Positions 1 to 64,000 of a stretch of DNA of 64,000 nucleotides are shown one piece after another. Source of the DNA: Burkholderiales bacterium. Lineage in GTDB: Bacteria; Pseudomonadota; Gammaproteobacteria; Burkholderiales; Burkholderiaceae_C. The stretch lies in contig JACRPO010000005.1 of the NCBI GenBank assembly GCA_016223165.1, positions 1-64,000 on the forward strand, written 5' to 3'. A program made the translations under genes and the position numbers. Position 1 is the first letter of the stretch. Every line of letters starts with the position of its first letter. Below the pieces are notes generated by a model. It was not told where the DNA came from and did no database searches. It saw only the letters and a program-made list of their open reading frames with translations.

Positions 1-1
1 G

Positions 2-307
2 GGGCAGGCGGGGCAGACGAACTACAGCGCGGCGAAGGCGGGGATGCACGGCTTCACGATGGCGCTGGCGCAGGAGATGGCGAGCAAGGGCGTGACGGTG
101 AACACGGTGAGCCCGGGCTACATCGGCACGGAGATGGTGCGAGCGATCAAGCCCGAGGTGCTGGAGAAGATCGTGGCGACGATCCCGGTGAAGCGGCTGG
201 GCACGCCCGACGAGATCGGCTCGATCGTGGCCTGGCTGGCGGGCGAGGACTCGGGCTTCACGACGGGGGCGGACTTCAGCTGCAACGGCGGCCTGCACAT
301 GGGCTAG
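2..307 (+). CDS. phbB: Acetoacetyl-CoA reductase (PhbB), 3' part only
   Basis: This is the C-terminal 101 residues of a short-chain dehydrogenase; the reading frame is open to the left edge of the window. The catalytic YxxxK motif is visible as NYSAAKAG, followed by the family stretch VNTVSPGYIGTEMV and the C-terminal GFTTGADFSCNGGLHMG, which is characteristic of PHB-type acetoacetyl-CoA reductases rather than FabG. The enzyme reduces acetoacetyl-CoA to (R)-3-hydroxybutyryl-CoA with NADPH in the cytoplasm, the second step of polyhydroxybutyrate synthesis. The upstream genes, usually phaC and phaA, lie outside the window. The SDR family call is certain; the PhbB assignment is strong because of the C-terminal signature. 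Confidence 0.9.
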   Translation, partial: GQAGQTNYSAAKAGMHGFTMALAQEMASKGVTVNTVSPGYIGTEMVRAIKPEVLEKIVATIPVKRLGTPDEIGSIVAWLAGEDSGFTTGADFSCNGGLHMG

Positions 308-364
308 CGGTGGGCTGGCGGTGTAGAGGCGCCGGACCGGGCGGCCCCCCGCCGCATGGCACTC

Positions 365-3300
365 TCAGCTCGGCGGCGTCTGCAGCGCAGCCAAGGCGGC
401 GATCACCGGCGGCAGCGTGGCGAGCGTGCGCTGCAGCGCCCCCTCGTCGATGCCGTCGATGCCGTCGGCGCCTGCCTGCGCACCGCGCAGTGACTGCTCC
501 AAGGCGCCCGCGTGCTCGGCCACGGCGAGCGCGCCCACCGAGGAGGCGACGCTCTTCAGGTCATGCGCGAGCCGGAAAGCCCGTTCGCGGCTGCCGGCGC
601 GGCGCGCGTGCTCGAGTTGGGCCGCCCAGTCGGTCATGAAGCCGGCGGCGTGTTCGGCCAGCCGCTGGTACAGGGCCGGGTCGCCGCCCAGCCGCTCGAT
701 GGCGCCCATGCGGTCGAGCACCGACTCGGCGGCGGAGGGCGCGGCCGGTGGCGGTGGCGCCAGCGGCGCGGCCAGCTGCTGGATGGCCTCGATGAGCTGC
801 GTGCGCGAGTAGGGCTTGGCCAGGTGGCGGTCGCAGCCGGCGTCGAGGCTGGCGCGCACGTCGCTCGCGAAGGCGTTGGCCGTGAGCGCCACCACCGGTG
901 TGCGCCGGCGCGCATTGCCGGCCTCGAGCGCGCGCAGCTCGCGCGTCACCGTGAGCCCGTCCAGGCCCGGCATCTGCACGTCGATGAAGGCGATGTCGTA
1001 GCGGCGCTGGCGCAGCCGCTCCAGCGCCTGGTGGCCGTCCGACGCGAACTCCAGTGCCAGCGGCTGGCCCTCGAGCATGCTGCGGAAGAGGTAGACGTTG
1101 ATCTGGTTGTCCTCGGCGAGCAGCACCGACAGCGGTGCGCCCTCGGCGGCGTTGCCTTGCACGGCGATCTCGTGCGTGGTGGCCGGCATGCCGGCCGGCG
1201 CGAGCGCCGGTGACGGAAGCGGCAACGGCGACCGCGTCGATGTCGAGGTCAGGCCCGGCGACGTCGCCGCGGCAGGCAGGACGATGTGGCCGGCGGAGGG
1301 TGCCGGCGCCGGCTCGGCAGCCGGCAGCGCCGCGGCCGGCAGCGGCAGGCGCAGCGTGAACGTGCTGCCCGCGCCCGGCACGCTTTGCACCTGCACCGAG
1401 CCGCCCATCAGGCGCACGATGCTGCGCGTGATCGAGAGCCCGAGGCCGGTGCCGCCGTACAGGCGCGTGACGCTGCCGTCGGCCTGCGCGAAGGGCTCGA
1501 AGATCGTCTCCAGCTTGCCAGGCGCGATGCCGATGCCGGTGTCGATGACGTCGAAGCGCAGCATGCCCGGCAGTTGCGGGTCGGGCAGCGCGGCCAGCCT
1601 GACCTCGCCGCGCGATGTGAACTTCACGGCGTTGCCGACGAGGTTGATGAGCGCCTGTTCGAGGCGCAGGCGGTCGCCGAGCACGCCGCGCGGCAGCGCT
1701 TCGGCGACGTCGAGCACGAGGCTCAGACCCTTGTCCTCGGCGCGTGCGCGCATCAGCGCCACCAGTTGCGTCAGGGCATGGTGCAGGTCGAACGGCGCCG
1801 GATGCAGCTCGAGCCGGCCGGCCTCGATGCGCGAGAGATCGAGCAGGTCGTTGATGAGCGAGTGCAGGGCCTGCCCCGACTCGCGGAAGACCTGCACGTG
1901 CAGGCGTTGCCTGGGCGTGAGCTCGCTTTGCGCCAGCAGCTCGGCCACGCCGAGCAGCGCGTTCAGCGGCGTGCGGATCTCGTGGCTCACGTTGGCCAGG
2001 AAGGCGCTCTTGGCGCGCGTGGCCTCCTCGCTGACGGCGAGCTGGTGGGCGAGGCGCCGGCGCGCCGCGGCCTGGCCGCGGTGGTGCACGAAGAGCGCGG
2101 CCGACCAGCCCGCGGCCAGCGTGGCCAGCGGCGTTACCCAGTCGCTAGGCTGGCGCCACTGGAACAGCGCCCACAGCGCCCCGACCACCATCGCCGCCAG
2201 CGCCAGCAGCGCGGCGGCGGCGTCACGCGGCGGCGCGGGGCGCCCGCGCCACACCGCCGCCGCGCCCGGCAGCAGCGCCAGCAGCACGAGTGCGATGTCC
2301 AGCGCCGCTGCACGCGGCCGCACCCAGCTGCCCTCGCCGAGCGCCGCGGTGGCTTGCGCCAGCGCCATCGTGCCCGAGACCTGGCCCTGCGGCGTCATCA
2401 CCGCATCGGCCAGCAAGGCGCTGCTCCCGATGAAGACGGCGCGCCCCTGCACCCATGGGCGCAGCGCAGCGGCGTCGCGCTGCCCGAGCGCCGTCTGGGC
2501 GAGCTCGGCGAAGCGCCGCGCCGCCGGCCAGGCTTCGCTCGCCGGCATGGCAAGGTGGTAGGCGCCGTCCGCGTCGAGCGGCGGCGTGGCTGCGGCGGCG
2601 CCTTGCACGGCCAGGTGCACGGCCCAGGGCATCACCGGCAGGCGCTGCTGGGCGGCGTCGTGGTGCCACAGCGGCAGGGCGCGCAGCACGCCGTCGTCGT
2701 CGAGCGGCGTCGTGATCACGCCGAGCGGCGGCGCTCGCCCTTCGGGCCACACGCTCCTGGTGGGCAGGGCCAGCGTGGGCCAGAGGTAGGCGGGCAGCGC
2801 TGCGGTGATCGACGCAGCGTGCGCGACACCCGGCGACGTGCCGCGCGAGATGGCAGGTGAGGGTCCCGGCGAAGGTCCGGTCGAAGGTCCGGGTGATGCG
2901 AGGGGCGGGGCCGCCACGGATGCCGCCGCGGCGGCGGCGCGCGGCAGGTCGGTGGCGTGGCGCAGGCCGGCCGCGGCGAGCACCACCGGCGCCCCGGGGC
3001 GGGCGAGCGTGCGCGCGAGCGCCGCGTCGCCCTCGCCGCTGTCGGCCAGCAACAGGTCGATGGCGATGGCGCGCGCGCTGAGGTCGCGCAACTGCTCGAC
3101 GACGAGCGCATAGACGTCGCGCTTGAACGGCCAGGGGCCGAAGTGCGCCTTCAGCTCGGCCAGCGAGATGTCGTCGATGTCGAAGACGACGACGTCGGCG
3201 CTCGGCCGGCTCGAGGCCAGCAGGCGCAGCTGCACGTCGTGCGCGGTGCGCGAGAGCGGCCTGGCGAGCGGCGTCAGCGACAGCAGCGCCGCGACGAGCG

Positions 3301-3385
3301 CCGCCACGCCCAGGACGGGCCAGGGCCGGCGGCGCGCGCCGGCCCTCAGAAGAGCAGCAACAACGGAAGCAGCCACAGCCACCAC
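365..3385 (-). CDS. CHASE2-domain hybrid sensor histidine kinase with receiver and Hpt domains
   Basis: A 1006-residue membrane sensor kinase. In order: an N-terminal membrane segment (about residues 20-45), an extracytoplasmic CHASE2 domain (about 50-360), further transmembrane helices (about 365-440), a DHp domain with phosphoacceptor His468 in SHEIRTPLN, an HATPase domain with DTGIGIAP and GGTGLGLSI boxes, a receiver domain with phosphoacceptor Asp802 in FIDVQMPG, and a C-terminal Hpt domain with His941 in LAHDLKSV. All phosphorelay residues are present. The start overlaps the end of the upstream LysM/FecR gene by 40 bases, so the two are probably co-translated. A Pro/Ser/Gly-rich insertion interrupts the CHASE2 domain. 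No cognate output regulator is adjacent. Ligand and target are unknown. Confidence 0.9.
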   Translation of the reverse strand: MVAVAASVVAALLRAGARRRPWPVLGVAALVAALLSLTPLARPLSRTAHDVQLRLLASSRPSADVVVFDIDDISLAELKAHFGPWPFKRDVYALVVEQLRDLSARAIAIDLLLADSGEGDAALARTLARPGAPVVLAAAGLRHATDLPRAAAAAASVAAPPLASPGPSTGPSPGPSPAISRGTSPGVAHAASITAALPAYLWPTLALPTRSVWPEGRAPPLGVITTPLDDDGVLRALPLWHHDAAQQRLPVMPWAVHLAVQGAAAATPPLDADGAYHLAMPASEAWPAARRFAELAQTALGQRDAAALRPWVQGRAVFIGSSALLADAVMTPQGQVSGTMALAQATAALGEGSWVRPRAAALDIALVLLALLPGAAAVWRGRPAPPRDAAAALLALAAMVVGALWALFQWRQPSDWVTPLATLAAGWSAALFVHHRGQAAARRRLAHQLAVSEEATRAKSAFLANVSHEIRTPLNALLGVAELLAQSELTPRQRLHVQVFRESGQALHSLINDLLDLSRIEAGRLELHPAPFDLHHALTQLVALMRARAEDKGLSLVLDVAEALPRGVLGDRLRLEQALINLVGNAVKFTSRGEVRLAALPDPQLPGMLRFDVIDTGIGIAPGKLETIFEPFAQADGSVTRLYGGTGLGLSITRSIVRLMGGSVQVQSVPGAGSTFTLRLPLPAAALPAAEPAPAPSAGHIVLPAAATSPGLTSTSTRSPLPLPSPALAPAGMPATTHEIAVQGNAAEGAPLSVLLAEDNQINVYLFRSMLEGQPLALEFASDGHQALERLRQRRYDIAFIDVQMPGLDGLTVTRELRALEAGNARRRTPVVALTANAFASDVRASLDAGCDRHLAKPYSRTQLIEAIQQLAAPLAPPPPAAPSAAESVLDRMGAIERLGGDPALYQRLAEHAAGFMTDWAAQLEHARRAGSRERAFRLAHDLKSVASSVGALAVAEHAGALEQSLRGAQAGADGIDGIDEGALQRTLATLPPVIAALAALQTPPS

Positions 3386-5064
3386 CAGGAGCGCGGAACC
3401 TCGATCACCTGCGCACCGCCGAAGGCGCCGGCCCGACCGTCGGCGCCGATCGTGCGCACGCGCACGTGGTAGGTGCCGGCATCGGGCTTGGGCAGCAGCG
3501 CCTCGGTGCGCGTGCTGCGCTCGTCGAGCACGATCTGCGTGAAGGCCGCGTCGCGGGCGATCTGCACCTGGTAGCTCGCGCCGGCCAGCGGCGCAGCCGC
3601 CCAGTTGACGACGATGCCCTCGGCGGCCGCCTGTGCCTTCTGGCTGCCCGGAGCCGATGGCGGCGGTGGCGGTGGCGGCCGCTCGACCCGATCGAGCATC
3701 TGCGCGTCGCTCCAGGGGCCGGTATCGCCGTCGGCGCGCACGGCGGCGACACGCCAGTGGTGCACGCCGAGCGGCAGCGGCAGGCTCAGGTCGGTGCCGT
3801 CGATGTCGTCGCGTTGCAGCGAAGGCGCGGCGAAGTCGGCCTGCGGCGCCACCTGCACCCGGTAGCGGGCGGCCTGCGGGTTGCGCGCCCAGGCCAGCGT
3901 CACCTGCTCGTCGGTGACCTTCTCGCCGGCGCGCGGCCGCAGCAGGAAGGGCGGCTCGGGGCGCGCCTTCAGCATGAAGAGGCGGCGCGCCGGCCGGCCC
4001 TCGACGCCGTCGCCGTCGCTGGCGCGGACACGCAGCTCGTAGTTGCCGTCGGGCAGGTCGTCGGTCCAGGCGGCGAGCGGCTGCTCGAAGAGGCCGTCGA
4101 GCAGCAGGCGCGGCACCTCGGCCGTGTCGAACACCTGGGCGCGCAGGGCGCGTGCGCCTTCAGCAGTCGACAGCGGCGGCAGTGGCAGCTGCAGCGGCAC
4201 GCGCTCGATGCGCGCCGGCACGCCGGCGAGGTCCGGCGCGGCGAGCAGCGGCCGCGGTGGCGCGACGCCGGTGGCGGTGGCCACGGTGCCGAAGCCGGCA
4301 TCGAGCGTCTGCGGGCCGGCCGCCACGCGCCCTTGCAGCACCTCGGCCAGCGTGCGGCCGCCATCGACGCGGCCCCGGAACTCGGTGCCGCGCACGCCGA
4401 GGTTGACCACCGGCGTGCGCATCTCGAAGCGCGCTGCGGGCAGTGTGGGCCGCGCCGCGGCGGCCGGCGCTTTCGTCGGCGCAGCCGCCGGGGCTGTCGC
4501 CGCCGCCGTCGTCGGGACCTGCGCCTCGGCGCCGCCGGCCTCGAGGCGCAGGCGCGTGTCGACGCTGCCACTCGCGCCCAGGCGCACATGGCGTTCGACG
4601 AGCAGCCGCCCGTTCGGCCCGAGCTGCGTGCGCGAGCCGTCGGCGAAGCGCAGCGAGACGGAAGACTGCGCCCCCGTGACCACGCTGTCGCCCACGCGCA
4701 CCGGCGCGGTGGCCGTCAGCGCCTGGCGCTCGGTGCCGGCGCGCTCGAGCCAGACCTCGCCGTGCGCGTGCAGCACCTCGGCACTGGCCGCCTCCTCGCG
4801 CAGGAAGGCGAGGGGGATGCGCAGCACGCTGCCCGGCCGCAGGCGGTGGGGGTCGGCGACGCGGTTGAGCCTCTGCACCGCGCGCCAGCTGGCCTCGGGC
4901 CGCATCAGCCTCTCGTGCAGGCCGATGAGCGTGTCGCCGCGCTCGATGCGGTAGCTCCACTCCTCCTCGGCGGCGCGCTGCGCCAGCGCGGGCCAGGCCA
5001 GCAGCAGGGCGGCCGCGGCCAAGATCGAGCCGACCTGCCGGCCAACGGGCGCATCGATGGGCAA
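3346..5064 (-). CDS. Exported LysM-FecR-fibronectin-type-III protein
   Basis: A 572-residue protein with an N-terminal signal peptide ending near ALAQ (residue 29). A LysM-like motif follows (YRIERGDTLIGLHERL, about 36-82), then a FecR domain (about 95-240, with VRVGDSVVTGAQSSVSLRF and VVNLGVRGTEFRG), then two or three FnIII-like modules (about 330-550). The last residues are very hydrophobic (SWWWLWLLPLLLLF), suggesting a C-terminal membrane anchor. LysM suggests peptidoglycan binding. FecR domains can transmit periplasmic signals, but no sigma factor is nearby. It overlaps the CHASE2 kinase and is probably its partner, for example an accessory sensor. That pairing is inference; the domain calls are from visible motifs. 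Confidence 0.85.
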   Translation of the reverse strand: MPIDAPVGRQVGSILAAAALLLAWPALAQRAAEEEWSYRIERGDTLIGLHERLMRPEASWRAVQRLNRVADPHRLRPGSVLRIPLAFLREEAASAEVLHAHGEVWLERAGTERQALTATAPVRVGDSVVTGAQSSVSLRFADGSRTQLGPNGRLLVERHVRLGASGSVDTRLRLEAGGAEAQVPTTAAATAPAAAPTKAPAAAARPTLPAARFEMRTPVVNLGVRGTEFRGRVDGGRTLAEVLQGRVAAGPQTLDAGFGTVATATGVAPPRPLLAAPDLAGVPARIERVPLQLPLPPLSTAEGARALRAQVFDTAEVPRLLLDGLFEQPLAAWTDDLPDGNYELRVRASDGDGVEGRPARRLFMLKARPEPPFLLRPRAGEKVTDEQVTLAWARNPQAARYRVQVAPQADFAAPSLQRDDIDGTDLSLPLPLGVHHWRVAAVRADGDTGPWSDAQMLDRVERPPPPPPPSAPGSQKAQAAAEGIVVNWAAAPLAGASYQVQIARDAAFTQIVLDERSTRTEALLPKPDAGTYHVRVRTIGADGRAGAFGGAQVIEVPRSWWWLWLLPLLLLF

Positions 5065-5247
5065 AGGGGAACTCCTCGAACACCGTCGCGAACGGGCCGG
5101 CGAGGGCGGTGCGCGAGGTCGGTTGGCGTTTGCCAGGGACTATGCCATGGCCGCCGCTGGCCGGGCGCGCGCGGCGGCCAGCCTGTTAGGGGAGGGAGTG
5201 CTTGGGGTGGTGCGCGGCGACCCCAGCCATCGAGCCCGTTGTCGTCG

Positions 5248-5285
5248 CCGCCATCACACCGCCATCACGCCGCCATCACACCGCC
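5248..5285. repeat. 11-bp tandem repeat at the yitT stop codon
   Basis: Three consecutive copies of CCGCCATCACA, with single-base variation, and the start of a fourth occupy this stretch. They cover the last codons and the TGA of the YitT-family gene. Read on the minus strand, each copy contains TGATGG, so each carries its own stop codon. Confidence 0.85.
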
Positions 5286-5899
5286 GTGTAGCGCCCGGGC
5301 CGATGGTTGACGGCAATGGCGAAGTTCAGCGCCGCGGCGCCGGCGATCGACAAGGCCAGTTGCCACGGCGTGAGCCAGGGCAGCGATGCCAGCAGCACGA
5401 GGCAGTCCAGCGCCAACTGCAGGTGGCCGGCACGCCAGCCGCGCTTTTCCTGCAGCCACAGCACCAGCACGTTGAGGCCGCCGAGGCTGGCCTGGTGCCG
5501 GAACAGCATCAGCATGCCGGCGCCCATCAGCAGCCCGCCGCCAAGCGCGGCGAACAGCGGCTGCACCGACTGCAGCACGAGCAGCCGCGGCAGCCACTCG
5601 GCGGCGGCCGACAGCAGCGCGACGGCGGCGAAGGTCTTGAGCGTGAAGCGGGCGCCCATGCGCCGCCAGGCGAGCAGGTAGAAGGGCAGGTTGATGAGGA
5701 AGAACGCGACGCCGAACGGCAGCCCGGCCGCATAGTGCGCGAGGAAGGCGAGCCCGGCCGTGCCGCCGGTGACGAGACCGGCGTGCCTGAACAGCGTGAG
5801 CCCAAGGGCCACGAACAGCGTGCCGGTGATGAGCGCCTGCGCATCGTCGAGGCCGCTGTGCGGTGGCGGCGGCGGCGCCGGTCGGGAGACGGTGTTCAC
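5276..5899 (-). CDS. YitT family membrane protein
   Basis: A 207-residue integral membrane protein with five or six predicted helices. The pattern LFRHAGLVTGGTAGLAFLAHYA and the second half-repeat MLMLFRHQASLGGLNVLVLWLQ match the YitT/DUF161 membrane family, which has no settled function. The GTG start overlaps the stop of the DUF2788 gene (GTGA), indicating translational coupling. The longer open frame upstream of the GTG has no membrane character and is antisense or shadow sequence. The stop codon lies inside an 11-bp tandem repeat, so the extreme C-terminus may vary between strains. Confidence 0.85.
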   Translation of the reverse strand: MNTVSRPAPPPPPHSGLDDAQALITGTLFVALGLTLFRHAGLVTGGTAGLAFLAHYAAGLPFGVAFFLINLPFYLLAWRRMGARFTLKTFAAVALLSAAAEWLPRLLVLQSVQPLFAALGGGLLMGAGMLMLFRHQASLGGLNVLVLWLQEKRGWRAGHLQLALDCLVLLASLPWLTPWQLALSIAGAAALNFAIAVNHRPGRYTAV

Positions 5900-6108
5900 T
5901 CGACGCCCATGAAGAACTTGATGAGGCCCTTGGCGACGAAGCCGATGAGCCCCACGCCCAGCGCCAGGAAGAGCACGAAGGTGCCGAAGCGCCCCGCCTG
6001 CGACTCGCGCGCGAGCTGGAAGATGATGAAGACCATGTAGAGCATGAAGGCACCGACCCCGAAGGTCAGGCCGAACCATGCGATCTGTTCTTCCGTGTAG
6101 CCGAACAT
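5896..6108 (-). CDS. DUF2788 small membrane protein
   Basis: A 70-residue protein with two hydrophobic helices (about residues 10-32 and 44-66) separated by a short basic loop, QLARESQAGRFG. Length and layout fit DUF2788 proteins of betaproteobacteria, whose function is unknown. Its ATG overlaps the stop of the DUF2189 gene by an ATGA junction, and its own stop overlaps the GTG of yitT. It therefore sits in the middle of a tightly coupled three-gene membrane operon. Confidence 0.85.
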   Translation of the reverse strand: MFGYTEEQIAWFGLTFGVGAFMLYMVFIIFQLARESQAGRFGTFVLFLALGVGLIGFVAKGLIKFFMGVE

Positions 6109-6989
6109 CAGCGCGGCTCCGACGGCTCCGACGGATCGACGTGCGGTGTCTGCGGCCTGCCGGGCAGGTGCGGCGCGGCCGCGCCCGTGCTGTCGCTTTC
6201 GGGCACGACGAGGTCGCGGTAGGCGTGCCAGCTCGCATGCGCGAGCCACGGCACGACGATGACGAGGCCGACGAGCAGCGTGGCCATGCCCACGAGCGTG
6301 ACGACCATCAGGATGCCGGCCCAGAAGGCGAGCGTCGCGGGCGAGGCCATCACGGCGCGCCAGCTGGTGAGCACGGCGCGCAGCACGCTGACGCGCGGGC
6401 GGTCCAGCAGCAGCGGAATGGCGACGACGCTGCTGGCGAACACCGGCGCCGCGAGCAGGGCGCCGAGCATCAGCCAGACCTCGAAAAGCCACGAGGCGTC
6501 GTGCAGCACCACGTGGTGCAGGAAGTCGAGCGGCCTGTGCACCGGGTGTGCGGCGAAGCTCGTCACCAGCGACGCCGAGGTCAGCACCCAGCCCGTGCCG
6601 GCAAAGGCCAGCAGCACGCCGAAGTGCACGAGGCGCGGGTCGTGCCCGCGCCAGACCCGCCACATCAGGCGCCAGGCGGCGGCGGGCGCCGTGGGCTCGC
6701 CGCGCTCGAGCGAGCGGCTGATCGCGTACAGGCCGGTGGCGACGATCGGCGCGACGATGAGGAAGCCGCTGAAGGCGCCGGCGAGGATCCAGAAGTGATC
6801 GTGTGCGAGCCACACGATGCCGACGCCGAACAGCGCCGAGACGGCGCCGTGCGCCAGGCCCGGGCCGGGGCAGCGCAGCAGGTCCTCGAGGCCGCGGCGC
6901 AGCCAGTCCAGCGGCTGCGCCAGGCCGGCTTCGCGCACGACGATGGCGCCCGGGGTGCCGTCGGCGGGCGGTGAGGAGCGCGGCGGCAT
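6108..6989 (-). CDS. DUF2189 integral membrane protein
   Basis: A 293-residue polytopic membrane protein with about six helices, starting with a soluble segment, REAGLAQPLDWLRRGLEDLLRC. The arrangement and the end of the domain (VVPWLAHASWHAYRDLV) match the DUF2189 family, common in alpha- and betaproteobacteria and sometimes found near cytochrome oxidase genes. No biochemical role is established. It is the first gene of the overlapped DUF2189-DUF2788-YitT group. Confidence 0.88.
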   Translation of the reverse strand: MPPRSSPPADGTPGAIVVREAGLAQPLDWLRRGLEDLLRCPGPGLAHGAVSALFGVGIVWLAHDHFWILAGAFSGFLIVAPIVATGLYAISRSLERGEPTAPAAAWRLMWRVWRGHDPRLVHFGVLLAFAGTGWVLTSASLVTSFAAHPVHRPLDFLHHVVLHDASWLFEVWLMLGALLAAPVFASSVVAIPLLLDRPRVSVLRAVLTSWRAVMASPATLAFWAGILMVVTLVGMATLLVGLVIVVPWLAHASWHAYRDLVVPESDSTGAAAPHLPGRPQTPHVDPSEPSEPR

Positions 6990-7057
6990 GGGGTCTCGGG
7001 CTGGGCAGGGGAACGGGGGAGTCTAGGGATCCGGTCCCGCGGCGCGCTTGATGTCGG

Positions 7058-8161
7058 TCAGGCGGCGGTGTTGGCGCTCTGTGCACGAAGGGCATGGAGG
7101 GCGCATAGGGCGCGGGCCGCCGCCGCGAGCTCGGCTTCGTCGCCGCTGCGCAGCTCGAGCGGCTGCGCGGCTGCGAAGCCGGCGTAGTTGCGGCTCATCG
7201 ACCGTTGGTAGATCGGGTCGTAGTGCTGCAGCAGCAGCTCTTCGACGACCTGGGCATGGTCGCCGGCGCGCGCCAGGGCCTGCCAGCGCCCGACCGTCTC
7301 GGCACCGCGCAACTCACGCAGCGCGGCAAGGCGCTCGCAGAAGCTCTCGGTGTCTTGCACGAAGTGCCCGTAGTCCTGCAGCAGCAGCCGCACGCGTGCC
7401 GGCAGCGGCATCTCGATGGCCAAGCAAGGCGCGGCGCGCAGCCGCTCGAGCAGCGCCTCGGGCACGCGCAGGCGGCCGATCGTGCGGCTCTCGCTCTCGG
7501 CCCACACCGCTCGCGCCGGGTCGAAGCGGCGCATCGCCGTCCACAGCGCGGTCTCGAAGGCTTTCTGCGAAGGCTGCGGCTGCCCCGGCAGCGGCCCGAG
7601 CACGCTGCCGCGGTGGCTGGCCAGCGCCTCGAGGTCGAGCACCTGCGCCCCGGCTTCGGCCAGCACGCCGAGCAGGCGGCTCTTGCCGCTGCCGGTGCGG
7701 CCGCACAGGACGTGGAAGCCGAGCCGCGCGGGCAGCACCTCGAGCTCGCGCAGCACGGCGCGGCGGAACTCGCGGTAGCCGCCCTCGAGCACATGGACGC
7801 GAAAGCCGATGGCGTCGAGCACGGTGGCGAGCGCGCCCGAGCGCTGCCCGCCGCGCCAGCAGTAGACGAGCGGTGCCCACTCGCGCGGCAGCGCCGGCGC
7901 CGCGTTCACGACATGCTGCTCGAGATGGCGCGCGATGTTGCGCGCCACGAGCACGGCACCGCGCTTGCGCGCCTCGAAGGCCGAGACCTGCTTGTAGACC
8001 GTGCCGATCTCGGCGCGTTCGGCATCGTCCAGCGACGGCCAGTTGCGCGCGCCGGGCAGGCGGTCTTCGGCGAACTCGCTCTCGCTGCGCGCGTCGATGA
8101 CGGCGTCGAACGAGGCCAGTCGCTCGATCGCGGTGTCGGCAGTGATCCGCTGAATGGCCAT
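7058..8161 (-). CDS. mnmH: tRNA 2-selenouridine/geranyl-2-thiouridine synthase MnmH
   Basis: A 367-residue protein with an N-terminal rhodanese domain (residues 1-135) whose catalytic Cys101 lies in YCWRGGQRSG, followed by a P-loop domain with Walker A GRTGSGKS at 154-161. This is the domain pair of MnmH (SelU/YbbB), which exchanges sulfur for selenium at the wobble 2-thiouridine of tRNAs for Lys, Glu and Gln, through a geranylated intermediate. SelD, which makes the selenophosphate donor, is not in this window. Length matches the family (about 360 residues). It is separated from glnD by a GC-rich intergenic repeat and is probably transcribed on its own. Confidence 0.92.
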   Translation of the reverse strand: MAIQRITADTAIERLASFDAVIDARSESEFAEDRLPGARNWPSLDDAERAEIGTVYKQVSAFEARKRGAVLVARNIARHLEQHVVNAAPALPREWAPLVYCWRGGQRSGALATVLDAIGFRVHVLEGGYREFRRAVLRELEVLPARLGFHVLCGRTGSGKSRLLGVLAEAGAQVLDLEALASHRGSVLGPLPGQPQPSQKAFETALWTAMRRFDPARAVWAESESRTIGRLRVPEALLERLRAAPCLAIEMPLPARVRLLLQDYGHFVQDTESFCERLAALRELRGAETVGRWQALARAGDHAQVVEELLLQHYDPIYQRSMSRNYAGFAAAQPLELRSGDEAELAAAARALCALHALRAQSANTAA

Positions 8162-8170
8162 GTCCCCTGG

Positions 8171-8266
8171 GGCTCAGCCAAGTGGCCGCCGCGGAACCGG
8201 CTCTGCCGGGCCGCAGGCGGCGCCCCCCTGGGGGGGAGGCGACTGAAGGTCGCTTCGGGGGGGGGT
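8171..8266. repeat. REP-like GC-rich intergenic element
   Basis: The whole gap between glnD and mnmH is G/C-rich self-complementary sequence: CCGGCTCTGCCGG, then GGCGCCCCCCTGGGGGGGAG, then GCGACTGAAGGTCGC followed by a G9 run. Very similar intergenic elements are scattered through many Comamonadaceae-like genomes. It may serve as a terminator or an mRNA-stabilising hairpin after glnD. The call rests on the pattern only; other copies would be outside this window. Confidence 0.6.
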
Positions 8267-8270
8267 CATC

Positions 8271-10982
8271 TCACGCCGGCGTGGCCACGGCGTCGAGGAT
8301 CTCGCTCTCGATGCGCAGCTGCGCCTTGGGCCGCTGCAGCGCCGGCCCGTCGACGAGGAAGGTGTCCTCGACGCGCTCGCCGAGCGTCGTCACCTTGGCC
8401 AGCTGCAGGTTGATGTGGTGCGCGGCGAGCACGCGCGCCACGGCGTAGAGCAGGCCGGTGCGGTCGCTCGCCGACACCGTGAGCAGCCACCGCTGCGCGC
8501 GCTCGTCGGGGGTGAGCGAGACGCGCGGGATGACCGGGAACGAGCGCACGCGGCGCGAAACCCGGCCGCGCCGCGGCTCGGGCAGCGGCCCGGTGGCGGC
8601 CAGCGCCGACACCGCCTGCGTCTCCACCAGCGAGATCAGGCTGCGGTAGTCGATGTCGGCGTCCTCCTCGACGAGGGTGCTGGCGACCTGGAAGGTGTCG
8701 AGCGCATAGCCGGCGCGCGTGGTGTGGATCTTCGCGTCCTGGATGCTGAAGCCGGCGTTGTCGAAGTAGCCGCAGATGCGCGCGAAGAGGTCGGCCTGGT
8801 CGGGCGCGTAGACGAGCACCTGCAGGCCCTCGCCCACCGACGAGGGCCGCGCGCGCACGATCGGCTCGGTGCACTGCACGTGCCGCCACAGCGAACGCGC
8901 ATGCCAGGCGATGTCGGCGGCATCGTGGCGCGCGAAGTAGCTCACCTCAAGCGTCTTCCACAGCGGCTCTTCGGTGCCGGGCAGCGCCGAGTGCAGCGCC
9001 AGCATCTGGCGCGCCTCGACCTTGCGCGCCTCGATCTCGGCGGCGGCATTGGGCTGCGCGCCGCCGAGCGCGCGCAGCGTCAGGCGGTACAGATCCTCGA
9101 GCAGCTTGCCCTTCCAGGCATTCCACACCTTCGGGCTCGTGCCGCGGATGTCGGCGACGGTGAGCAGGTACAGCGCGTTCAGGCGGCGCGGCGTGCCCAT
9201 CAGCCTGGCGAAGCCGCGGATGACCTCGGGGTCGGCAAGGTCCTCCTTCTGCGCGAGGTGGCTCATCGTCAGGTGGTGCTTGACGACGAACTCGATCAGG
9301 CGCGCGTCCTCGCCCTCGATGCCGTGCTCGCGGTTGAAGCGGCGCGCCTCGATGGCGCCGAGCTCGGAGTGGTCGCCGCCGCGCCCCTTGGCGACGTCGT
9401 GGAAGATGGCCGCGATGTACAGCAGCCAGGGCTTGTCCCACTGCGCGGCGAGCTGGCTGCAGAACGGGTACTCGTGCGCGTGCTCGGGGATGAAGAAGCG
9501 GCGCACGTTGCGCACCACCATCAGGATGTGCTGGTCGACGGTGTAGACATGGAACAGGTCGTGCTGCATGCGCCCGACGATGCGGCGGAACACCCACAGG
9601 TAGCGCCCCAGCACCGAGGTCTGGTTCATGAGTCTGAGCGCGTGCGTCTGCCCCTTGGGCTGGCGCAGGATCTCCATGAACAGCTGGTGGTTCACCGGGT
9701 CGCGGCGGAAGCCGGCGTCCATCACCGTGCGCGCGTTGTAGAGGGCGCGCAGCGTGCGCGCCGAGAGCCCCTGCAGCCCGGGCGTGCGCACGAAGACGAG
9801 GAAGGTCTCGAGGATGGCGTGCGGGTCGCGCAGGTAGAGGTCGTCGTGCGCCACCTCGAGCGCGCCGCCGCGGTCGAAGAAGCGGATCGTGATCGGCCGC
9901 ATCGGCGCACGTTCGGAGCCGACGATGCGCTCCTCGATGTTGAGCATCAGGATCTGGTTGAGCTGCGTCACCGCCTTCGCCGCCCAGTAGTAACGGTGCA
10001 TCAGCACCTCGGAGCTGCGCTGGCCCTTGGTCGGCTTCAAGCCGAAGCTCTCGGCGACGGCCGTCTGCAAGTCGAAGACGAGCCGGTCCTCGCGCCGGCC
10101 GGCCACCGCGTGCAGGCGCGCCCGGATGAGCTTCAGCGTGCCCTCGTGCTTGGCGAGCTGGCTCGCCTCGAAGGGCGTGATGAGCCCCTTGGCGGCCAGC
10201 TCGGTCCAGGTGCGGCCCAGCCCGGCGGCGCGCGCCACCCAGATCACCACCTGCAGGTCGCGCAGGCCGCCCGGGCTCTCCTTGCAGTTGGGCTCGAGCG
10301 CATAGGGCGTGCCCTCGTACTTCACGTGCCGCTGGCGCAGCTCCAGCGTCTTGGCGGTGAAGAAGGCGCGGGCGTCCATCTCGTGGTCGAGCGCGCCGCG
10401 CAGCTGCTCGAAGAGGCGCTTGCTGCCGCAGATGTGGCGCGCCTCCAGCAGCGAAGTCTGCACCGTCACGTCGCGCGCGGCCTCGGCCAGGCACTGCTCG
10501 ACGCTGCGCACGGCCGAGCCGCACTCCAGGCCGATGTCCCAGCAGGCAGTCACGAAGGCGGCCACGGCAGCGCGCGCCGGGCTGTCGTCGCGTTCGCACT
10601 CGCGTTCGGGCTCGCGCTCGCCCGGGCCGGGCTTGGCCTCGGGCAGCAGCACGAGCAGGTCGACGTCGGAGTGCGGGAAGAGCTCGCCGCGCCCGAAGCC
10701 GCCGACCGCGACGAGGGTCGCGCCGGGGGCGAGCGTGCCCAGGCGCTGCTGGTCCCAGAGCTCGCGCAGCGTGCCGTCGACATGGCGCGCCAGTGCGCGC
10801 AGCAGGCGGTTCACCGAGGCTGCGCTCTGCCGCTGCGTGTGCTTGAAGTGCCCGACGAGCTCGGCCTTGCCGCCCTTGTAGCGCTGGCGCAGCGCCGGCA
10901 GGTCCGGAGCCGGTGCCGGCAGCGGAGGGGGAATCAGCGTGCCGGGCCCTTGGCCGCGGCCCGGCTCGGGCAAGGCCGACAT
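8271..10982 (-). CDS. glnD: Bifunctional uridylyltransferase/uridylyl-removing enzyme GlnD
   Basis: A 903-residue nitrogen sensor. The nucleotidyltransferase domain shows [20 protein letters not shown], with the GG and DxD catalytic motif. The central HD domain shows [20 protein letters not shown], and two ACT domains occupy roughly the last 200 residues (for example [20 protein letters not shown]). GlnD uridylylates PII proteins when glutamine is low and removes the UMP when it is high. A target, GlnB, is encoded at 62034-62372. I chose the ATG at 10982, MSALPEPG; the frame is open further upstream but with no domain. An Arg/Glu-rich insertion ([12 protein letters not shown]) lies in the transferase domain. 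Confidence 0.95.
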
Positions 10983-11025
10983 GGGGCGGGGATTCTGCGA
11001 TGGGCCGGAGCCCGGCGACGATGCG

Positions 11026-11928
11026 TCAGGGCGCGGTGACTGCGGCGCCCTGGCGCACGACGGAACCGGCCGCGGCAGCGGCCGGGGTGCCATCCGGGTT
11101 GCCATACCCGAGCAGCGCGAAGTCCGGCGGCGGCGGGCTGCCGGCCGACACCGTCAGCACCTCGTAGCCGGTGTCGGTGACGAGCACCGTGTGCTCCCAT
11201 TGCGCCGAGAGCGAGCGGTCGCGCGTGACGATGGTCCAGCCGTCGTAGGGGCGGTTGCCGCGCCGGTCTTCCTTGATCTCGCGGCGGCCGGCGTTGATCA
11301 TCGGCTCGATCGTGAAGATCATGCCCGGCACCAGTTCTTCCAGCGTGCCCGGGCGGCCGTAGTGCAGCACCTGCGGCTCCTCGTGGAAGCGGGCGCCGAC
11401 GCCGTGGCCGCAGAACTCGCGCACCACCGAAAAGCCGGCCGTCTCGGCGAACACCTGGATGGCATGGCCGATGTCGCCCAGGCGCGCGCCCGGCTTGACC
11501 CTGACGATGCCTTTCCACATGGCCTCGAAGGTGATGCGGCACAGGCGCCTGGCGGCGATGGTGCCCTCGCCGACGACGAACATGCGGCTGTTGTCGCCGT
11601 GCCAGCCGTCCTTGATGACGGTGACGTCGATGTTGACGATGTCGCCGCCCTTGAGCGGACGCTCGTCCGGGATGCCGTGGCAGACGACCTCGTTGACCGA
11701 CGAGCACAACGAGGCCGGGTAGGCGGGGTAGCCCGGCGGCGCATAACCGAGCGTCGCCGGCACGCCGCCTTGCACGCGCGTCATGTGATCGTGCGCGATG
11801 CGATCGAGCTCGAGCGTGGTGACGCCGGGGCGCACATGCGGCGTGAGCACGTCCAGCACCTCGCTCGCGAGGCGGCCGGCCAAGCGCATGCCGTCGATCT
11901 CGGCGCCGGTCTTCAGGGGAATGGCCAT
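11026..11928 (-). CDS. map: Type I methionine aminopeptidase
   Basis: A 300-residue cytoplasmic enzyme that removes the initiator methionine from new proteins. The five metal ligands are visible: two Asp in [19 protein letters not shown], His in [13 protein letters not shown], Glu in FTIEPM and Glu in QWEHTVLV. It is about 35 residues longer than the E. coli enzyme because of a low-complexity Pro/Ala-rich C-terminal tail. The chosen ATG has no clear Shine-Dalgarno, and a CATAAT box ends seven bases before it, so the mRNA may be leaderless. It diverges from purL. Confidence 0.95.
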
Positions 11929-11935
11929 GGGGGAG

Positions 11936-11941
11936 ATTATG
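11936..11941 (-). promoter_or_regulatory. Candidate -10 box of map
   Basis: CATAAT on the minus strand ends seven bases before the map ATG. A transcription start at the usual distance would fall on or next to the start codon, giving a leaderless or nearly leaderless message. No convincing -35 hexamer was found. Confidence 0.4.
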
Positions 11942-11951
11942 CCCACGCACC

Positions 11952-11957
11952 TAGAAT
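11952..11957 (+). promoter_or_regulatory. Candidate -10 box of purL
   Basis: TAGAAT in the short map/purL divergent region lies 28 bases before the purL ATG. It resembles -10 elements seen elsewhere in this window, for example before ppa. No strong -35 element is evident. Confidence 0.4.
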
Positions 11958-11985
11958 CCCTGCCTTTGTCGTCGCCCAGGATTGC

Positions 11986-14900
11986 ATGCCCGCGTCGCCC
12001 TTGTTCCTGCAGTTCTTCGAGGGCGGCAACGCCCTGAGCACCTTCCGCGCCGAGGCCTTGCTGAAGCGCCTGCACGAGGCCTGCCCGCGCGTCACGGCGG
12101 TGGCGGCGCGGCACGTGCACTGGGCCGCCTTCGACGCTGCGCCGGAGCGCGCCACGCTCGACAAGCTCGAGGGGCTGCTCGCCTACGGCGACGCCTATCG
12201 CGGCGCGAGCGAGGGCGAACTCATCGTCGTGATGCCGCGCCTGGGCACGGTGTCGCCATGGGCGAGCAAGGCGAGCGACATCGCGCGCAACTGCCTAAGC
12301 GGCGCCGATGGCGCCGCCGATGGCGCCGCGGGCGACCTCGTCGTGCACCGTGTCGAACGCGTCACCGAGTTTCGCCTGACGCTGAAAGGCGGTCTGCTGA
12401 GCGCGGCCAGGCCGCTCGCCGCCGAAGAACGCGCCGCCGTCGCCGCGCTGCTGCACGACCGCATGACCGAGAGCGTGGCCTTCGAGCGCCAGGCGGCGCG
12501 CCGCCTCTTCGAGCCGCAGCCGGCGCCGCCGCTGGCGCATGTCGATGTGCTCGGCCCCGGCCGCGCGGCGCTGGAGGGCGCGAATGCCGAGTTCGGCCTC
12601 GCGCTCTCCGACGACGAGATCGACTACCTCGTCGCCGCCTTCACCCGGCTCGCGCGCAACCCGAGCGACGTCGAGCTCATGATGTTCGCGCAGGCCAACA
12701 GCGAACATTGCCGGCACAAGATCTTCAACGCCGACTTCACGATCGACGGCGAGCGCCAGCCGATGTCGATGTTCGGGATGATCCGGCATACCGAACAGGC
12801 CTCGCCGCAGCACACGGTGGTCGCCTACAACGACAACGCCGCCGTCATGGAGGGCGGGCCGATCGAACGCTGGGCGCCGCAGGGCTTCACCAACGCGCCC
12901 GCTTACGCTGCACGCCCCGAGCTCGCGCATGTGCTGATGAAGGTGGAGACGCACAACCACCCGACCGCGATCTCGCCCTTTCCCGGCGCGGCCACCGGCG
13001 CCGGCGGCGAGATCCGCGACGAGGGCGCCACCGGCCGCGGTGCGCGGCCCAAGGCGGGGCTCACGGGTTTCTCGGTGAGCAACCTGCACCTGGGCGGGCC
13101 GGACGGCCTTCCAGGCGTTCTGGAGCCCTGGGAGCGAGCGCCGGTCGGCCGGCCCGGCCACATCGCGAGCGCGCTCGCCATCATGACCGAGGGGCCGCTC
13201 GGCGGCGCTGCCTTCAACAACGAGTTCGGCCGGCCCAACCTCGGCGGCTACTTCCGCGTCTTCGAGCAGCGCGTGGGCGGTGTGGTGCGCGGCTACCACA
13301 AGCCGATCATGATCGCCGGCGGCCTCGGCAGCATCAGCGCCACGCAGACGCACAAGGTGCGCTTCGCGGCGGGCACGCTGCTCGTGCAGCTCGGCGGGCC
13401 GGGCATGCGCATCGGCATGGGCGGCGGCGCGGCCAGTTCGATGGCCGCCGGCACCAACACTGCCGCGCTCGACTTCGACAGCGTGCAGCGCGGCAACCCG
13501 GAGATCCAGCGGCGCGCGCAGGAGGTCATCAACCATTGCTGGGCGCTGGGACAGGGCAATCCCATCCTCGCCATCCACGACGTCGGCGCGGGCGGGCTCT
13601 CGAACGCGTTCCCCGAGCTCGTCGACGGCGCCGGCCTCGGCGCCCGCTTCGATCTCTCGAAGGTGCCGCTGGAGGAGAGCGGCCTCGCGCCGCGCGAGAT
13701 CTGGTGCAACGAGAGCCAGGAGCGCTATGTGCTCGCGCTCGACCCGGACCTGCTGCCGGTGTTCGAGCAGATGTGCGCGCGCGAGCGCTGCCCCTTCGCG
13801 GTGGTGGGCGTGGCCGCGGGCGAGCCGCAGCTCGTCGTCGCGCGCGGCGACGGCGGGGCAGGCGAGAACGGCGAACAGGGCGAACACGGCGAACACGGCG
13901 GGCGCGATGAACGCGTCATCGACATGCCGATGGACGTGCTGCTCGGCAAGCCGCCACGCATGCACCGCGAGGTGCGGCGCGTCGTGCGCAGCGAGCCGGC
14001 GCTGGATCTCACCGGCGTCGCGCTCGAGACCGTGGCACGCGACGTGCTGCGCCACCCGACGGTGGCGAGCAAGCGTTTTCTCGTCACCATCGGCGACCGC
14101 ACGGTCGGCGGTCTCAGCCACCGCGACCCGATGGTGGGGCCGTGGCAGGTGCCGGTGGCCGACTGCGCCGTCACGCTGGCCGACTACGCCGGCTTTCGCG
14201 GCGAGGCCATGGCGATGGGCGAGCGCACGCCGCTGGCCGCACTGGGCTCGGTGGCGGCGCCGGCCTCGGGCCGCATGGCGGTGGCCGAGGCGGTGCTGAA
14301 CCTGCTCGCCGCGCCGATCGAGCTCTCGCGCGTGAAGCTCTCTGCCAACTGGATGGCCGCCTGCGGCGAGCCGGGCGAGGACGCGGCGCTTTACGACACG
14401 GTGAAGGCGGTCGGCCTCGAGCTCGCGCCGGCGCTCGGCATCGGCATCCCGGTGGGCAAGGATTCGTTGTCGATGCGCACGCGCTGGCAGGATCCGGGCA
14501 CCGGAGAGGACAAGCAGGTCACCGCGCCGGTGTCGCTGATCGTCACCGCCTTCGCGACGCTCGACGACGTGCGCGGCACGTTGACGCCGCAGCTGCAGTC
14601 GATCGAGCCCGCGCCGGGCGGCCCGGCGTGCGGCGACACGACGCTGATCCTCGTCGACCTCGGCGCCGGGCGCATGCGCATGGGCGGCTCGATGCTGGCG
14701 CAGGTGCTCGGCCGTTTCGGCAACCTCGAGCGCGACGGCGTGCCCGACCTCGACGATCCGGCGGCGCTGAAGGCGCTGGTGGCGGCGGTGAACGAACTGC
14801 GCCGCGAGGGCCGCCTGCTCGCCTATCACGACCGCAGCGACGGCGGCCTGTGGGCCGGCGTGTGCGAGATGGCCTTTGCCGGGCACCTGGGCGTGAGCCT

Positions 14901-16164
14901 GAACGTCGACATCCTCGTGACCGAAGGCGACGGCATCGCCGACAGCCGCGCCGAGGTCGGCGACAGCAAGAACTGGGCTTCGCAGGTGAGCGAGCGCCGC
15001 AACGAGCTGACGCTGAAGGCGCTGTTCAACGAGGAGCCGGGCGTCGTGCTGCAGGTGGCGAGCGCCGCACGCGATGCCGTGTTCGCGGCGCTGCGCCGGC
15101 ATGGCCTGGCGCGGCATGCGCATGTCATCGGCAAGCCCAATGCGCGCGGCGTGGTCGAGGTTTGGCGCGATGCGAAGTGCGTCTTCAGCGCGCCGCTGGC
15201 CGAGTTGCACCGGCAGTGGGACGAGGTGAGCTGGCGCATCGCGCGCCAGCGCGACAACCCGGCCAGCGCCGATGCCGAGCACGAGGCGGTCGGGGAGACC
15301 GACGACCCGGGGTTGCATCTGCATCTCACGTTCGCCGCAGAGGGTTCGGCGGCGGATGCGCCGAAGGGGGCGCCTTCCGCGCCGGCGCTGCTCGGCACGC
15401 GCCCGGCGCTGGCCATCCTGCGCGAGCAGGGCGTCAACTCGCACCTCGAGATGAGCTATGCGATGGCGAAGGCGGGCTTCGAGACCTTCGACGTGCACAT
15501 GAGCGACCTGCAGGCCGGGCGCGCAAGGCTGGCGCAGTTCCAGGGCCTGGTCGCCTGCGGCGGCTTCAGCTACGGCGACACGCTCGGGGCCGGCGAGGGC
15601 TGGGCCCGCTCGATCCTCTTCAACCCGGCGCTCGCCGAGGCCTTCGCCGCGTTCTTCGCGCGCCGCGAGGTTTTCGCGCTCGGCGTGTGCAACGGTTGCC
15701 AGATGATGGCCGCGCTCGGCGCGCTCATCCCCGGCACGGCCGCCTGGCCGAGATTCACGCGCAACCGCAGCGAGCAGTTCGAAGCCCGCCTGTCGCTGGT
15801 GGAGGTGCAGGAGAGCCCGAGCCTGTTCTTCGCCGGCATGGCCGGCAGCCGCATCCCGATTGCCGTGGCGCACGGCGAAGGCTTCGCCGACTTCTCGCAG
15901 CGTGGCGACGCCGCCACCGTGAAGCCCGCGATGCGCTTCGTCGACCACCACGGCCAGCCGACCGAACGCTACCCGTACAACCCGAACGGCAGCCCCGGCG
16001 GGCTTACCGGCGTGACCACCGAAGACGGCCGCTTCACGGCGCTGATGCCGCACCCGGAGCGTGTCTTCCGCAACGTGCAGATGAGCTATCGCGCCGGTGG
16101 CGACATCTCGGCGCCGAGCCCGTGGATGCGCATGTTCCACAATGCGCGCCGTTGGTTGAAGTAG
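11986..16164 (+). CDS. purL: Phosphoribosylformylglycinamidine synthase PurL
   Basis: The large single-chain FGAM synthase (1392 residues; E. coli has about 1295), fourth step of purine synthesis: FGAR + ATP + glutamine to FGAM. The N-terminal PurS-like region is followed by two AIRS-like halves ([50 protein letters not shown]) and a class I glutamine amidotransferase with Cys1235 in [11 protein letters not shown] and a His in [10 protein letters not shown] low-complexity acidic insertion ([14 protein letters not shown]) lies at about residues 626-640, in a surface loop after the glycine-rich ATP-binding half. The start codon gives [18 protein letters not shown], matching the family N-terminus. 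Confidence 0.97.
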
Positions 16165-16188
16165 TCGCCGTCGGAGGAAGCGCGGGAC

Positions 16189-17019
16189 ATGACCGAACTC
16201 ACCGTACGCCGCCTGCAGGTGGACCTGGAGACGCCGTTCCAGCGTCACTGGTGCGGTGGCGACGCCTTTCGCACCGCGCTGTTCAACGCGCTGTCGATGA
16301 GCTTTCCGGTCGGCGAGCAGCTCTTCATCGACTCGGTGAAGAAGAGCCTGGCGGCGCTGCCGCCGGCGCGGCGCGAGGCCCTGGCCGCCGAGGTGCAGGG
16401 CTTCATCGGCCAGGAGGCGACGCACCGGCGCATCCACGAGCGCTTCAATGCGCAGCTCGCCGCGCATGGCCTCGTCAACCACTGGGAGGGGCGCATCGCG
16501 GCACGGCGGCGGCGCCTGATGGAGCCGGTGGCCGACCCGCGCGCATGGGCCGGCGTCACCGCGGCCACCGAGCATTGGACGGCGATCTTCGCGCAGCACC
16601 TGCTGGCCCAGCCGTGGCTGCTGGAGGGCGCGGAGCCGCGCTTGGCGGCGCTGTGGCAGTGGCACTCGGCCGAGGAACTCGAGCACCGCAGCACCGCCTT
16701 CGATCTCTACCGCGAGCTCGGCGGCAACGAGCTCTGGCGGCGGCGGCTCTTCCGCATCGTCAGCTTCAACTTCGTGTGCGACACGATGCGCCAGACGCTG
16801 AACAACCTGTGGCACGACGGCACGCTGTTCAAGCCCGCCACCTGGGCGAGCGCGTGGCGGACCCTGTTCGGCCCGGCCGGCTTCGTGCGGCGCGGCTTCG
16901 GACCCTGGCGGGCCTACCTGCGCGCCGACTTCCACCCGCTGCAGGGCGACGGCAGCGGTGGCGAGCGCTGGCTCGCCGAGAACGGCCCGCTCGCGCCGCC
17001 GGTGCGGCAGCCGGCCTGA
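16189..17019 (+). CDS. Predicted metal-dependent hydrolase (PF10118 type)
   Basis: A 276-residue, mostly helical soluble protein. The conserved pattern EVQGFIGQEATHRRIHERFN and, further on, WHSAEELEHRSTAFDLY provides paired Glu/His residues typical of the YPO1457-like predicted metal-dependent hydrolase family, which has a ferritin-like appearance. Substrate and reaction are unknown. It begins 25 bases after purL and is probably co-transcribed with it. A strong GC hairpin follows. Confidence 0.8.
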   Translation: MTELTVRRLQVDLETPFQRHWCGGDAFRTALFNALSMSFPVGEQLFIDSVKKSLAALPPARREALAAEVQGFIGQEATHRRIHERFNAQLAAHGLVNHWEGRIAARRRRLMEPVADPRAWAGVTAATEHWTAIFAQHLLAQPWLLEGAEPRLAALWQWHSAEELEHRSTAFDLYRELGGNELWRRRLFRIVSFNFVCDTMRQTLNNLWHDGTLFKPATWASAWRTLFGPAGFVRRGFGPWRAYLRADFHPLQGDGSGGERWLAENGPLAPPVRQPA

Positions 17020-17037
17020 CGAGCTGCGCGAGAGAGG

Positions 17038-17062
17038 CACGGGCCCGCGTCGCGGGCCCGTG
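17038..17062. terminator. Perfect GC hairpin after the hydrolase gene
   Basis: A 12-bp perfect inverted repeat, CACGGGCCCGCG and its complement, is separated by a single T. It sits between two convergent genes and could end transcription from either side. There is no T-tract, so termination may need Rho or may be weak. Confidence 0.55.
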
Positions 17063-17107
17063 GGATGGGGTGCAGGCGTGCGGGCCGAGCCCGCGTGGCG
17101 TTTTCCG

Positions 17108-18100
17108 TCAGCCCGGCATCTGCATCTGCTCGATGCCCGCGATGACCCAGCCGCCCTGGCTGCCGCGCGGGCGCACGAGGTGCCAGACCTCGTCGAACTT
17201 CTCCGCCGCCGCGCCGACGGCCTCGACCACCTCGCCGCGGTAGCGCACGCTCACGACCTGGTGCTCGCCTTCCTCGGCCATGTCGATGACGCGCGCCTCG
17301 ACGCTCTTCACCTCGGTGGCCTGCGCCGCCGCGCCGCGCTCGAGCAGGTCGACCTTCAACTCGGCAAACATCTCGGGCGTCGTGAACTGGCGCAGGTCGT
17401 CGAGGTTGGCGGCATCGTTGGCGGCCTGCATGCGGATGAAGATGGCCTTCGCGATGCGCTCGAATCCCTCGCTGTCGAAGGCGGCGGGGACGAAGGCCGG
17501 GGCCAAGGGTGTGGAGGAGGTGGAGGACGCCGTGGCGGCCGACGAGGGCGGCACCGGCTCGCCGAAGGTCGGCTCGACCTGGCGCTGCAGCGGCGTCGCG
17601 CCGGCACCAGCCGCGGGCCACGACACCTGCGCCGGCGAACCGGCACCGGCGGCGGCGCCTGCGAGCGCGGGCTGGCGCCCCGTGCCGCCGGCCATGCGCC
17701 GGCGGATGAACGCCACCAGCGCGATCACGGCGACGGCGAGCAGCGCGAGCATCAGGAAGTTGGCGAAGGCCTCGCCGAGGCCGAGGTGGCTCATCAGCGC
17801 GGCCAGCCCGAGGCCTGCGGCCAGGCCGGCGATGGGGCCGAGCCACGAGCGCTTGCCTGCCGCGGCAGCGGCGGTGGGTGCGGCCGCTGCGGCCGGCGCG
17901 GCGGCCTGCTGGCCCGGAGCCGCCGTGGGCGAGTGCGCCGGCTGCGTCGGCGGGGTGGTCGACGACGGCGACGTGCGCTCGGGCATGCTGCGCTGCGTGC
18001 CGGTGGACTTGCCGCCGCCCAGGCGCCTGGCGTCCGCATCGCCGGGTACGAGAGGCGCTGCCAGCGCCAGCACGAGGGCACCGATCAACCAGGTCTTCAT
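17108..18100 (-). CDS. Tim44-like domain protein with signal peptide and membrane helix
   Basis: A 330-residue protein. An N-terminal signal sequence (MKTWLIGALVLALAAPLVPG) is followed by a long Pro/Ala/Ser/Thr-rich linker, one or two membrane helices at about 85-135, a second linker, and a C-terminal Tim44-like/TIM44-related domain (about 210-330, with GFERIAKAIFIRMQAANDAANLDDLRQF cut by its usual helices, and VRYRGEVVEAVG). Bacterial members of this family are common in proteobacteria and are thought to act at the membrane, without a settled function. Start chosen at the ATG preceding the signal peptide, with GGAG upstream. Confidence 0.85.
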   Translation of the reverse strand: MKTWLIGALVLALAAPLVPGDADARRLGGGKSTGTQRSMPERTSPSSTTPPTQPAHSPTAAPGQQAAAPAAAAAPTAAAAAGKRSWLGPIAGLAAGLGLAALMSHLGLGEAFANFLMLALLAVAVIALVAFIRRRMAGGTGRQPALAGAAAGAGSPAQVSWPAAGAGATPLQRQVEPTFGEPVPPSSAATASSTSSTPLAPAFVPAAFDSEGFERIAKAIFIRMQAANDAANLDDLRQFTTPEMFAELKVDLLERGAAAQATEVKSVEARVIDMAEEGEHQVVSVRYRGEVVEAVGAAAEKFDEVWHLVRPRGSQGGWVIAGIEQMQMPG

Positions 18101-18283
18101 TGCAGGAGTCTCCGTGGATGTGTGAGGCACCGGGCGGGCAGGGAGCCCATCGCTTCGGTGCGCGAAGGGCAGAGTGTCCGCCAAACCAGGGGCGGGCCCG
18201 AAAGACCCCACCTGTGCAGGCGTCGCCCGTGTGCTGCGCTGCCCACTAGCATGCCCATCGTTGCCAAAGCGGGAAGGGATGCC

Positions 18284-18766
18284 GTGACCGTCGCGTTGCT
18301 GTGGATGGCGTGTGCCGCGCTCATCGTCGTCGGGCTCGCCGGCACCGTGCTGCCGGCCTTGCCGGGCACGGCGCTCATCCTCGGTGGCATCGTGCTCGGC
18401 GCCTGGATCGACGACTTCACGCGCGTCGGCGCGGGGACGCTCGCCGTGCTCACGGTGCTGGCGGTGGTGTCCTGGGTGCTCGACTACGTGGCGAGCCTGC
18501 TCGGCGCGAAGAAGGCCGGCGCGAGCCGCCAGGCGCTCGTCGGCGCCGTGCTGGGCACGGTGGCCGGGTTGCTGCTCGGCATCGTCGGCGTGCTCTTCCT
18601 GCCGCTGGTGGGTGCGGCGCTCGGTGAATACCTCGCGCGGCGCAGCCAGGCGCAGGCCGTGAAGGTGGGTGTGGCCACCTGGCTCGGCCTGCTCGCGGGC
18701 ATGCTTGCCAAGGTGGTGATCGCCTTCATGATGGTGGGCATCTTCGTCGTCGCGCTGGTTTGGTAG
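18284..18766 (+). CDS. DUF456 membrane protein
   Basis: A 160-residue protein made almost entirely of hydrophobic helices with glycine-rich turns: LIVVGLAGTVLPALPGTALILGG, LGAKKAGASRQALVGAVLG and LPLVGAALGEYLARR. These match DUF456 proteins of unknown function. I prefer the GTG start because GGAAGGGA lies just upstream. An in-frame ATG 33 bases earlier (18251) has no Shine-Dalgarno and overlaps a TAGCAT-like -10 sequence. Confidence 0.85.
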   Translation: MTVALLWMACAALIVVGLAGTVLPALPGTALILGGIVLGAWIDDFTRVGAGTLAVLTVLAVVSWVLDYVASLLGAKKAGASRQALVGAVLGTVAGLLLGIVGVLFLPLVGAALGEYLARRSQAQAVKVGVATWLGLLAGMLAKVVIAFMMVGIFVVALVW

Positions 18767-18808
18767 CCGCGTGCGTTGCCCATGCCCCCGGGGGCGCGGC
18801 TGCGAGCC

Positions 18809-19615
18809 TCAGGCGCCGATGAGCCGGCCGAGGAATTCGTGCAGCACGAGCCCGACCTGGTTGTAGCCGGAGCGGGTCGGCACGAAGTCGAGGACGCGCG
18901 GGTTGAACCAGGGCGAGATGCCCATCGGCGCGGCGACGAGCTGCATGTTGGCGCCGCCCTGCGCGACGGCCTTGCGGAAGTTGTCGAGCGCGCGCGGCAT
19001 GTGGTAGCCGTGCGTGACGACGACGATGCGCTCGATGCCCTCGCGGCGCAGCAGCGCCACCGAACGCAGCGCGTTCTCGCGCGTGTCGCGCGATTCGCTT
19101 TCCGTCCAGCGCAGCGGCCGGCCGAAGTCGCGCTCGGCGATGCGGGCGGCGATCTCGGCTTCGCTCTGCCCCGGCGTCGAGCCATGGGCGCGCCCGCCGG
19201 TGAAGAGCACCGGCAGGTCGGTCTGGCGCGACAGCCACAGGCCGAAGCGCAGCCGATCGACGCCCATCGGGTGCAGGTCCGAGACGCCGTACTCGGGCGC
19301 CAGGTCGCGATGGCCGGCACCGAGCACGACGATGGCCGCGCGCGGCGCCTTCTTCAGGTCGCCGATCTCGTTGGGCGTGAGCGAGCGCGTCGGCGGCAGC
19401 AGCCAGTGCGTCAAGGCATAGCCGGCCGCCTGCGTGCACATCGCCCACACGCCCAGGCAGCCGATGAGCACGACCAGCCAGGCCCGCACGCGGTAGCGCG
19501 AGAACAGGCGCGCACCGAGCACGATGACGATGATGAAGGGGACCGGCGGCAGCACCAGCGCAGCCAGCGCCGAACGCCAGGTGTCGATGCCGAGCCAGAG
19601 AAAGAAGTCGTTCAT
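18809..19615 (-). CDS. YdcF/ElyC family DUF218 protein
   Basis: A 268-residue protein with two N-terminal membrane helices (about 15-70) and a DUF218 domain beginning at AAIVVLGAGHRD. Conserved patches include PVLFTGGRAHGSTPGQSEAE, ESESRDTRENALRS and VVVTHGYHMPRALDNF. In E. coli, ElyC of this family affects cell-envelope precursor (lipid carrier) metabolism, while YdcF binds S-adenosylmethionine; the role here is not resolved. It is convergent with the DUF456 gene and divergent from msrA. Confidence 0.87.
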   Translation of the reverse strand: MNDFFLWLGIDTWRSALAALVLPPVPFIIVIVLGARLFSRYRVRAWLVVLIGCLGVWAMCTQAAGYALTHWLLPPTRSLTPNEIGDLKKAPRAAIVVLGAGHRDLAPEYGVSDLHPMGVDRLRFGLWLSRQTDLPVLFTGGRAHGSTPGQSEAEIAARIAERDFGRPLRWTESESRDTRENALRSVALLRREGIERIVVVTHGYHMPRALDNFRKAVAQGGANMQLVAAPMGISPWFNPRVLDFVPTRSGYNQVGLVLHEFLGRLIGA

Positions 19616-19650
19616 GCCTGTCCTGTCGAGCCTCGGGCCCGTGCTCTTCC

Positions 19651-19656
19651 GATAAT
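19651..19656 (+). promoter_or_regulatory. Candidate -10 box of msrA
   Basis: GATAAT lies 84 bases before the msrA start, in the divergent region with the YdcF-family gene. It is the best -10 match there, but no clear -35 accompanies it. Confidence 0.35.
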
Positions 19657-19740
19657 CGCGGCGAGTGTAAGGACTGGCCGGGCCGCGCCGACACCCTCGG
19701 CTGCGCCCCTGCGGCGACCTGGACCAAGGAGTTTGCAGCG

Positions 19741-20337
19741 ATGAGCCCGACCCCCGCATCCCCCGTGACCCGCGCCGAGCACCGGCCCGACAGCCGTCCC
19801 GCCGGCTCGGCCGAGGCCATCACGCTCGCCGGCGGCTGCTTCTGGTGCCTGGAGGCGGTGTACGAACTCGTCGACGGCGTGCTCGCCGTCGAGAGCGGCT
19901 ACAGCAACGGCCACGCGCACAACCCGAGCTACGAGCAGGTGTGCGGTGGCCGCACGGGGCATGCGGAGGTGGTGCAGGTGCGCTTCGACCCGGCGCGCAT
20001 CACGCTGGCCGAGATCCTGGAGATCTTCTTCCACATCCACGACCCGACGACGCTGAACCGGCAGGGCAACGACGTCGGCCCGCAATACCGCAGCGGCATC
20101 TACTGGCACGAGCCGGCGCAGGAGGCCGTGGTGCGCAAGGTGGTGGCGGCGGCGCAGGAGGCGCACCGCGGCAAGGTGGTGACCGAGCTGGCGCCGCTGG
20201 CGAACTACTGGCGCGCCGAGGACTATCACCAGCACTACTTCGCCAACAACCCGGGGCAGGGCTACTGCGCCTTCGTGGTGGGCCCCAAGGTGGAGAAGTT
20301 CCGCCGCACCTTCCAGGCGCGGGTGAAGAAGGCGTAG
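19741..20337 (+). CDS. msrA: Peptide-methionine (S)-S-oxide reductase MsrA
   Basis: A 198-residue enzyme that repairs methionine-S-sulfoxide in proteins. The catalytic motif is GGCFWC, with nucleophile Cys33, followed by the conserved SGYSNGHAHNPSYEQVCGG, TGHAEVVQV, FFHIHDPTTLNRQGNDVGPQYRS and the C-terminal EDYHQHYF. It has a roughly 25-residue N-terminal extension without signal-peptide character, so a cytoplasmic location is likely. AAGGAG lies close upstream of the ATG. Confidence 0.96.
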   Translation: MSPTPASPVTRAEHRPDSRPAGSAEAITLAGGCFWCLEAVYELVDGVLAVESGYSNGHAHNPSYEQVCGGRTGHAEVVQVRFDPARITLAEILEIFFHIHDPTTLNRQGNDVGPQYRSGIYWHEPAQEAVVRKVVAAAQEAHRGKVVTELAPLANYWRAEDYHQHYFANNPGQGYCAFVVGPKVEKFRRTFQARVKKA

Positions 20338-20341
20338 CGCG

Positions 20342-20364
20342 GCCCCGGCGGGGACGCCCGGGGC
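20342..20364. terminator. GC hairpin between convergent genes
   Basis: GCCCCGG and CCGGGGC form a 7-bp stem with a nine-base loop, between the ends of msrA (plus) and the hypothetical gene at 20402 (minus). There is no T-tract. A bidirectional terminator is plausible from position alone. Confidence 0.4.
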
Positions 20365-20401
20365 GTGAGTGCGCCGAGGCGGGTTTGCTGCCCGGGAGCG
20401 C

Positions 20402-20746
20402 TCAGACCGTGCTGAAGCCCGTGCTGAAGGCCGTGCTCGGTTGCGGCTCGGAGAACGCGGCCTCGAGGGCGCGGCGCACGCGCTGGCGCAGCTGGCGCCG
20501 TTCGGGCTGGCCGCCGGCGAGCCCGCTGAACAATGGCGCGCGCAGCAGCCACAGGTCGACCGGTTCTTCGGCCGCGCGCACCTGCTGGCGAAGCCAGTGC
20601 GCGTGTGCGCCGTCGACCTTGGCGGCGGCGTCGACGAAGGTGAGCTTGAGCGCCACGAAGGCGCGCCGTGCGGCGATGGCTGCGAGGCGGTCGCCGCAGG
20701 GGGCGCCGGCGGTGTAGTTGCGCGGGGCGGCAGGGGTCGTCAGCAT
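20402..20746 (-). CDS. Hypothetical protein, second gene downstream of lexA
   Basis: A 114-residue, arginine/alanine-rich soluble protein I do not recognise. It has no signal peptide or membrane segment; the middle is predicted helical (DRLAAIAARRAFVALKLTFVD) and a Trp-containing patch follows (AHWLRQQVRAAEEPVDLWLL). The ATG overlaps the stop of the upstream hypothetical gene (ATGA), strong evidence that it is a real, coupled gene. Its C-terminus, STAFSTGFSTV, is encoded by a 12-bp tandem repeat running into the stop codon. Both genes follow lexA on the same strand and may be in its operon. Confidence 0.6.
   Translation of the reverse strand: MLTTPAAPRNYTAGAPCGDRLAAIAARRAFVALKLTFVDAAAKVDGAHAHWLRQQVRAAEEPVDLWLLRAPLFSGLAGGQPERRQLRQRVRRALEAAFSEPQPSTAFSTGFSTV
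20406..20440. repeat. 12-bp tandem repeat at a stop codon
   Basis: Three units containing CGTGCTGAAG, the last degenerate, encode the final residues STAFSTGFST of the hypothetical protein on the minus strand. The stop codon directly follows at 20402-20404. Confidence 0.8.
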
Positions 20747-21231
20747 CACAAGGCTCCCAGACTCCCGAACTGCGAGCGCGCGGCGCGCCTCGGGAAGTGG
20801 CGGTTCAGGCGCAGCAGGCGTCGCTCGGCTTCGCTCTGTGCATGCTCGACGCTGACGAGATTGAAGAGCTCGGCGCGCAGGTGCCACAGGTCACGCAGCG
20901 AATGCGCATGCAGGATGCGGTGGCGCAGCGCGTGCGCGGCCGCGCCGGGCAGGTCGGCGATGGCGAAGATGAAGTCGTCGCGTACGCCCGGCAGCCGATT
21001 CAGCGGCGGTGCCGCTTCCTGCGGGGCCGGGGCGAGCAGCCAGAACATGAACCGCTGCCAGGCGGAGTCGGGGGCGTGGCGAAGCGAAGGGGGCGACGAG
21101 TTGAGGCCGTTGAGGCCGCTCGCGCCGGCGCCGAGCGTGGAGCGGCGGTCGGATCTTGGTGCGTGGCCGAAGTGCACGACGCGACCGGGGCGCGACCAGG
21201 ACTTGCGGCGATCTTCGGTGGGCAGCGGCAT
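20746..21231 (-). CDS. Hypothetical protein, first gene downstream of lexA
   Basis: A 161-residue protein of no family I can name. The first 60 residues are polar and probably disordered. The rest is helical: DSAWQRFMFWLLAP, FIFAIADLPGAAAHALRHRIL, then SLRDLWHLRAELFNLVSVEHAQSEAERRLLRLNRHF. A His/Arg-rich helical body suggests protein or nucleic-acid binding, but that is speculative. The start is taken at MPLPTEDRRKSW; the frame is open further upstream. It lies about 205 bases after lexA on the same strand and overlaps the next gene by ATGA. Confidence 0.62.
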   Translation of the reverse strand: MPLPTEDRRKSWSRPGRVVHFGHAPRSDRRSTLGAGASGLNGLNSSPPSLRHAPDSAWQRFMFWLLAPAPQEAAPPLNRLPGVRDDFIFAIADLPGAAAHALRHRILHAHSLRDLWHLRAELFNLVSVEHAQSEAERRLLRLNRHFPRRAARSQFGSLGAL

Positions 21232-21436
21232 GGGTGTGATATCGGACACGGGCGCCGGAACTTCACCCGGCGGACACCATGGTCGCGCCGCAGGGGCAGG
21301 CCCGAAGGCCCGATCAGCGCGGCTTCGGACGCCCAATTCGGGCGCTGCTGCGGCACGGGCGCTGCATGGCCGCGGCAAGACTGCGGCGTGTTCCCCAAAC
21401 GCACCCCGAACCGCCCACCCTCCAGGCGGGCCGGGG

Positions 21437-22135
21437 CTACATCAGCATGGTGTTGCGGATGAGCCCCACGGCCAGGCCCTCGAGCGCGAAGCCTTCGCTG
21501 CTTTCCTGGCCGCCGGGCACGAGGATGGTCTGGAACTCGGGGTTCTCGGGGATCAGCTCGATGCCGGCCTTGGTGCGGCGGAAGCGCTTGACGGTGACAT
21601 CGTCGCCGAGGCGGGCCACGACGATCTGGCCGTTCTTGGCCTCGCTCGCCTTCTGCACGGCGAGCAGGTCGCCGTCGAGGATGCCGGCGTCGCGCATGCT
21701 CATGCCGCGCACCTTGAGCAGGTAGTCGGGCCGGCGCTGGAACATCGAGGCCTCGACGAGGAAGGTCTGGTCGATGTGCTCCTGGGCGAGGATGGGGCTG
21801 CCGGCGGCGACGCGGCCGACCAGCGGCAACGTCAGCTGCGCCAGGCTCGGCAGCGGCAGCGCGTACTGCTTGCCGTACTGCGACAGGCGCGCGGCGTTGA
21901 GCGCGCGCAACGTGTCGGACTTCAAGCGGATGCCGCGCGAGGTGCCCGGCGCGAGTTCGATCACCCCCTTGCGCGCCAGCGCCTGCAGGTGCTCCTCGGC
22001 GGCGTTGGCCGAGCGGAAGCCCAGCTCGGCGGCGATCTCGGCGCGCGTGGGTGGGGCGCCGGTGCGCTCGATGGCGCTTTGCACGAGGTCGAGAATCTGC
22101 TGCTGGCGCGCGGTGAGCTTCGGGCTGTCGTCCAT
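21437..22135 (-). CDS. lexA: LexA repressor
   Basis: A 232-residue SOS repressor. The N-terminal winged-helix DNA-binding domain ([41 protein letters not shown]) is followed by the S24 autoprotease domain. The Ala111-Gly112 cleavage site is in GRVAAGSPI, the catalytic Ser146 in [10 protein letters not shown] and Lys183 in DDVTVKRF. It represses DNA-damage genes until RecA filaments trigger self-cleavage. Compared with E. coli (202 residues) it has a longer linker. Two SOS boxes lie upstream, so it is autoregulated. Start chosen at MDDSPKLT, the family N-terminus. Confidence 0.97.
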
Positions 22136-22197
22136 GGCGTGGGGCCGCGTGACCGACGACTGCACTTGCTGAAGAGCCCGAGTGCGGAGCCGGCTGG

Positions 22198-22213
22198 CTG
22201 GCTGTTTGTCCAG
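22198..22213. promoter_or_regulatory. LexA (SOS) box 2 of the lexA promoter
   Basis: Read on the minus strand, this is CTGGACAAACAGCCAG, matching the CTG-N10-CAG frame of LexA operators. It lies three bases from the stronger box at 22217, as in the doubled lexA operator of enterobacteria. Confidence 0.7.
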
Positions 22214-22216
22214 TAA

Positions 22217-22232
22217 CTGTATTTTCATCCAG
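22217..22232. promoter_or_regulatory. LexA (SOS) box 1 of the lexA promoter
   Basis: Read on the minus strand, CTGGATGAAAATACAG fits the CTGT-N8-ACAG LexA consensus with one arm mismatch. It is 81 bases before the lexA start and only 10 bases before the divergent asparaginase start, so it could affect both genes. Confidence 0.82.
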
Positions 22233-22242
22233 AAAGGCGCAC

Positions 22243-23223
22243 ATGCCAAGCGTGGCAAGCAATTCGGCCGGCAAGACCGTGGTCGTCCTCGGGACGGGCG
22301 GCACGATTGCCGGTGTCGCGGCGCGTGCCGACGACCATGTCGGCTACCGCGCCGGCCAGCTCGGGGCCGAGGCTCTGGTGGCGGCGGTGCCGGCGCTGGG
22401 CGGGCGATCGGGCCTGACGGTCGAGGCCGAGACGCTCGCGCAGCTGGACAGCTGCGACATGGACCATGGCACGTGGCTGGCGCTGCGCGAGCACGCGCAG
22501 GCCGTGCTGGCGCGGCCCGAGGTCGCCGGGCTCGTGGTCACGCACGGCACCGACACACTGGAGGAGACTGCGTACTTCCTGCACCGCACGCTGGCGGTGG
22601 CCAAGCCGGTGGTCTTCACCGCGGCCATGCGGCCGGCCACCGCGCTCTCGGCCGACGGGCCGCAGAACCTGCTCGACGCCGTGCTGCTGGCCGCCACGCC
22701 CGGTGCGCGCGGCGTGCTCGTCGCGTTTGCCGGCAAGGTCTTCGGCGCGGCCGACCTGCGCAAGGTGCACGGCTACCGCGTCGAGGCCTTCGATGCGGGC
22801 GACGCCGGCGCGATCGGCGTCATGGCCGACGGCAGCCTGCAGCGCTTCCGCGCCTGGCCCGACATGCCGGCGCACGCCGCATCAGCGGCGCTGCCGCCGG
22901 CGACAGCGTGGCCGGTGGTGGACATCGTCACCAGCCACGCGGGTGCGCGCGGCGCGGTCATCGATGCGCTCGTGGCCGCCGGCGCACGCGGCATCGTCGT
23001 CGCCGGCACCGGCAACGGCAGCGTGCACCGCAACCTCGTGGAGGCGGCCAGGCGTGCCGAGGCCGCAGGCGTCGTCGTGCGGCGCGCCTCGCGGTGCCAG
23101 CTCGGGGGGGTGGTGGGAGCCCGTCCGGATTCGCTGCCAACGGCCGGCATGCGCACCGCGCCGCAGGCGCGCATCGAGCTGATGCTCGACCTGATGCTCG
23201 ACCCGATCGCCGCGGCGCGCTGA
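22243..23223 (+). CDS. L-asparaginase family protein
   Basis: A 326-residue asparaginase of the Thr-dependent family. The first catalytic threonine is in [10 protein letters not shown] and the second in [15 protein letters not shown], followed by [26 protein letters not shown]. It hydrolyses asparagine to aspartate and ammonia. No signal peptide is visible at the chosen start ([15 protein letters not shown]), which argues for a cytoplasmic enzyme. Substrate preference cannot be told from sequence. Its start codon is only 10 bases from a LexA box, leaving almost no room for a separate promoter. Confidence 0.9.
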
Positions 23224-23267
23224 GCCGGCGGCGGCCGGCGAGCCTCAGGCGGCGTTCAGGCGACGGA

Positions 23268-23702
23268 TCAGACGACAGTGAGCGTCACGTCGATGTTGCC
23301 GCGCGTCGCGTTGCTGTAAGGGCACACCTCGTGCGCGGCGGCGACGAGGGCTTCGGCCTGCGCCTTGTCCAGGCCCGGCACCGTGACCTGCATCGCCACC
23401 GCGATGCCGAAGCCCTTCTTGCCGCCGGCGAGCGGCCCGAAGCCGACATCGGCCGTGATGCTGGTCTCGGGGCTCAGCGCGATCTTCTGCGTGCCGGCGA
23501 CGAACTGCATCGCGCCGAGGAAGCAAGCCGAGTAGCCCGCCGCGAACAGCTGCTCGGGGTTGGTGCCGTCGCCGTTGCCGCCCAGTTCCTTGGGTGCATT
23601 GAGCGTCAACGCGAGCTGGCCGTCGCTGCTGTGCGACTTGCCGTTGCGGCGGCCGCCGCTCGTGGTGGCACGGGCGGTGTAGAGGGTCTTCTCGAGGGCC
23701 AT
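23268..23702 (-). CDS. ohr: Organic hydroperoxide resistance protein Ohr
   Basis: A 144-residue thiol peroxidase of the Ohr/OsmC family that reduces organic and lipid hydroperoxides. Both catalytic cysteines are present: Cys60 in GYSACFLGAMQFV and Cys127 in HEVCPYSNATRGNIDV. N-terminal EKTLYTARATTSGGRRNG is typical of Ohr rather than OsmC. It lies 92 bases downstream of the MarR-type regulator ohrR on the same strand, the usual arrangement for peroxide induction. Confidence 0.96.
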   Translation of the reverse strand: MALEKTLYTARATTSGGRRNGKSHSSDGQLALTLNAPKELGGNGDGTNPEQLFAAGYSACFLGAMQFVAGTQKIALSPETSITADVGFGPLAGGKKGFGIAVAMQVTVPGLDKAQAEALVAAAHEVCPYSNATRGNIDVTLTVV

Positions 23703-23794
23703 GGAGTTTCTCCGGTCAGGGGTGGTGGGGCCGGCATGCGCCGGCAGTTGGAAAGGGAAAGCGCGGGGTCGCGGGCAGGCGCGACGCCGAGGGG

Positions 23795-24274
23795 CTAGCC
23801 GGCGCGGCGCGTCGTGGCGGCCTGCGCGATCTGGTCGCGCAGCGCCTGCAGGCGTGCGGTCAGCGAGGCGAGTTCGTCGAGCCGGCAGCCGCTGGCGCAG
23901 GCCACCGCCTCGGGCACGGCGCGCGCGCGGGTCTTCAGCGCCCGGCCTGCCGGCGTGAGCTGCAAGCGGACGCGCCGCTCGTCCTCGGCGTCGCGCAGGC
24001 GCTGCACGAGGCCGGCGGCCTCGAGGCGCTTGAGCAGCGGTGTCAGCGTGCCCGAGTCGAGCTGCAGCCGCTCGCCGAGCTGCGAGACGCCCAGGCCGTC
24101 GTCCTGCCACAGCGCGAGCATGGCCAGGTACTGCGGGTAGGTAAGGCCGAGCGGCTCGAGCAGCGGCTTGTAGAGCTTGGTCATGGCCAGCGAGGCCGAG
24201 TACAGCGCGAAGCACAACTGGTGGTCGAGCTGGAGCCAGCGCGGGTCGGCGGCAATGCGTGAGCGGGAAGCCAT
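23795..24274 (-). CDS. ohrR: OhrR, MarR-family peroxide-sensing repressor
   Basis: A 159-residue MarR-type winged-helix protein. The peroxide-sensing cysteine is Cys21 in LDHQLCFALYSA, followed by LTYPQYLAMLALW, LDSGTLTPLLKRLEAAGLV and the wing DAEDERRVRLQLT. A further cysteine pair (VACASGC) near the C-terminus suggests a two-cysteine OhrR, in which Cys21 forms a disulfide on oxidation. It represses ohr and probably itself. The ATG giving MASRSRIAADPRW was chosen over one 36 bases upstream because that earlier start would run into the operator. Confidence 0.93.
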   Translation of the reverse strand: MASRSRIAADPRWLQLDHQLCFALYSASLAMTKLYKPLLEPLGLTYPQYLAMLALWQDDGLGVSQLGERLQLDSGTLTPLLKRLEAAGLVQRLRDAEDERRVRLQLTPAGRALKTRARAVPEAVACASGCRLDELASLTARLQALRDQIAQAATTRRAG

Positions 24275-24292
24275 GGCCGAGAATGTAGCACG

Positions 24293-24311
24293 CAATTCAA
24301 TTGTGTGCAAT
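24293..24311. promoter_or_regulatory. Candidate OhrR operator
   Basis: CAATTCAATTG (24293-24303) is a perfect inverted repeat overlapping a second, ATTGTGTGCAAT (24300-24311). This is the only AT-rich stretch in the region and lies 19-37 bases before ohrR. OhrR operators in other proteobacteria are AT-rich inverted repeats at this position. Confidence 0.6.
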
Positions 24312-24505
24312 CAATATAGGCCGGCGCGATCAACATCAGGACGAACGGACCACGGCGCGCGGCGCCCGCCGGTGCCGGCGCGCCCGCGCTTCACAGAGCT
24401 TTACCGGCCGCGAACATTGCGTCGTGAACGTGCCGCGCGGGCCGCTCGTTGTCGGAGGGCGGGGCCGCCGAACGTGCACCGCGCAACCCAGCAAGGAGTG
24501 CATGC

Positions 24506-24943
24506 ATGAAACGCCAACGTCCGATGATCGCCGCCCTCGCCATGGCCTTCGCCCTGGCCGCGGGGCTGGCCGGCGCGGGTGCCGCGCAGGCCCATGGCGC
24601 AGCCGATGTGCAATGGTCGGTCACGATCGGCTCGCCGGCCGTCGTCGCGCCGCGCGTCGTGATTCCGGCTCCGCCGGTGCACGTGCATCCGGTGCTCGTG
24701 TCGCCGCGCGGGTTCTATCGCGAGCCGAGCCGCTGGGATGTCGACGGCGACGGCGTTCCGAACCGCTACGACCGCGTCTACAACCCGCGCTGGGACGTGG
24801 ACGGCGACGGCATTCCGAACCGCCACGATCGCCACTACACCGCGCCGCGCTACGACCGTCATGACCGCCGTGACCGCGATCACGACGGCATCCCGAACCG
24901 CTACGACCCGTATCCGTACCACCCGCAGGGCCGCGGCCGCTGA
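24506..24943 (+). CDS. Exported protein with thrombospondin type 3-like calcium-binding repeats
   Basis: A 145-residue protein with a clear signal peptide (cleavage near AQAHG, about residue 29) and a mature part rich in Asp, Arg, Tyr and Pro. Three copies of a DxDxDGxPNRxD motif occur: DVDGDGVPNRYD (78-89), DVDGDGIPNRHD (97-108) and a third at about 124-134. These Asp-rich loops match thrombospondin type 3/EF-like calcium-binding repeats. It is probably a small secreted or periplasmic calcium-binding protein; function unknown. AAGGAG sits correctly upstream of the ATG. The 190 bases before it hold no other gene I can support. Confidence 0.8.
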   Translation: MKRQRPMIAALAMAFALAAGLAGAGAAQAHGAADVQWSVTIGSPAVVAPRVVIPAPPVHVHPVLVSPRGFYREPSRWDVDGDGVPNRYDRVYNPRWDVDGDGIPNRHDRHYTAPRYDRHDRRDRDHDGIPNRYDPYPYHPQGRGR

Positions 24944-24970
24944 CTTCGGCGGACCCCGGGCGCCAGGGCT

Positions 24971-26982
<2,012 letters not shown>

Positions 26983-26986
<4 letters not shown>

Positions 26987-27870
26987 CGTGAGCGCGCCTC
27001 CCCGGAGGTGAGCTGCTCGCGCGTGAGCACGAGCACCTGGTCGTCGCCGGCGCTGGTGGCCAGCCACAGCGGCTCGAGGCCCGGAAAGGCGGCGTCGAAG
27101 TGGGCGCGCTCATGGCCGATCTCGAGCACGAGTGCCGCCTCGGGCCGCAGGTACGCCGCGATGCCGGCCAGCAGCGGGCGCACGAAGGACATGCCGTCTT
27201 CGCCACCGGCGAGCGCGAGCGCCGGTTCGGCGCGGAACTCGGGCGGCAGCGAGCTCATCGATTCGGCATTGACGTAGGGCGGGTTGCACAGCACGAGGTC
27301 GAAGCGCTCGTCGGCGCGCAGCGCCGCCAGGCCGTCGCCGCGGCGCAGCCGGGCACGATCGGCCAACGCGTGCCGCGTCAGGTTGCCCTGCGCCAACGCC
27401 AGCGCCTCGGCGCTGAGGTCGGTACCGAGCACGCGGCACTCGGGCCAGGCGAGGGCGGCGAGCACGGCGAGGCTGCCGTTGCCGGTGCACAGGTCGAGCA
27501 CCTGGTGTGGTTCGCGGCCCAGCAGCGCCTCGAGCGTGCCGTCGACCAGCGGCTCGGCGATCAGCGAGCGCGGCACGATCGCGCGCTCGTCGGCGTCGAA
27601 GGGCACGCCCTGCAGCCACGCCTCGCCGGTGAGGTAGGCGGCCGGCCGGCGGCTCGCGATGCGCTCGTCGACGAGTGCCTGCACGGCGGCGAGCTCGGAG
27701 GCATCGAGGCCGCGCCCGGCGTTCTCGTCGAGCGCATCGAGCGGCAGCCCGAGGCGCCACAGCACCAGCCATGCCGCTTCGTCGAAGGCGTTGGTGGTGC
27801 CATGGCCGAAGGCGACACCCGCGGACTCGAGGCGTTCGGCCGTCCGCTCGACACAGTCAATCAGCTTCAC
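26983..27870 (-). CDS. prmB: 50S ribosomal protein L3 N5-glutamine methyltransferase PrmB
   Basis: A 295-residue SAM-dependent methyltransferase. The PrmA/B/C N-terminal helical domain ([20 protein letters not shown]) is followed by the SAM motif [16 protein letters not shown] and the NPPY motif in [20 protein letters not shown]. The extended spacer before the SAM motif ([14 protein letters not shown]) is PrmB-type rather than PrmC-type. It methylates a glutamine of L3 during large-subunit assembly. The GTG start overlaps the dapE stop (GTGA), and its own stop overlaps the ABC-F start. Confidence 0.92.
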
Positions 27871-29030
27871 GGCGCGAGCAGCGCGGCGAGGGTGCGCCGG
27901 TAGATGTTCGTCAGCGGCCCGACGCTCGCCACCTCGACCCACTCGTCGACCTGGTGGATGCTGGCGTTGACGACGCCGAACTCGACCACCTGCGGGCACA
28001 GGCGCGCCATGAAGCGGCCGTCGGAGGTGCCGCCGGTGGTGGAGAGCTCGGGCATGAGGCCGCTGCACTCGGCGGCGATGGCCGCCGAGAGGGCTTCGCT
28101 GAGCGTGCCGGGCCGCGTGAGGAACGGGTCGCCGCCGTGTGTCCAGGCGATCTCGTGTTCGACACGATGCCGCTCCAGGATCTCGTGTACGCGCTGCTTC
28201 AGCCCTGCGGTCGTGGACTCGGTGCTGTAGCGGAAGTTGAACTCGCACACCGCCGTGCCCGGGATGACATTGAGTGCGCCGGTGCCGGCGTTCAGGTTGC
28301 TCACCTGCCAGGTGGTGGGCGGGAAGTGCTCGTTGCCTTCGTCCCAGCGCGTGGCCGCGAGCTCGGCCAGCGCCGGCGCGAGCTCGTGCACCGGGTTGCG
28401 CGCCAGCTGCGGATAGGCCACGTGCCCCTGCACGCCCTTGACGACGAGGCGGCCCGAGAGCGTGCCGCGGCGGCCGTTCTTGATCATGTCGCCCAGCCGC
28501 TGCACGGACGTCGGCTCGCCGACGATGCAGGCGTCGAGCTTCTCGCCGCGCGCGGCGAACACCTCGACGACATGGCGCACGCCGTGCAGCGAGGGGCCCT
28601 CCTCGTCGCTCGTGAAGAGCAAGGCCACGCGGCCGGCGTGCCCGGGCGATGCGGCGACGAACTGTTCGGCGGCCACCGTCATCGCCGCCACCGCGGTCTT
28701 CATGTCGGCGGCGCCGCGGCCGTAGAGGCGACCGTCGCGGTGCGTGGGCACGAAGGGGTCGCTCTGCCAGGCCGCGAGCGGCCCCGGCGGCACGACGTCG
28801 ACATGGCCGAGCAGAACCACCGTGGGCCCGGGCCGGCCGCCGGCGTGCACGGCGAAGAGGTTGCCGACGCGTGCAACGGGCGCCGCATCAGGCGGTTCGG
28901 CATCGAGACGCTCGCAGGCAAAGCCGGCGGCGGTAAGCCGCTCGGCCAGCAGCGCCAGCGCGCCGCCGTCGGCCGGGGTGACCGAGCGGCAGGAGATGAG
29001 TTGCTCGGTGAGGCGCAGCGTGTCGTTCAC
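27867..29030 (-). CDS. dapE: Succinyl-diaminopimelate desuccinylase DapE
   Basis: A 387-residue M20-family zinc hydrolase that releases succinate from N-succinyl-LL-diaminopimelate in the lysine/peptidoglycan pathway. Metal-site motifs are His76 in [11 protein letters not shown], Asp in [10 protein letters not shown], and the catalytic Glu in [20 protein letters not shown] and [10 protein letters not shown] also match DapE. It starts with GTG, about nine bases from the pilU stop, and ends in an overlap with prmB. Pathway partners dapC and dapD are in the same operon upstream. Confidence 0.95.
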
Positions 29031-29038
29031 GGGCGCGA

Positions 29039-30247
29039 TCAGGAACGGCCCGGTGCGCCTGCGAAGGCAGGGGTGCCCGGCTTGCGCGGCGGCGGCTCCT
29101 CGCCGCGCACGTCGATGACGATCTCGGTGAAGCTGGCGGCCTCGGGCTCTTCCTTCTTGTTCGGCGTGACGCGCGAGACGGGCGTCTGCTCGTTCTGCAG
29201 CCGCCACAGCAGGTTGGTCGGGCTGTCGGCGTAGGCCATGCCCTCGTCGCGCGAGACGATGCCGTCGTTGATGAGGCGCGCGATATCCTGCTCGAAGGTC
29301 TGCGAGCCCTCGGCGAGGGACTTCTCCATCGCCTCCTTTACGCCGGAAAGGTCGCCCTTCTCGATGAGCTCGGAGATGAGCTTGGTGTTGAGCATGACCT
29401 CGATCGCCGGCACGCGCCCGCCGGCGTTGCTGCGCAACAGGCGCTGCGAGACCACCGAGCGCAGGCCCGCGGCAAGGTCGGCGAGCAGCGTCGGGCGCGC
29501 CTCCGGCGAATAGAACGACAGGATCCGCCCCATCGCGTGGTAGCTGTTGTTGGCGTGCAGCGTGGCCAGCACGAGATGGCCCGACAGTGCATAGGAGAGC
29601 GCCGAGCTCATCGTCTCGCGGTCGCGAATCTCGCCGATGAGGATGCAGTCGGGCGCCTGGCGCAGCGCATTCTTCAGCGCGATCTGCAGGCTTTGCGTGT
29701 CGCGGCCCACCTCGCGCTGGTTGACGATGCTCTTCTTGTTGGAGAAGAGGAATTCGATCGGGTCCTCGATGGTGAGGATGTGGCCGGTCAGCTGCTGGTT
29801 GCGCCACTCGATCATCGAGGCGAGCGTCGTGCTCTTGCCGGTGCCGGTGGCGCCCACCATCAGGATCAGGCCGCGCTTCTCGACCACGAGCTGGCTCAGC
29901 AGGTTGGGCAGGCCGAGCGTCTCGAGCGTGGGGATGACGAACGGGATGCAGCGCACCACCGCCGCGATCGAGCCGCGCTGCTTGAAGGCCGAGAGGCGGA
30001 AGCTGCCCACGCGCTGCATCGAGATGCCGACGTTGAGCTCGCCGGTGTCGTCGAGCTCCTCCAGCTGCTGCGGCGTCAGCATCTCGGCCAGCAGCTGGCG
30101 CGTCTGGTGCTGCGCCAGCGTCTGGTCGGACAACTGCAGGATCTGGCCGTGGATCTTGATGAGGATCGGCGTGTTGGCCGCCATGTACACGTCGGAGGCG
30201 CTCTTCTCCGCCATCAGGCGCAGCACGCGCTCGAGGTTGTTCGACAT
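29039..30247 (-). CDS. pilU: PilT/PilU family type IV pilus retraction ATPase
   Basis: A 402-residue hexameric ATPase. Walker A is GATGTGKST at about 132-140, with IEDPIEFLF (Walker B-like Asp box), the His box [20 protein letters not shown] and an AIRDRETM-like segment ([14 protein letters not shown]). The extended, Pro/Glu-rich C-terminus beyond the ATPase core is PilU-like. PilU works with PilT in twitching motility. No other pilus gene is nearby; it lies between dapD and dapE, an arrangement I recall from other Burkholderiales. GGAGA precedes the ATG. Confidence 0.88.
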
Positions 30248-30280
30248 GTCGGCAAGTCTCCGTTGGTTGCGTGCGCGTGC

Positions 30281-31101
<821 letters not shown>

Positions 31102-31105
<4 letters not shown>

Positions 31106-32337
31106 GGGCTGGGTCTTCGCGTGAGTTCTTGCGTGTAGGAGACGATGCGTTGCGCGGCCTCGCGGCACTCGGCGGGGGTGGCGACCAGCGCCATGCGGAT
31201 GCGCCCGGCGCCGGGGTTCGGCCGGCCTGCGACCTCGCGCGCAAGCAGGCGGCCGGGAAGCACCGCGACATTGTATTGAGCGAGCAGCCCGCGGGCGTAC
31301 TCGATCTCGTCGCCGCCGCAGACCGCGGGCAGGCCGGCCCAGAGGTAGAACGCGGCGTCGGGCAGCTTGACGTCGAGCACCTGCGCCAGCATCGGCGTGA
31401 CCTCGGCGAACTTGGTGCGGTAGAGCTCGCGGTTGGCGACGACATGCGCCTCGTCGCCCCAGGCAGCGATGCTGGCCCGCTGCACCATGCCGCTCATGGC
31501 GCTGCCGTGATAGGTGCGGTAGAGCAGGAAGGGCGTGATCCAGCGCGCGTCACCGGCGACGAAGCCCGAGCGCAGCCCGGGCACGTTGCTGCGCTTGGAC
31601 AGCGACGTGAAGGCGACGAGATTGCGGAAGTCATCGCGCCCGAGCGCCTTGGCCGCCTCGAGCGAGCCGATGGGTGGCCCATGCGGCGGTTCGTCGCGGA
31701 AGTAGATCTCCGAATAGCACTCGTCGCTGGCGATGACGAAGCCGTGGCGGTCGGAGAGCTCGAAGAGGCGCTGCCACTCGGGCAGCGGCATCACCGCGCC
31801 TGTGGGGTTGCCCGGCGAGCAGACGTAGAGCAGCTGCGTGCGCGCCCACACCTCGGCGGGCACGCTGTCCCAATCCGCCGCGAAGTTGCGCGCTGCATCG
31901 CTGGCCACGTAGTGCGGCTGCGCGCCGCCGAGCAGGGCCGCGCCCTCGTAGATCTGGTAGAAGGGATTGGGGCACACCACCGTGGCGCCCGGCCTGGTGT
32001 CGTCGATCACCACCTGCGCGAAGGCGAAGAGCGCCTCGCGCGAGCCGTTCACGGGGAGCACCTGCGTACCGGGATTCAGCGCCACGCCGTAGCGCCGATG
32101 CACCCAGGCGGCGACGGCCTCGCGCAGCGCCGGCTCCCCGGCCGTGGCGGGGTAGCCCGAGAGCGCCGGCAGCGCCTGCACCAGCGCCTCTTCGATCAGC
32201 GCCGGCGTCTTGTGGCGCGGCTCGCCGATACCCAGGCTGATGGGCAGCAGATGAGCGGGCGGCCGGATATCGCTCGTCAGTTCGCGCCAGCGCTCGAAGG
32301 GGTACGGATGCAGCAACGCCAGGCGCGGATTGACCAT
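31102..32337 (-). CDS. dapC: Succinyldiaminopimelate transaminase DapC
   Basis: A 411-residue class I/II PLP aminotransferase. The PLP lysine lies in [20 protein letters not shown], and DECYSEIYF contributes the Asp that binds the PLP ring nitrogen. N-terminal [20 protein letters not shown] is typical of proteobacterial DapC. It makes N-succinyl-LL-diaminopimelate from the keto acid. First gene of the dapC-dapD-pilU-dapE-prmB-abcF operon. A GATAAT box ends only six bases before the ATG and there is no Shine-Dalgarno, suggesting a leaderless message. Confidence 0.95.
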
Positions 32338-32343
32338 GGCGCG

Positions 32344-32349
32344 ATTATC
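32344..32349 (-). promoter_or_regulatory. Candidate -10 box of the dapC operon
   Basis: GATAAT on the minus strand, in TAGGATAATCGCGCC, ends six bases before the dapC ATG. The spacing places transcription initiation at or next to the start codon. Confidence 0.5.
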
Positions 32350-32359
32350 CTAGGCGTCG

Positions 32360-33238
32360 ATGGCGCGAGCATCTTCAGCATCACAAGCACGGCCTGCCCC
32401 TCGTCTCCCGATGCACCTGCTGTGGTCGTTGCCGCTCGCCGTGGCCGCGTTGTACGCGGCGATGCTGGCGCTCTTGTGGTTCGGGCAGGAGAAGCTGATC
32501 TTCCTGCCGCAGAAGCTCGCTGCGGACCATCGCTTCGAGTTCGGTGCCGACGTGCACGAGGTCTGGATCGAGCGGCCGGCGCCCCTGCCTTCCGAGAGCC
32601 CGGCGCGCCTGCATGCGCTGCACCTGCGCCTGCCGGCGCCCGAGGGCATCGTCTTCTACCTGCACGGCAATGCCGGCAACCTGCAGGGCTGGTTCGTCAA
32701 TGCCGACTTCTGGCGCGGCGTCAACCACGACATCTTCATGCTCGACTATCGCGGCTACGGCAAGAGCGGTGGCGAGGTGCGCAGCCAGGAGCAGCTGCTG
32801 GCGGACGTGCGCGCCGCATGGGACCAGGTGGCGCCGCGTTACGCCGGCAAGCGGCTCGTGATCGTCGGCCGCTCGCTCGGCAGTGCGCTCGCCGCAAGCC
32901 TGGCGGCCGACGTGGCGCCCGATCTCACCGTGCTCATCTCGCCCTACGAGAGCATGGCGGCGCTCGCCGCCGAGCACTACCGCTGGGTGCCGGCGGCGTT
33001 GCTGCGCTATCCGCTGCGCACCGACCTCGCGGTGGCGCGGTTGAAGGGCCGCTTGCTGCTGCTGCACGGCGAGCAGGACGAGGTGATCGGCCTGCACCAC
33101 AGCGAGCGCCTGCTCGGCCAGGCGAAGGCGGTGAAAGAGGCACGCCTCGTGCGTGTGCCCGGGGCGGGGCACAACGACCTGCAGATGTTCGACACTTACC
33201 TCGAAGCGCTGCGTGCGACTCTGGCCGTGGCGCGCTGA
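32360..33238 (+). CDS. Membrane-anchored alpha/beta hydrolase
   Basis: A 292-residue serine hydrolase. A single N-terminal membrane helix (LPLAVAALYAAMLALLWFG) is followed by an alpha/beta-hydrolase fold: oxyanion HGNAGNLQGW, DYRGYGKSGGE, nucleophile Ser172 in VGRSLGSALA, an acid in HGEQDEVIGL and His in PGAGHNDLQMF. This resembles the YfhR/BEM46-like hydrolase group, whose substrates are unknown. An in-frame ATG at 32411 (MHLLWSLPLAV) is an alternative start; neither has a good Shine-Dalgarno. It diverges from dapC with a 22-base gap. Confidence 0.87.
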   Translation: MARASSASQARPAPRLPMHLLWSLPLAVAALYAAMLALLWFGQEKLIFLPQKLAADHRFEFGADVHEVWIERPAPLPSESPARLHALHLRLPAPEGIVFYLHGNAGNLQGWFVNADFWRGVNHDIFMLDYRGYGKSGGEVRSQEQLLADVRAAWDQVAPRYAGKRLVIVGRSLGSALAASLAADVAPDLTVLISPYESMAALAAEHYRWVPAALLRYPLRTDLAVARLKGRLLLLHGEQDEVIGLHHSERLLGQAKAVKEARLVRVPGAGHNDLQMFDTYLEALRATLAVAR

Positions 33239-33276
33239 CGCCTGCGAGCAGGGGCCCGAGCAGCCCAGCAGCCCCT

Positions 33277-34311
33277 TCAGGCCGGGCAGTACTGCCGCCG
33301 CTGCGCAGGCGGGGCGCGCAGCACCGCGTCGAAGTAGTGACTGAGCATCGCCGTGGCGCCACGGCGCGAGGGTTCGGGCAGCAGCGGGCCGAGATCCTCC
33401 GCCCAGCGCGCGGCGCAGGCGGCCGCGGGCTCTTCGCTTGCGGCGCAATCGACGAGGCGGCCGAAGGCGCGCACGTAGCGCCGGAAGACCTCGCCATCCA
33501 TCACCGGTCCGTGCCCGGGCACGACGCGCGTGAAGGGCAGTTCGCCAAGCCGCGCCAGCGCGTCACGCCAGAGCTCGGCGCAGGCGGTGTCGAAGAAGGG
33601 CACTGGCAGCGTCACGAAGTCGCCGATCACCAGGATGCCGCTGGCGCGGTCCAGCACCCAGAGGTCGCCGCCGCTCACCCCGCGCTCGACGCCGACCTGC
33701 AGGCGGCGCCCGGCCGGTGCGATCTCGTGTGGCGCGGCGCCGACCAGTTCGTCCGGGGCCAGCGCGGCGCGGCGCTCGAGAAGGGCCAGATCGATCTCGA
33801 CCATGCGGCGCGTTTGCGCATCGGTGGCGGGGTCGGCGAGCATGCGGCGAAGGTCGGCCGCGCTGCGCGGCATGCGCTCGGCGACCGCGTCGCGCACGGC
33901 CGCACTCGCCAGCGAACGCAGCCCGGGCACGGCCTCGCGCAGCATGGCGTTGCCGCCGAGGTGGTCGAGGTGCCAATGCGTATTGAGGACGACGCGGATC
34001 GGCTGGCCGCGAGCGCGCGCCCATTCGATCAGCGCGCCGGTGTGCTCGGCGTGGCGGCCGCTGTCGATGAGCACGAGCCCCTCGCGCCCCTGCAGCAGGA
34101 CGCTGTTGCCATCGGGCTGGCGGCCGCGCTCGAAACGGCCGGGCAGCAGCCAGATGCCGTCGGCGAGCGGCTGCACATCGCCGGTGCGCGGTGCCGCGGC
34201 AGGGCTCGATGCCGGCGCCTGCGGCTGCGCCAGCACCTCGGCAGGCAAGCACGAGGCCAGCGCCACGACGCCTGCGCTCAACGCCCACGAGAGCCGCAGG
34301 CCCACCCTCAC
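33277..34311 (-). CDS. Exported metallo-beta-lactamase-fold hydrolase
   Basis: A 344-residue protein with a signal peptide (WALSAGVVALASCLPAEVLAQ) and an MBL fold. The metal-binding motif is NTHWHLDHLGG (HxHxDH), a further ligand is in VIGDFVT, and the final His in VVPGHGPVMD. The substrate is unknown; similar periplasmic MBL proteins include quinoprotein-relay (SoxH-like) and lactonase-like members. The GTG start overlaps the stop of the SET-domain gene (GTGA). A cysteine-containing C-terminal tail (AAACAARWAEDL) is additional. Confidence 0.85.
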   Translation of the reverse strand: MRVGLRLSWALSAGVVALASCLPAEVLAQPQAPASSPAAAPRTGDVQPLADGIWLLPGRFERGRQPDGNSVLLQGREGLVLIDSGRHAEHTGALIEWARARGQPIRVVLNTHWHLDHLGGNAMLREAVPGLRSLASAAVRDAVAERMPRSAADLRRMLADPATDAQTRRMVEIDLALLERRAALAPDELVGAAPHEIAPAGRRLQVGVERGVSGGDLWVLDRASGILVIGDFVTLPVPFFDTACAELWRDALARLGELPFTRVVPGHGPVMDGEVFRRYVRAFGRLVDCAASEEPAAACAARWAEDLGPLLPEPSRRGATAMLSHYFDAVLRAPPAQRRQYCPA

Positions 34312-34805
34312 AGTGCTCCGCGGCAGCCCGGTGCGCCGCAGCGGCAGGCGAGCCTGCCCTCGTGGTGCGTCTCGCCGTAATCGACGGTGATCTCCTCGCC
34401 CGGCGTGATGGCACGCCGCGCGTAGAACTCGACCCGGCCGTTGCGGATCACGAGCCGCGCGTTGGGCTGGCAGCTGTGGTTGGTGAAGCGCATCGGGTCG
34501 GCGCTCTTGCTGAAGTCGATCGCCCGGCGCGCCGAGAGCTCGACGATCATGATGCGCTCGCTGCGCGTGGCGCGGACGCGTGCTTCGGCGACGCTGATGC
34601 TCTCGCCGCGGATCTCGCCGATCTTCAACCGCGGCGGGATCGGCTCGGCGGCGAAGGCGCCCTGGCCGTCGATGCGGCTCGGTTTCACGTGCACCGCGAA
34701 CTTCTGGTAGGCCGGGCGCAGTGCATCGCCTGGCGTCAGGGCGGTGGCGGCAGCAGCGGCCCCGGTGGCCGCGGTGGCGGCGTGAGCAGCGCTGTGAGCG
34801 GTCAT
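34308..34805 (-). CDS. SET-domain protein (putative protein lysine methyltransferase)
   Basis: A 165-residue protein. After an Ala/Thr-rich N-terminus, the SET domain covers about residues 35-160: [15 protein letters not shown], the SAM/knot motif [22 protein letters not shown], and a post-SET cysteine cluster ([11 protein letters not shown]) that would bind zinc. The catalytic-site residues of active SET enzymes are present. Bacterial SET proteins are uncommon; their substrates are mostly unknown. It is overlapped on both sides (queF ATGA; MBL GTGA). Confidence 0.9.
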
Positions 34806-35239
34806 GCCGCGGGCAACTCCACTTTCGGCGCCGGCTTCCAGCCCTTCCTGCGATGCTCGGCGGTGACGAAGGTGCGGATGCCGCCACGCACGTACCAGTC
34901 GGCGTGGATGCGCAGGAAGCGCGGCGCGATGGCGCGCACGAGGTCGTCGCAGATCGCGTTGGTCACCTTCTCGTGGAACGCACCCTCGTTGCGGTAGCTC
35001 CAGAAGTACATCTTCAGGCTCTTGAGCTCGACGCAGAGCCTGTCGGCGACGATCTCGATCGTGAAGTGCGCGAAGTCCGGCTGGCCTGTCAGCGGGCACA
35101 GGCAGGTGAATTCGGGCACGTCGAAACGGATCACGTAGTCGCGCTCGGGCGCCGGGTTCGGAAAGACCTGCAGGTCCCGGCTCGGTGCGGTCGGCGGCAC
35201 GGCGGGTGCGCGCCGCTGGTTCAGGGCTTTCTTGGGCAT
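34802..35239 (-). CDS. queF: NADPH-dependent preQ0 reductase QueF
   Basis: A 145-residue single-domain (YkvM-type) QueF that reduces 7-cyano-7-deazaguanine to preQ1 in queuosine synthesis. Catalytic Cys48 and Asp55 lie in [16 protein letters not shown], and the QueF signature is [20 protein letters not shown]. The last residues KVELPAA run into the ATGA overlap with the SET gene. It heads a three-gene operon; no other que gene is in the window, and I see no preQ1 riboswitch upstream. Confidence 0.96.
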
Positions 35240-35325
35240 GGGATCGGGTGGGTCGGCCGCGCGCGGCGCTCTCGCAAACCGGTGCCGCGGCGGGCGGCGC
35301 ATTCGGCTCTTCACGAGGGGCGCGA

Positions 35326-35334
35326 TGCTATCAT
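35326..35334 (+). promoter_or_regulatory. Extended -10 promoter of smc
   Basis: TGCTATCAT is an extended -10 element (TGnTATCAT) 111 bases before the smc ATG, in a short AT-richer island of otherwise GC-rich sequence. The divergent queF start lies 87 bases away. Confidence 0.55.
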
Positions 35335-35445
35335 CCGCCGCCTCTGCGCTCGGCTTCGAGCGCATTTTTCCTTGTAGATTCAAGCACTTGCAGCGGTCGC
35401 CTGCGCCCGGCCCGAAGCCGGTCGCGGGCCGTGCCGCCGACCCCG

Positions 35446-38400
35446 ATGCGTCTCTCCTCCATCAAGCTCTCGGGCTTCAAGTCCTTCGCGGAGCCCACGA
35501 CGTTCCAGCTGCCCGGGCAGCGCGTCGGCGTGGTCGGCCCCAACGGCTGCGGCAAGAGCAACATCATCGACGCCGTGCGCTGGGTGCTCGGCGAGAGCAA
35601 GGCGAGCGAACTGCGCGGCGAGAGCATGCAGGACGTGATCTTCAACGGCAGCGGCAACCGCAAGCCGGCCAGCCGCGCCAGTGTCGAGCTCGTCTTCGAC
35701 AACACCGCGGCGCGCGCCGGCGGGCAGTGGAACAGCTTTGCGGAAATCGCCGTCAAGCGCGTGCTCACGCGCGACGGCAGCTCGAGCTACTTCATCAACA
35801 ACCAGCCGGTGCGCCGGCGCGACGTGCAGGACGTGTTCCTCGGCACCGGCCTCGGCCCGCGCGCCTACGCCATCATCGGCCAGGGCACGATCAGCCGCAT
35901 CATCGAGAGCCGCCCCGAGGAGCTGCGCCTTTTCCTCGAGGAGGCGGCCGGCGTCAGCAAGTACAAGGAGCGCCGCCGCGAGACCGAGAACCGGCTCAAG
36001 GACACGCGCGAGAACCTGACACGCGTCGACGACATCCTGCGCGAGCTCGGCAGCAACCTCGAGAAGCTCGAGAAGCAGGCCGAGGTGGCCTCGCAGTACC
36101 GTGCCTTGCAGGACGCGGGCACGCTCAAACTGCACCAGCTGTGGTTCCTGAAGCACCGCGACGCCGCCGGCGAGGAAGAGCGCATCAAGGCCACCGTGGC
36201 CGAGGCGAGCACGGCGCTGGAGGCGCGGCTGGCGGACCTGCGCCACGTCGAGGCCGAGCTCGAGACGCTGCGGCAGGCGCACTACACCGCCAGCGACGCG
36301 CTGCATGCCAAGCAGGGCCTGCTCGGCGAGGCGCAGCTCGAGGTGAGCCGGCTCGAGGAGCGCATCCGCTACGTCGTCGAGGGCCGCAAGCGCGCCGAGC
36401 AGCGGCTGGCCGACCTGCGCGCGCAGAACCAGCAATGGGCGGTGCGCCAGGACGAGGCGCGCGCCGAGCTCGAGCAGATCGCCCTGCAGATCGCAGCGGC
36501 GGACGAGCAGGCGGCCGTGCTCGCCGGCCAGGCCGAAGAACAGGGCGCACGGCTGCCCGACCTCGAGGAGGCGGTGCGTGCCGCGCAGGGCCGCAGCAAC
36601 GCCCAGCGCGGCGTGGTCGCGCAGGTGCAGCAGCAGATCCAGGTGCTGGCCGCCGAGAGCCGCAGCATCGAGGAGCAGACGCGCACCTTGCGCGCGCGCC
36701 GCGAGCGGCTGGGCAACGAGCACAAGGGCATCGAGGCGCCCGACCTGCAGCGTCTGGAGGCGCTGCGCGTCCAGGAGGCATCGGCGGTGGGCGCGCGCGA
36801 CGTCGCCGCGGGGCGCCTCGCCGAGCTGGGCGAGCTTGTGCCGCAGCTCGACGAGCAGCGCCGCGCAGCGCAGGAAGAATCGGCGCGCGCCGCGGCGCGG
36901 CTCGCCGACATCAAGGCCCGGTCGGACGCGCTGCGCGCGCTGCAGGAGAAGGTGCAGACCGAAGGCAAGCTCAAGCCCTGGCTCGAGCGTCATGGCCTGG
37001 CCGGCCTGCAGGGCCTGTGGACGCGCGTGCACATCGAGTCGGGCTGGGAGACGGCGCTCGAGTCGGCCCTGCGCGAGCGGCTCAACGCACTCTCGGTGGG
37101 CCGCCTGGACACCGTGCGCGCCTTCGCGACGGATGCACCGCCGGCCAAGCTCGCCTTCTATGCCGCGCCGCAGGCGGCCATCGACAACACGCACCAGACG
37201 CTGCCGCGCCTGTCGGACCTGCTGCGCCTGGGCGAAGCCGGCCTGAAGGCGCTGCTCAACGACTGGCTCGAAGGCGTCTACACCGCCGCCTCGATCGACG
37301 AGGCGCTGGCCGCCCGCACGCGGCTGACGCACGGCGAAGTGATCATGACGCGCGAGGGGCACGCCGTCTCGCAGTTCGCGGTCAGCTTCTACGCGCCCGA
37401 CTCCGAGCAGGCGGGCATGCTGGCGCGCGCGCAGGAGATCGAGAACCTCGAGCGCGAGCAGCGCGCGCAGGCGCTCATCGCCGAGGAGGCGCGCGCGCAG
37501 GCGGTGCGCCTCGAAGCCGCCTACACCGACGCGGCGCAACGCGAGCAGACGGCGCGCCGCGAGGCCGCCGAGACGCAGAACCGCGCCCATGCGCTGCACG
37601 TGGAAGTGCTGCGCCTGGCGCAGCAGGCCGAGGCGGCGAGCGCGCGCGGGCAGCAGCTCGCCGGCGAACTGGCCGAGACCGACGCCGAGCTCGAGGCGCT
37701 GGCCGAGCGCCGCGCCATCGGCGAGGCGCGCTTCGAGGAGCTCGACATCGAGCTGGCCGGTGCGCAGGAGCGCCACGCCGAGGTCGACGACGGCGTCATC
37801 GCCGCCGAGCGTGCGCTCGCCGATGCGCGCGAGCAGCAGCGTGCGCTGGAGCGGCAGGCGCAGGAGGCCGGCTTCCAGGCGCGCGCGCTGGCCGGGCGCA
37901 GAGGTGAACTGCAGCGCAGCATCGAGACCGCCACCGAGCAGATCGAGAGCAACCGGGCAGCCGGCCAGCAGCTCGAGCTCGAGCTGGGCTCGTTCGACGA
38001 CGCCAGCGCGGAGTCGGGCCTGCAGGCGGCGCTGGCGCTCAAGCTCGACCGCGAGCAGGTGCTCGCCGCGGCGCGAGGCGAGTACGACGACCTCGCCGCC
38101 AAGCTGCGCGCCGCCGACGAGCAGCGCCTCGCGCACGAGCGCAGCCTGGAGCCGCAGCGCGAGCGCATCACGCAGCTGCAGCTCGAGCTGCAGGCGGCGC
38201 AGCTCGGTGGCGCTCAGTACCTGGAGCAGCTTGCCGCGGCGGCGGTGGACCTCGAGGCATTGGCGCGCGGCATCGAGGAGGGCGGCGTCAAGCTCTATGG
38301 CCTGCAAAGCGAGATCGACCGCATCCAGCGCGAGGTGACCGCGCTCGGGGCGGTGAACCTCGCCGCGCTCGACGAGCTGACCACGTCACGCGAGCGCAAG

Positions 38401-38961
38401 GCCTTCCTCGACGCGCAGAGCGCCGACCTGCAGGACGCCATGAAGACGCTCGAGGACGCCATCCACAAGATTGACCTCGAGACGCGCGAGCTGCTCGCCT
38501 CCACCTTCAACCAGGTCAACGAGCACTTCGGGCGCATGTTTCCGCTGCTCTTCGGCGGCGGCAATGCGCGCCTGGTGATGACCGGCGCCGAGATCCTCGA
38601 CGCCGGCGTGCAGGTGATGGCGCAGCCGCCGGGCAAGAAGAACAGCACCATCCACCTGCTCAGCGGCGGCGAGAAGGCGCTCACGGCGATCGCGCTCGTC
38701 TTCGCGATCTTCCAGCTCAACCCGGCGCCGTTCTGCCTGCTCGACGAGGTCGACGCGCCGCTGGACGACGCCAACACCGAGCGCTACCGCAAGCTCGTCA
38801 CCGAGATGAGCCGCGGCACGCAGTTTCTCTTCATCAGCCACAACAAGATCGCGATGGAGATGGCCGAGCAGCTCATCGGCGTGACGATGCAGGAACAGGG
38901 CGTGAGCCGCATCGTCGCCGTGGACATGGAGTCCGCGGTGACCCTGGCCGAAGCGGCGTGA
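35446..38961 (+). CDS. smc: Chromosome segregation protein SMC
   Basis: A 1171-residue SMC ATPase that compacts and segregates the chromosome with ScpA/ScpB. The N-terminal head has Walker [10 protein letters not shown] at 31-39; two long Arg/Glu/Ala-rich coiled coils flank a hinge (about 500-640, [20 protein letters not shown]); the C-terminal head has [14 protein letters not shown] and Walker [14 protein letters not shown]. All motifs are intact and the length is normal (about 1170). It is followed 17 bases later by zipA. Confidence 0.97.
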
Positions 38962-38977
38962 CGGTGCGCTGCCCGAC

Positions 38978-40081
38978 ATGACCCTGGCCGCCGCGCTCGC
39001 CGTTCTCGGTGGCGTGGTGCTGCTGGGGTTGGTGTTGCACGGCTGGTGGCGCGTGCGCCGCATGTCGCCGCGTACGCGCGCGGACCCCTACGGTCCGGCG
39101 ACGGTGCCGCTCGAGCCCGACCGCGTCGAGCCCTCGCTCGGGCTGGAGGGCGAGGCGGGAACGGGCTCGGGCTCGGGTTCGGGTTTGCGGCTCGAAGAGG
39201 GTCTGCAGCCGGTGACGCCTTCCGAGCTGGCGGCGGCCTTGCGCAGCCCGCCGCGGCGCGAGCTGCGCCTCGACGCGCTCATCGACGCCATCGTGCCGCT
39301 GGCGCTCGAGCACCCGATCGCCGGCGAGACCGCGCTCGCCCACCTGCCGCCCACGCGGCGCGCCGGCAGCAAGCCTTTCTACATCGAGGGGCTGGACATG
39401 CACACCGGGCTGTGGGAGCCGCTGGCGCTCGGGCAGCGCTACAGCGAGCTGCAGGCCGGCGTGCAGCTGGCCAGCCGCACCGGGCCGCTCAACGAGATCG
39501 AGTACAGCGAGTTCGTGCAGAAGATCGAGGCCTTTGCCGAGGCCATCCATGCGCGCGCCGACGCGCCCGACATGCTCGACGTGGTGGCGCGCGCGCGCGA
39601 GCTCGACACCCTGGCCAGCCCGCTCGACGCGCAGCTCTCGATCGGCCTGCGCAGCAACGGCGTGGCCTGGTCGGTGAGCTACCTGCAGCAGATCGCCGCG
39701 CGCGCCGGTTTCGTGCCCGGCGTGCTGCCCGGCCGCTGGGTGTTGCCGGCCGCCGACGAGGGCGAGCCGCCGCTGCTGGTGCTGGTCGTCGACGCACAGG
39801 CGGCGCTGGCCGAGGACCCGCAAGCCGCCGCGGTGCGCGACTGCACGCTGACGCTCGACGTGCCGCAGACGCCGGAAAGTGCGGAGCCCTTCCCGACGCT
39901 GCATCGCATGGCCACGCAGCTGGCCGAGGACCTGGACGCGAGCGCCGTCGACGACCTCGGCGAACCGATCACGTTGCACGCCTTCCAGGCCATCGGGCAG
40001 GAGTTGCAGCGGCTGTACCGCGGCCTCGAGGCGCTCGACCTGGCGGCCGGCACGCCAGCGGCACGCCGGCTGTTCACCTGA
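38978..40081 (+). CDS. zipA: ZipA-like cell division protein
   Basis: A 367-residue protein with an N-terminal membrane helix (LAAALAVLGGVVLLGLVLHGWW), a basic segment (RVRRMSPRTR), a polar linker with a GSGSGSG run, and a C-terminal ZipA-like domain (about 225-360, with LSIGLRSNGVAWSVSYLQQ and FPTLHRMATQLAEDL). ZipA tethers FtsZ to the membrane. Placement just after smc is typical of betaproteobacteria. The usual next gene, ligA, is absent here. The stop codon is inside a 27-bp tandem repeat. Confidence 0.85.
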   Translation: MTLAAALAVLGGVVLLGLVLHGWWRVRRMSPRTRADPYGPATVPLEPDRVEPSLGLEGEAGTGSGSGSGLRLEEGLQPVTPSELAAALRSPPRRELRLDALIDAIVPLALEHPIAGETALAHLPPTRRAGSKPFYIEGLDMHTGLWEPLALGQRYSELQAGVQLASRTGPLNEIEYSEFVQKIEAFAEAIHARADAPDMLDVVARARELDTLASPLDAQLSIGLRSNGVAWSVSYLQQIAARAGFVPGVLPGRWVLPAADEGEPPLLVLVVDAQAALAEDPQAAAVRDCTLTLDVPQTPESAEPFPTLHRMATQLAEDLDASAVDDLGEPITLHAFQAIGQELQRLYRGLEALDLAAGTPAARRLFT

Positions 40082-40125
40082 CGGGCGGCGCGCCGGCTGT
40101 TCACCTGACAGGCGGCACGCCGGCT
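40061..40125. repeat. 27-bp tandem repeat across the zipA stop codon
   Basis: Two nearly identical 27-bp units (40061-40087 and 40088-40114; each contains CGCCGGCTGTTCACCTGAC) and a third partial unit follow one another. The zipA TGA is inside the first unit and a copy of it recurs in the second. Confidence 0.85.
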
Positions 40126-40135
40126 CTCGCTCCGC

Positions 40136-40909
40136 TCAGCAGTCCAGCGCCACGGCCTGCAGCGGCCGCGCGTCGGGCAACGAAGTGACGACGAAGACGA
40201 TGCGGCGCGGATGCGCGGCAACACCGGGCGGCACGTCGAGGCGGCTGGTCAGTCCCTCGCGCGCCGCGAATGCAGGCAGCGTGCGATGCAGGCGCACGAC
40301 ATGGTCGTGGCGCAGCGTCTCGCCGGCGTTCTCGCCGGTGCGCACGCGGCTCGTGTGCTGGTGCTCGACCACGGCCCAGTAGGCGGTGAGCGTTTGCGTC
40401 GCATCCGCGCCCGCCGCCGGCGACACGTGCGCCTGCACCTGGCCGTCGGCGGCGCGCGTGAGCGTGACTTCCGGCGGCGAGTGCGGTCGTGAGTGCGACA
40501 GTGAATGCGACGGCGACGACGCGGCAGCCGCTTGCGGCAGTCGCGGCCAGCCGCGCCAGTCGAGCCCGTCGACGACGACCTGCGGCGTATAGACGCTGCT
40601 GCTGCCGTGGCGCGCTGCGATCTCGTGCTGCCGCCGTGTGTAGGCCTCGTTCGCGAAGCGGTCGGGCCAGCCGAGCCGGTCCCAGTAGGTGACGTGGAAG
40701 CCGAGCGCGATGACATCGGCGCGCCCCTTCAGCGTGGACAGCCACACGTCGGCGGGCGGGCACGAACTGCAGCCCTCCGAGGTGTAGAGCTCGACGACGC
40801 GCGGTGGCGTCGCGCCGGAGCGCGCGGTGCAGGTCGTGGCCTGGACGGACCCGGCCGCCGCGCCCGCCAGGCAGACGAGCGTGCTCAGCATCGCGGCGGC
40901 TGGGCGCAT
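40136..40909 (-). CDS. DUF1223 thioredoxin-fold protein, exported
   Basis: A 257-residue protein with a signal peptide (LSTLVCLAGAAAGSVQA). The DUF1223 thioredoxin-like domain shows ELYTSEGCSSCPPAD with a Cys47-x-x-Cys50 pair, HVTYWDRLGWPDRFA and YTPQVVVDG. The CxxC suggests a periplasmic thiol-disulfide role, but no activity is established for the family. A Ser/His-rich low-complexity stretch, SHSLSHSRPHS, interrupts the second half. It follows the EF-hand gene on the same strand with a 17-base gap and may be co-transcribed. Confidence 0.86.
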   Translation of the reverse strand: MRPAAAMLSTLVCLAGAAAGSVQATTCTARSGATPPRVVELYTSEGCSSCPPADVWLSTLKGRADVIALGFHVTYWDRLGWPDRFANEAYTRRQHEIAARHGSSSVYTPQVVVDGLDWRGWPRLPQAAAASSPSHSLSHSRPHSPPEVTLTRAADGQVQAHVSPAAGADATQTLTAYWAVVEHQHTSRVRTGENAGETLRHDHVVRLHRTLPAFAAREGLTSRLDVPPGVAAHPRRIVFVVTSLPDARPLQAVALDC

Positions 40910-40926
40910 CGCGTGTCGCTCCTGCG

Positions 40927-41214
40927 TCAGCTGCCGGCGCGCAGGTACTTGGCGACCTCGTCGAACTCGATCGACTTCATGCGGTCGCCCTTGACGCCCA
41001 TCTTCTTGGCCTTGGCGTCCCAGACCTTGCCCATCATGGCGAGGAATTCGGCCTTGGAGACCATGCCGTCGTTGTTGGTGTCCATCATCTTCGTGGTGAC
41101 GATGTCGCCGAAGCGCATGTCGTCGATGGTCTCTGCCTGTGCCAGCGGCGCGGCGAAGATCAGGGCGGTGCTCAGTGCGGCGAGCGCGAAGCGGGGGGTC
41201 GTGATGCGGATCAT
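40927..41214 (-). CDS. Small exported EF-hand protein
   Basis: A 95-residue protein with a signal peptide ending near LAQAE (residue 27). One canonical EF-hand loop is present, DTNNDGMVSKAEF (45-57), with Asp, Asn, Asp at the calcium positions and the terminal Glu. A second, degenerate half-hand (MKSIEFDEVAKYL) follows. It is probably a periplasmic calcium-binding protein. The upstream AGGAGC fits a Shine-Dalgarno. Confidence 0.82.
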   Translation of the reverse strand: MIRITTPRFALAALSTALIFAAPLAQAETIDDMRFGDIVTTKMMDTNNDGMVSKAEFLAMMGKVWDAKAKKMGVKGDRMKSIEFDEVAKYLRAGS

Positions 41215-41450
41215 GGCGTGCTCCTGGATACGTGGTGGCGGCATGCATGCGGGTGGGGCCCCGCGCAGGCATGCCTCACCCGCGCCGGACCACCGTGCGC
41301 TGCGACGAGGGTGTTGCTCCCGGGTCGCCCACCTCATGCATCGTCACGGACGAGGCTTCTGTCGGCGCGGCGGCTCGGTGCTTACAGCCGGCGAGCCCGC
41401 GATCCGCCGCGCCGCGATCGTCGTTCGACCCGCGCGGCGCGCATCGCGCT

Positions 41451-41478
41451 GATCGCTGCAGAGGTCACTGCGGCGATC
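41451..41478 (-). terminator. Candidate terminator hairpin after the Bug gene
   Basis: GATCGCTGCAG and CTGCGGCGATC form an 11-bp stem with one mismatch and a six-base loop, starting 10 bases after the stop of the minus-strand Bug gene. There is no T-tract. The rest of the gap to the EF-hand gene holds nothing I recognise. Confidence 0.35.
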
Positions 41479-41487
41479 GCCCGCCGG

Positions 41488-42474
41488 TCACTGCGGCTCG
41501 ATCTTCGCGTCGCGGATCGCCTTCGCCCACTTCGCCGTCTCGAGCTTCGTGCGCTCCGCCAGCGCCTGCGGCGTGCCGGGGTCGACGACGAAGCCGATGG
41601 GCGCGAACTTCTCCTGGATCTCCTTGCTCTGCGCGGCGGCGTTGATGGCCTGGTTGAGCTTGGCGATGATCTCCGGCGGCGTGCCGGCGGGCGCGAAGAC
41701 CGCGAAGTAGGCGATGAGCTCGTAGTCCTTCAGGCCGAGCGCCTCGTTCACGGTCGGCAGCTCGGGCACGGCCGCCGAGCGCCTGGACGAGGTCACCGCG
41801 AGGCCGCGCACCTTGCCGGCCTTGATCTGCGGCAGCATGACCGCGAAGTCGGCCGTGAACGACATCACCTGGCCGCCGATGAGGTCGGTCATCGCCGCCG
41901 GGCCGCTCTTGTAGGGGATGTTGGTCATCTGCACGCCGGCCATGCTGGCCAGCATCTCCGAGGACACGAGCTGCGAGGTGCTGGCGCTGGCGAAGTTGAC
42001 GGCGCCGGGCCTGGCCTTCGCGAGCTCGATGAACTCGCGCAGGGTCCTGGCCGGCACGTCGTTGTTGACGGCGACGATCAGCGGCACCGAGCCGAGATAG
42101 CCCACGGGCGCGAAGGCGGTGTCCTGGTCGTAGGGCAGCTTCTTCATCAGGCTCTTTAGCGCCGCGTTGGTGCTGTTGGTGCCGACGAGAATCGTGTAGC
42201 CGTCGGGTGCCGCCTTGGCCACCGCATCGGCGCCGAGCATGCCGTTGGCGCCGGGCTTGTTGTCGACGAGGAAGGTCTGGCCGAGCGTCTCGGCCATCCT
42301 GGCCGTGAAGGCGCGCGCGATGGTGTCGGTGGCACTGCCCGCCGCGAAGGGCACGACGGCCTTGATCGGCTTGTTGGGGTAGGGCTGGGCCAGCGCCATG
42401 GGGCTGGTGGCGAGCGCGGCGAGCAGCGCCAGGCCGGCGGTGAGAGTGGCCAGGCGGGGCAGGGGAAAGGTCAT
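41488..42474 (-). CDS. Bug-family tripartite tricarboxylate transporter substrate-binding protein
   Basis: A 328-residue periplasmic binding protein with a signal peptide (ATLTAGLALLAALATSPMALAQ cut near residue 30). The mature start QPYPNKPIKAVVPFAAGSATD and the motifs VDNKPGANGMLGADAVAKA and NIPYKSGPAAMTDLIGGQV are those of Bug (TctC-like) proteins, which are hugely expanded in Burkholderiales. The ligand is unknown. No TctA/TctB membrane genes are adjacent, so it is an orphan receptor. The ATG at 42474 has GAGGAG at good spacing; an ATG 24 bases upstream does not. Confidence 0.93.
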   Translation of the reverse strand: MTFPLPRLATLTAGLALLAALATSPMALAQPYPNKPIKAVVPFAAGSATDTIARAFTARMAETLGQTFLVDNKPGANGMLGADAVAKAAPDGYTILVGTNSTNAALKSLMKKLPYDQDTAFAPVGYLGSVPLIVAVNNDVPARTLREFIELAKARPGAVNFASASTSQLVSSEMLASMAGVQMTNIPYKSGPAAMTDLIGGQVMSFTADFAVMLPQIKAGKVRGLAVTSSRRSAAVPELPTVNEALGLKDYELIAYFAVFAPAGTPPEIIAKLNQAINAAAQSKEIQEKFAPIGFVVDPGTPQALAERTKLETAKWAKAIRDAKIEPQ

Positions 42475-42574
42475 CGGTCGTCTCCTCGACGGGGTCATCA
42501 GTACGACGCCGAGGCTAACGCCTGGCAGGAGGGGCGGTGATGCATTCGTGACAAGCCCTGGCGCGGCAGCGACC

Positions 42575-42580
42575 TAGCAT
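42575..42580 (+). promoter_or_regulatory. Candidate -10 box of the riboswitch-ribB transcript
   Basis: TAGCAT, within GACCTAGCATAGG, lies 73 bases before the FMN riboswitch. No clear -35 partner is found. A short imperfect tandem repeat (CGCCTGCCGGT twice, then two degenerate units, 42593-42634) separates it from the riboswitch. Confidence 0.4.
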
Positions 42581-42652
42581 AGGCGTGTCGATCGCCTGCC
42601 GGTCGCCTGCCGGTGCCTGCGGGTGCATGCGGGCCCAGGCGGCGGCCGGCAA

Positions 42653-42847
42653 ACGTCTTCAGGGCGGGGTGTGATTCCCCACCGGCGGTAAGCGGCGAGC
42701 CAACGGCACGAGCCGAGGCGAACCGCGAGCCCGCGAGCGCCCGCGCCGGGCCACCGGCATGGGGTCAGCAGATCTGGTGCGATGCCAGGGCCGACGGTGT
42801 TGCGTGCGGGGTTCGCCTTGCACGCCAAGTCCGGATGAAAGAAGACG
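42653..42847 (+). ncRNA. FMN riboswitch (RFN element)
   Basis: The conserved RFN core is present: TCAGGGCGGGGTGTGATTCC, then CCACCGGCGGTA, and at the 3' end AGTCCGGATGAAAGAAGACG. The closing P1 helix pairs CGTCTTC (42654-42660) with GAAGACG (42841-42847). A long GC-rich variable arm sits in the middle. FMN binding would reduce expression of the ribB gene 120 bases downstream. No obvious T-tract terminator follows, so control is probably at translation. Confidence 0.93.
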
Positions 42848-42968
42848 CGTGGTGGGCGCATCGCGTGCGCCGGGCATGCCCTGCATGGCCGGCAAGCGCG
42901 CGGCGCCGGGCCGCGCATTCCCTGAAACGTCCTTCGGTGCCCATGTCACTTCATCAAGGAGCGTTTCG

Positions 42969-43700
42969 ATGATTGCCAACTCCCCTTTCCCCACGGGCTC
43001 GGCTGCGGTCCCGACGGTCCCCGCGGTCCTCGCGAGCCTCGCGAGTCGGAACCTGGCGCATCCGGGGGCCTCCCCGCCCGGCCCGCTGCACGAGAAGCTG
43101 CTCGCCGCCGCGCAAGCCATGCGCGAGGGCCGGCCGGTGCTGCTCACCGACGACGGCGAGCGCGAGGACGAGGCCGACCTCATCGTCGCTGCCGAGACCC
43201 TCACGGTGACGGCGATGGCGACGATGATCCGCGACGGCAGCGGCATCGTCTGCCTGTGCCTGGCGCCGGCGCAGGCGGCACATCTCGGCCTGGCGCCGAT
43301 GGTGCGCGACAACCGCAGCCGCTACGGCACCGCGTTCACCGTCTCGATCGAGGCGAGCGACGGCGTGAGCACCGGCGTCAGTGCCGCCGATCGGGTGACC
43401 ACGGTGCGCGCGGCGACCGAGCCCGGCCGCGGCGCTGCCGACATCGTCAGCCCGGGGCATGTCTTCCCGCTCGTGGCGCACGAGGGCGGCGTGCTTGCGC
43501 GGCGCGGCCACACCGAAGGCGCGCTGGCGTTGTGCGCGCTGGCCGGCCTGCGGCCGGCGGCCGTGCTGTGCGAGCTGATGAACCCCGACGGCACGATGGC
43601 GCGTGGAGCGCAGATGCGGGGGTACGCGCAGCGCCACGGCCTGCCCGTGCTCGCGATCGACGACTTGGTGGAGGACCTGGTGGCCCGGCGGCGCCTATAA
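42969..43700 (+). CDS. ribB: 3,4-dihydroxy-2-butanone-4-phosphate synthase RibB
   Basis: A 243-residue enzyme converting ribulose 5-phosphate to the four-carbon precursor of riboflavin. Motifs: [50 protein letters not shown] and [19 protein letters not shown]. It is a monofunctional RibB, without a GTP cyclohydrolase II half, and has about 35 extra N-terminal residues of low complexity. AAGGAG precedes the ATG, and an FMN riboswitch controls it. Confidence 0.95.
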
Positions 43701-43733
43701 ACTGCGCCGGTTCTTCGCTCCTGCCGCCGGTCC

Positions 43734-46190
43734 TTGAACGACAACAAGATCCTCTCCCAGCTCGCGGCCGAACTGAAGGTTCGGCCCTCCCAGGTCAAGG
43801 CGGCGGTGGTCCTGCTCGATGGCGGCGCCACCGTCCCCTTCATCGCCCGCTATCGCAAGGAGGCCACCGAGGGCCTCGACGACACGCACCTGCGTGAACT
43901 CGAGGCCCGGCTGGCCTACCTGCGCGAGCTCGAGGAGCGCCGCGAAGCGGTGCTGAAGAGCGTCGAGGAGCAGGGCAAGCTCACGCCGGCGCTGCGCGCC
44001 GCCCTCGAGGCCGCGCCGACCAAGCAGGAGCTGGAAGACCTCTACCTGCCCTACAAGCCCAGGCGGCGCACGAAGGCCATGATCGCGCGCGAAGCGGGGC
44101 TGGAGCCGCTCGCCGACCGCCTCTTCGCCGACCCGACGCTCGAACCACGAGCCGAGGCGACGGGCTTCGTCAATGCCGAAGCCGGCTTTGCAGATGAGCA
44201 GGCGGTGCTCGACGGCGTGCGCGACATCCTCGCCGAACGCTGGGCCGAGGATGCCGCGCTCGTCGGCGAGCTGCGTGAGTGGCTGTGGGCCGAGGGGCTG
44301 CTGCGCAGCCGCCTCGCACCGGGCAAGGACGGCCAGCACGCGGACGCCGCCAAGTACCGCGACTACTTCGACTATGCCGAGCCGATCGGCACCGTGCCGA
44401 GCCATCGCGCGCTCGCCGTCTTCCGCGGGCGCGCGCAGGAGTGGCTGGAGGCGAGCCTCGTGCTGGACGAAGACGGCGCCACGGCGCCCGGCGCAGCCGC
44501 CGCGGGCGCGCCGGCCTCATCGCAGGCCCTGTCGCAAGCCGCGACGCAGGCCCTGTCGCTGGCCGAAGGCCGCATCGCGCGACACCTCGGATGGCGGCAC
44601 GCGGCGCGACCGGGCGACGAGCTGATCCGCAAGTGCGTGGCCTGGACCTGGAAGGTGAAGCTGTCGCTGAGCCTCGAGCGCGACCTCTTCGTGCGGCTGC
44701 GCGAGGCGGCCGAGGCGGTGGCGATCAAGGTCTTCGCGGACAACCTGCGCGACCTGCTGCTCGCCGCACCGGCCGGGCGGCGCGTCGTGATGGGCCTCGA
44801 CCCCGGCATCCGCACCGGCGTGAAGGTGGCGGTGGTCAGCGACACCGGCAAGGTGCTCGAGACGGCCACCGTCTACCCGCACGAGCCGCGCAACGACTGG
44901 GAGGGATCGCTGCACGTGCTCGGCCGCCTCGTGGCGCAGCATGGCGTGAACCTCATCGCCATCGGCAACGGCACCGCGAGCCGCGAGACCGACCGGCTCG
45001 CGGCCGAGCTCATCAAGCGCATCACGAGCCTCGTGGCGCCCCCGGGTGAGGGGCGGCCCGGGCCGGCGCTGGACAAGGTGGTCGTCAGCGAAGCCGGCGC
45101 GTCGGTGTACTCGGCGAGCGCGTACGCGAGCCAGGAGCTGCCCGAGCTCGACGTCAGCCTGCGCGGCGCGGTGAGCATCGCGCGGCGGCTGCAGGATCCG
45201 CTCGCCGAGCTCGTGAAGATCGAGCCGAAGAGCATAGGCGTGGGCCAGTACCAGCACGACGTGAACCAGGGTGCGCTGGCGCGCACGCTCGACGCCGTGG
45301 TCGAGGACTGCGTCAACGCCGTCGGCGTCGACCTCAACACCGCCTCGGCACCGCTGCTCACGCGCGTGTCGGGGCTCGGTGCGGGCGTGGCCGCGAGCAT
45401 CGTGCGCTGGCGCGATGCCCATGGCGCTTTCCGCAACCGGCAGCAGCTCCTGGAGGTGGGCGGGCTCGGGTCGAAGACCTTCGAGCAGGCCGCGGGCTTC
45501 CTGCGCATCCGCGACGGCGACAACCCGCTCGACATGACCGGCGTGCACCCCGAGACCTACCCTGTGGTCGAGAAGATGCTGGCCGCGAGCGGCCGACCGG
45601 TGCGCGAGCTGATGGGCCGCGCCGAGGTGCTGCGCACGCTGAGGCCCGAGGTCATCGCGCGCGAGGTGGGCGATGAACGCTTCGGGGCCATCACCGTGAA
45701 GGACATCCTCATCGAGCTCGAGAAGCCGGGCCGCGATCCGCGCCCCGACTTCAAGGTGGCGCGCTTCGACGAAGGCGTCAACGACATCGTCGACCTCAAG
45801 CCCGGCATGGTGCTCGAGGGCACCGTGAGCAACGTGGCCCAGTTCGGCGCCTTCGTCGACCTCGGCGTGCACCAGGACGGCCTCGTGCACGTGAGCCAGA
45901 TGAGCCACAAGTTCGTGAAGGACGCGCGCGAGGTCGTCAAGACCGGGCAGGTGGTGAAGGTGCGCGTGCTCGAGGTCGACCTGCCGCGCAAGCGCATCGC
46001 ACTGACGATGAAGCTCGACGTCGAGGCGGCGCGTGGCGGTGCGACAGGTGGTGCATCCGGTGGCGCATCCGGCGGCGACAACCGTTTCCGGCCGGCCGAG
46101 CGCGGGCCGCGCGCGCGCCAGCCCGAACGCGCAGCGGGGCAGGGGGCCATGGCAGCGGCCTTCGCCAAGCTGCGCGGCGACGGCCGCTGA
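43734..46190 (+). CDS. tex: Tex-family RNA-binding transcription accessory protein
   Basis: An 818-residue Tex protein. The N-terminal helical region ([30 protein letters not shown]) is followed by a YqgF-like RNase H fold ([23 protein letters not shown]), two helix-hairpin-helix motifs ([31 protein letters not shown]) and a C-terminal S1 domain ([21 protein letters not shown]). The S1 domain binds RNA. The start must be TTG: homologues begin at this residue and no ATG is available near it. A Gly/Ala/Ser repeat ([14 protein letters not shown]) lies in the tail after S1. Confidence 0.94.
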
Positions 46191-46259
46191 AGCGCACTGA
46201 ACGCGCGGCAGGCACGGCAGGCAACTGCAGGCAACGGCACCGGAAGGCAGCCCCGACAC

Positions 46260-47333
46260 ATGCGCAACATCGAGTTCTTTGCCGGCCCGCGCGCCCGTGC
46301 GCACCTGCGCGAGTTCGGACTGCGCCCGCAGGACGTGCGCGTGGTGCCGGCGGCCGCGGGCGGACCCAAGGGGCTCGTGCTCAATCCGCTCGATCGCTAC
46401 ATCTTCGGCCGCTGGCTGGCGCAGAGCAACCAGGTGGTGCACCTCATGGGCGCCAGCATCGGCGCCTGGCGCATGGCCTGCGCCTGCCTGCCCGACCCCG
46501 GGGTCGCGCTGGCCCAGCTTGCCGAGGACTACATCACCCAGCGCTACCCGCATCGGCGGGGCAAGCTGCCCGAGGCGCGGGTGGTGAGCGAGATCTTCGG
46601 CGCCAAGATCGGGCAGCGCCTGGGCGTGCGCGCGGGCGAGGTGCTGGCGAGCCCGCGCTACCGGCTGCATGTCTTCACCAGCCGCGGCCGCGCCTTGCTG
46701 CACCGGCCTGGGCGCATGCGCACGGCCATCGGCTACTTCGGTGCCTACCTCACCAACGCGGCAAGCCGGCGGGCGCTCGGCAGCTTTCTCGAGCGCGTGG
46801 TCTTCAGCGACCCGCGCGACGAGCTGCCCTTCGCACTGGGTGACTTTCGCAGCCAGCGCGCCGTGCTCGACGTGCGCAACCTGGCGCAGGCCATTCTCGC
46901 CAGCTGCACGGTTCCGTTCGCACTGCGGGCGGTGCAGGACGTGCCCGGGGGACCGCCCGGCACCTACTGGGACGGCGGCATCACCGACTACCACCTGCAC
47001 CTGAACTACTCGCAGATGACCGAGGGGCTGGTGTTGTACCCGCACTTCCAGCCGCGCATCGTGCCGGGCTGGCTCGACAAGGCCTGGCACGGGCGCCACC
47101 GCGCCAGCGCGCACCTCGACAACCTCGTGGTGCTGGCGCCGCATCCGGCCTTCGTCGAGCGGCTGCCCAACGCCAAGCTGCCGGACCGGCAGGACTTTCG
47201 CGACCTGCGCGACGACGATGTCGGCCGCGAGCGCATCTGGCGCGTGGCGCTGGCGGAGAGCACGCGGCTGGCGGAGGATTTTGCGCGGGTCGTCGAGCGC
47301 GGCGGGCCGATCGACGCGCAGCCGTTGCCGTAG
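46260..47333 (+). CDS. Patatin-like phospholipase
   Basis: A 357-residue protein of the patatin-like family. The oxyanion glycines are in AAAGGPKGLVLN, the nucleophile Ser in LMGASIGAWRMA (GxSxG) and the catalytic Asp in YWDGGITDYH (DGG/A). The Ser-Asp dyad is intact. The domain runs nearly the whole length, without signal peptide or membrane helix. It would hydrolyse acyl esters of lipids; specificity is unknown. It follows tex by 69 bases containing only short GGCA-rich repeats. Confidence 0.87.
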   Translation: MRNIEFFAGPRARAHLREFGLRPQDVRVVPAAAGGPKGLVLNPLDRYIFGRWLAQSNQVVHLMGASIGAWRMACACLPDPGVALAQLAEDYITQRYPHRRGKLPEARVVSEIFGAKIGQRLGVRAGEVLASPRYRLHVFTSRGRALLHRPGRMRTAIGYFGAYLTNAASRRALGSFLERVVFSDPRDELPFALGDFRSQRAVLDVRNLAQAILASCTVPFALRAVQDVPGGPPGTYWDGGITDYHLHLNYSQMTEGLVLYPHFQPRIVPGWLDKAWHGRHRASAHLDNLVVLAPHPAFVERLPNAKLPDRQDFRDLRDDDVGRERIWRVALAESTRLAEDFARVVERGGPIDAQPLP

Positions 47334-47407
47334 GTTGCGCGTCCGTCGGAGAGGCAGGACTGCTTCCGCTGGGCTTCCGTTGCGCTTTCGTAGCGCCCAG
47401 CGTCGGC

Positions 47408-47413
47408 TACACT
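47408..47413 (+). promoter_or_regulatory. Candidate -10 box of the thrS leader
   Basis: TACACT, in CGGCTACACTCGC, lies 41 bases before the leader-peptide ATG, placing the transcript start near 47420. The best -35-like sequence (TTGCGC at 47380) is spaced 22 bases away, longer than usual. Confidence 0.4.
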
Positions 47414-47453
47414 CGCAGCCCATCGGCCACCTCTCACAAGATCCAGGAAAGGC

Positions 47454-47501
47454 ATGACGGTTATGACACCGCGGACTACGGAGTTCTTTACCGGCACCTG
47501 A
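47454..47501 (+). CDS. Threonine-rich leader peptide of thrS
   Basis: A 15-codon reading frame, MTVMTPRTTEFFTGT, in which six of fifteen codons are for threonine (ACG, ACA, ACT, ACG, ACC, ACC). AGGAAAGG lies two bases before the ATG, a good ribosome-binding site. The stop codon falls in a small hairpin (CCGGC 47491-47495 with GCCGG 47504-47508). An antiterminator/terminator pair follows and then thrS. The layout is that of a classical attenuation leader sensing charged tRNA-Thr. The peptide has no expected function beyond being translated. Confidence 0.8.
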   Translation: MTVMTPRTTEFFTGT

Positions 47502-47506
47502 TTGCC

Positions 47507-47575
47507 GGCCGCGCCATCACGCCTGTCTCACCTCCCTGATGCAAGCAAGCGCGGCCGATACCGCGCTTTTTTCTT
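47507..47575 (+). terminator. Attenuator: antiterminator/terminator switch before thrS
   Basis: The terminator stem pairs AAGCGCGG (47547-47554) with CCGCGCTT (47561-47568), loop CCGATA, followed by a T run (47567-47572) and CTT. Its 5' arm, GCGCGGCC (47549-47556), is also exactly complementary to GGCCGCGC at 47507-47514, just after the leader stop codon. The two pairings exclude one another. A ribosome stalled on Thr codons leaves the upstream arm free and would prevent termination; a ribosome at the stop codon would cover it and let the terminator form. Confidence 0.8.
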
Positions 47576-47615
47576 GCCTACGGCCGCGCCGGCGTAGGCG
47601 AAGGGGGACCGGATC

Positions 47616-49553
47616 ATGTTGAACATCACGTTGCCCGACGGCTCGCGCCGCGGCTTCGAAGCGCCCGTCACGGTGGCCGAGGTGGCGGCCGCCATCGGGC
47701 CCGGGCTGGCCAAGGCCGCCGTCGCCGGCAAGCTTGTCGGCAAGGAGAGCGGCAAGGAGGGCGGCAAGCTCGTGGACCTGAGCCACCGCATCGAGGCCGA
47801 TGCGCAACTGGCCATCGTCACGGAGCGCGACGCCGAGGGCCTGGAGATCCTGCGCCACAGCACGGCCCATCTGCTGGCCTACGCGGTGAAGGAGCTGTTC
47901 CCCGACGCGCAGGTGACGATCGGGCCGGTGGTCGAGAACGGCTTCTACTACGACTTCGCGTACAAGCGCCCGTTCACGCCCGAGGACCTGGCCGCCATCG
48001 AGAAGCGCATGGCCGAACTGGCCGCGAAGAACGAGCCGGTGGTGCGCCGCGTGCTGCCGCGCGACGAGGCGGTGGCGTACTTCAAGAGCCTCGGGGAGCA
48101 CTACAAGGCCGAGATCATCGGCAGCATCCCGGCCGGCGAGGACGTGAGCCTGTATCGCGAGGGCGACTTCGAGGATCTCTGCCGCGGCCCGCACGTGCCG
48201 AGCACGGGGCGCCTGAAGCACTTCAAGCTGATGAAGGTGGCCGGCGCCTACTGGCGCGGCGACCAGGCCAACGAGCAGCTGCAGCGCATCTACGGCACGG
48301 CCTGGGCGACGAAGGAGGAGCTGGCGGCCTACCTGCGCATGCTCGAGGAGGCCGAGAAACGTGACCACCGCCGCCTCGGCCGCGAGCTCGACCTCTTCCA
48401 CATGGAGGAGACGGCACCCGGGCTCGTGTTCTGGCACCCCAAGGGCTGGACGATCTGGCAGCAGGTCGAGCAGTACATGCGCGCCGTCTATCGCGACAAC
48501 GGCTACCTGGAGGTGAAGGGGCCGCAGATCCTGGACAGGAACCTGTGGGAGAAGACGGGCCACTGGCAGAACTACCGGGAGAACATGTTCACGACGGAGT
48601 CGGAAAAGCGCGACTACGCGCTCAAGCCGATGAACTGCCCCGGCCACGTGCTCATCTTCAAGAGCGCCATGCGCAGCTACCGCGAGCTGCCACTGCGCTA
48701 CGGCGAGTTCGGGCAGTGCCACCGCAACGAGCCGAGCGGCGCCCTGCACGGCATCATGCGCGTGCGCGGCTTCACGCAGGACGACGGCCACATCTTCTGC
48801 CTGGAGGATCAGATCCTCGACGAGTGCGTGGCCTACACGGCGCTGCTGCAGAAGGTCTACAAGGACTTCGGCTTCACGGAGATCATCTACAAGGTCGCGA
48901 CGCGGCCGCCGCCGGACAAGCGCGTTGGCTCCGAAGAGCTGTGGGAGAAGGCCGAACAGGCGCTGATGGAGTCGCTGCGCCGCTCGGGCTGCGAGTTCCA
49001 GGTCTCGCCCGGCGACGGCGCCTTCTACGGACCGAAGATCGAGTACACGCTGAAGGACGCCATCGGCCGCGAATGGCAGTGCGGCACGATGCAGGTCGAC
49101 TGGAACACGGCCGAGCGGCTCTCCGGCGAGTACGTCACGGAGACGAGCGGGCGCGCCCACCCGGTGATGCTGCACCGGGCCATCGTCGGCAGCCTGGAGC
49201 GCTTCATCGGCATCCTGATCGAGCAGCACGCGGGCGCGCTGCCCGCCTGGCTGGCGCCCGTGCAGGCGGTCGTGGCCTGCATCAGCGAGGGGCAGGCCGA
49301 CTACGCGGCCGACGTGGCGAAAGCGCTGCAAAAACAAGGAGTTAGAGTCCACCTCGATTTGCGCAACGAGAAGATCACGTATAAAATTCGCGAGCATTCG
49401 TTGCAGAAGGTCCCGTACATCCTCGTCGTGGGCGACAAGGAGAAGGCGAACGGGTCCGTTGCGGTGCGCGCCCGGGGCAACCAGGATCTCGGCGTGATGC
49501 CGCTGGCAGACTTCATGCAGAAGATCGCCAGCGACATCGCCCGGAAGTCCTGA
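47616..49553 (+). CDS. thrS: Threonyl-tRNA synthetase
   Basis: A 645-residue class II synthetase: TGS domain (1-65), editing domain with [11 protein letters not shown] (HxxxH), catalytic core (KPMNCPGHV, the zinc Cys; [37 protein letters not shown]) and an anticodon-binding domain ([16 protein letters not shown]). It charges tRNA-Thr. A short Gly/Lys/Glu repeat, [10 protein letters not shown], is inserted into the TGS domain at about 42-51. First gene of the thrS-infC-rpmI-rplT-pheST-ihfA cluster and the target of the upstream attenuator. Confidence 0.98.
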
Positions 49554-49617
49554 GGGTTGGATCCTTTGGCGCGCTTTTTGTCGTTTTCGTGCGGTGCGCG
49601 ACGCCTACGCGCCGCCT

Positions 49618-49634
49618 GAGGAGTTCGAACCATC
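49618..49634 (+). promoter_or_regulatory. Ribosome-binding site and ATC start codon of infC
   Basis: GAGGAG (49618-49623) lies eight bases before the ATC at 49632. The first in-frame ATG, at 49644, has no Shine-Dalgarno. Non-AUG starts are a hallmark of infC because IF3 discriminates against them and so limits its own synthesis. Confidence 0.8.
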
Positions 49635-50180
49635 GCTACTTTCATGGACCGGCGCGTTCCGAATGCGGAGCGCAAGCACAAGCTCAACCGCGAGATCCTG
49701 GCGCCCCAGGTGCGTCTGAACGGGGTGGACAACGAACCCCTGGGCATCGTGCCCATCCTGGAAGCGCTGCGCATGGCCGGCGAGCTGGACGTGGACCTCG
49801 TGGAGCTCGTGGCCAATGCCGATCCCCCGGTCTGCCGCCTCGTCGACTACGGCAAGCTCAAGTACCAGGAGCAGAAGAAAGCGGCCGAGGCCAAGGCCAA
49901 GCAGAAGGTGATCGAGGTCAAGGAAGTCAAGTTCCGGCCCGGCACCGACGACGGCGACTACAACATCAAGATGCGCAACCTGCGCCGCTTCATCGCCGAG
50001 GACGGCGACAAGGGCAAGGTGACGCTCAGGTTCCGCGGCCGCGAGATCACGCACCAGGACATCGGCATGCGCATGCTCGAACGCATCCGTGACGAGCTCG
50101 CCGATGTGGCGGTGGTCGAACACATGCCCAAGCTCGAAGGTCGCCAGATGATCATGGTGCTGGCGCCGAAGCGAAAATAG
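49632..50180 (+). CDS. infC: Translation initiation factor IF-3
   Basis: A 182-residue IF-3 that binds the 30S subunit and checks start codons. The N-terminal domain contains [21 protein letters not shown], the linker is Lys-rich ([17 protein letters not shown]), and the C-terminal domain contains [16 protein letters not shown] and [13 protein letters not shown]. Start at ATC gives [17 protein letters not shown], as in other Burkholderiales IF-3 proteins, and matches the only good ribosome-binding site. It lies 78 bases after thrS. Confidence 0.95.
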
Positions 50181-50195
50181 CCCGAAGAGTCGTTC

Positions 50196-50281
50196 GCGAA
50201 GGTGGCGGTCTGGTCGCCGCCACCTTCGCATCCAAGCCGCTGCAGGCCGACCAAGCGCACCGCACCGGTGCCGCCTGCAGG
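50196..50281 (+). promoter_or_regulatory. Two strong hairpins in the infC-rpmI gap (candidate L20/L35 leader)
   Basis: A perfect 12-bp stem, GCGAAGGTGGCG (50196-50207) with CGCCACCTTCGC (50218-50229), is followed by CTGCAGGC (50240-50247) pairing with GCCTGCAG (50273-50280) around an inner GCACCGGTGC palindrome. There is no T-tract. The position just before rpmI is where L20 autoregulates rpmI-rplT in other bacteria. The regulatory role is inferred. Confidence 0.5.
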
Positions 50282-50302
50282 GGCAACCTAGAAGGAGCAG
50301 TG

Positions 50303-50506
50303 ATGCCCAAGATGAAGACCAAGAGCAGCGCGAAGAAGCGCTTCCGCGTCCGCCCCGGCGGCACCGTCAAGCGCGGTCAGGCGTTCAAACGCCACATCCT
50401 CACCAAGAAGAGCACGACCCGCAAGCGCCACCTGCGCGGCGCGACCAACGTGCACGAGACCAACATGGGCCACATGGCGGCGATGCTGCCGTTCGCGGGC
50501 CTGTGA
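50303..50506 (+). CDS. rpmI: Ribosomal protein L35
   Basis: A 67-residue, very basic large-subunit protein: [20 protein letters not shown], then [23 protein letters not shown], matching L35 along its whole length. GAAGGAG lies upstream. A GTG three bases earlier is in frame but would add only one residue. It is followed 35 bases later by rplT, the universal partner. Confidence 0.97.
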
Positions 50507-50541
50507 TTCGCCGCCACTGACGACAACGAAGGAGCACACAC

Positions 50542-50898
50542 ATGCCTCGCGTCAAACGTGGTGTCACCGCGCACGCCCGCCACAAGAAGATCCTCGCCCT
50601 GGCCAAGGGGTACCGCGGCCGCCGCAAGAACGTCTTCCGCATCGCCAAGGAGGCGGTGATGAAGGCGGGGCAGTACGCCTACCGCGACCGCCGCACCCGC
50701 AAGCGGGTCTTTCGCCAGCTCTGGATCGCGCGCATCAACGCCGCGAGCCGGGAGCTCGGGGTCACCTACAGCAAGTTCATGGCCGGCCTGAAGAAGGCAC
50801 AGATCGACATCGACCGCAAGATGCTGGCCGAACTCGCCGTCAACGACCCGGCTGCCTTCGGCAGCATCGTCGCGAAGGTGAAGGCCCAGCTCGCTTGA
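50542..50898 (+). CDS. rplT: Ribosomal protein L20
   Basis: A 118-residue basic protein that binds 23S rRNA early in assembly and often represses its own operon. The N-terminus [20 protein letters not shown] and [19 protein letters not shown] are conserved. Length equals the family standard (118). GAAGGAG precedes the ATG. A terminator-like hairpin follows the gene before pheS. Confidence 0.98.
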
Positions 50899-50949
50899 GT
50901 CCCGCGGCCGCCTTCACCGGATGACCCGGGGCGGCCTCTCGAGCAGACG

Positions 50950-50982
50950 AAGGCCGTCACGCAAGGGCGGCCTTTTGTTTTG
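50950..50982 (+). terminator. Intrinsic terminator between rplT and pheS
   Basis: AAGGCCG (50950-50956) pairs with CGGCCTT (50968-50974), with an 11-base loop and the U-rich tail TTTTGTTTTG. It would end much of the ribosomal-protein transcript before pheS. No Phe-rich leader peptide precedes it, so I do not call it a Phe attenuator. Confidence 0.7.
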
Positions 50983-51038
50983 TCCGCCTCTCGTCCCGGC
51001 AGACCCTTGGCAGATCCTTTGGCAGATTGAGCAGTGCG

Positions 51039-52094
51039 ATGACCGATCTCGACACCCTCGTAGCCGCGGCGGACGCCGAGTTCCGTGCCGCGCCGACGCC
51101 GGCCGAACTGGAGAACGCCAAGGCGCGCTTCCTCGGCAAGAGCGGGCGCGTGACCGAGCTGTTGAAGTCGCTTGCGAACCTGCCCGTCGAGCAGAAGAAG
51201 TCCCGCGGCGCCGAGGTCAACCAGGCCAAGGCACGCATCGAAGCGGCGCTGCAGGCGCGCCGCGAGTCGCTTGCCGACGCCGAGTTGGAGGCGCAGCTGA
51301 AGGCGCAGGCGCTCGATGTCACGCTGCCCGGCCGCCAGCGCGGCCCGGGCGGCTTGCATCCGGTGAGCCGCACGCTCGAGCGCATCGAGTCCATCTTCGC
51401 GAGCATGGGCTTCGATGTCGCCGAGGGGCCGGAAATCGAGACCGACTGGATGAGCTTCACGGCGTTGAACAACCCCGAGAACCATCCGGCGCGGTCGATG
51501 CAGGACACCTTCTACGTCGACCTGAAGGACGCCGAGGGCCGTTGGCTCAACCTGCGCCCGCACACGAGCCCGATGCAGGTGAGGTACGCGCGTGCGCACG
51601 CGGCCAGGTACGCCGCGCTCGAGGCGCGCGACGAGCGAGTGCCCGAGATCCGCGTCATCGCTCCGGGGCGCGTGTATCGCGTCGACAGCGACGCCACCCA
51701 CTCGCCGATGTTCCATCAGGTCGAGGGCCTGTGGATCGGCGAGAACGTTAGCTTCAAGGACCTCAAGGTCATCTTCACCGGCTTCGTGCGCGAGTTCTTC
51801 GAGACCGACGACTTCGACGTGCGCTTCCGGCCGAGCTTCTTCCCGTTCACCGAGCCGAGCGCGGAGATCGACATCGCCTTCCGCAGCGGACCCTTGGCCG
51901 GCAAGTGGCTCGAGGTGGCCGGCTCCGGTCAGGTGCACCCCAACGTCGTGCGCAACTTCGGGCTCGACCCCGAACAGCACATCGGCTTCGCGTTCGGCAT
52001 GGGCCCCGACCGCCTGGCCATGCTTCGTTACGGCATCGACGACATGCGCCTGATGTTCGACGGCGACCTGCGTTTCCTGTCGCAGTTCCGCTGA
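51039..52094 (+). CDS. pheS: Phenylalanyl-tRNA synthetase alpha subunit
   Basis: A 351-residue class II synthetase subunit. An N-terminal coiled coil ([23 protein letters not shown]) precedes the catalytic core: [19 protein letters not shown] without its first residue (GLHPVSRTL), [20 protein letters not shown], and the ATP-binding [18 protein letters not shown]. It charges tRNA-Phe as an alpha2-beta2 complex with PheT. The ATG was chosen over an in-frame TTG 12 bases upstream. Confidence 0.97.
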
Positions 52095-52145
52095 ACCCTC
52101 GCGCCTCACGAGCGAACGAGTCCCCGCCCCTTCGAACACATCGAC

Positions 52146-54608
52146 ATGCAATTCCCGGAATCCTGGTTGCGCGAGTTCTGCGACCCGCCGCTCGCCACGC
52201 AGCAGCTGGCCGACCTGCTCACGATGAGCGGCATGGAGGTGGAGGAGCTGCGCCCGGTGGCGCCGCCCTTCAGCGGCGTGGTCGTGGCGGAGATCCTCGA
52301 GGCCGTGCCGCACCCACAGGCCGATCGCCTGCGCGTGTGCAAGGTGAGCGTGGGCCGCGGCGAGCCGCTGCAGGTCGTCTGCGGCGCACCGAACGCCCGC
52401 GCCGGACTGCGTGCGCCATTGGCCATGGTCGGCGCGCAGCTGCCGCCGGCGCCAGGCAGTGCCGACGGCAAGCCCTTGGCCCCATTCGTCATTGGCGTCG
52501 GCAAGCTGCGTGGCGTCGAGAGCGCCGGCATGCTCTGTTCGGCCAAGGAGCTCGGCATCGCCGACGACCATGCCGGCCTGCTCGAGCTGGCGCCCGAGGC
52601 GCCGCTCGGCCAGCCGCTGCGCGAGCACCTGCAGCTCGATGACACGCTCTTCACGCTCAAGCTCACGCCGAACCTGGCCCATGCACTCAGCGTGTACGGC
52701 ATCGCGCGCGAGATCGCGGCGCTGACCGGCGCGCCCCTGAGGACGCCGAAGATCGTGCCCGTGCGCCCGGCGCATGACCAGCGCCTGCCGGTCGAGGTGC
52801 AGGCCAAGGACTTGTGCGGCCGCTTCTCCGGGCGCGTGGTGCGTGGCGTCAACACCAGGGCGCGCACGCCGGCATGGATGGTGCAGCGCCTGGCGCGCTG
52901 CGGCCAGCGCAGCGTGTCGGCGCTCGTGGACATCTCCAACTACGTGATGTTCGAGGTCGGCCGCCCCTCGCACATCTTCGACCTCGACAAGATCCACGAG
53001 AGACTGGTCGTGCGCTGGGGCCGGGTGACGGGCGGCAAGGGCGAGACGCTGAAGCTGCTCAACGGCAACACCATCGAGGTCGACGGGCAGGTCGGCGTGA
53101 TCGCCGATGCGTTTGCCGTCGAGTCGCTCGCCGGCATCATGGGCGGCGACGCGACGGCCGTCTCCGACGAGACGCGCAACGTCTATGTCGAAGCCGCCTT
53201 CTGGTGGCCCGAGGCCGTGCAGGGCCGTTCGCGGCGCTTCAACTTCAGCACCGACGCCGGTCACCGTTTCGAGCGCGGCGTCGACCCGGCACTGACGGTC
53301 GAGCACATCGAGCGCATCACGGCGCTCATCGTGGAGGTCTGCGGCGGCGACGCCGGCCCGATGGACGACCAGGTGCTGGCCCTGCCCGAGCGCAAGGCGG
53401 TCTCGATGCGCGTGGCGCGTGCCTCCAAGGTGGCCGGGTTGCCGCTGACCCAGCCGCAGTGTGCCGACGTCTTCCGCCGGCTGGGCATGTCGCTCGCCGA
53501 AGAGCCCGGCGTGCTGCACGTGACCCCACCGAGCTGGCGCTTCGACATCACGATCGAGGAAGACCTCATCGAGGAGGTGATCCGCGTCGTCGGCTACGAC
53601 AAGCTGCCCACCGCCGACCCGCGCGCACCCGTGGCACCGCGCGCGCGCGCCGAGGCCGAGCGCAGCGTGCACGCGCTGCGCCATGCGCTGGCCGACCTCG
53701 GCTATCAGGAGACGATCTCCTTCAGCTTCGTCGAGGAGCGCTGGGAGCGCGAGCTGGCGGGCAACGCCGACCCGATCAAGGTCCTCAATCCGATCGCTGC
53801 GCCCCTGGCGGTGATGCGCTCCAGCCTCGTCGGCAGCATGGTCGGGGCGTTGCGCCACAACCTCGCGCACAAGGCGGCGCGCGTGCGGCTGTTCGAGGTC
53901 GGCCGTGTCTTCCGGCGCGACCCCGGCGTGCGCGACGGCGAGCTCACCGTGGCCGGTGTCGACCAGCCGCCCCGCATCGCCGCGCTGGCCTACGGACCCG
54001 TGGATGCGCCGCAATGGGGCGTGCGCGAGCGCGCGGTCGATTTCTTCGACCTCAAGGGCGATCTGGAGGCGCTGCTGGCGCCGCGTGCCCCCACCTTCGA
54101 GCCGGCCACGCACCCGGCCCTGCACCCCGGCCGCTCCGCGCGCGTGCGACTCGACGGCGAGGACGTGGGCTTCGTGGGCGAGCTGCACCCGCGCTGGCGG
54201 CAGTCGTACGAACTGCCGCAGGCTCCGGTGCTGTTCGAACTCGACCTGGCGGCGTTGCAGCGCTCGCAGCTGCCGGCCTACCAGGGCGTGCCGCGCCAGC
54301 AGTCGGTCTGGCGAGACGTGGCGCTCGTGCTCGGCGAGCGCACGGCGCAGGTCACGCACGCGGCGCTGGAGGCGTGCCTGCGTGCCGACCCGGCCGGACT
54401 GGTGCGCTCGGCGACGCTGTTCGACCTCTACCGCCCGAGCACCGCCGCGCCGTCCGGCGCAGGTGTGTCGATCGGTGAGCGCAGCATGGCCTATCGGCTG
54501 GAGCTGCGCGATGATGCCGCCACGCTGACCGACGAGCGCATCGAGGCAGCGGTGGCCGCCGCGGTGGCGCGCGCGGCCGCAGCCTTCGGCGCGCGCCTGC
54601 GCGCCTGA
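52146..54608 (+). CDS. pheT: Phenylalanyl-tRNA synthetase beta subunit
   Basis: An 820-residue protein with the full domain order of bacterial PheT: an N-terminal segment with tRNA-binding EMAP/OB domain ([21 protein letters not shown]), B3/B4 editing domain ([22 protein letters not shown]), B5 domain, core-like domain ([15 protein letters not shown]) and a C-terminal FDX anticodon-binding domain ([17 protein letters not shown]). It edits Tyr-tRNA-Phe. Starts 51 bases after pheS. Confidence 0.97.
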
Positions 54609-54649
54609 ACGCGGGACTCGGGGTTATGCCGGGCAGGGAGGATCAGCAG

Positions 54650-55039
54650 ATGGCCGAAGACATCACAGGCGGCTCCGCGGGCGCGGGAGGAAGCGTCAGC
54701 AAGCCCGCGATCCTGCCGACGCTCGAGACGCCCACGCTGACCAAGGCGGAGCTCGCCGAACTGCTCTTCGACCGTCTGGGCCTCAACAAGCGAGAGAGCA
54801 AGGACATGGTCGAGGCCTTCTTCGACATCGTGCATGGCACCCTGGTGGCGGGGCAGGACGTCAAGCTCTCCGGGTTCGGCAATTTCAACATCCGCCGCAA
54901 GGCGCCGCGGCCCGGGCGCAACCCGCGCACCGGCGAGTCGATCCCGATCAAGGCCCGCAACGTGGTGACTTTTCACGCGAGTCACAAACTGAAAGCCATC
55001 GTGCAGGGCGACACCCCCCTAGAAGGCGAGTTCGAGTAG
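54650..55039 (+). CDS. ihfA: Integration host factor alpha subunit
   Basis: A 129-residue DNA-bending protein of the HU/IHF family. The core from [20 protein letters not shown] to the DNA-intercalating arm [14 protein letters not shown] is intact. Compared with E. coli IhfA (99 residues) there is an extra N-terminal tail of about 30 residues rich in Gly, Ser and Thr. GGGAGG is correctly spaced before the ATG at 54650, supporting the long form. Location after pheT is the usual one. Confidence 0.95.
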
Positions 55040-55073
55040 AGTCTAGCTTTCCCGTTGGATCCCATTGATTTCA

Positions 55074-55469
55074 ATGGAGAAAGCGCTCCCAACCATTCCA
55101 GCGAAACGCTACTTCACCATCGGTGAGGTGAGCGAGCTGTGCGGCGTGAAGCCCTATGTGCTGCGCTATTGGGAGCAGGAGTTCGCCCAGCTCAAGCCGA
55201 TGAAGCGCCGCGGCAACCGGCGCTACTACCAGCACCACGAGGTGCTGCTCGTGCGGCGCATCCGCGAACTCCTCTACGACCAGGGCTTCACGATCAGCGG
55301 CGCGCGCAACCGTCTGGCCGATGCGGCCTTGCTTGACCGCAGCACCGCCGTCGCGTCGGTCGAGGTGCCGCTGGTCATTCCGGAAGAAGTGTCCGACGAC
55401 GCCGCCGGAATCGACCTGCAGAGGCTGCGCAGCGAGCTGCAGTCGATCCGCGACCTGCTCGAGCCCTGA
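55074..55469 (+). CDS. MerR-family transcriptional regulator
   Basis: A 131-residue protein with an N-terminal MerR helix-turn-helix: YFTIGEVSELCGVKPYVLRYWEQEFAQLKP, then RRGNRRYYQHHEVLLVRRIRELLYDQGFTI. The C-terminal part is short and helical, without recognisable ligand-binding cysteines. The gene is conserved next to ihfA in proteobacteria, but its target is unknown. An in-frame TTG nine bases upstream is a less likely start. Confidence 0.9.
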   Translation: MEKALPTIPAKRYFTIGEVSELCGVKPYVLRYWEQEFAQLKPMKRRGNRRYYQHHEVLLVRRIRELLYDQGFTISGARNRLADAALLDRSTAVASVEVPLVIPEEVSDDAAGIDLQRLRSELQSIRDLLEP

Positions 55470-55524
55470 ACCTGCTGAGTGTCCGCTGCTGGCGACGCTC
55501 GCGGATTCGCGTCATCCGGCCCCG

Positions 55525-55530
55525 TATAAT
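55525..55530 (+). promoter_or_regulatory. -10 box of tRNA-Pro
   Basis: A perfect TATAAT hexamer, in CCCGTATAATCTGCTC, lies 12 bases before the mature tRNA, the normal position for a stable-RNA promoter. No -35 consensus is evident. Confidence 0.65.
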
Positions 55531-55542
55531 CTGCTCTTTCGT

Positions 55543-55619
55543 CGGGGTGTAGCGCAGCCTGGTAGCGCACTTGCATGGGGTGCAAGGGGTCGCGAGTTCG
55601 AATCCCGCCACCCCGACCA
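55543..55619 (+). tRNA. tRNA-Pro (GGG anticodon)
   Basis: A 77-base tRNA. The acceptor stem pairs CGGGGTG with CACCCCG, and the CCA end is encoded. The anticodon stem CTTGC/GCAAG encloses the loop ATGGGGT, giving anticodon GGG, which reads CCC and CCU proline codons. The T loop has the standard GTTCGAATC. The D arm is AGCGCAGCCTGGTAGCGC. Confidence 0.97.
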
Positions 55620-55626
55620 ACAGACC

Positions 55627-55671
55627 GAACGGGTCGGCTTCCACGAGGAGCCGACCCGTTCTCTTCTTTTT
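55627..55671 (+). terminator. Intrinsic terminator of tRNA-Pro
   Basis: A perfect 13-bp stem, GAACGGGTCGGCT (55627-55639) with AGCCGACCCGTTC (55649-55661), has a nine-base loop and is followed by TCTTCTTTTT. It begins eight bases after the tRNA CCA end. Confidence 0.9.
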
Positions 55672-55737
55672 GCGGCGCTCCTTCGCGGGTTGAGGCCGTC
55701 GCTGGGCCGTCGGATGGCGCCGCAGCGCGCGCAAGAG

Positions 55738-55763
55738 GAAGGGCCGGCATCGCCGGCCCCTTC
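55738..55763 (-). terminator. Terminator of hppA
   Basis: GAAGGGCCGGC pairs with GCCGGCCCCTTC around ATC, with one bulged base. Read on the minus strand, it is followed by CCTCTTG, a pyrimidine-rich tail. It lies 35 bases beyond the hppA stop codon. Confidence 0.6.
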
Positions 55764-55798
55764 GGAGCGTGAAGCGGGGGCGCGAGGCGCCCGCCCCG

Positions 55799-58243
55799 TC
55801 ACATCAAGCTGACCTCGACGCGCCGTGCCTGTGCGGCGTCACCGGTGCCGGTGATCTGCTCGGGCTTCTTCAGCTCGATCTTGTCCTCGGCGATGCCCGC
55901 CGCCTTCAGCGCGTCGCGCACGGCGAAGGCGCGCAGCTTGGCCAGCTCGGCGTTCTGCTCGGCGTTGCCCGTGGCATCGGCGAAGCCGCTGACGACGGCC
56001 TTCTTGCCGTCGCTCACGCCCTTGATGATGTCGGCCAGTGCCTGGGGGGCGCCGCTGGCGAGATCGGCCTTGCCGCTGGCAAAGAAGAACTTCACCACGC
56101 CGCCCTCGACCTTGATCGACGCGCCGTCGGCTGCCGCTGCGGCGGCCGCCGCCGCGGCGGGCGCGGCCACCGCGGCCGGCGCCTTGCCGGCACCGGGCAG
56201 CAGCGGCACGATGAGTAGCGCGACGATGTTGATGATCTTGATGAGCGGGTTCACCGCCGGGCCGGCCGTGTCCTTGTAGGGGTCGCCCACGGTGTCGCCG
56301 GTGACGGCGGCCTTGTGCGCGTCGCTGCCCTTGCCGCCGTGGTGGCCGTCTTCGATGTACTTCTTCGCGTTGTCCCAGGCACCACCGCCCGTGCACATCG
56401 AGATAGCCACGAAGAGGCCGGTGACGATGGTGCCCATCAGCAGACCCCCGAGCGCCTCGGCGCCGAGGATGAGGCCGACGAGGATCGGCACCACCACCGG
56501 TAGCAGCGAGGGGATCATCATCTCCTTGATGGCGCTGCTCGTCAGCATGTCGACCGCACGGCCGTACTCGGGCTTGGCGGTGCCTTCCATGATCCCCTTG
56601 ATCTCGCGGAACTGGCGGCGCACTTCCTCGACCACGCTGCCCGCGGCGCGCCCGACGGCTTCCATCGCCATGGCACCGAAGAGGTAGGGGATCAGGCCGC
56701 CGAGGAAGAGGCCGACGATCACCTTCGGGTTGCTGAGATCGAAGCTGGCGGTGATGCCGCGCGCCTCCAGCGAATGCGTGTAGTCGGCAAACAGCACCAG
56801 GGCCGCGAGGCCGGCGGAGCCGATCGCGTAGCCCTTGGTCACGGCCTTGGTGGTGTTGCCCACCGCGTCGAGCGGGTCGGTGATGTCGCGCACGCTGGCG
56901 GGCAGGTCGGCCATTTCGGCGATGCCACCGGCGTTGTCGGTGATCGGGCCGTAGGCGTCGAGGGCGACGATGATGCCCGCCATGCTCAGCATCGACGTGG
57001 CGGCGATGGCGATGCCGTAGAGGCCCGCGAGCGCGTACGACGACAGGATGGCCAGACACACGAAGATCACGGGCCAGGCCGTACTCTTCATGCTCACGCC
57101 GATGCCGGCGATGATGTTGGTCGCGTGCCCGGTGGTCGAGGCCTGCGCCACGTGCTTGACCGGCTTGTAGTCGGTGCCGGTGTAGTACTCGGTGATCCAG
57201 ACCATCGCCGCGGTCAGCACCAGCCCGACGACGCAGGTGCCGAAGAGCTGCATCGCGCTGCGCTTGTCGCCGCCCGTGAGCTCGATGCCGCCCGGGAACA
57301 TCGCCGTGGTCACGAAATAGAAGGCGATGAGCGAGATGACGCCCGCGACGATGAGGCCCTTGTAGAGAGCCGGCATGACGTTCTTCATGCCGGGGCTGGC
57401 CTTCACGAAGGCGCAACCGATGATCGAGGCGATGATCGACACGCCGCCGAGGATGAGCGGGTACACCACCGCCGCACCGCCACCGCTGCCCACGACCATC
57501 AGCGCGCCCAGCGCCATGGTCGCGATCAGCGTCACCGCGTAGGTCTCGAACAGGTCGGCGGCCATGCCGGCGCAGTCGCCGACGTTGTCGCCGACGTTGT
57601 CGGCGATCACTGCCGGGTTGCGCGGATCGTCTTCGGGGATGCCGGCCTCGACCTTGCCTACGAGGTCGGCACCGACGTCGGCGCCCTTGGTGAAGATGCC
57701 GCCGCCCAGGCGCGCGAAGATCGAGATCAGCGAAGAGCCGAAGGCCAGGCCGAGCAGCGGCTTCAACGTCGCGGCGTCGGGCTTGGCCATGCCGCCGATG
57801 AAGTAGAAGAACGCGCCGACGCCGAGCAGGCCGAGGCCCACCACCAGCATGCCGGTGATGGCGCCGCCCTTGAAGGCGATGTTGAGCGCCGGCCCGATGC
57901 CCAGCGTGGCCGCCTGCGCCGTGCGCACGTTCGCGCGCACCGAGACGTTCATGCCGATGAAGCCGCAGGCGCCGGAGAGCACGGCGCCGAGTGCGAAGCC
58001 GGCGGCCGTCTTCGCGTCGAGGAAGACCGCGATCAGGATCGCGAGCACGACGCCGACGATGGCGATGGTGCGGTACTGTCGCGCCAGGTAGGCGGCGGCA
58101 CCTTGCTGGACAGCGCCGGCGATCTCCTGCATGCGCGCGTTGCCGGCATCCTGCTTGAGGATCCAGCTTCGCTGCACGAAGCCGTAGATGACCGCGGACA
58201 GGCCGCAGGCCAGCGCCACATAGAGCGCCATGGTGGTGGACAT
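55799..58243 (-). CDS. hppA: H+-translocating membrane pyrophosphatase with C-terminal OmpA-like domain
   Basis: An 814-residue protein. The first roughly 690 residues are a 16-helix membrane pyrophosphatase: [54 protein letters not shown] and [16 protein letters not shown] are intact. Lys466 in [14 protein letters not shown] is the residue that marks K+-independent, proton-pumping members. After an Ala-rich linker, about residues 710-814 form an OmpA-like domain ([47 protein letters not shown]). Family topology places both termini outside the cytoplasm, so this domain should be periplasmic. GGAGAA precedes the ATG. It diverges from the soluble ppa. Confidence 0.93.
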
Positions 58244-58422
58244 CGGGGGTTCTCCTTCCTCGGAACGGTCGTGTTCTGGGTGGCGGCCGGCCCGCTGAGG
58301 CGCCGCCGGGGCAAACCCGCGGATGTTAACCGTTGCCATGCGGCAGGCGACGCGCCCGGAGCGACGAGTGTTGGGCGCGCGAGTCACGAGACGACGAGTC
58401 AGGGGCAAGCAAGCGCCGTCCC

Positions 58423-58428
58423 TAGAAT
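58423..58428 (+). promoter_or_regulatory. Candidate -10 box of ppa
   Basis: TAGAAT, in CCCTAGAATCC, lies 61 bases before the ppa ATG, in the 245-base divergent region with hppA. It is identical to the candidate purL box. No convincing -35 is seen. Confidence 0.45.
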
Positions 58429-58488
58429 CCGGCCGCAGCCCGAACCGCCGCAGCGTCGCGGCGTCCCCATTCCTCGAGAGCCCAGACC

Positions 58489-59028
58489 ATGAGCCTGCAC
58501 AACGTGACCCCCGGCGAGAAGGCCCCCGAGGAGTTCAACGTGATCATCGAGATCCCGATGAACGCCGACCCCATCAAGTACGAGGTCGACGAGGAGAGCG
58601 GGGCGTTGTTCGTGGACCGCTTCATGGCCACCTCGATGCATTACCCGTGCAACTACGGCTACATCCCGCAGACGCTGGCCGACGACGGCGACCCGGTGGA
58701 CGTGCTGGTGATGACGCCGGTCCCGTTGATCCCGGGGGTGGTGGTGCGCTGCCGGCCGCTGGGCGTGCTGAAGATGGAAGACGAGGCTGGCGGCGACAAC
58801 AAGCTGCTGGCGGTGCCGGTGAACAAGATCCTGTCGATCTACTCGCAGTGGTCGAAACCGGAGGACCTGAACCCGATGCGCCTGAAGACCATCCAGCACT
58901 TCTTCGAGCACTACAAGGACCTCGAGGAGGGCAAGTGGGTGAAGGTGCTGGGCTGGGAAGGCCCGGAGAGCGCGAGGGCCGACGTCATCGAAGGCATCGC
59001 CGCGTGGCGGGCCCGGCACAAGGGTTGA
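58489..59028 (+). CDS. ppa: Soluble inorganic pyrophosphatase (family I)
   Basis: A 179-residue cytoplasmic enzyme hydrolysing PPi to two phosphates, driving nucleotide and aminoacyl-tRNA synthesis forward. Metal- and substrate-binding motifs: [40 protein letters not shown], and the signature [10 protein letters not shown]. The C-terminal [13 protein letters not shown] is also typical. Length matches bacterial family I enzymes. The adjacent, divergent hppA gene uses the same substrate to pump protons. Confidence 0.97.
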
Positions 59029-59109
59029 GGGCCAAGCGACTGAGGTGGATCACGGCGTCCGAGCGGGTGTCGTGAAGCCGACAGACGTGCTTGACCTGCC
59101 CGTCCCGGA

Positions 59110-60300
59110 TCAGACGCCGGGTGGGTCGGCCTTGAACGGGTTGCGCTCGCGCAGTTCGTCCACGTAGCTCTCGACATGGGCGCCCTCGGCGCCCAGGAAG
59201 TCGGCCACCGCTGCCGCAAAGCGAGGATCGCGCAGCCAGTGCGCGGAACTCGTGCGCACGGGCAGAAGGCCGCGTGCCATCTTGTGCTCGCCCTGGGCGC
59301 CGCCTTCGAAGCGCACGTAGCCGCGCTCGAGGCACCAGCTCAGTGGTTGGTAGTAGCAGGCCTCGAAGTGCAGGCAGGGTACGAACTCGGTGGCGCCCCA
59401 GTAGCGTCCGTAGGCGATGCGGCGCCCGGGGTCGATGGCAATCAGCGAGCAGCCCACCGGCACTTCGCCGCGCCGGGCGACGAAGAGCACCCAGTGCTCG
59501 GGCAGCACCTGCGCCATCGCGCTAAAGAAGCCGCGCGTGAGGTAGGGCGTGCTGTGGTGCGCCTGGTAGGTCAGCGTGTAGCAGTGGTGGAAGAAGTCCC
59601 ACAGCGGCTCGGTGATGCCGCTGCCCTCGTGCGCGGTGAAGCGGACGCCCTGTTCGGCGACGCGCCGGCGCTCCTGCGCGATCTTCCTGCGCTTGTCGCG
59701 CTGCAACGTGGCGAGGAAGGTCGCGAAGTCGGATGACGGCGCATCGGGATCGGCCTGCCAGTGGAACTGCACGCCGTGCCGCATCATCCAGCCGGCGCGC
59801 GCGAACGCTTCGCCGTCGGCCTCGTCGACGAAGATGACGTGGGCGGACGACAGCCCGGTCTCGAGTGCCATGGCATGCACGGCGGCCACGAGGCGATCGC
59901 GCCATCGCGCTTGCGAGACGAGCAGGCGCGTGCCCGCAACCGGCGTGAAGGGCACCGCACCCAGCAGTTTGGGGTAGTAGCGTTGCCCGTGGCGCCGATA
60001 GGCCTCGGCCCAGGACCAATCGAAGACGTACTCGCCGTACGAGTGGCTCTTGAGATAGAGGGCGGCCGCAGCCTGCAGGCGGCCCTGCGCATGCAGCGTG
60101 ACGAAGCGCGGCGCCCATCCGGTGCGCGGCACGGCGCTGCCAGACTCGTGCAAGGCGCAGAGGTACTCGTGGCGCATGAAGATCGTGGGCTCGGCCTGTT
60201 GCGTGAGCAGACCGTTCCACTCATCGCGAGAAACCGCGTGCGGATCGTCGTGAACACGGGTGTGATAATCGTTCGCACTCGTCGCTGCAGCGTCTGACAT
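59110..60300 (-). CDS. GNAT-type N-acetyltransferase, DUF482/COG3146 family
   Basis: A 396-residue soluble protein. HEYLCALHESGSAVPRTGW, YLKSHSYGEYVFDWSWAEAY and YYPKLLGAVPFTPVAGTRLL in the N-terminal half, and a C-terminal GNAT-like half (FVARRGEVPVGCSLIAI, YGRYWGATEFVPCLHFEACYY, RFEGGAQGEHKMARG) match the DUF482 family. This family is related to Fem-like peptidyl transferases and has been predicted to act in peptidoglycan-related chemistry; the substrate is not known. It diverges from nadE with a 15-base gap. Confidence 0.85.
   Translation of the reverse strand: MSDAAATSANDYHTRVHDDPHAVSRDEWNGLLTQQAEPTIFMRHEYLCALHESGSAVPRTGWAPRFVTLHAQGRLQAAAALYLKSHSYGEYVFDWSWAEAYRRHGQRYYPKLLGAVPFTPVAGTRLLVSQARWRDRLVAAVHAMALETGLSSAHVIFVDEADGEAFARAGWMMRHGVQFHWQADPDAPSSDFATFLATLQRDKRRKIAQERRRVAEQGVRFTAHEGSGITEPLWDFFHHCYTLTYQAHHSTPYLTRGFFSAMAQVLPEHWVLFVARRGEVPVGCSLIAIDPGRRIAYGRYWGATEFVPCLHFEACYYQPLSWCLERGYVRFEGGAQGEHKMARGLLPVRTSSAHWLRDPRFAAAVADFLGAEGAHVESYVDELRERNPFKADPPGV
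60261..60269 (+). promoter_or_regulatory. Extended -10 promoter of nadE
   Basis: TGTGATAAT (TGn plus GATAAT) lies 47 bases before the nadE TTG and inside the first codons of the divergent GNAT gene. The extended -10 form fits the lack of a good -35. Confidence 0.5.
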
Positions 60301-60315
60301 TCAGGGTTCCCACGC

Positions 60316-61998
60316 TTGAAGGCCGCCATCGCCCAGATCAATCCGACCGTCGGCGACCTGCAGGGCAATGCGGCGCTCGTCGCCGCTGCTGCGCGCAAGT
60401 CCTACGCGCAGGGCGTGCGCCTCGTCGTCGCGCCCGAACTTGCGCTCACCGGCTATCCACCCGAGGACCTGCTGCTGCGACCGGCCTTCATGGCCGCCTG
60501 CGCGCGCACGGTGGCCGAGCTGGCGGCGACGTTGTCGGACTGCGAGGGCTTGCATCTGGTCGTGGGCCACCCGCATCAGTTCGGCGAGCGCGGCGATGTT
60601 AGGTCGAAGTCGCTCGCGGTGCAGAAGCGGTTCAACGCCGCCTCGGTGCTGGCGGGCGGCCGCATCGTCGGCACGTATGCGAAGCGGGAGCTGCCCAATT
60701 ACCAGGTCTTCGACGAGCGCCGCTACTTCGCCTCGGGTCGCGACGCCGGGCTGCCGCCGCTGGTGTTCGAGGCCGGCGGCCTGCGCTTCGGCGTGCTGGT
60801 CTGCGAGGACGCCTGGTTCGACGAGCCGGCGCGCGCCGCACGTGCTGCCGGAGCGCAGGTGCTGTGTGTGCTGAATGCCTCGCCGTTCCACGTCGACAAG
60901 GCCGAGGAGCGCGAGCAGCGCATGGCCGAGCGCGCCCGCGCCAGCGGCTGCGCGCTGCTGTACTCGCACCTCGTCGGCGGGCAGGACGAGGTGGTGTTCG
61001 ACGGGGCCTCCTTCGCCGTCGACGCCCAAGGGTCGGTTCGCGCGCGGGCGGCCTCGTTCGCCGAGGACCTGCTGCTCGTCGACCTCGACGCCGAAGGCAC
61101 GCCGCGCGGGCCGCTGGCCGAGGTGCCGCCGATCGAGGCCCAGGCCTGGGCGGCGCTCGTCACCGGCGTGCGCGACTACCTGGGCAAGAACGGCTTCCCG
61201 GGCGCCATCATCGGCCTGTCGGGGGGCATCGATTCGGCGCTCGTGCTGGCCGTCGCCGTCGACGCCCTCGGCGCCGACAAGGTGCGCGCGGTGATGATGC
61301 CTTCGCCGTACACGGCCGACATCTCGTGGATCGATGCGCGCGACATGGCCGAACGCCTGGGCGTGCGCTACGACGAGATCGCGATCGCGCCCATGTTCGA
61401 TGCGTTCCGCACCAGCCTGGCGCCGCAGTTCGCCGGCCTGCCCGAGGACACGACCGAAGAGAACCTGCAGGCGCGCATCCGCGGCACGCTGCTGATGGCG
61501 CTGTCGAACAAGAGCGGCTCCATCGTGCTCACCACCGGCAACAAGAGCGAGATGGCGACCGGCTACTGCACGCTGTACGGCGACATGGCCGGCGGCTTCG
61601 CGGTCATCAAGGACGTCGCCAAGACCCTCGTCTATCGCCTCGCGGAGTGGAAGAACCGGCAGCCGACGCGGCGCGCCGACGGCAGCGTGGGTGCGGTCAT
61701 CCCCGAGCGCATCATCACGCGCGCGCCCTCGGCCGAACTGCGGCCGAACCAGACCGACCAGGACAGCCTGCCGCCCTACGACGTGCTCGATGCGATCCTC
61801 GCGCGCTACATGGAAGACGACCAGGGCATCGACGAGATCGTCGCGGCCGGCTACGCACGCACCGATGTCGAGCGCGTGACGCGCCTCATCAAGGTGAACG
61901 AATACAAGCGCCGGCAGGCGCCGGTGGGGATCCGCATCACCCACCGCGCATTCGGGCGGGACTGGCGCTATCCCATCACCTCGAAGTTCCGTGCTTAA
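60316..61998 (+). CDS. nadE: Glutamine-dependent NAD+ synthetase
   Basis: A 560-residue two-domain enzyme. The N-terminal nitrilase-type glutaminase has the Glu-Lys-Cys triad (VAPELALTGYPPEDLL, YAKRELPNYQVFDE, VLVCEDAWFDE), and the C-terminal synthetase has the PP-loop GLSGGIDSALVLAV and TGNKSEMATGYCTLYGDM. It amidates nicotinic acid adenine dinucleotide to NAD+ with ammonia from glutamine. The start is TTG, giving KAAIAQINPTVGDLQGN, as in homologues; no ATG fits. glnB follows 35 bases later. Confidence 0.95.
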   Translation: MKAAIAQINPTVGDLQGNAALVAAAARKSYAQGVRLVVAPELALTGYPPEDLLLRPAFMAACARTVAELAATLSDCEGLHLVVGHPHQFGERGDVRSKSLAVQKRFNAASVLAGGRIVGTYAKRELPNYQVFDERRYFASGRDAGLPPLVFEAGGLRFGVLVCEDAWFDEPARAARAAGAQVLCVLNASPFHVDKAEEREQRMAERARASGCALLYSHLVGGQDEVVFDGASFAVDAQGSVRARAASFAEDLLLVDLDAEGTPRGPLAEVPPIEAQAWAALVTGVRDYLGKNGFPGAIIGLSGGIDSALVLAVAVDALGADKVRAVMMPSPYTADISWIDARDMAERLGVRYDEIAIAPMFDAFRTSLAPQFAGLPEDTTEENLQARIRGTLLMALSNKSGSIVLTTGNKSEMATGYCTLYGDMAGGFAVIKDVAKTLVYRLAEWKNRQPTRRADGSVGAVIPERIITRAPSAELRPNQTDQDSLPPYDVLDAILARYMEDDQGIDEIVAAGYARTDVERVTRLIKVNEYKRRQAPVGIRITHRAFGRDWRYPITSKFRA

Positions 61999-62009
61999 AT
62001 CGAAACTGA

Positions 62010-62372
<363 letters not shown>

Positions 62373-62417
62373 GCGCGCCGGGCCCCGCGCGGTTCTTCGT
62401 TCTTCCTTCGTTCTTCT

Positions 62418-63017
62418 TCAGATGCGCGAGTAGTCCTCGGGGCCCCTGGCGCCGCGCGCGCGGGCCGCGAGTTCGAGCAGCAGCCGTTCCGGCTCGTCAT
62501 CGGTGACGAGCGCCGACAAGGGCTCGGCGCCGAGAAAGCCCTCGGCGACCATCTGCCTGCACAAGTGCAGGAAGGCGTCGTAGTAGCCCTCGATGTTGAG
62601 CAGGCCGATCGGCTGGTCGTGGTAGCCGAGCTGCCGCCAGGTCCACACCTCGAACAGCTCCTCCATCGTGCCGATGCCGCCGGGCAGGGCGATGAAGAGG
62701 TCGGCGCGCTCGGCCATCATCTGCTTGCGCTCGTGCATCGTGCGCACCACGTGCAACTCGGTCAGGCCGCGGTGGCCGACCTCGCGCTGCATGAGCGCCT
62801 CGGTGATGACGCCGACCGCGGTGCCACCGGCGGCGAGCGTGGCGTCGGCGACCTCGCCCATCAGGCCGACGTGGCCGCCGCCGTAGACGAGCTGCCAGCC
62901 GCGCCGGCCGATGGCGCCGCCCAGGCGCTTCGCGGCCTGCGTGTAGGCTGGGCGCAGGCCATGTCGGGAACCGCAGTAGACGCAGATGCGCGGCGAGGGC
63001 AGGGCGTTCAGGGTCAT
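62418..63017 (-). CDS. LOG family protein (cytokinin riboside 5'-monophosphate phosphoribohydrolase-like)
   Basis: A 199-residue Rossmann-like protein with the LOG signature: VYCGSRHGLRPAY, YGGGHVGLMGEVADA, the catalytic MHERKQMMAERAD and LPGGIGTMEELFEVWTW (PGGxGTxxE). Members cleave nucleoside 5'-monophosphates to base and ribose 5-phosphate. The ATG overlaps the stop of the RDD gene (ATGA). Confidence 0.93.
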   Translation of the reverse strand: MTLNALPSPRICVYCGSRHGLRPAYTQAAKRLGGAIGRRGWQLVYGGGHVGLMGEVADATLAAGGTAVGVITEALMQREVGHRGLTELHVVRTMHERKQMMAERADLFIALPGGIGTMEELFEVWTWRQLGYHDQPIGLLNIEGYYDAFLHLCRQMVAEGFLGAEPLSALVTDDEPERLLLELAARARGARGPEDYSRI

Positions 63018-63544
63018 GGGGTGTGCGGGTTGCCGGTGCGTGCTTCGACGATGCAGGTGCCGCAGACTACGTCATGCAGGAACTGACGGTCGGGGCGCAG
63101 TCGCGCCAGCGCCGTATAAGCGAGCACGCCCGTGCCGACCACGCTCGTGATCGCGACGGCGCTGGTGAGGCCCGCGGCGTTCACGATGACGAGCGCAGGC
63201 AGGAACCAGAGCCAGGCGAGCAGGTATCGCGCGGCGGCGCGCAGCGGGCTCGGTGGTCGGCCGTCCTGTGCCTGCACGCGAAGCCGCCAGGTTCGCATGG
63301 CCAGCGTCTGGCCCTGGCTCGACCAGAAATAGATGAAGTACAGGCCCAGCACCACGAAGAGCGTGACCTGCAGGCCGAGTGCGCCCTTCAGCGCGTGCCG
63401 CTGGTCGGTGGCCACGCCGTAGACCAACCCGACGAACCAGACGATGCCGAAGAGCAGCACGCCCTCGTAGAGAAAGCCGGCGAGACGGCGCACGATGCTG
63501 GGCGCGCGCGGCACCGGGCGCGGTGCCGCCGAGGCGACCGTCAC
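63014..63544 (-). CDS. RDD family membrane protein
   Basis: A 176-residue membrane protein with three or four helices: LAGFLYEGVLLFGIVWFVGL, LQVTLFVVLGLYFIYFW, then AAARYLLAWLWFLPALVIV. The first helix lacks the family Arg-Asp-Asp spacing (RRLAGFLYE instead of RxxD), while WSSQGQTLAMRTWRLRV and RQFLHDVVCGTCIV match the RDD family. Function is unknown. The GTG start overlaps the stop of the DUF3106 gene (GTGA). Confidence 0.85.
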   Translation of the reverse strand: MTVASAAPRPVPRAPSIVRRLAGFLYEGVLLFGIVWFVGLVYGVATDQRHALKGALGLQVTLFVVLGLYFIYFWSSQGQTLAMRTWRLRVQAQDGRPPSPLRAAARYLLAWLWFLPALVIVNAAGLTSAVAITSVVGTGVLAYTALARLRPDRQFLHDVVCGTCIVEARTGNPHTP

Positions 63545-64000
63545 GGCTGTCGCGTGGGGTCGCTGGAGGCCGCCGTGCGCATGGCCGCCGCCTGCGGGCC
63601 ACGCCGCGGCAGCAGCGTCTTCGGATCAACGAAACCCGGCGTCGCCACGATCTTGGGCAGACCATGCTGGTGGTGCATCGGCGGCCTGGCCTGTGCCGCG
63701 ACGGTGTTCGTGCTGGCACCGGGCTTGGCTTGCACCACGGTGGGCGCCACGGCGCGGGGTGGAGGGGTGGGCGTGCTCGCCACGAGGTTGCGCTTGCTGC
63801 TTCCGGTCCCGGGCGTTGCCGCCGCGGAGGCCCTGGATGCAGCGCTGGCCGAAGGCGCCGCAGGCTTACCGGCGGCCTGCGCGAGGCGCTTGCGCTCGTC
63901 GTCAGGCAGCGCCTGATAGGCGAGCCAGCGCTCCTGGCGCGTCTCGGCGCCGATGCGGCGGGTCTCCTGGAACTGCACGCGTGCCCTGGCGCGTTCGGCG
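63541..64000 (-). CDS. DUF3106 protein, C-terminal part
   Basis: The reading frame is open to the right edge, so the N-terminus lies outside the window. The visible part begins AERARARVQFQETRR, followed by RQERWLAYQALPDDERKRLAQ, the short Arg/Gln/Trp-rich repeats of DUF3106 (W-x-x-L-P-x-x-x-R). After that comes a long Ala/Pro/Ser/Thr-rich tail. Family members usually carry an N-terminal signal peptide and have no known function. It is the first gene of the DUF3106-RDD-LOG overlapped operon. Confidence 0.75.
   Translation of the reverse strand, partial: AERARARVQFQETRRIGAETRQERWLAYQALPDDERKRLAQAAGKPAAPSASAASRASAAATPGTGSSKRNLVASTPTPPPRAVAPTVVQAKPGASTNTVAAQARPPMHHQHGLPKIVATPGFVDPKTLLPRRGPQAAAMRTAASSDPTRQP

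What the first reader, a model, noticed from the sequence alone, without database searches (positions are those of the whole stretch)
47408..47615. Thr-codon leader-peptide attenuator controlling thrS
A ribosome-binding site, a 15-codon frame with six Thr codons, a small hairpin at its stop codon, and then two mutually exclusive structures precede thrS: GGCCGCGC pairing with GCGCGGCC (extendable to nine pairs), or AAGCGCGG pairing with CCGCGCTT followed by a T run. This is the full logic of ribosome-mediated attenuation, applied to a tRNA synthetase rather than a biosynthetic operon. E. coli thrS is instead controlled by ThrRS binding its own mRNA, and Bacillus thrS by T-boxes. I am not aware of a described thrS peptide attenuator in Burkholderiales. 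Because infC, rpmI and rplT lie downstream, Thr starvation could also raise translation-factor output.
Basis: partly seen in the sequence, partly recalled or inferred. Interest (0 to 1): 0.88.

Follow-up and report, generated by a model that had tools for sequence, protein, structure and literature searches.

The report
Threonine-sensing leader peptide before thrS
Just before its threonyl-tRNA synthetase gene, this bacterium, like many of its relatives, carries a tiny threonine-rich reading frame followed by two mutually exclusive RNA pairings, which are predicted to let a threonine shortage turn the gene up; that would be a textbook type of switch on a gene that E. coli controls in another way.

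Summary
Antiterminator (9 pairs) and terminator (8 pairs, T run) are as described. A Thr-rich short ORF precedes thrS in 54 of 106 near relatives against 7 of 4372 background windows; no other amino acid exceeds 3 of 106. An 18-base core occurs in 32 of 399 Burkholderiales genomes, once each; the 30 copies fetched all lie 113-280 nt before thrS. Different Thr leaders occur in other families, 17 of 51 sampled in all; other orders of the class look like background (2 of 40). Pairings 1:2, 2:3 and 3:4 fit their own partners better than swapped ones, controls do not. New here: leader start codon and codons 3-5 form region 1, and codons 2-5 are almost frozen synonymously. Best reading: a ribosome-mediated thrS attenuator of Burkholderiales. 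Against it: weak modelled discrimination at the stop codon, leaders with only two Thr, lineages without leader. Response to threonine and 3' ends are untested; one 2010 paper that may list it could not be read.

The parts
47408..47413 (+). -10-like hexamer TACACT of the presumed leader promoter
   Evidence: -10-like hexamers 30-60 nt before the leader ATG in 59 of 77 relatives, composition shuffles mean 4.4, max 13; the stricter sigma-70 scan found no promoter here
47445..47452 (+). Shine-Dalgarno-like AGGAAAGG of the leader frame
   Evidence: SD-like motif at this distance in 75 of 78 relatives
47459..47477 (+). frozen 19-mer GGTTATGACACCGCGGACT: leader start codon and codons 2-5
   Evidence: 78 loci not chosen by the pattern; 18-mer search of 399 genomes
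47470..47476 (+). core of region 1 (CGCGGAC), inside codons 3-5
   Evidence: predicted; weak in the window taken alone
47491..47508 (+). hairpin over the leader stop codon (CCGGCA/TGCCGG)
   Evidence: the equivalent hairpin has changes on both sides in 4 of 6 pairs in the Comamonadaceae-like alignment
47507..47514 (+). region 2, GGCCGCGC, 5' half of the antiterminator
47549..47556 (+). region 3, GCGCGGCC, shared by antiterminator and terminator
47547..47572 (+). intrinsic terminator (regions 3:4) AAGCGCGG-N6-CCGCGCTT with T run
47616..49553 (+). thrS, threonyl-tRNA synthetase, the presumed target
   Evidence: ORF, Pfam
49644..50180 (+). infC (IF3), downstream gene possibly co-controlled
50300..50506 (+). 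rpmI (L35), downstream gene
50542..50898 (+). rplT (L20), downstream gene

Best explanation
The 5' leader of thrS carries a short Thr-rich reading frame and mutually exclusive RNA pairings, and is likely a ribosome-mediated transcription attenuator that would raise thrS transcription when charged tRNA-Thr is scarce. Shown by sequence and comparison: the SD, the 12-codon frame, a pairing segment (region 2) just after its stop codon, the 2:3 antiterminator and the 3:4 terminator that share region 3, and their kept complementarity in relatives. Inferred: with enough Thr-tRNA the ribosome runs to the stop codon and covers region 2, so 3:4 forms and transcription ends near 47572. With too little it stalls at Thr codons early in the frame, leaving region 2 free to capture region 3, so RNA polymerase reads on into thrS. 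Inferred and weaker: with no ribosome, region 1 (leader start codon to codon 5) pairs with region 2, hides the leader's own start, and termination again wins.
For: Thr-rich leader before thrS in 54 of 106 loci against 7 of 4372 background windows, other amino acids 0-3 of 106. The 18-base core once each in 32 of 399 genomes, backward control 0; 30 of the 32 copies fetched (the window's included), all 30 at 113-280 nt before thrS. Thr is 227 of 902 codons after codon 5, against 10 and 28 of 902 in the other frames. Other Thr leaders in other families: strict rule 23 of 80 regions, 0 of 80 on the reverse strand. Window antiterminator -18.8, terminator -13.1 kcal/mol; 0 of 100 shuffled spacers as good. 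Own-partner permutation over 103 leaders: 3:4 (n 101), 2:3 and 1:2 each 0 of 500, six control pairings 174 to 498 of 500; over 62 leaders with 32 divergent ones 0, 0 and 2 of 2000, controls 424 to 1888. Truncated-RNA model: region 3 occupied 0.43 without ribosome, 0.71 stalled at codon 5; E. coli thrL, hisL, trpL, pheM 0.12-0.40 and 0.58-0.70. In the window, modelled terminator occupancy falls from 0.95 (stop) to 0.37 and 0.01 for stalls at Thr6 and Thr10.
Against: No expression data. The modelled effect of a ribosome at the stop codon is weak in the group: occupancy 0.54 against 0.71, a drop above 0.3 in 22 of 103 leaders and 1 of 27 Comamonadaceae-like ones (E. coli hisL 0.56 is no better). 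In the window stalls at Thr2 and Thr5 do not lower the modelled terminator (0.93, 0.92), and absence of a ribosome does not lower region-3 occupancy (0.76 both). Single 1:2 duplexes rarely beat shuffled spacers (22 of 107 in the best 5%; the window at rank 43 of 100), and within-clade covariation of 1:2 is absent in A1. 2:3 covariation within clades is slight. 9 of 107 leaders have no terminator by the strict T-run rule and 2 more only a poor one. 7 of 78 leaders have only two Thr codons. Some close relatives lack the leader but keep the hairpin. 34 of 110 loci have no MTPRTT-type start, though some of these have another Thr leader.
Confidence: 0.84

Rival explanations
1. The hairpin is an ordinary terminator of the upstream unit (in many families a tRNA-Val gene), partly read through into thrS, and the leader ORF is incidental.
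For: A tRNA-Val(GAC) motif lies in 54 of 84 fetched upstream stretches (ARAGORN confirms 11 of 12 tested). Several loci keep the hairpin without a leader.
Against: In the window no tRNA lies upstream and a -10-like hexamer and SD precede the leader. Thr enrichment, fixed frame and complementarity of region 2 to region 3 are unexplained.
Confidence: 0.07
2. ThrRS represses its own mRNA by binding the leader, as in E. coli thrS, and the leader ORF is secondary.
For: Same gene; a frozen 19-base stretch is not fully explained by pairing, and ACA and ACT in particular are not.
Against: A terminator and exclusive pairing are not parts of the E. coli operator (recalled). The frozen stretch is confined to the MTPRTT type; other families have other sequences with Thr codons. 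ThrRS binding was not tested.
Confidence: 0.04
3. The leader ORF acts on translation only: reinitiation or coupling raises thrS translation, and no transcription switch exists.
For: Leader ORFs are proposed to raise downstream translation by reinitiation (PMC4833913, abstract start and passages). 9 of 107 leaders have no terminator by the strict T-run rule.
Against: The leader stop lies 114 nt before thrS in the window, far for reinitiation (inference). The terminator is the most strongly co-adapted helix.
Confidence: 0.03

Closest known systems
E. coli leader-peptide attenuators thrL, trpL, hisL and pheM
   Same: Short leader ORF with control codons, exclusive antiterminator and terminator; similar modelled behaviour without ribosome and with a stalled one. 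pheM also serves a synthetase operon, pheST, next to the thrS cluster.
   Different: Target is thrS; region 1 begins at the leader's start codon and its codons are frozen; the stop-codon step is less clear in the model.
thrL before thrS in Streptomyces lividans (PMC8079986, passages)
   Same: A predicted Thr leader peptide before thrS.
   Different: There two Thr in 18 codons (MKRVRPFLETTPGFVPAR), leaderless, one hairpin without a U run, termination unclear; no sequence likeness to MTPRTT seen by eye.
Predicted attenuators before trpS and leuS in Streptomyces (PMC1262725, passages) and a His leader peptide before Bacillus hisS paralogues (PMC2965389, passages)
   Same: Leader-peptide attenuation assigned to synthetase genes.
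   Different: Other amino acids, genes and phyla.
E. coli thrS operator and Bacillus thrS T-boxes (both recalled)
   Same: Both are said to tie thrS output to threonylation capacity.
   Different: No T-box match in the Rfam scans; ThrRS binding not tested.

Membership tests
ribosome-mediated (leader-peptide) transcription attenuator | short leader ORF with a ribosome-binding site before the target gene | tested here: met
ribosome-mediated (leader-peptide) transcription attenuator | codons for the cognate amino acid enriched in the leader and conserved | tested here: met
   7 of 78 leaders have only two Thr
ribosome-mediated (leader-peptide) transcription attenuator | intrinsic terminator between leader ORF and gene | tested here: met
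   strict T-run rule failed in 9 of 107 relatives, 2 more poor
ribosome-mediated (leader-peptide) transcription attenuator | exclusive antiterminator that shares an arm with the terminator | tested here: met
ribosome-mediated (leader-peptide) transcription attenuator | 1:2 protector hairpin that forms when the leader is not translated | tested here: inconclusive
   for the group; against it or silent for the window and within clades
ribosome-mediated (leader-peptide) transcription attenuator | ribosome at the stop codon masks region 2, ribosome at a control codon does not | tested here: inconclusive
   drop above 0.3 in 22 of 103 leaders; region 2 starts -3 to +10 nt from the stop in 91 of 107
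ribosome-mediated (leader-peptide) transcription attenuator | readthrough rises when the amino acid is limiting | not testable with these tools
   needs a reporter or Term-seq
T-box riboswitch | match to the T-box covariance model | tested here: not met
   no T-box among Rfam matches of the window or of 47330-47640 at E up to 5
E. coli-type ThrRS operator | tRNA-Thr-like arms near the thrS ribosome-binding site and ThrRS binding | not tested
   no model was run

The most novel reading that the evidence does not exclude
An ancient, Burkholderiales-wide thrS attenuator with an unusual sensor: the leader's own start codon and first Thr codons are region 1, so the device closes itself when RNA polymerase outruns the ribosome, and an Arg-Thr codon pair CGA-ACU, kept while the rest of the peptide changes, acts as a built-in ribosome pacing site.
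Probability: 0.33. Interest if true: 0.75.

Novelty: new member of a known kind. Interest (0 to 1): 0.62.

Why it matters
thrS is a textbook case of a synthetase gene controlled by its own product in E. coli (recalled). Here a large group appears to have solved the same problem with a leader peptide that would read tRNA-Thr charging, ahead of thrS and the genes for IF3, L35 and L20. The leaders form a natural series: many families, changing peptides, kept Thr codons, and lineages that lack the leader but keep the hairpin, so the origin and loss of an attenuator become directly testable. The frozen codons also raise a question for attenuation in general: whether control codons are chosen for speed, for RNA pairing or for both.

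Tried and rejected
Of little use: equilibrium folding of complete leaders hardly separates stalled from unstalled states (stop above stall by more than 0.3 in 16 of 103); E. coli thrL, hisL and trpL stay at 0.92-0.98 and pheM at 0.76-0.96 in every state, so a truncated-RNA calculation was used. Shuffled-spacer ranks of single 1:2 duplexes are weak in GC-rich sequence. A 1:3 pairing (leader with terminator arm) was considered as the reason for the frozen codons and rejected: no co-adaptation. The promoter scan found nothing. A pheM-like leader before pheS was looked for by eye; I saw none. Rfam sub-threshold hits (anti-hemB 19.9, SorY 17.1, TLS-PK2 15.6 bits) lie far below their gathering scores and are taken as chance.

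Set aside before counts: L033, L037 and L150 duplicate other loci. L050, L051, L139 and L141 were left out of the 103 (terminator call failed or atypical). L139-L168 were fetched by the exact core pattern and are left out of the lock counts (78 loci); the tables still include them. The regex behind the 78 fixes the amino acids T-P-R-T but not GGTT or third codon positions. Alignments A1 and A2 hold 33 of 51 and 21 of 27 members of their groups; the terminator helix was counted on A2 only. Of 84 family-sample stretches, 4 had no recognisable thrS start (L116, L117, L131, L193), leaving 80. Background windows come from GC-rich near relatives and are not composition-matched to all 80; the reverse strand is. 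The divergent leaders were picked partly by a rule that wants a C[GTC][AG]-ACN pair, which biases their CGA share; in two of them (L201, L210) the terminator finder probably took the wrong hairpin. Of 73 other-order genomes with a match I fetched 40.

Full report
WHAT IS IN THE WINDOW. The stretch 47408-47615 lies between a patatin-like gene ending at 47333 and thrS at 47616, followed by infC, rpmI, rplT, pheS and pheT (ORFs, Pfam, sequence). The longer frame (ATG 47454) and the shorter one (ATG 47463) share reading frame and stop. Comparison favours the shorter: an SD-like motif sits 8-18 nt before the second ATG in 75 of 78 relatives, and 6 of 78 have an ATG where the window has its first; 19 of 78 have some in-frame ATG within 9 nt upstream. 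The antiterminator duplex scores -18.8 kcal/mol, with 0 of 100 shuffled spacers as good, the terminator hairpin -13.1.

CONSERVATION. A regex for the leader start matched 76 of 110 thrS loci (two are duplicates of others). Typical peptides: MTPRTTPFATGT, MTPRTTTTPTKV, MTPRTTSEMLTGR, MTPRTTTTTTSTSTEV; 7 of 78 have only two Thr. An SD-preceded ATG ORF of 7-22 codons with at least 4 and at least 25% Thr precedes thrS in 54 of 106 loci, against 7 of 4372 other 260-nt windows of the same loci; the same test for the 19 other amino acids gives 0-3 of 106 each. In 107 non-redundant leaders Thr makes 227 of 902 codons after codon 5, ACN 10 and 28 of 902 triplets in the other two frames. A -10-like hexamer lies 30-60 nt before the leader ATG in 59 of 77, shuffles mean 4.4.

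ONE GENE ONLY. The 18-mer GGTTATGACACCGCGRAC was found in 32 of 399 genomes of the order, once in each, the backward pattern in none. Thirty of the 32 copies were fetched, the window's own included, and all 30 stand 113-280 nt before thrS.

WIDER RANGE. I fetched one to four thrS upstream regions from each of 50 other families of the order (84 genomes). Different Thr leaders appear: MFRTSTTTQS, MFRTCTTTWC, MSFRTTTTGTLYLG, MFKRTTTTRISR, MAVRTTTTHP, MQLNRTTTTS, MPRTRTTTGFFSRRG, MRPPTTSFTRLPG, MVPPTTTLGAFTA, MTPLTTLERLIR, and in Achromobacter and Bordetella petrii loci an RTTT..NFRPMSR type. With the core-bearing families I count, by rule and by eye, Thr leaders in 17 of 51 families (f1, f3-f6, f8, f10, f14, f21-f23, f28, f32, f39, f47, f49, f51); some have only two Thr. 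A rule without codon-pair demand (ATG, 7-26 codons, at least 3 and at least 20% Thr) is met by 23 of 80 regions, by 0 of 80 on the reverse strand and by 73 of 3468 background windows. In 40 genomes of other orders of the class it is met twice, once overlapping the thrS ribosome-binding site. So the system looks specific to Burkholderiales and patchy within it.

THE PAIRINGS. The best region-2 partner starts -3 to +10 nt from the leader stop in 91 of 107 leaders. In the window's clade it reads mostly GGCCGCGC against GCGCGGCN; in Comamonadaceae-like relatives mostly GTTCGCGC against GCGCGGAC. Against shuffled spacers the 2:3 duplex is in the best 5% in 47 of 107. Helices counted on alignments: 2:3 pairs in 95.8% of cells in both clades, slid versions 17-53%, few double changes (2 and 1 cells; 21 and 149 of 500 shuffles reach that). 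3:4, counted in one clade, pairs in 95.8% with 6 double-change cells (0 of 500). The stop-codon hairpin pairs in 88.7%, 4 of 6 pairs doubly changed. 1:2 pairs in 93.5% and 78.4%, slid versions 13-54%, without meaningful covariation inside clades (99 and 500 of 500 shuffles reach the score). Because variation inside clades is small I asked whether each leader pairs better with its own partner than with partners from other genomes. Over 103 leaders 3:4 (101 usable), 2:3 and 1:2 are each reached by 0 of 500 permutations; control pairings with upstream, linker and post-terminator segments and 1:3 are reached by 174 to 498 of 500. Inside three groups the figures are 0, 1 and 0 of 500. Over 62 leaders, 32 of them divergent: 1:2 2, 2:3 0, 3:4 0, 1:3 424 of 2000. 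In the divergent ones alone: 8, 68, 0 and 1778 of 2000. Permutation does not remove shared ancestry, but the control pairings share the same ancestry.

REGION 1 AND THE FROZEN CORE. Among 78 leaders not chosen by the pattern, codon 2 is ACA in 78, codon 3 CCG in 78, codon 4 CGA in 45 or CGG in 33, codon 5 ACT in 72 or ACG in 6, and GGTT precedes ATG in 77. In thrS the same kind of genomes (102 loci, pattern-chosen ones included) use ACA for 3.3% and ACT for 4.8% of Thr, CGA for 2.8% and CGG for 12% of Arg, CCG for 54% of Pro; 19 conserved degenerate thrS positions have a mean top-codon share of 61%. CGCGRAC and, in part, ATGAC are complementary to region 2. Scored against all synonymous versions of codons 2-5, the real codons pair with their own spacer at mean percentile 0.20 (0 is best), against 0.32 for shuffled spacers and 0.39 for an upstream segment (76 leaders, Wilcoxon p 6e-5 and 4e-8). 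The gain comes from CCG and CGR; ACA and ACT are not explained by pairing. In the Achromobacter type region 1 is GCACGAACT and the matching segment AGTTTTCGTGC, so a like pairing is kept with other letters. An in-frame CGA-ACN pair recurs in 23 of 80 family regions against 30 of 3468 background windows; 12 of 80 on the reverse strand, which I put down to tRNA T-loops. Why CGA-ACU is kept is unexplained.

HOW IT WOULD WORK. I modelled the RNA downstream of a ribosome at each codon. For complete leaders at equilibrium the terminator nearly always wins, and so it does for the E. coli leaders, so that measure says little. With RNA cut just before the terminator's 3' arm, mean occupancy of region 3 by upstream pairing is 0.43 without ribosome, 0.71 with a stall at codon 5 and 0.54 with the ribosome at the stop (103 leaders); 48 of 103 gain more than 0.3 on stalling against no ribosome and 1 loses, but only 22 of 103 drop by more than 0.3 from stall to stop, 1 of 27 among Comamonadaceae-like ones. 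The four E. coli leaders give 0.12-0.40, 0.58-0.70 and 0.00-0.56. The window itself gives 0.76, 0.76 and 0.42 in that measure; at equilibrium its terminator falls from 0.95 at the stop to 0.37 at Thr6 and 0.01 at Thr10, but not at Thr2 or Thr5. So the stop-codon step is supported in the window and only partly in the group, the region-1 step in the group and not in the window.

LOSS. Three Limnohabitans loci (L055, L059, L070), L062, L076 and L088, and L014 of the window's own genus keep the AAGCGCGG hairpin directly before thrS without a recognisable leader. In a Polaromonas locus (L067) a leader relic lies there with its start codon changed. This fits decay of attenuation or a second use of the hairpin.

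LITERATURE. Ten searches listed no account of a thrS leader peptide in Burkholderiales or Betaproteobacteria that I recognised; only listings were seen for most papers. Passages were read in PMC8079986 (S. lividans thrL, two Thr), PMC4833913, PMC10272879 (reference list), PMC2965389 and PMC1262725. Lopatovskaya et al. 2010 was seen only as a reference; its title covers this subject, so priority is open.

VERDICT. A real, conserved element; the mechanism class is well supported by comparison and untested at the bench. The kind is known; the gene, the group and the start-codon-embedded region 1 are new to me.

Noticed in passing
L111-L134 and L173-L232, upstream of thrS in other families: A tRNA-Val(GAC) gene lies just before thrS in many families: anticodon-loop motif in 54 of 84 stretches, ARAGORN tRNA-Val in 11 of 12 tested. 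Thr leader and terminator often sit between the two.
   Followed up: partly
L055, L059, L062, L070, L076, L088, L014: The terminator-like hairpin is kept directly before thrS although no leader ORF is recognisable.
   Followed up: partly
L067, about 150 nt before thrS: A Polaromonas leader relic whose start codon is changed while flanking pairing segments remain.
   Followed up: no
Thr leaders of several families and window 47472-47477: An Arg-Thr codon pair, CGA-ACT or CGA-ACG (CGG-ACT in the window), recurs while the rest of the peptide changes; 25 of 32 divergent leaders, chosen partly by a rule that favours it.
   Followed up: partly
47576-47599: A second stem GCCTACG/CGTAGGC just before the thrS ribosome-binding site holds another GGCCGCGC (47582-47589) that could also pair with region 3.
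   Followed up: no
42651-42850: FMN riboswitch by Rfam (76.3 bits).
   Followed up: no
55543-55619: tRNA-Pro (ggg).
   Followed up: no
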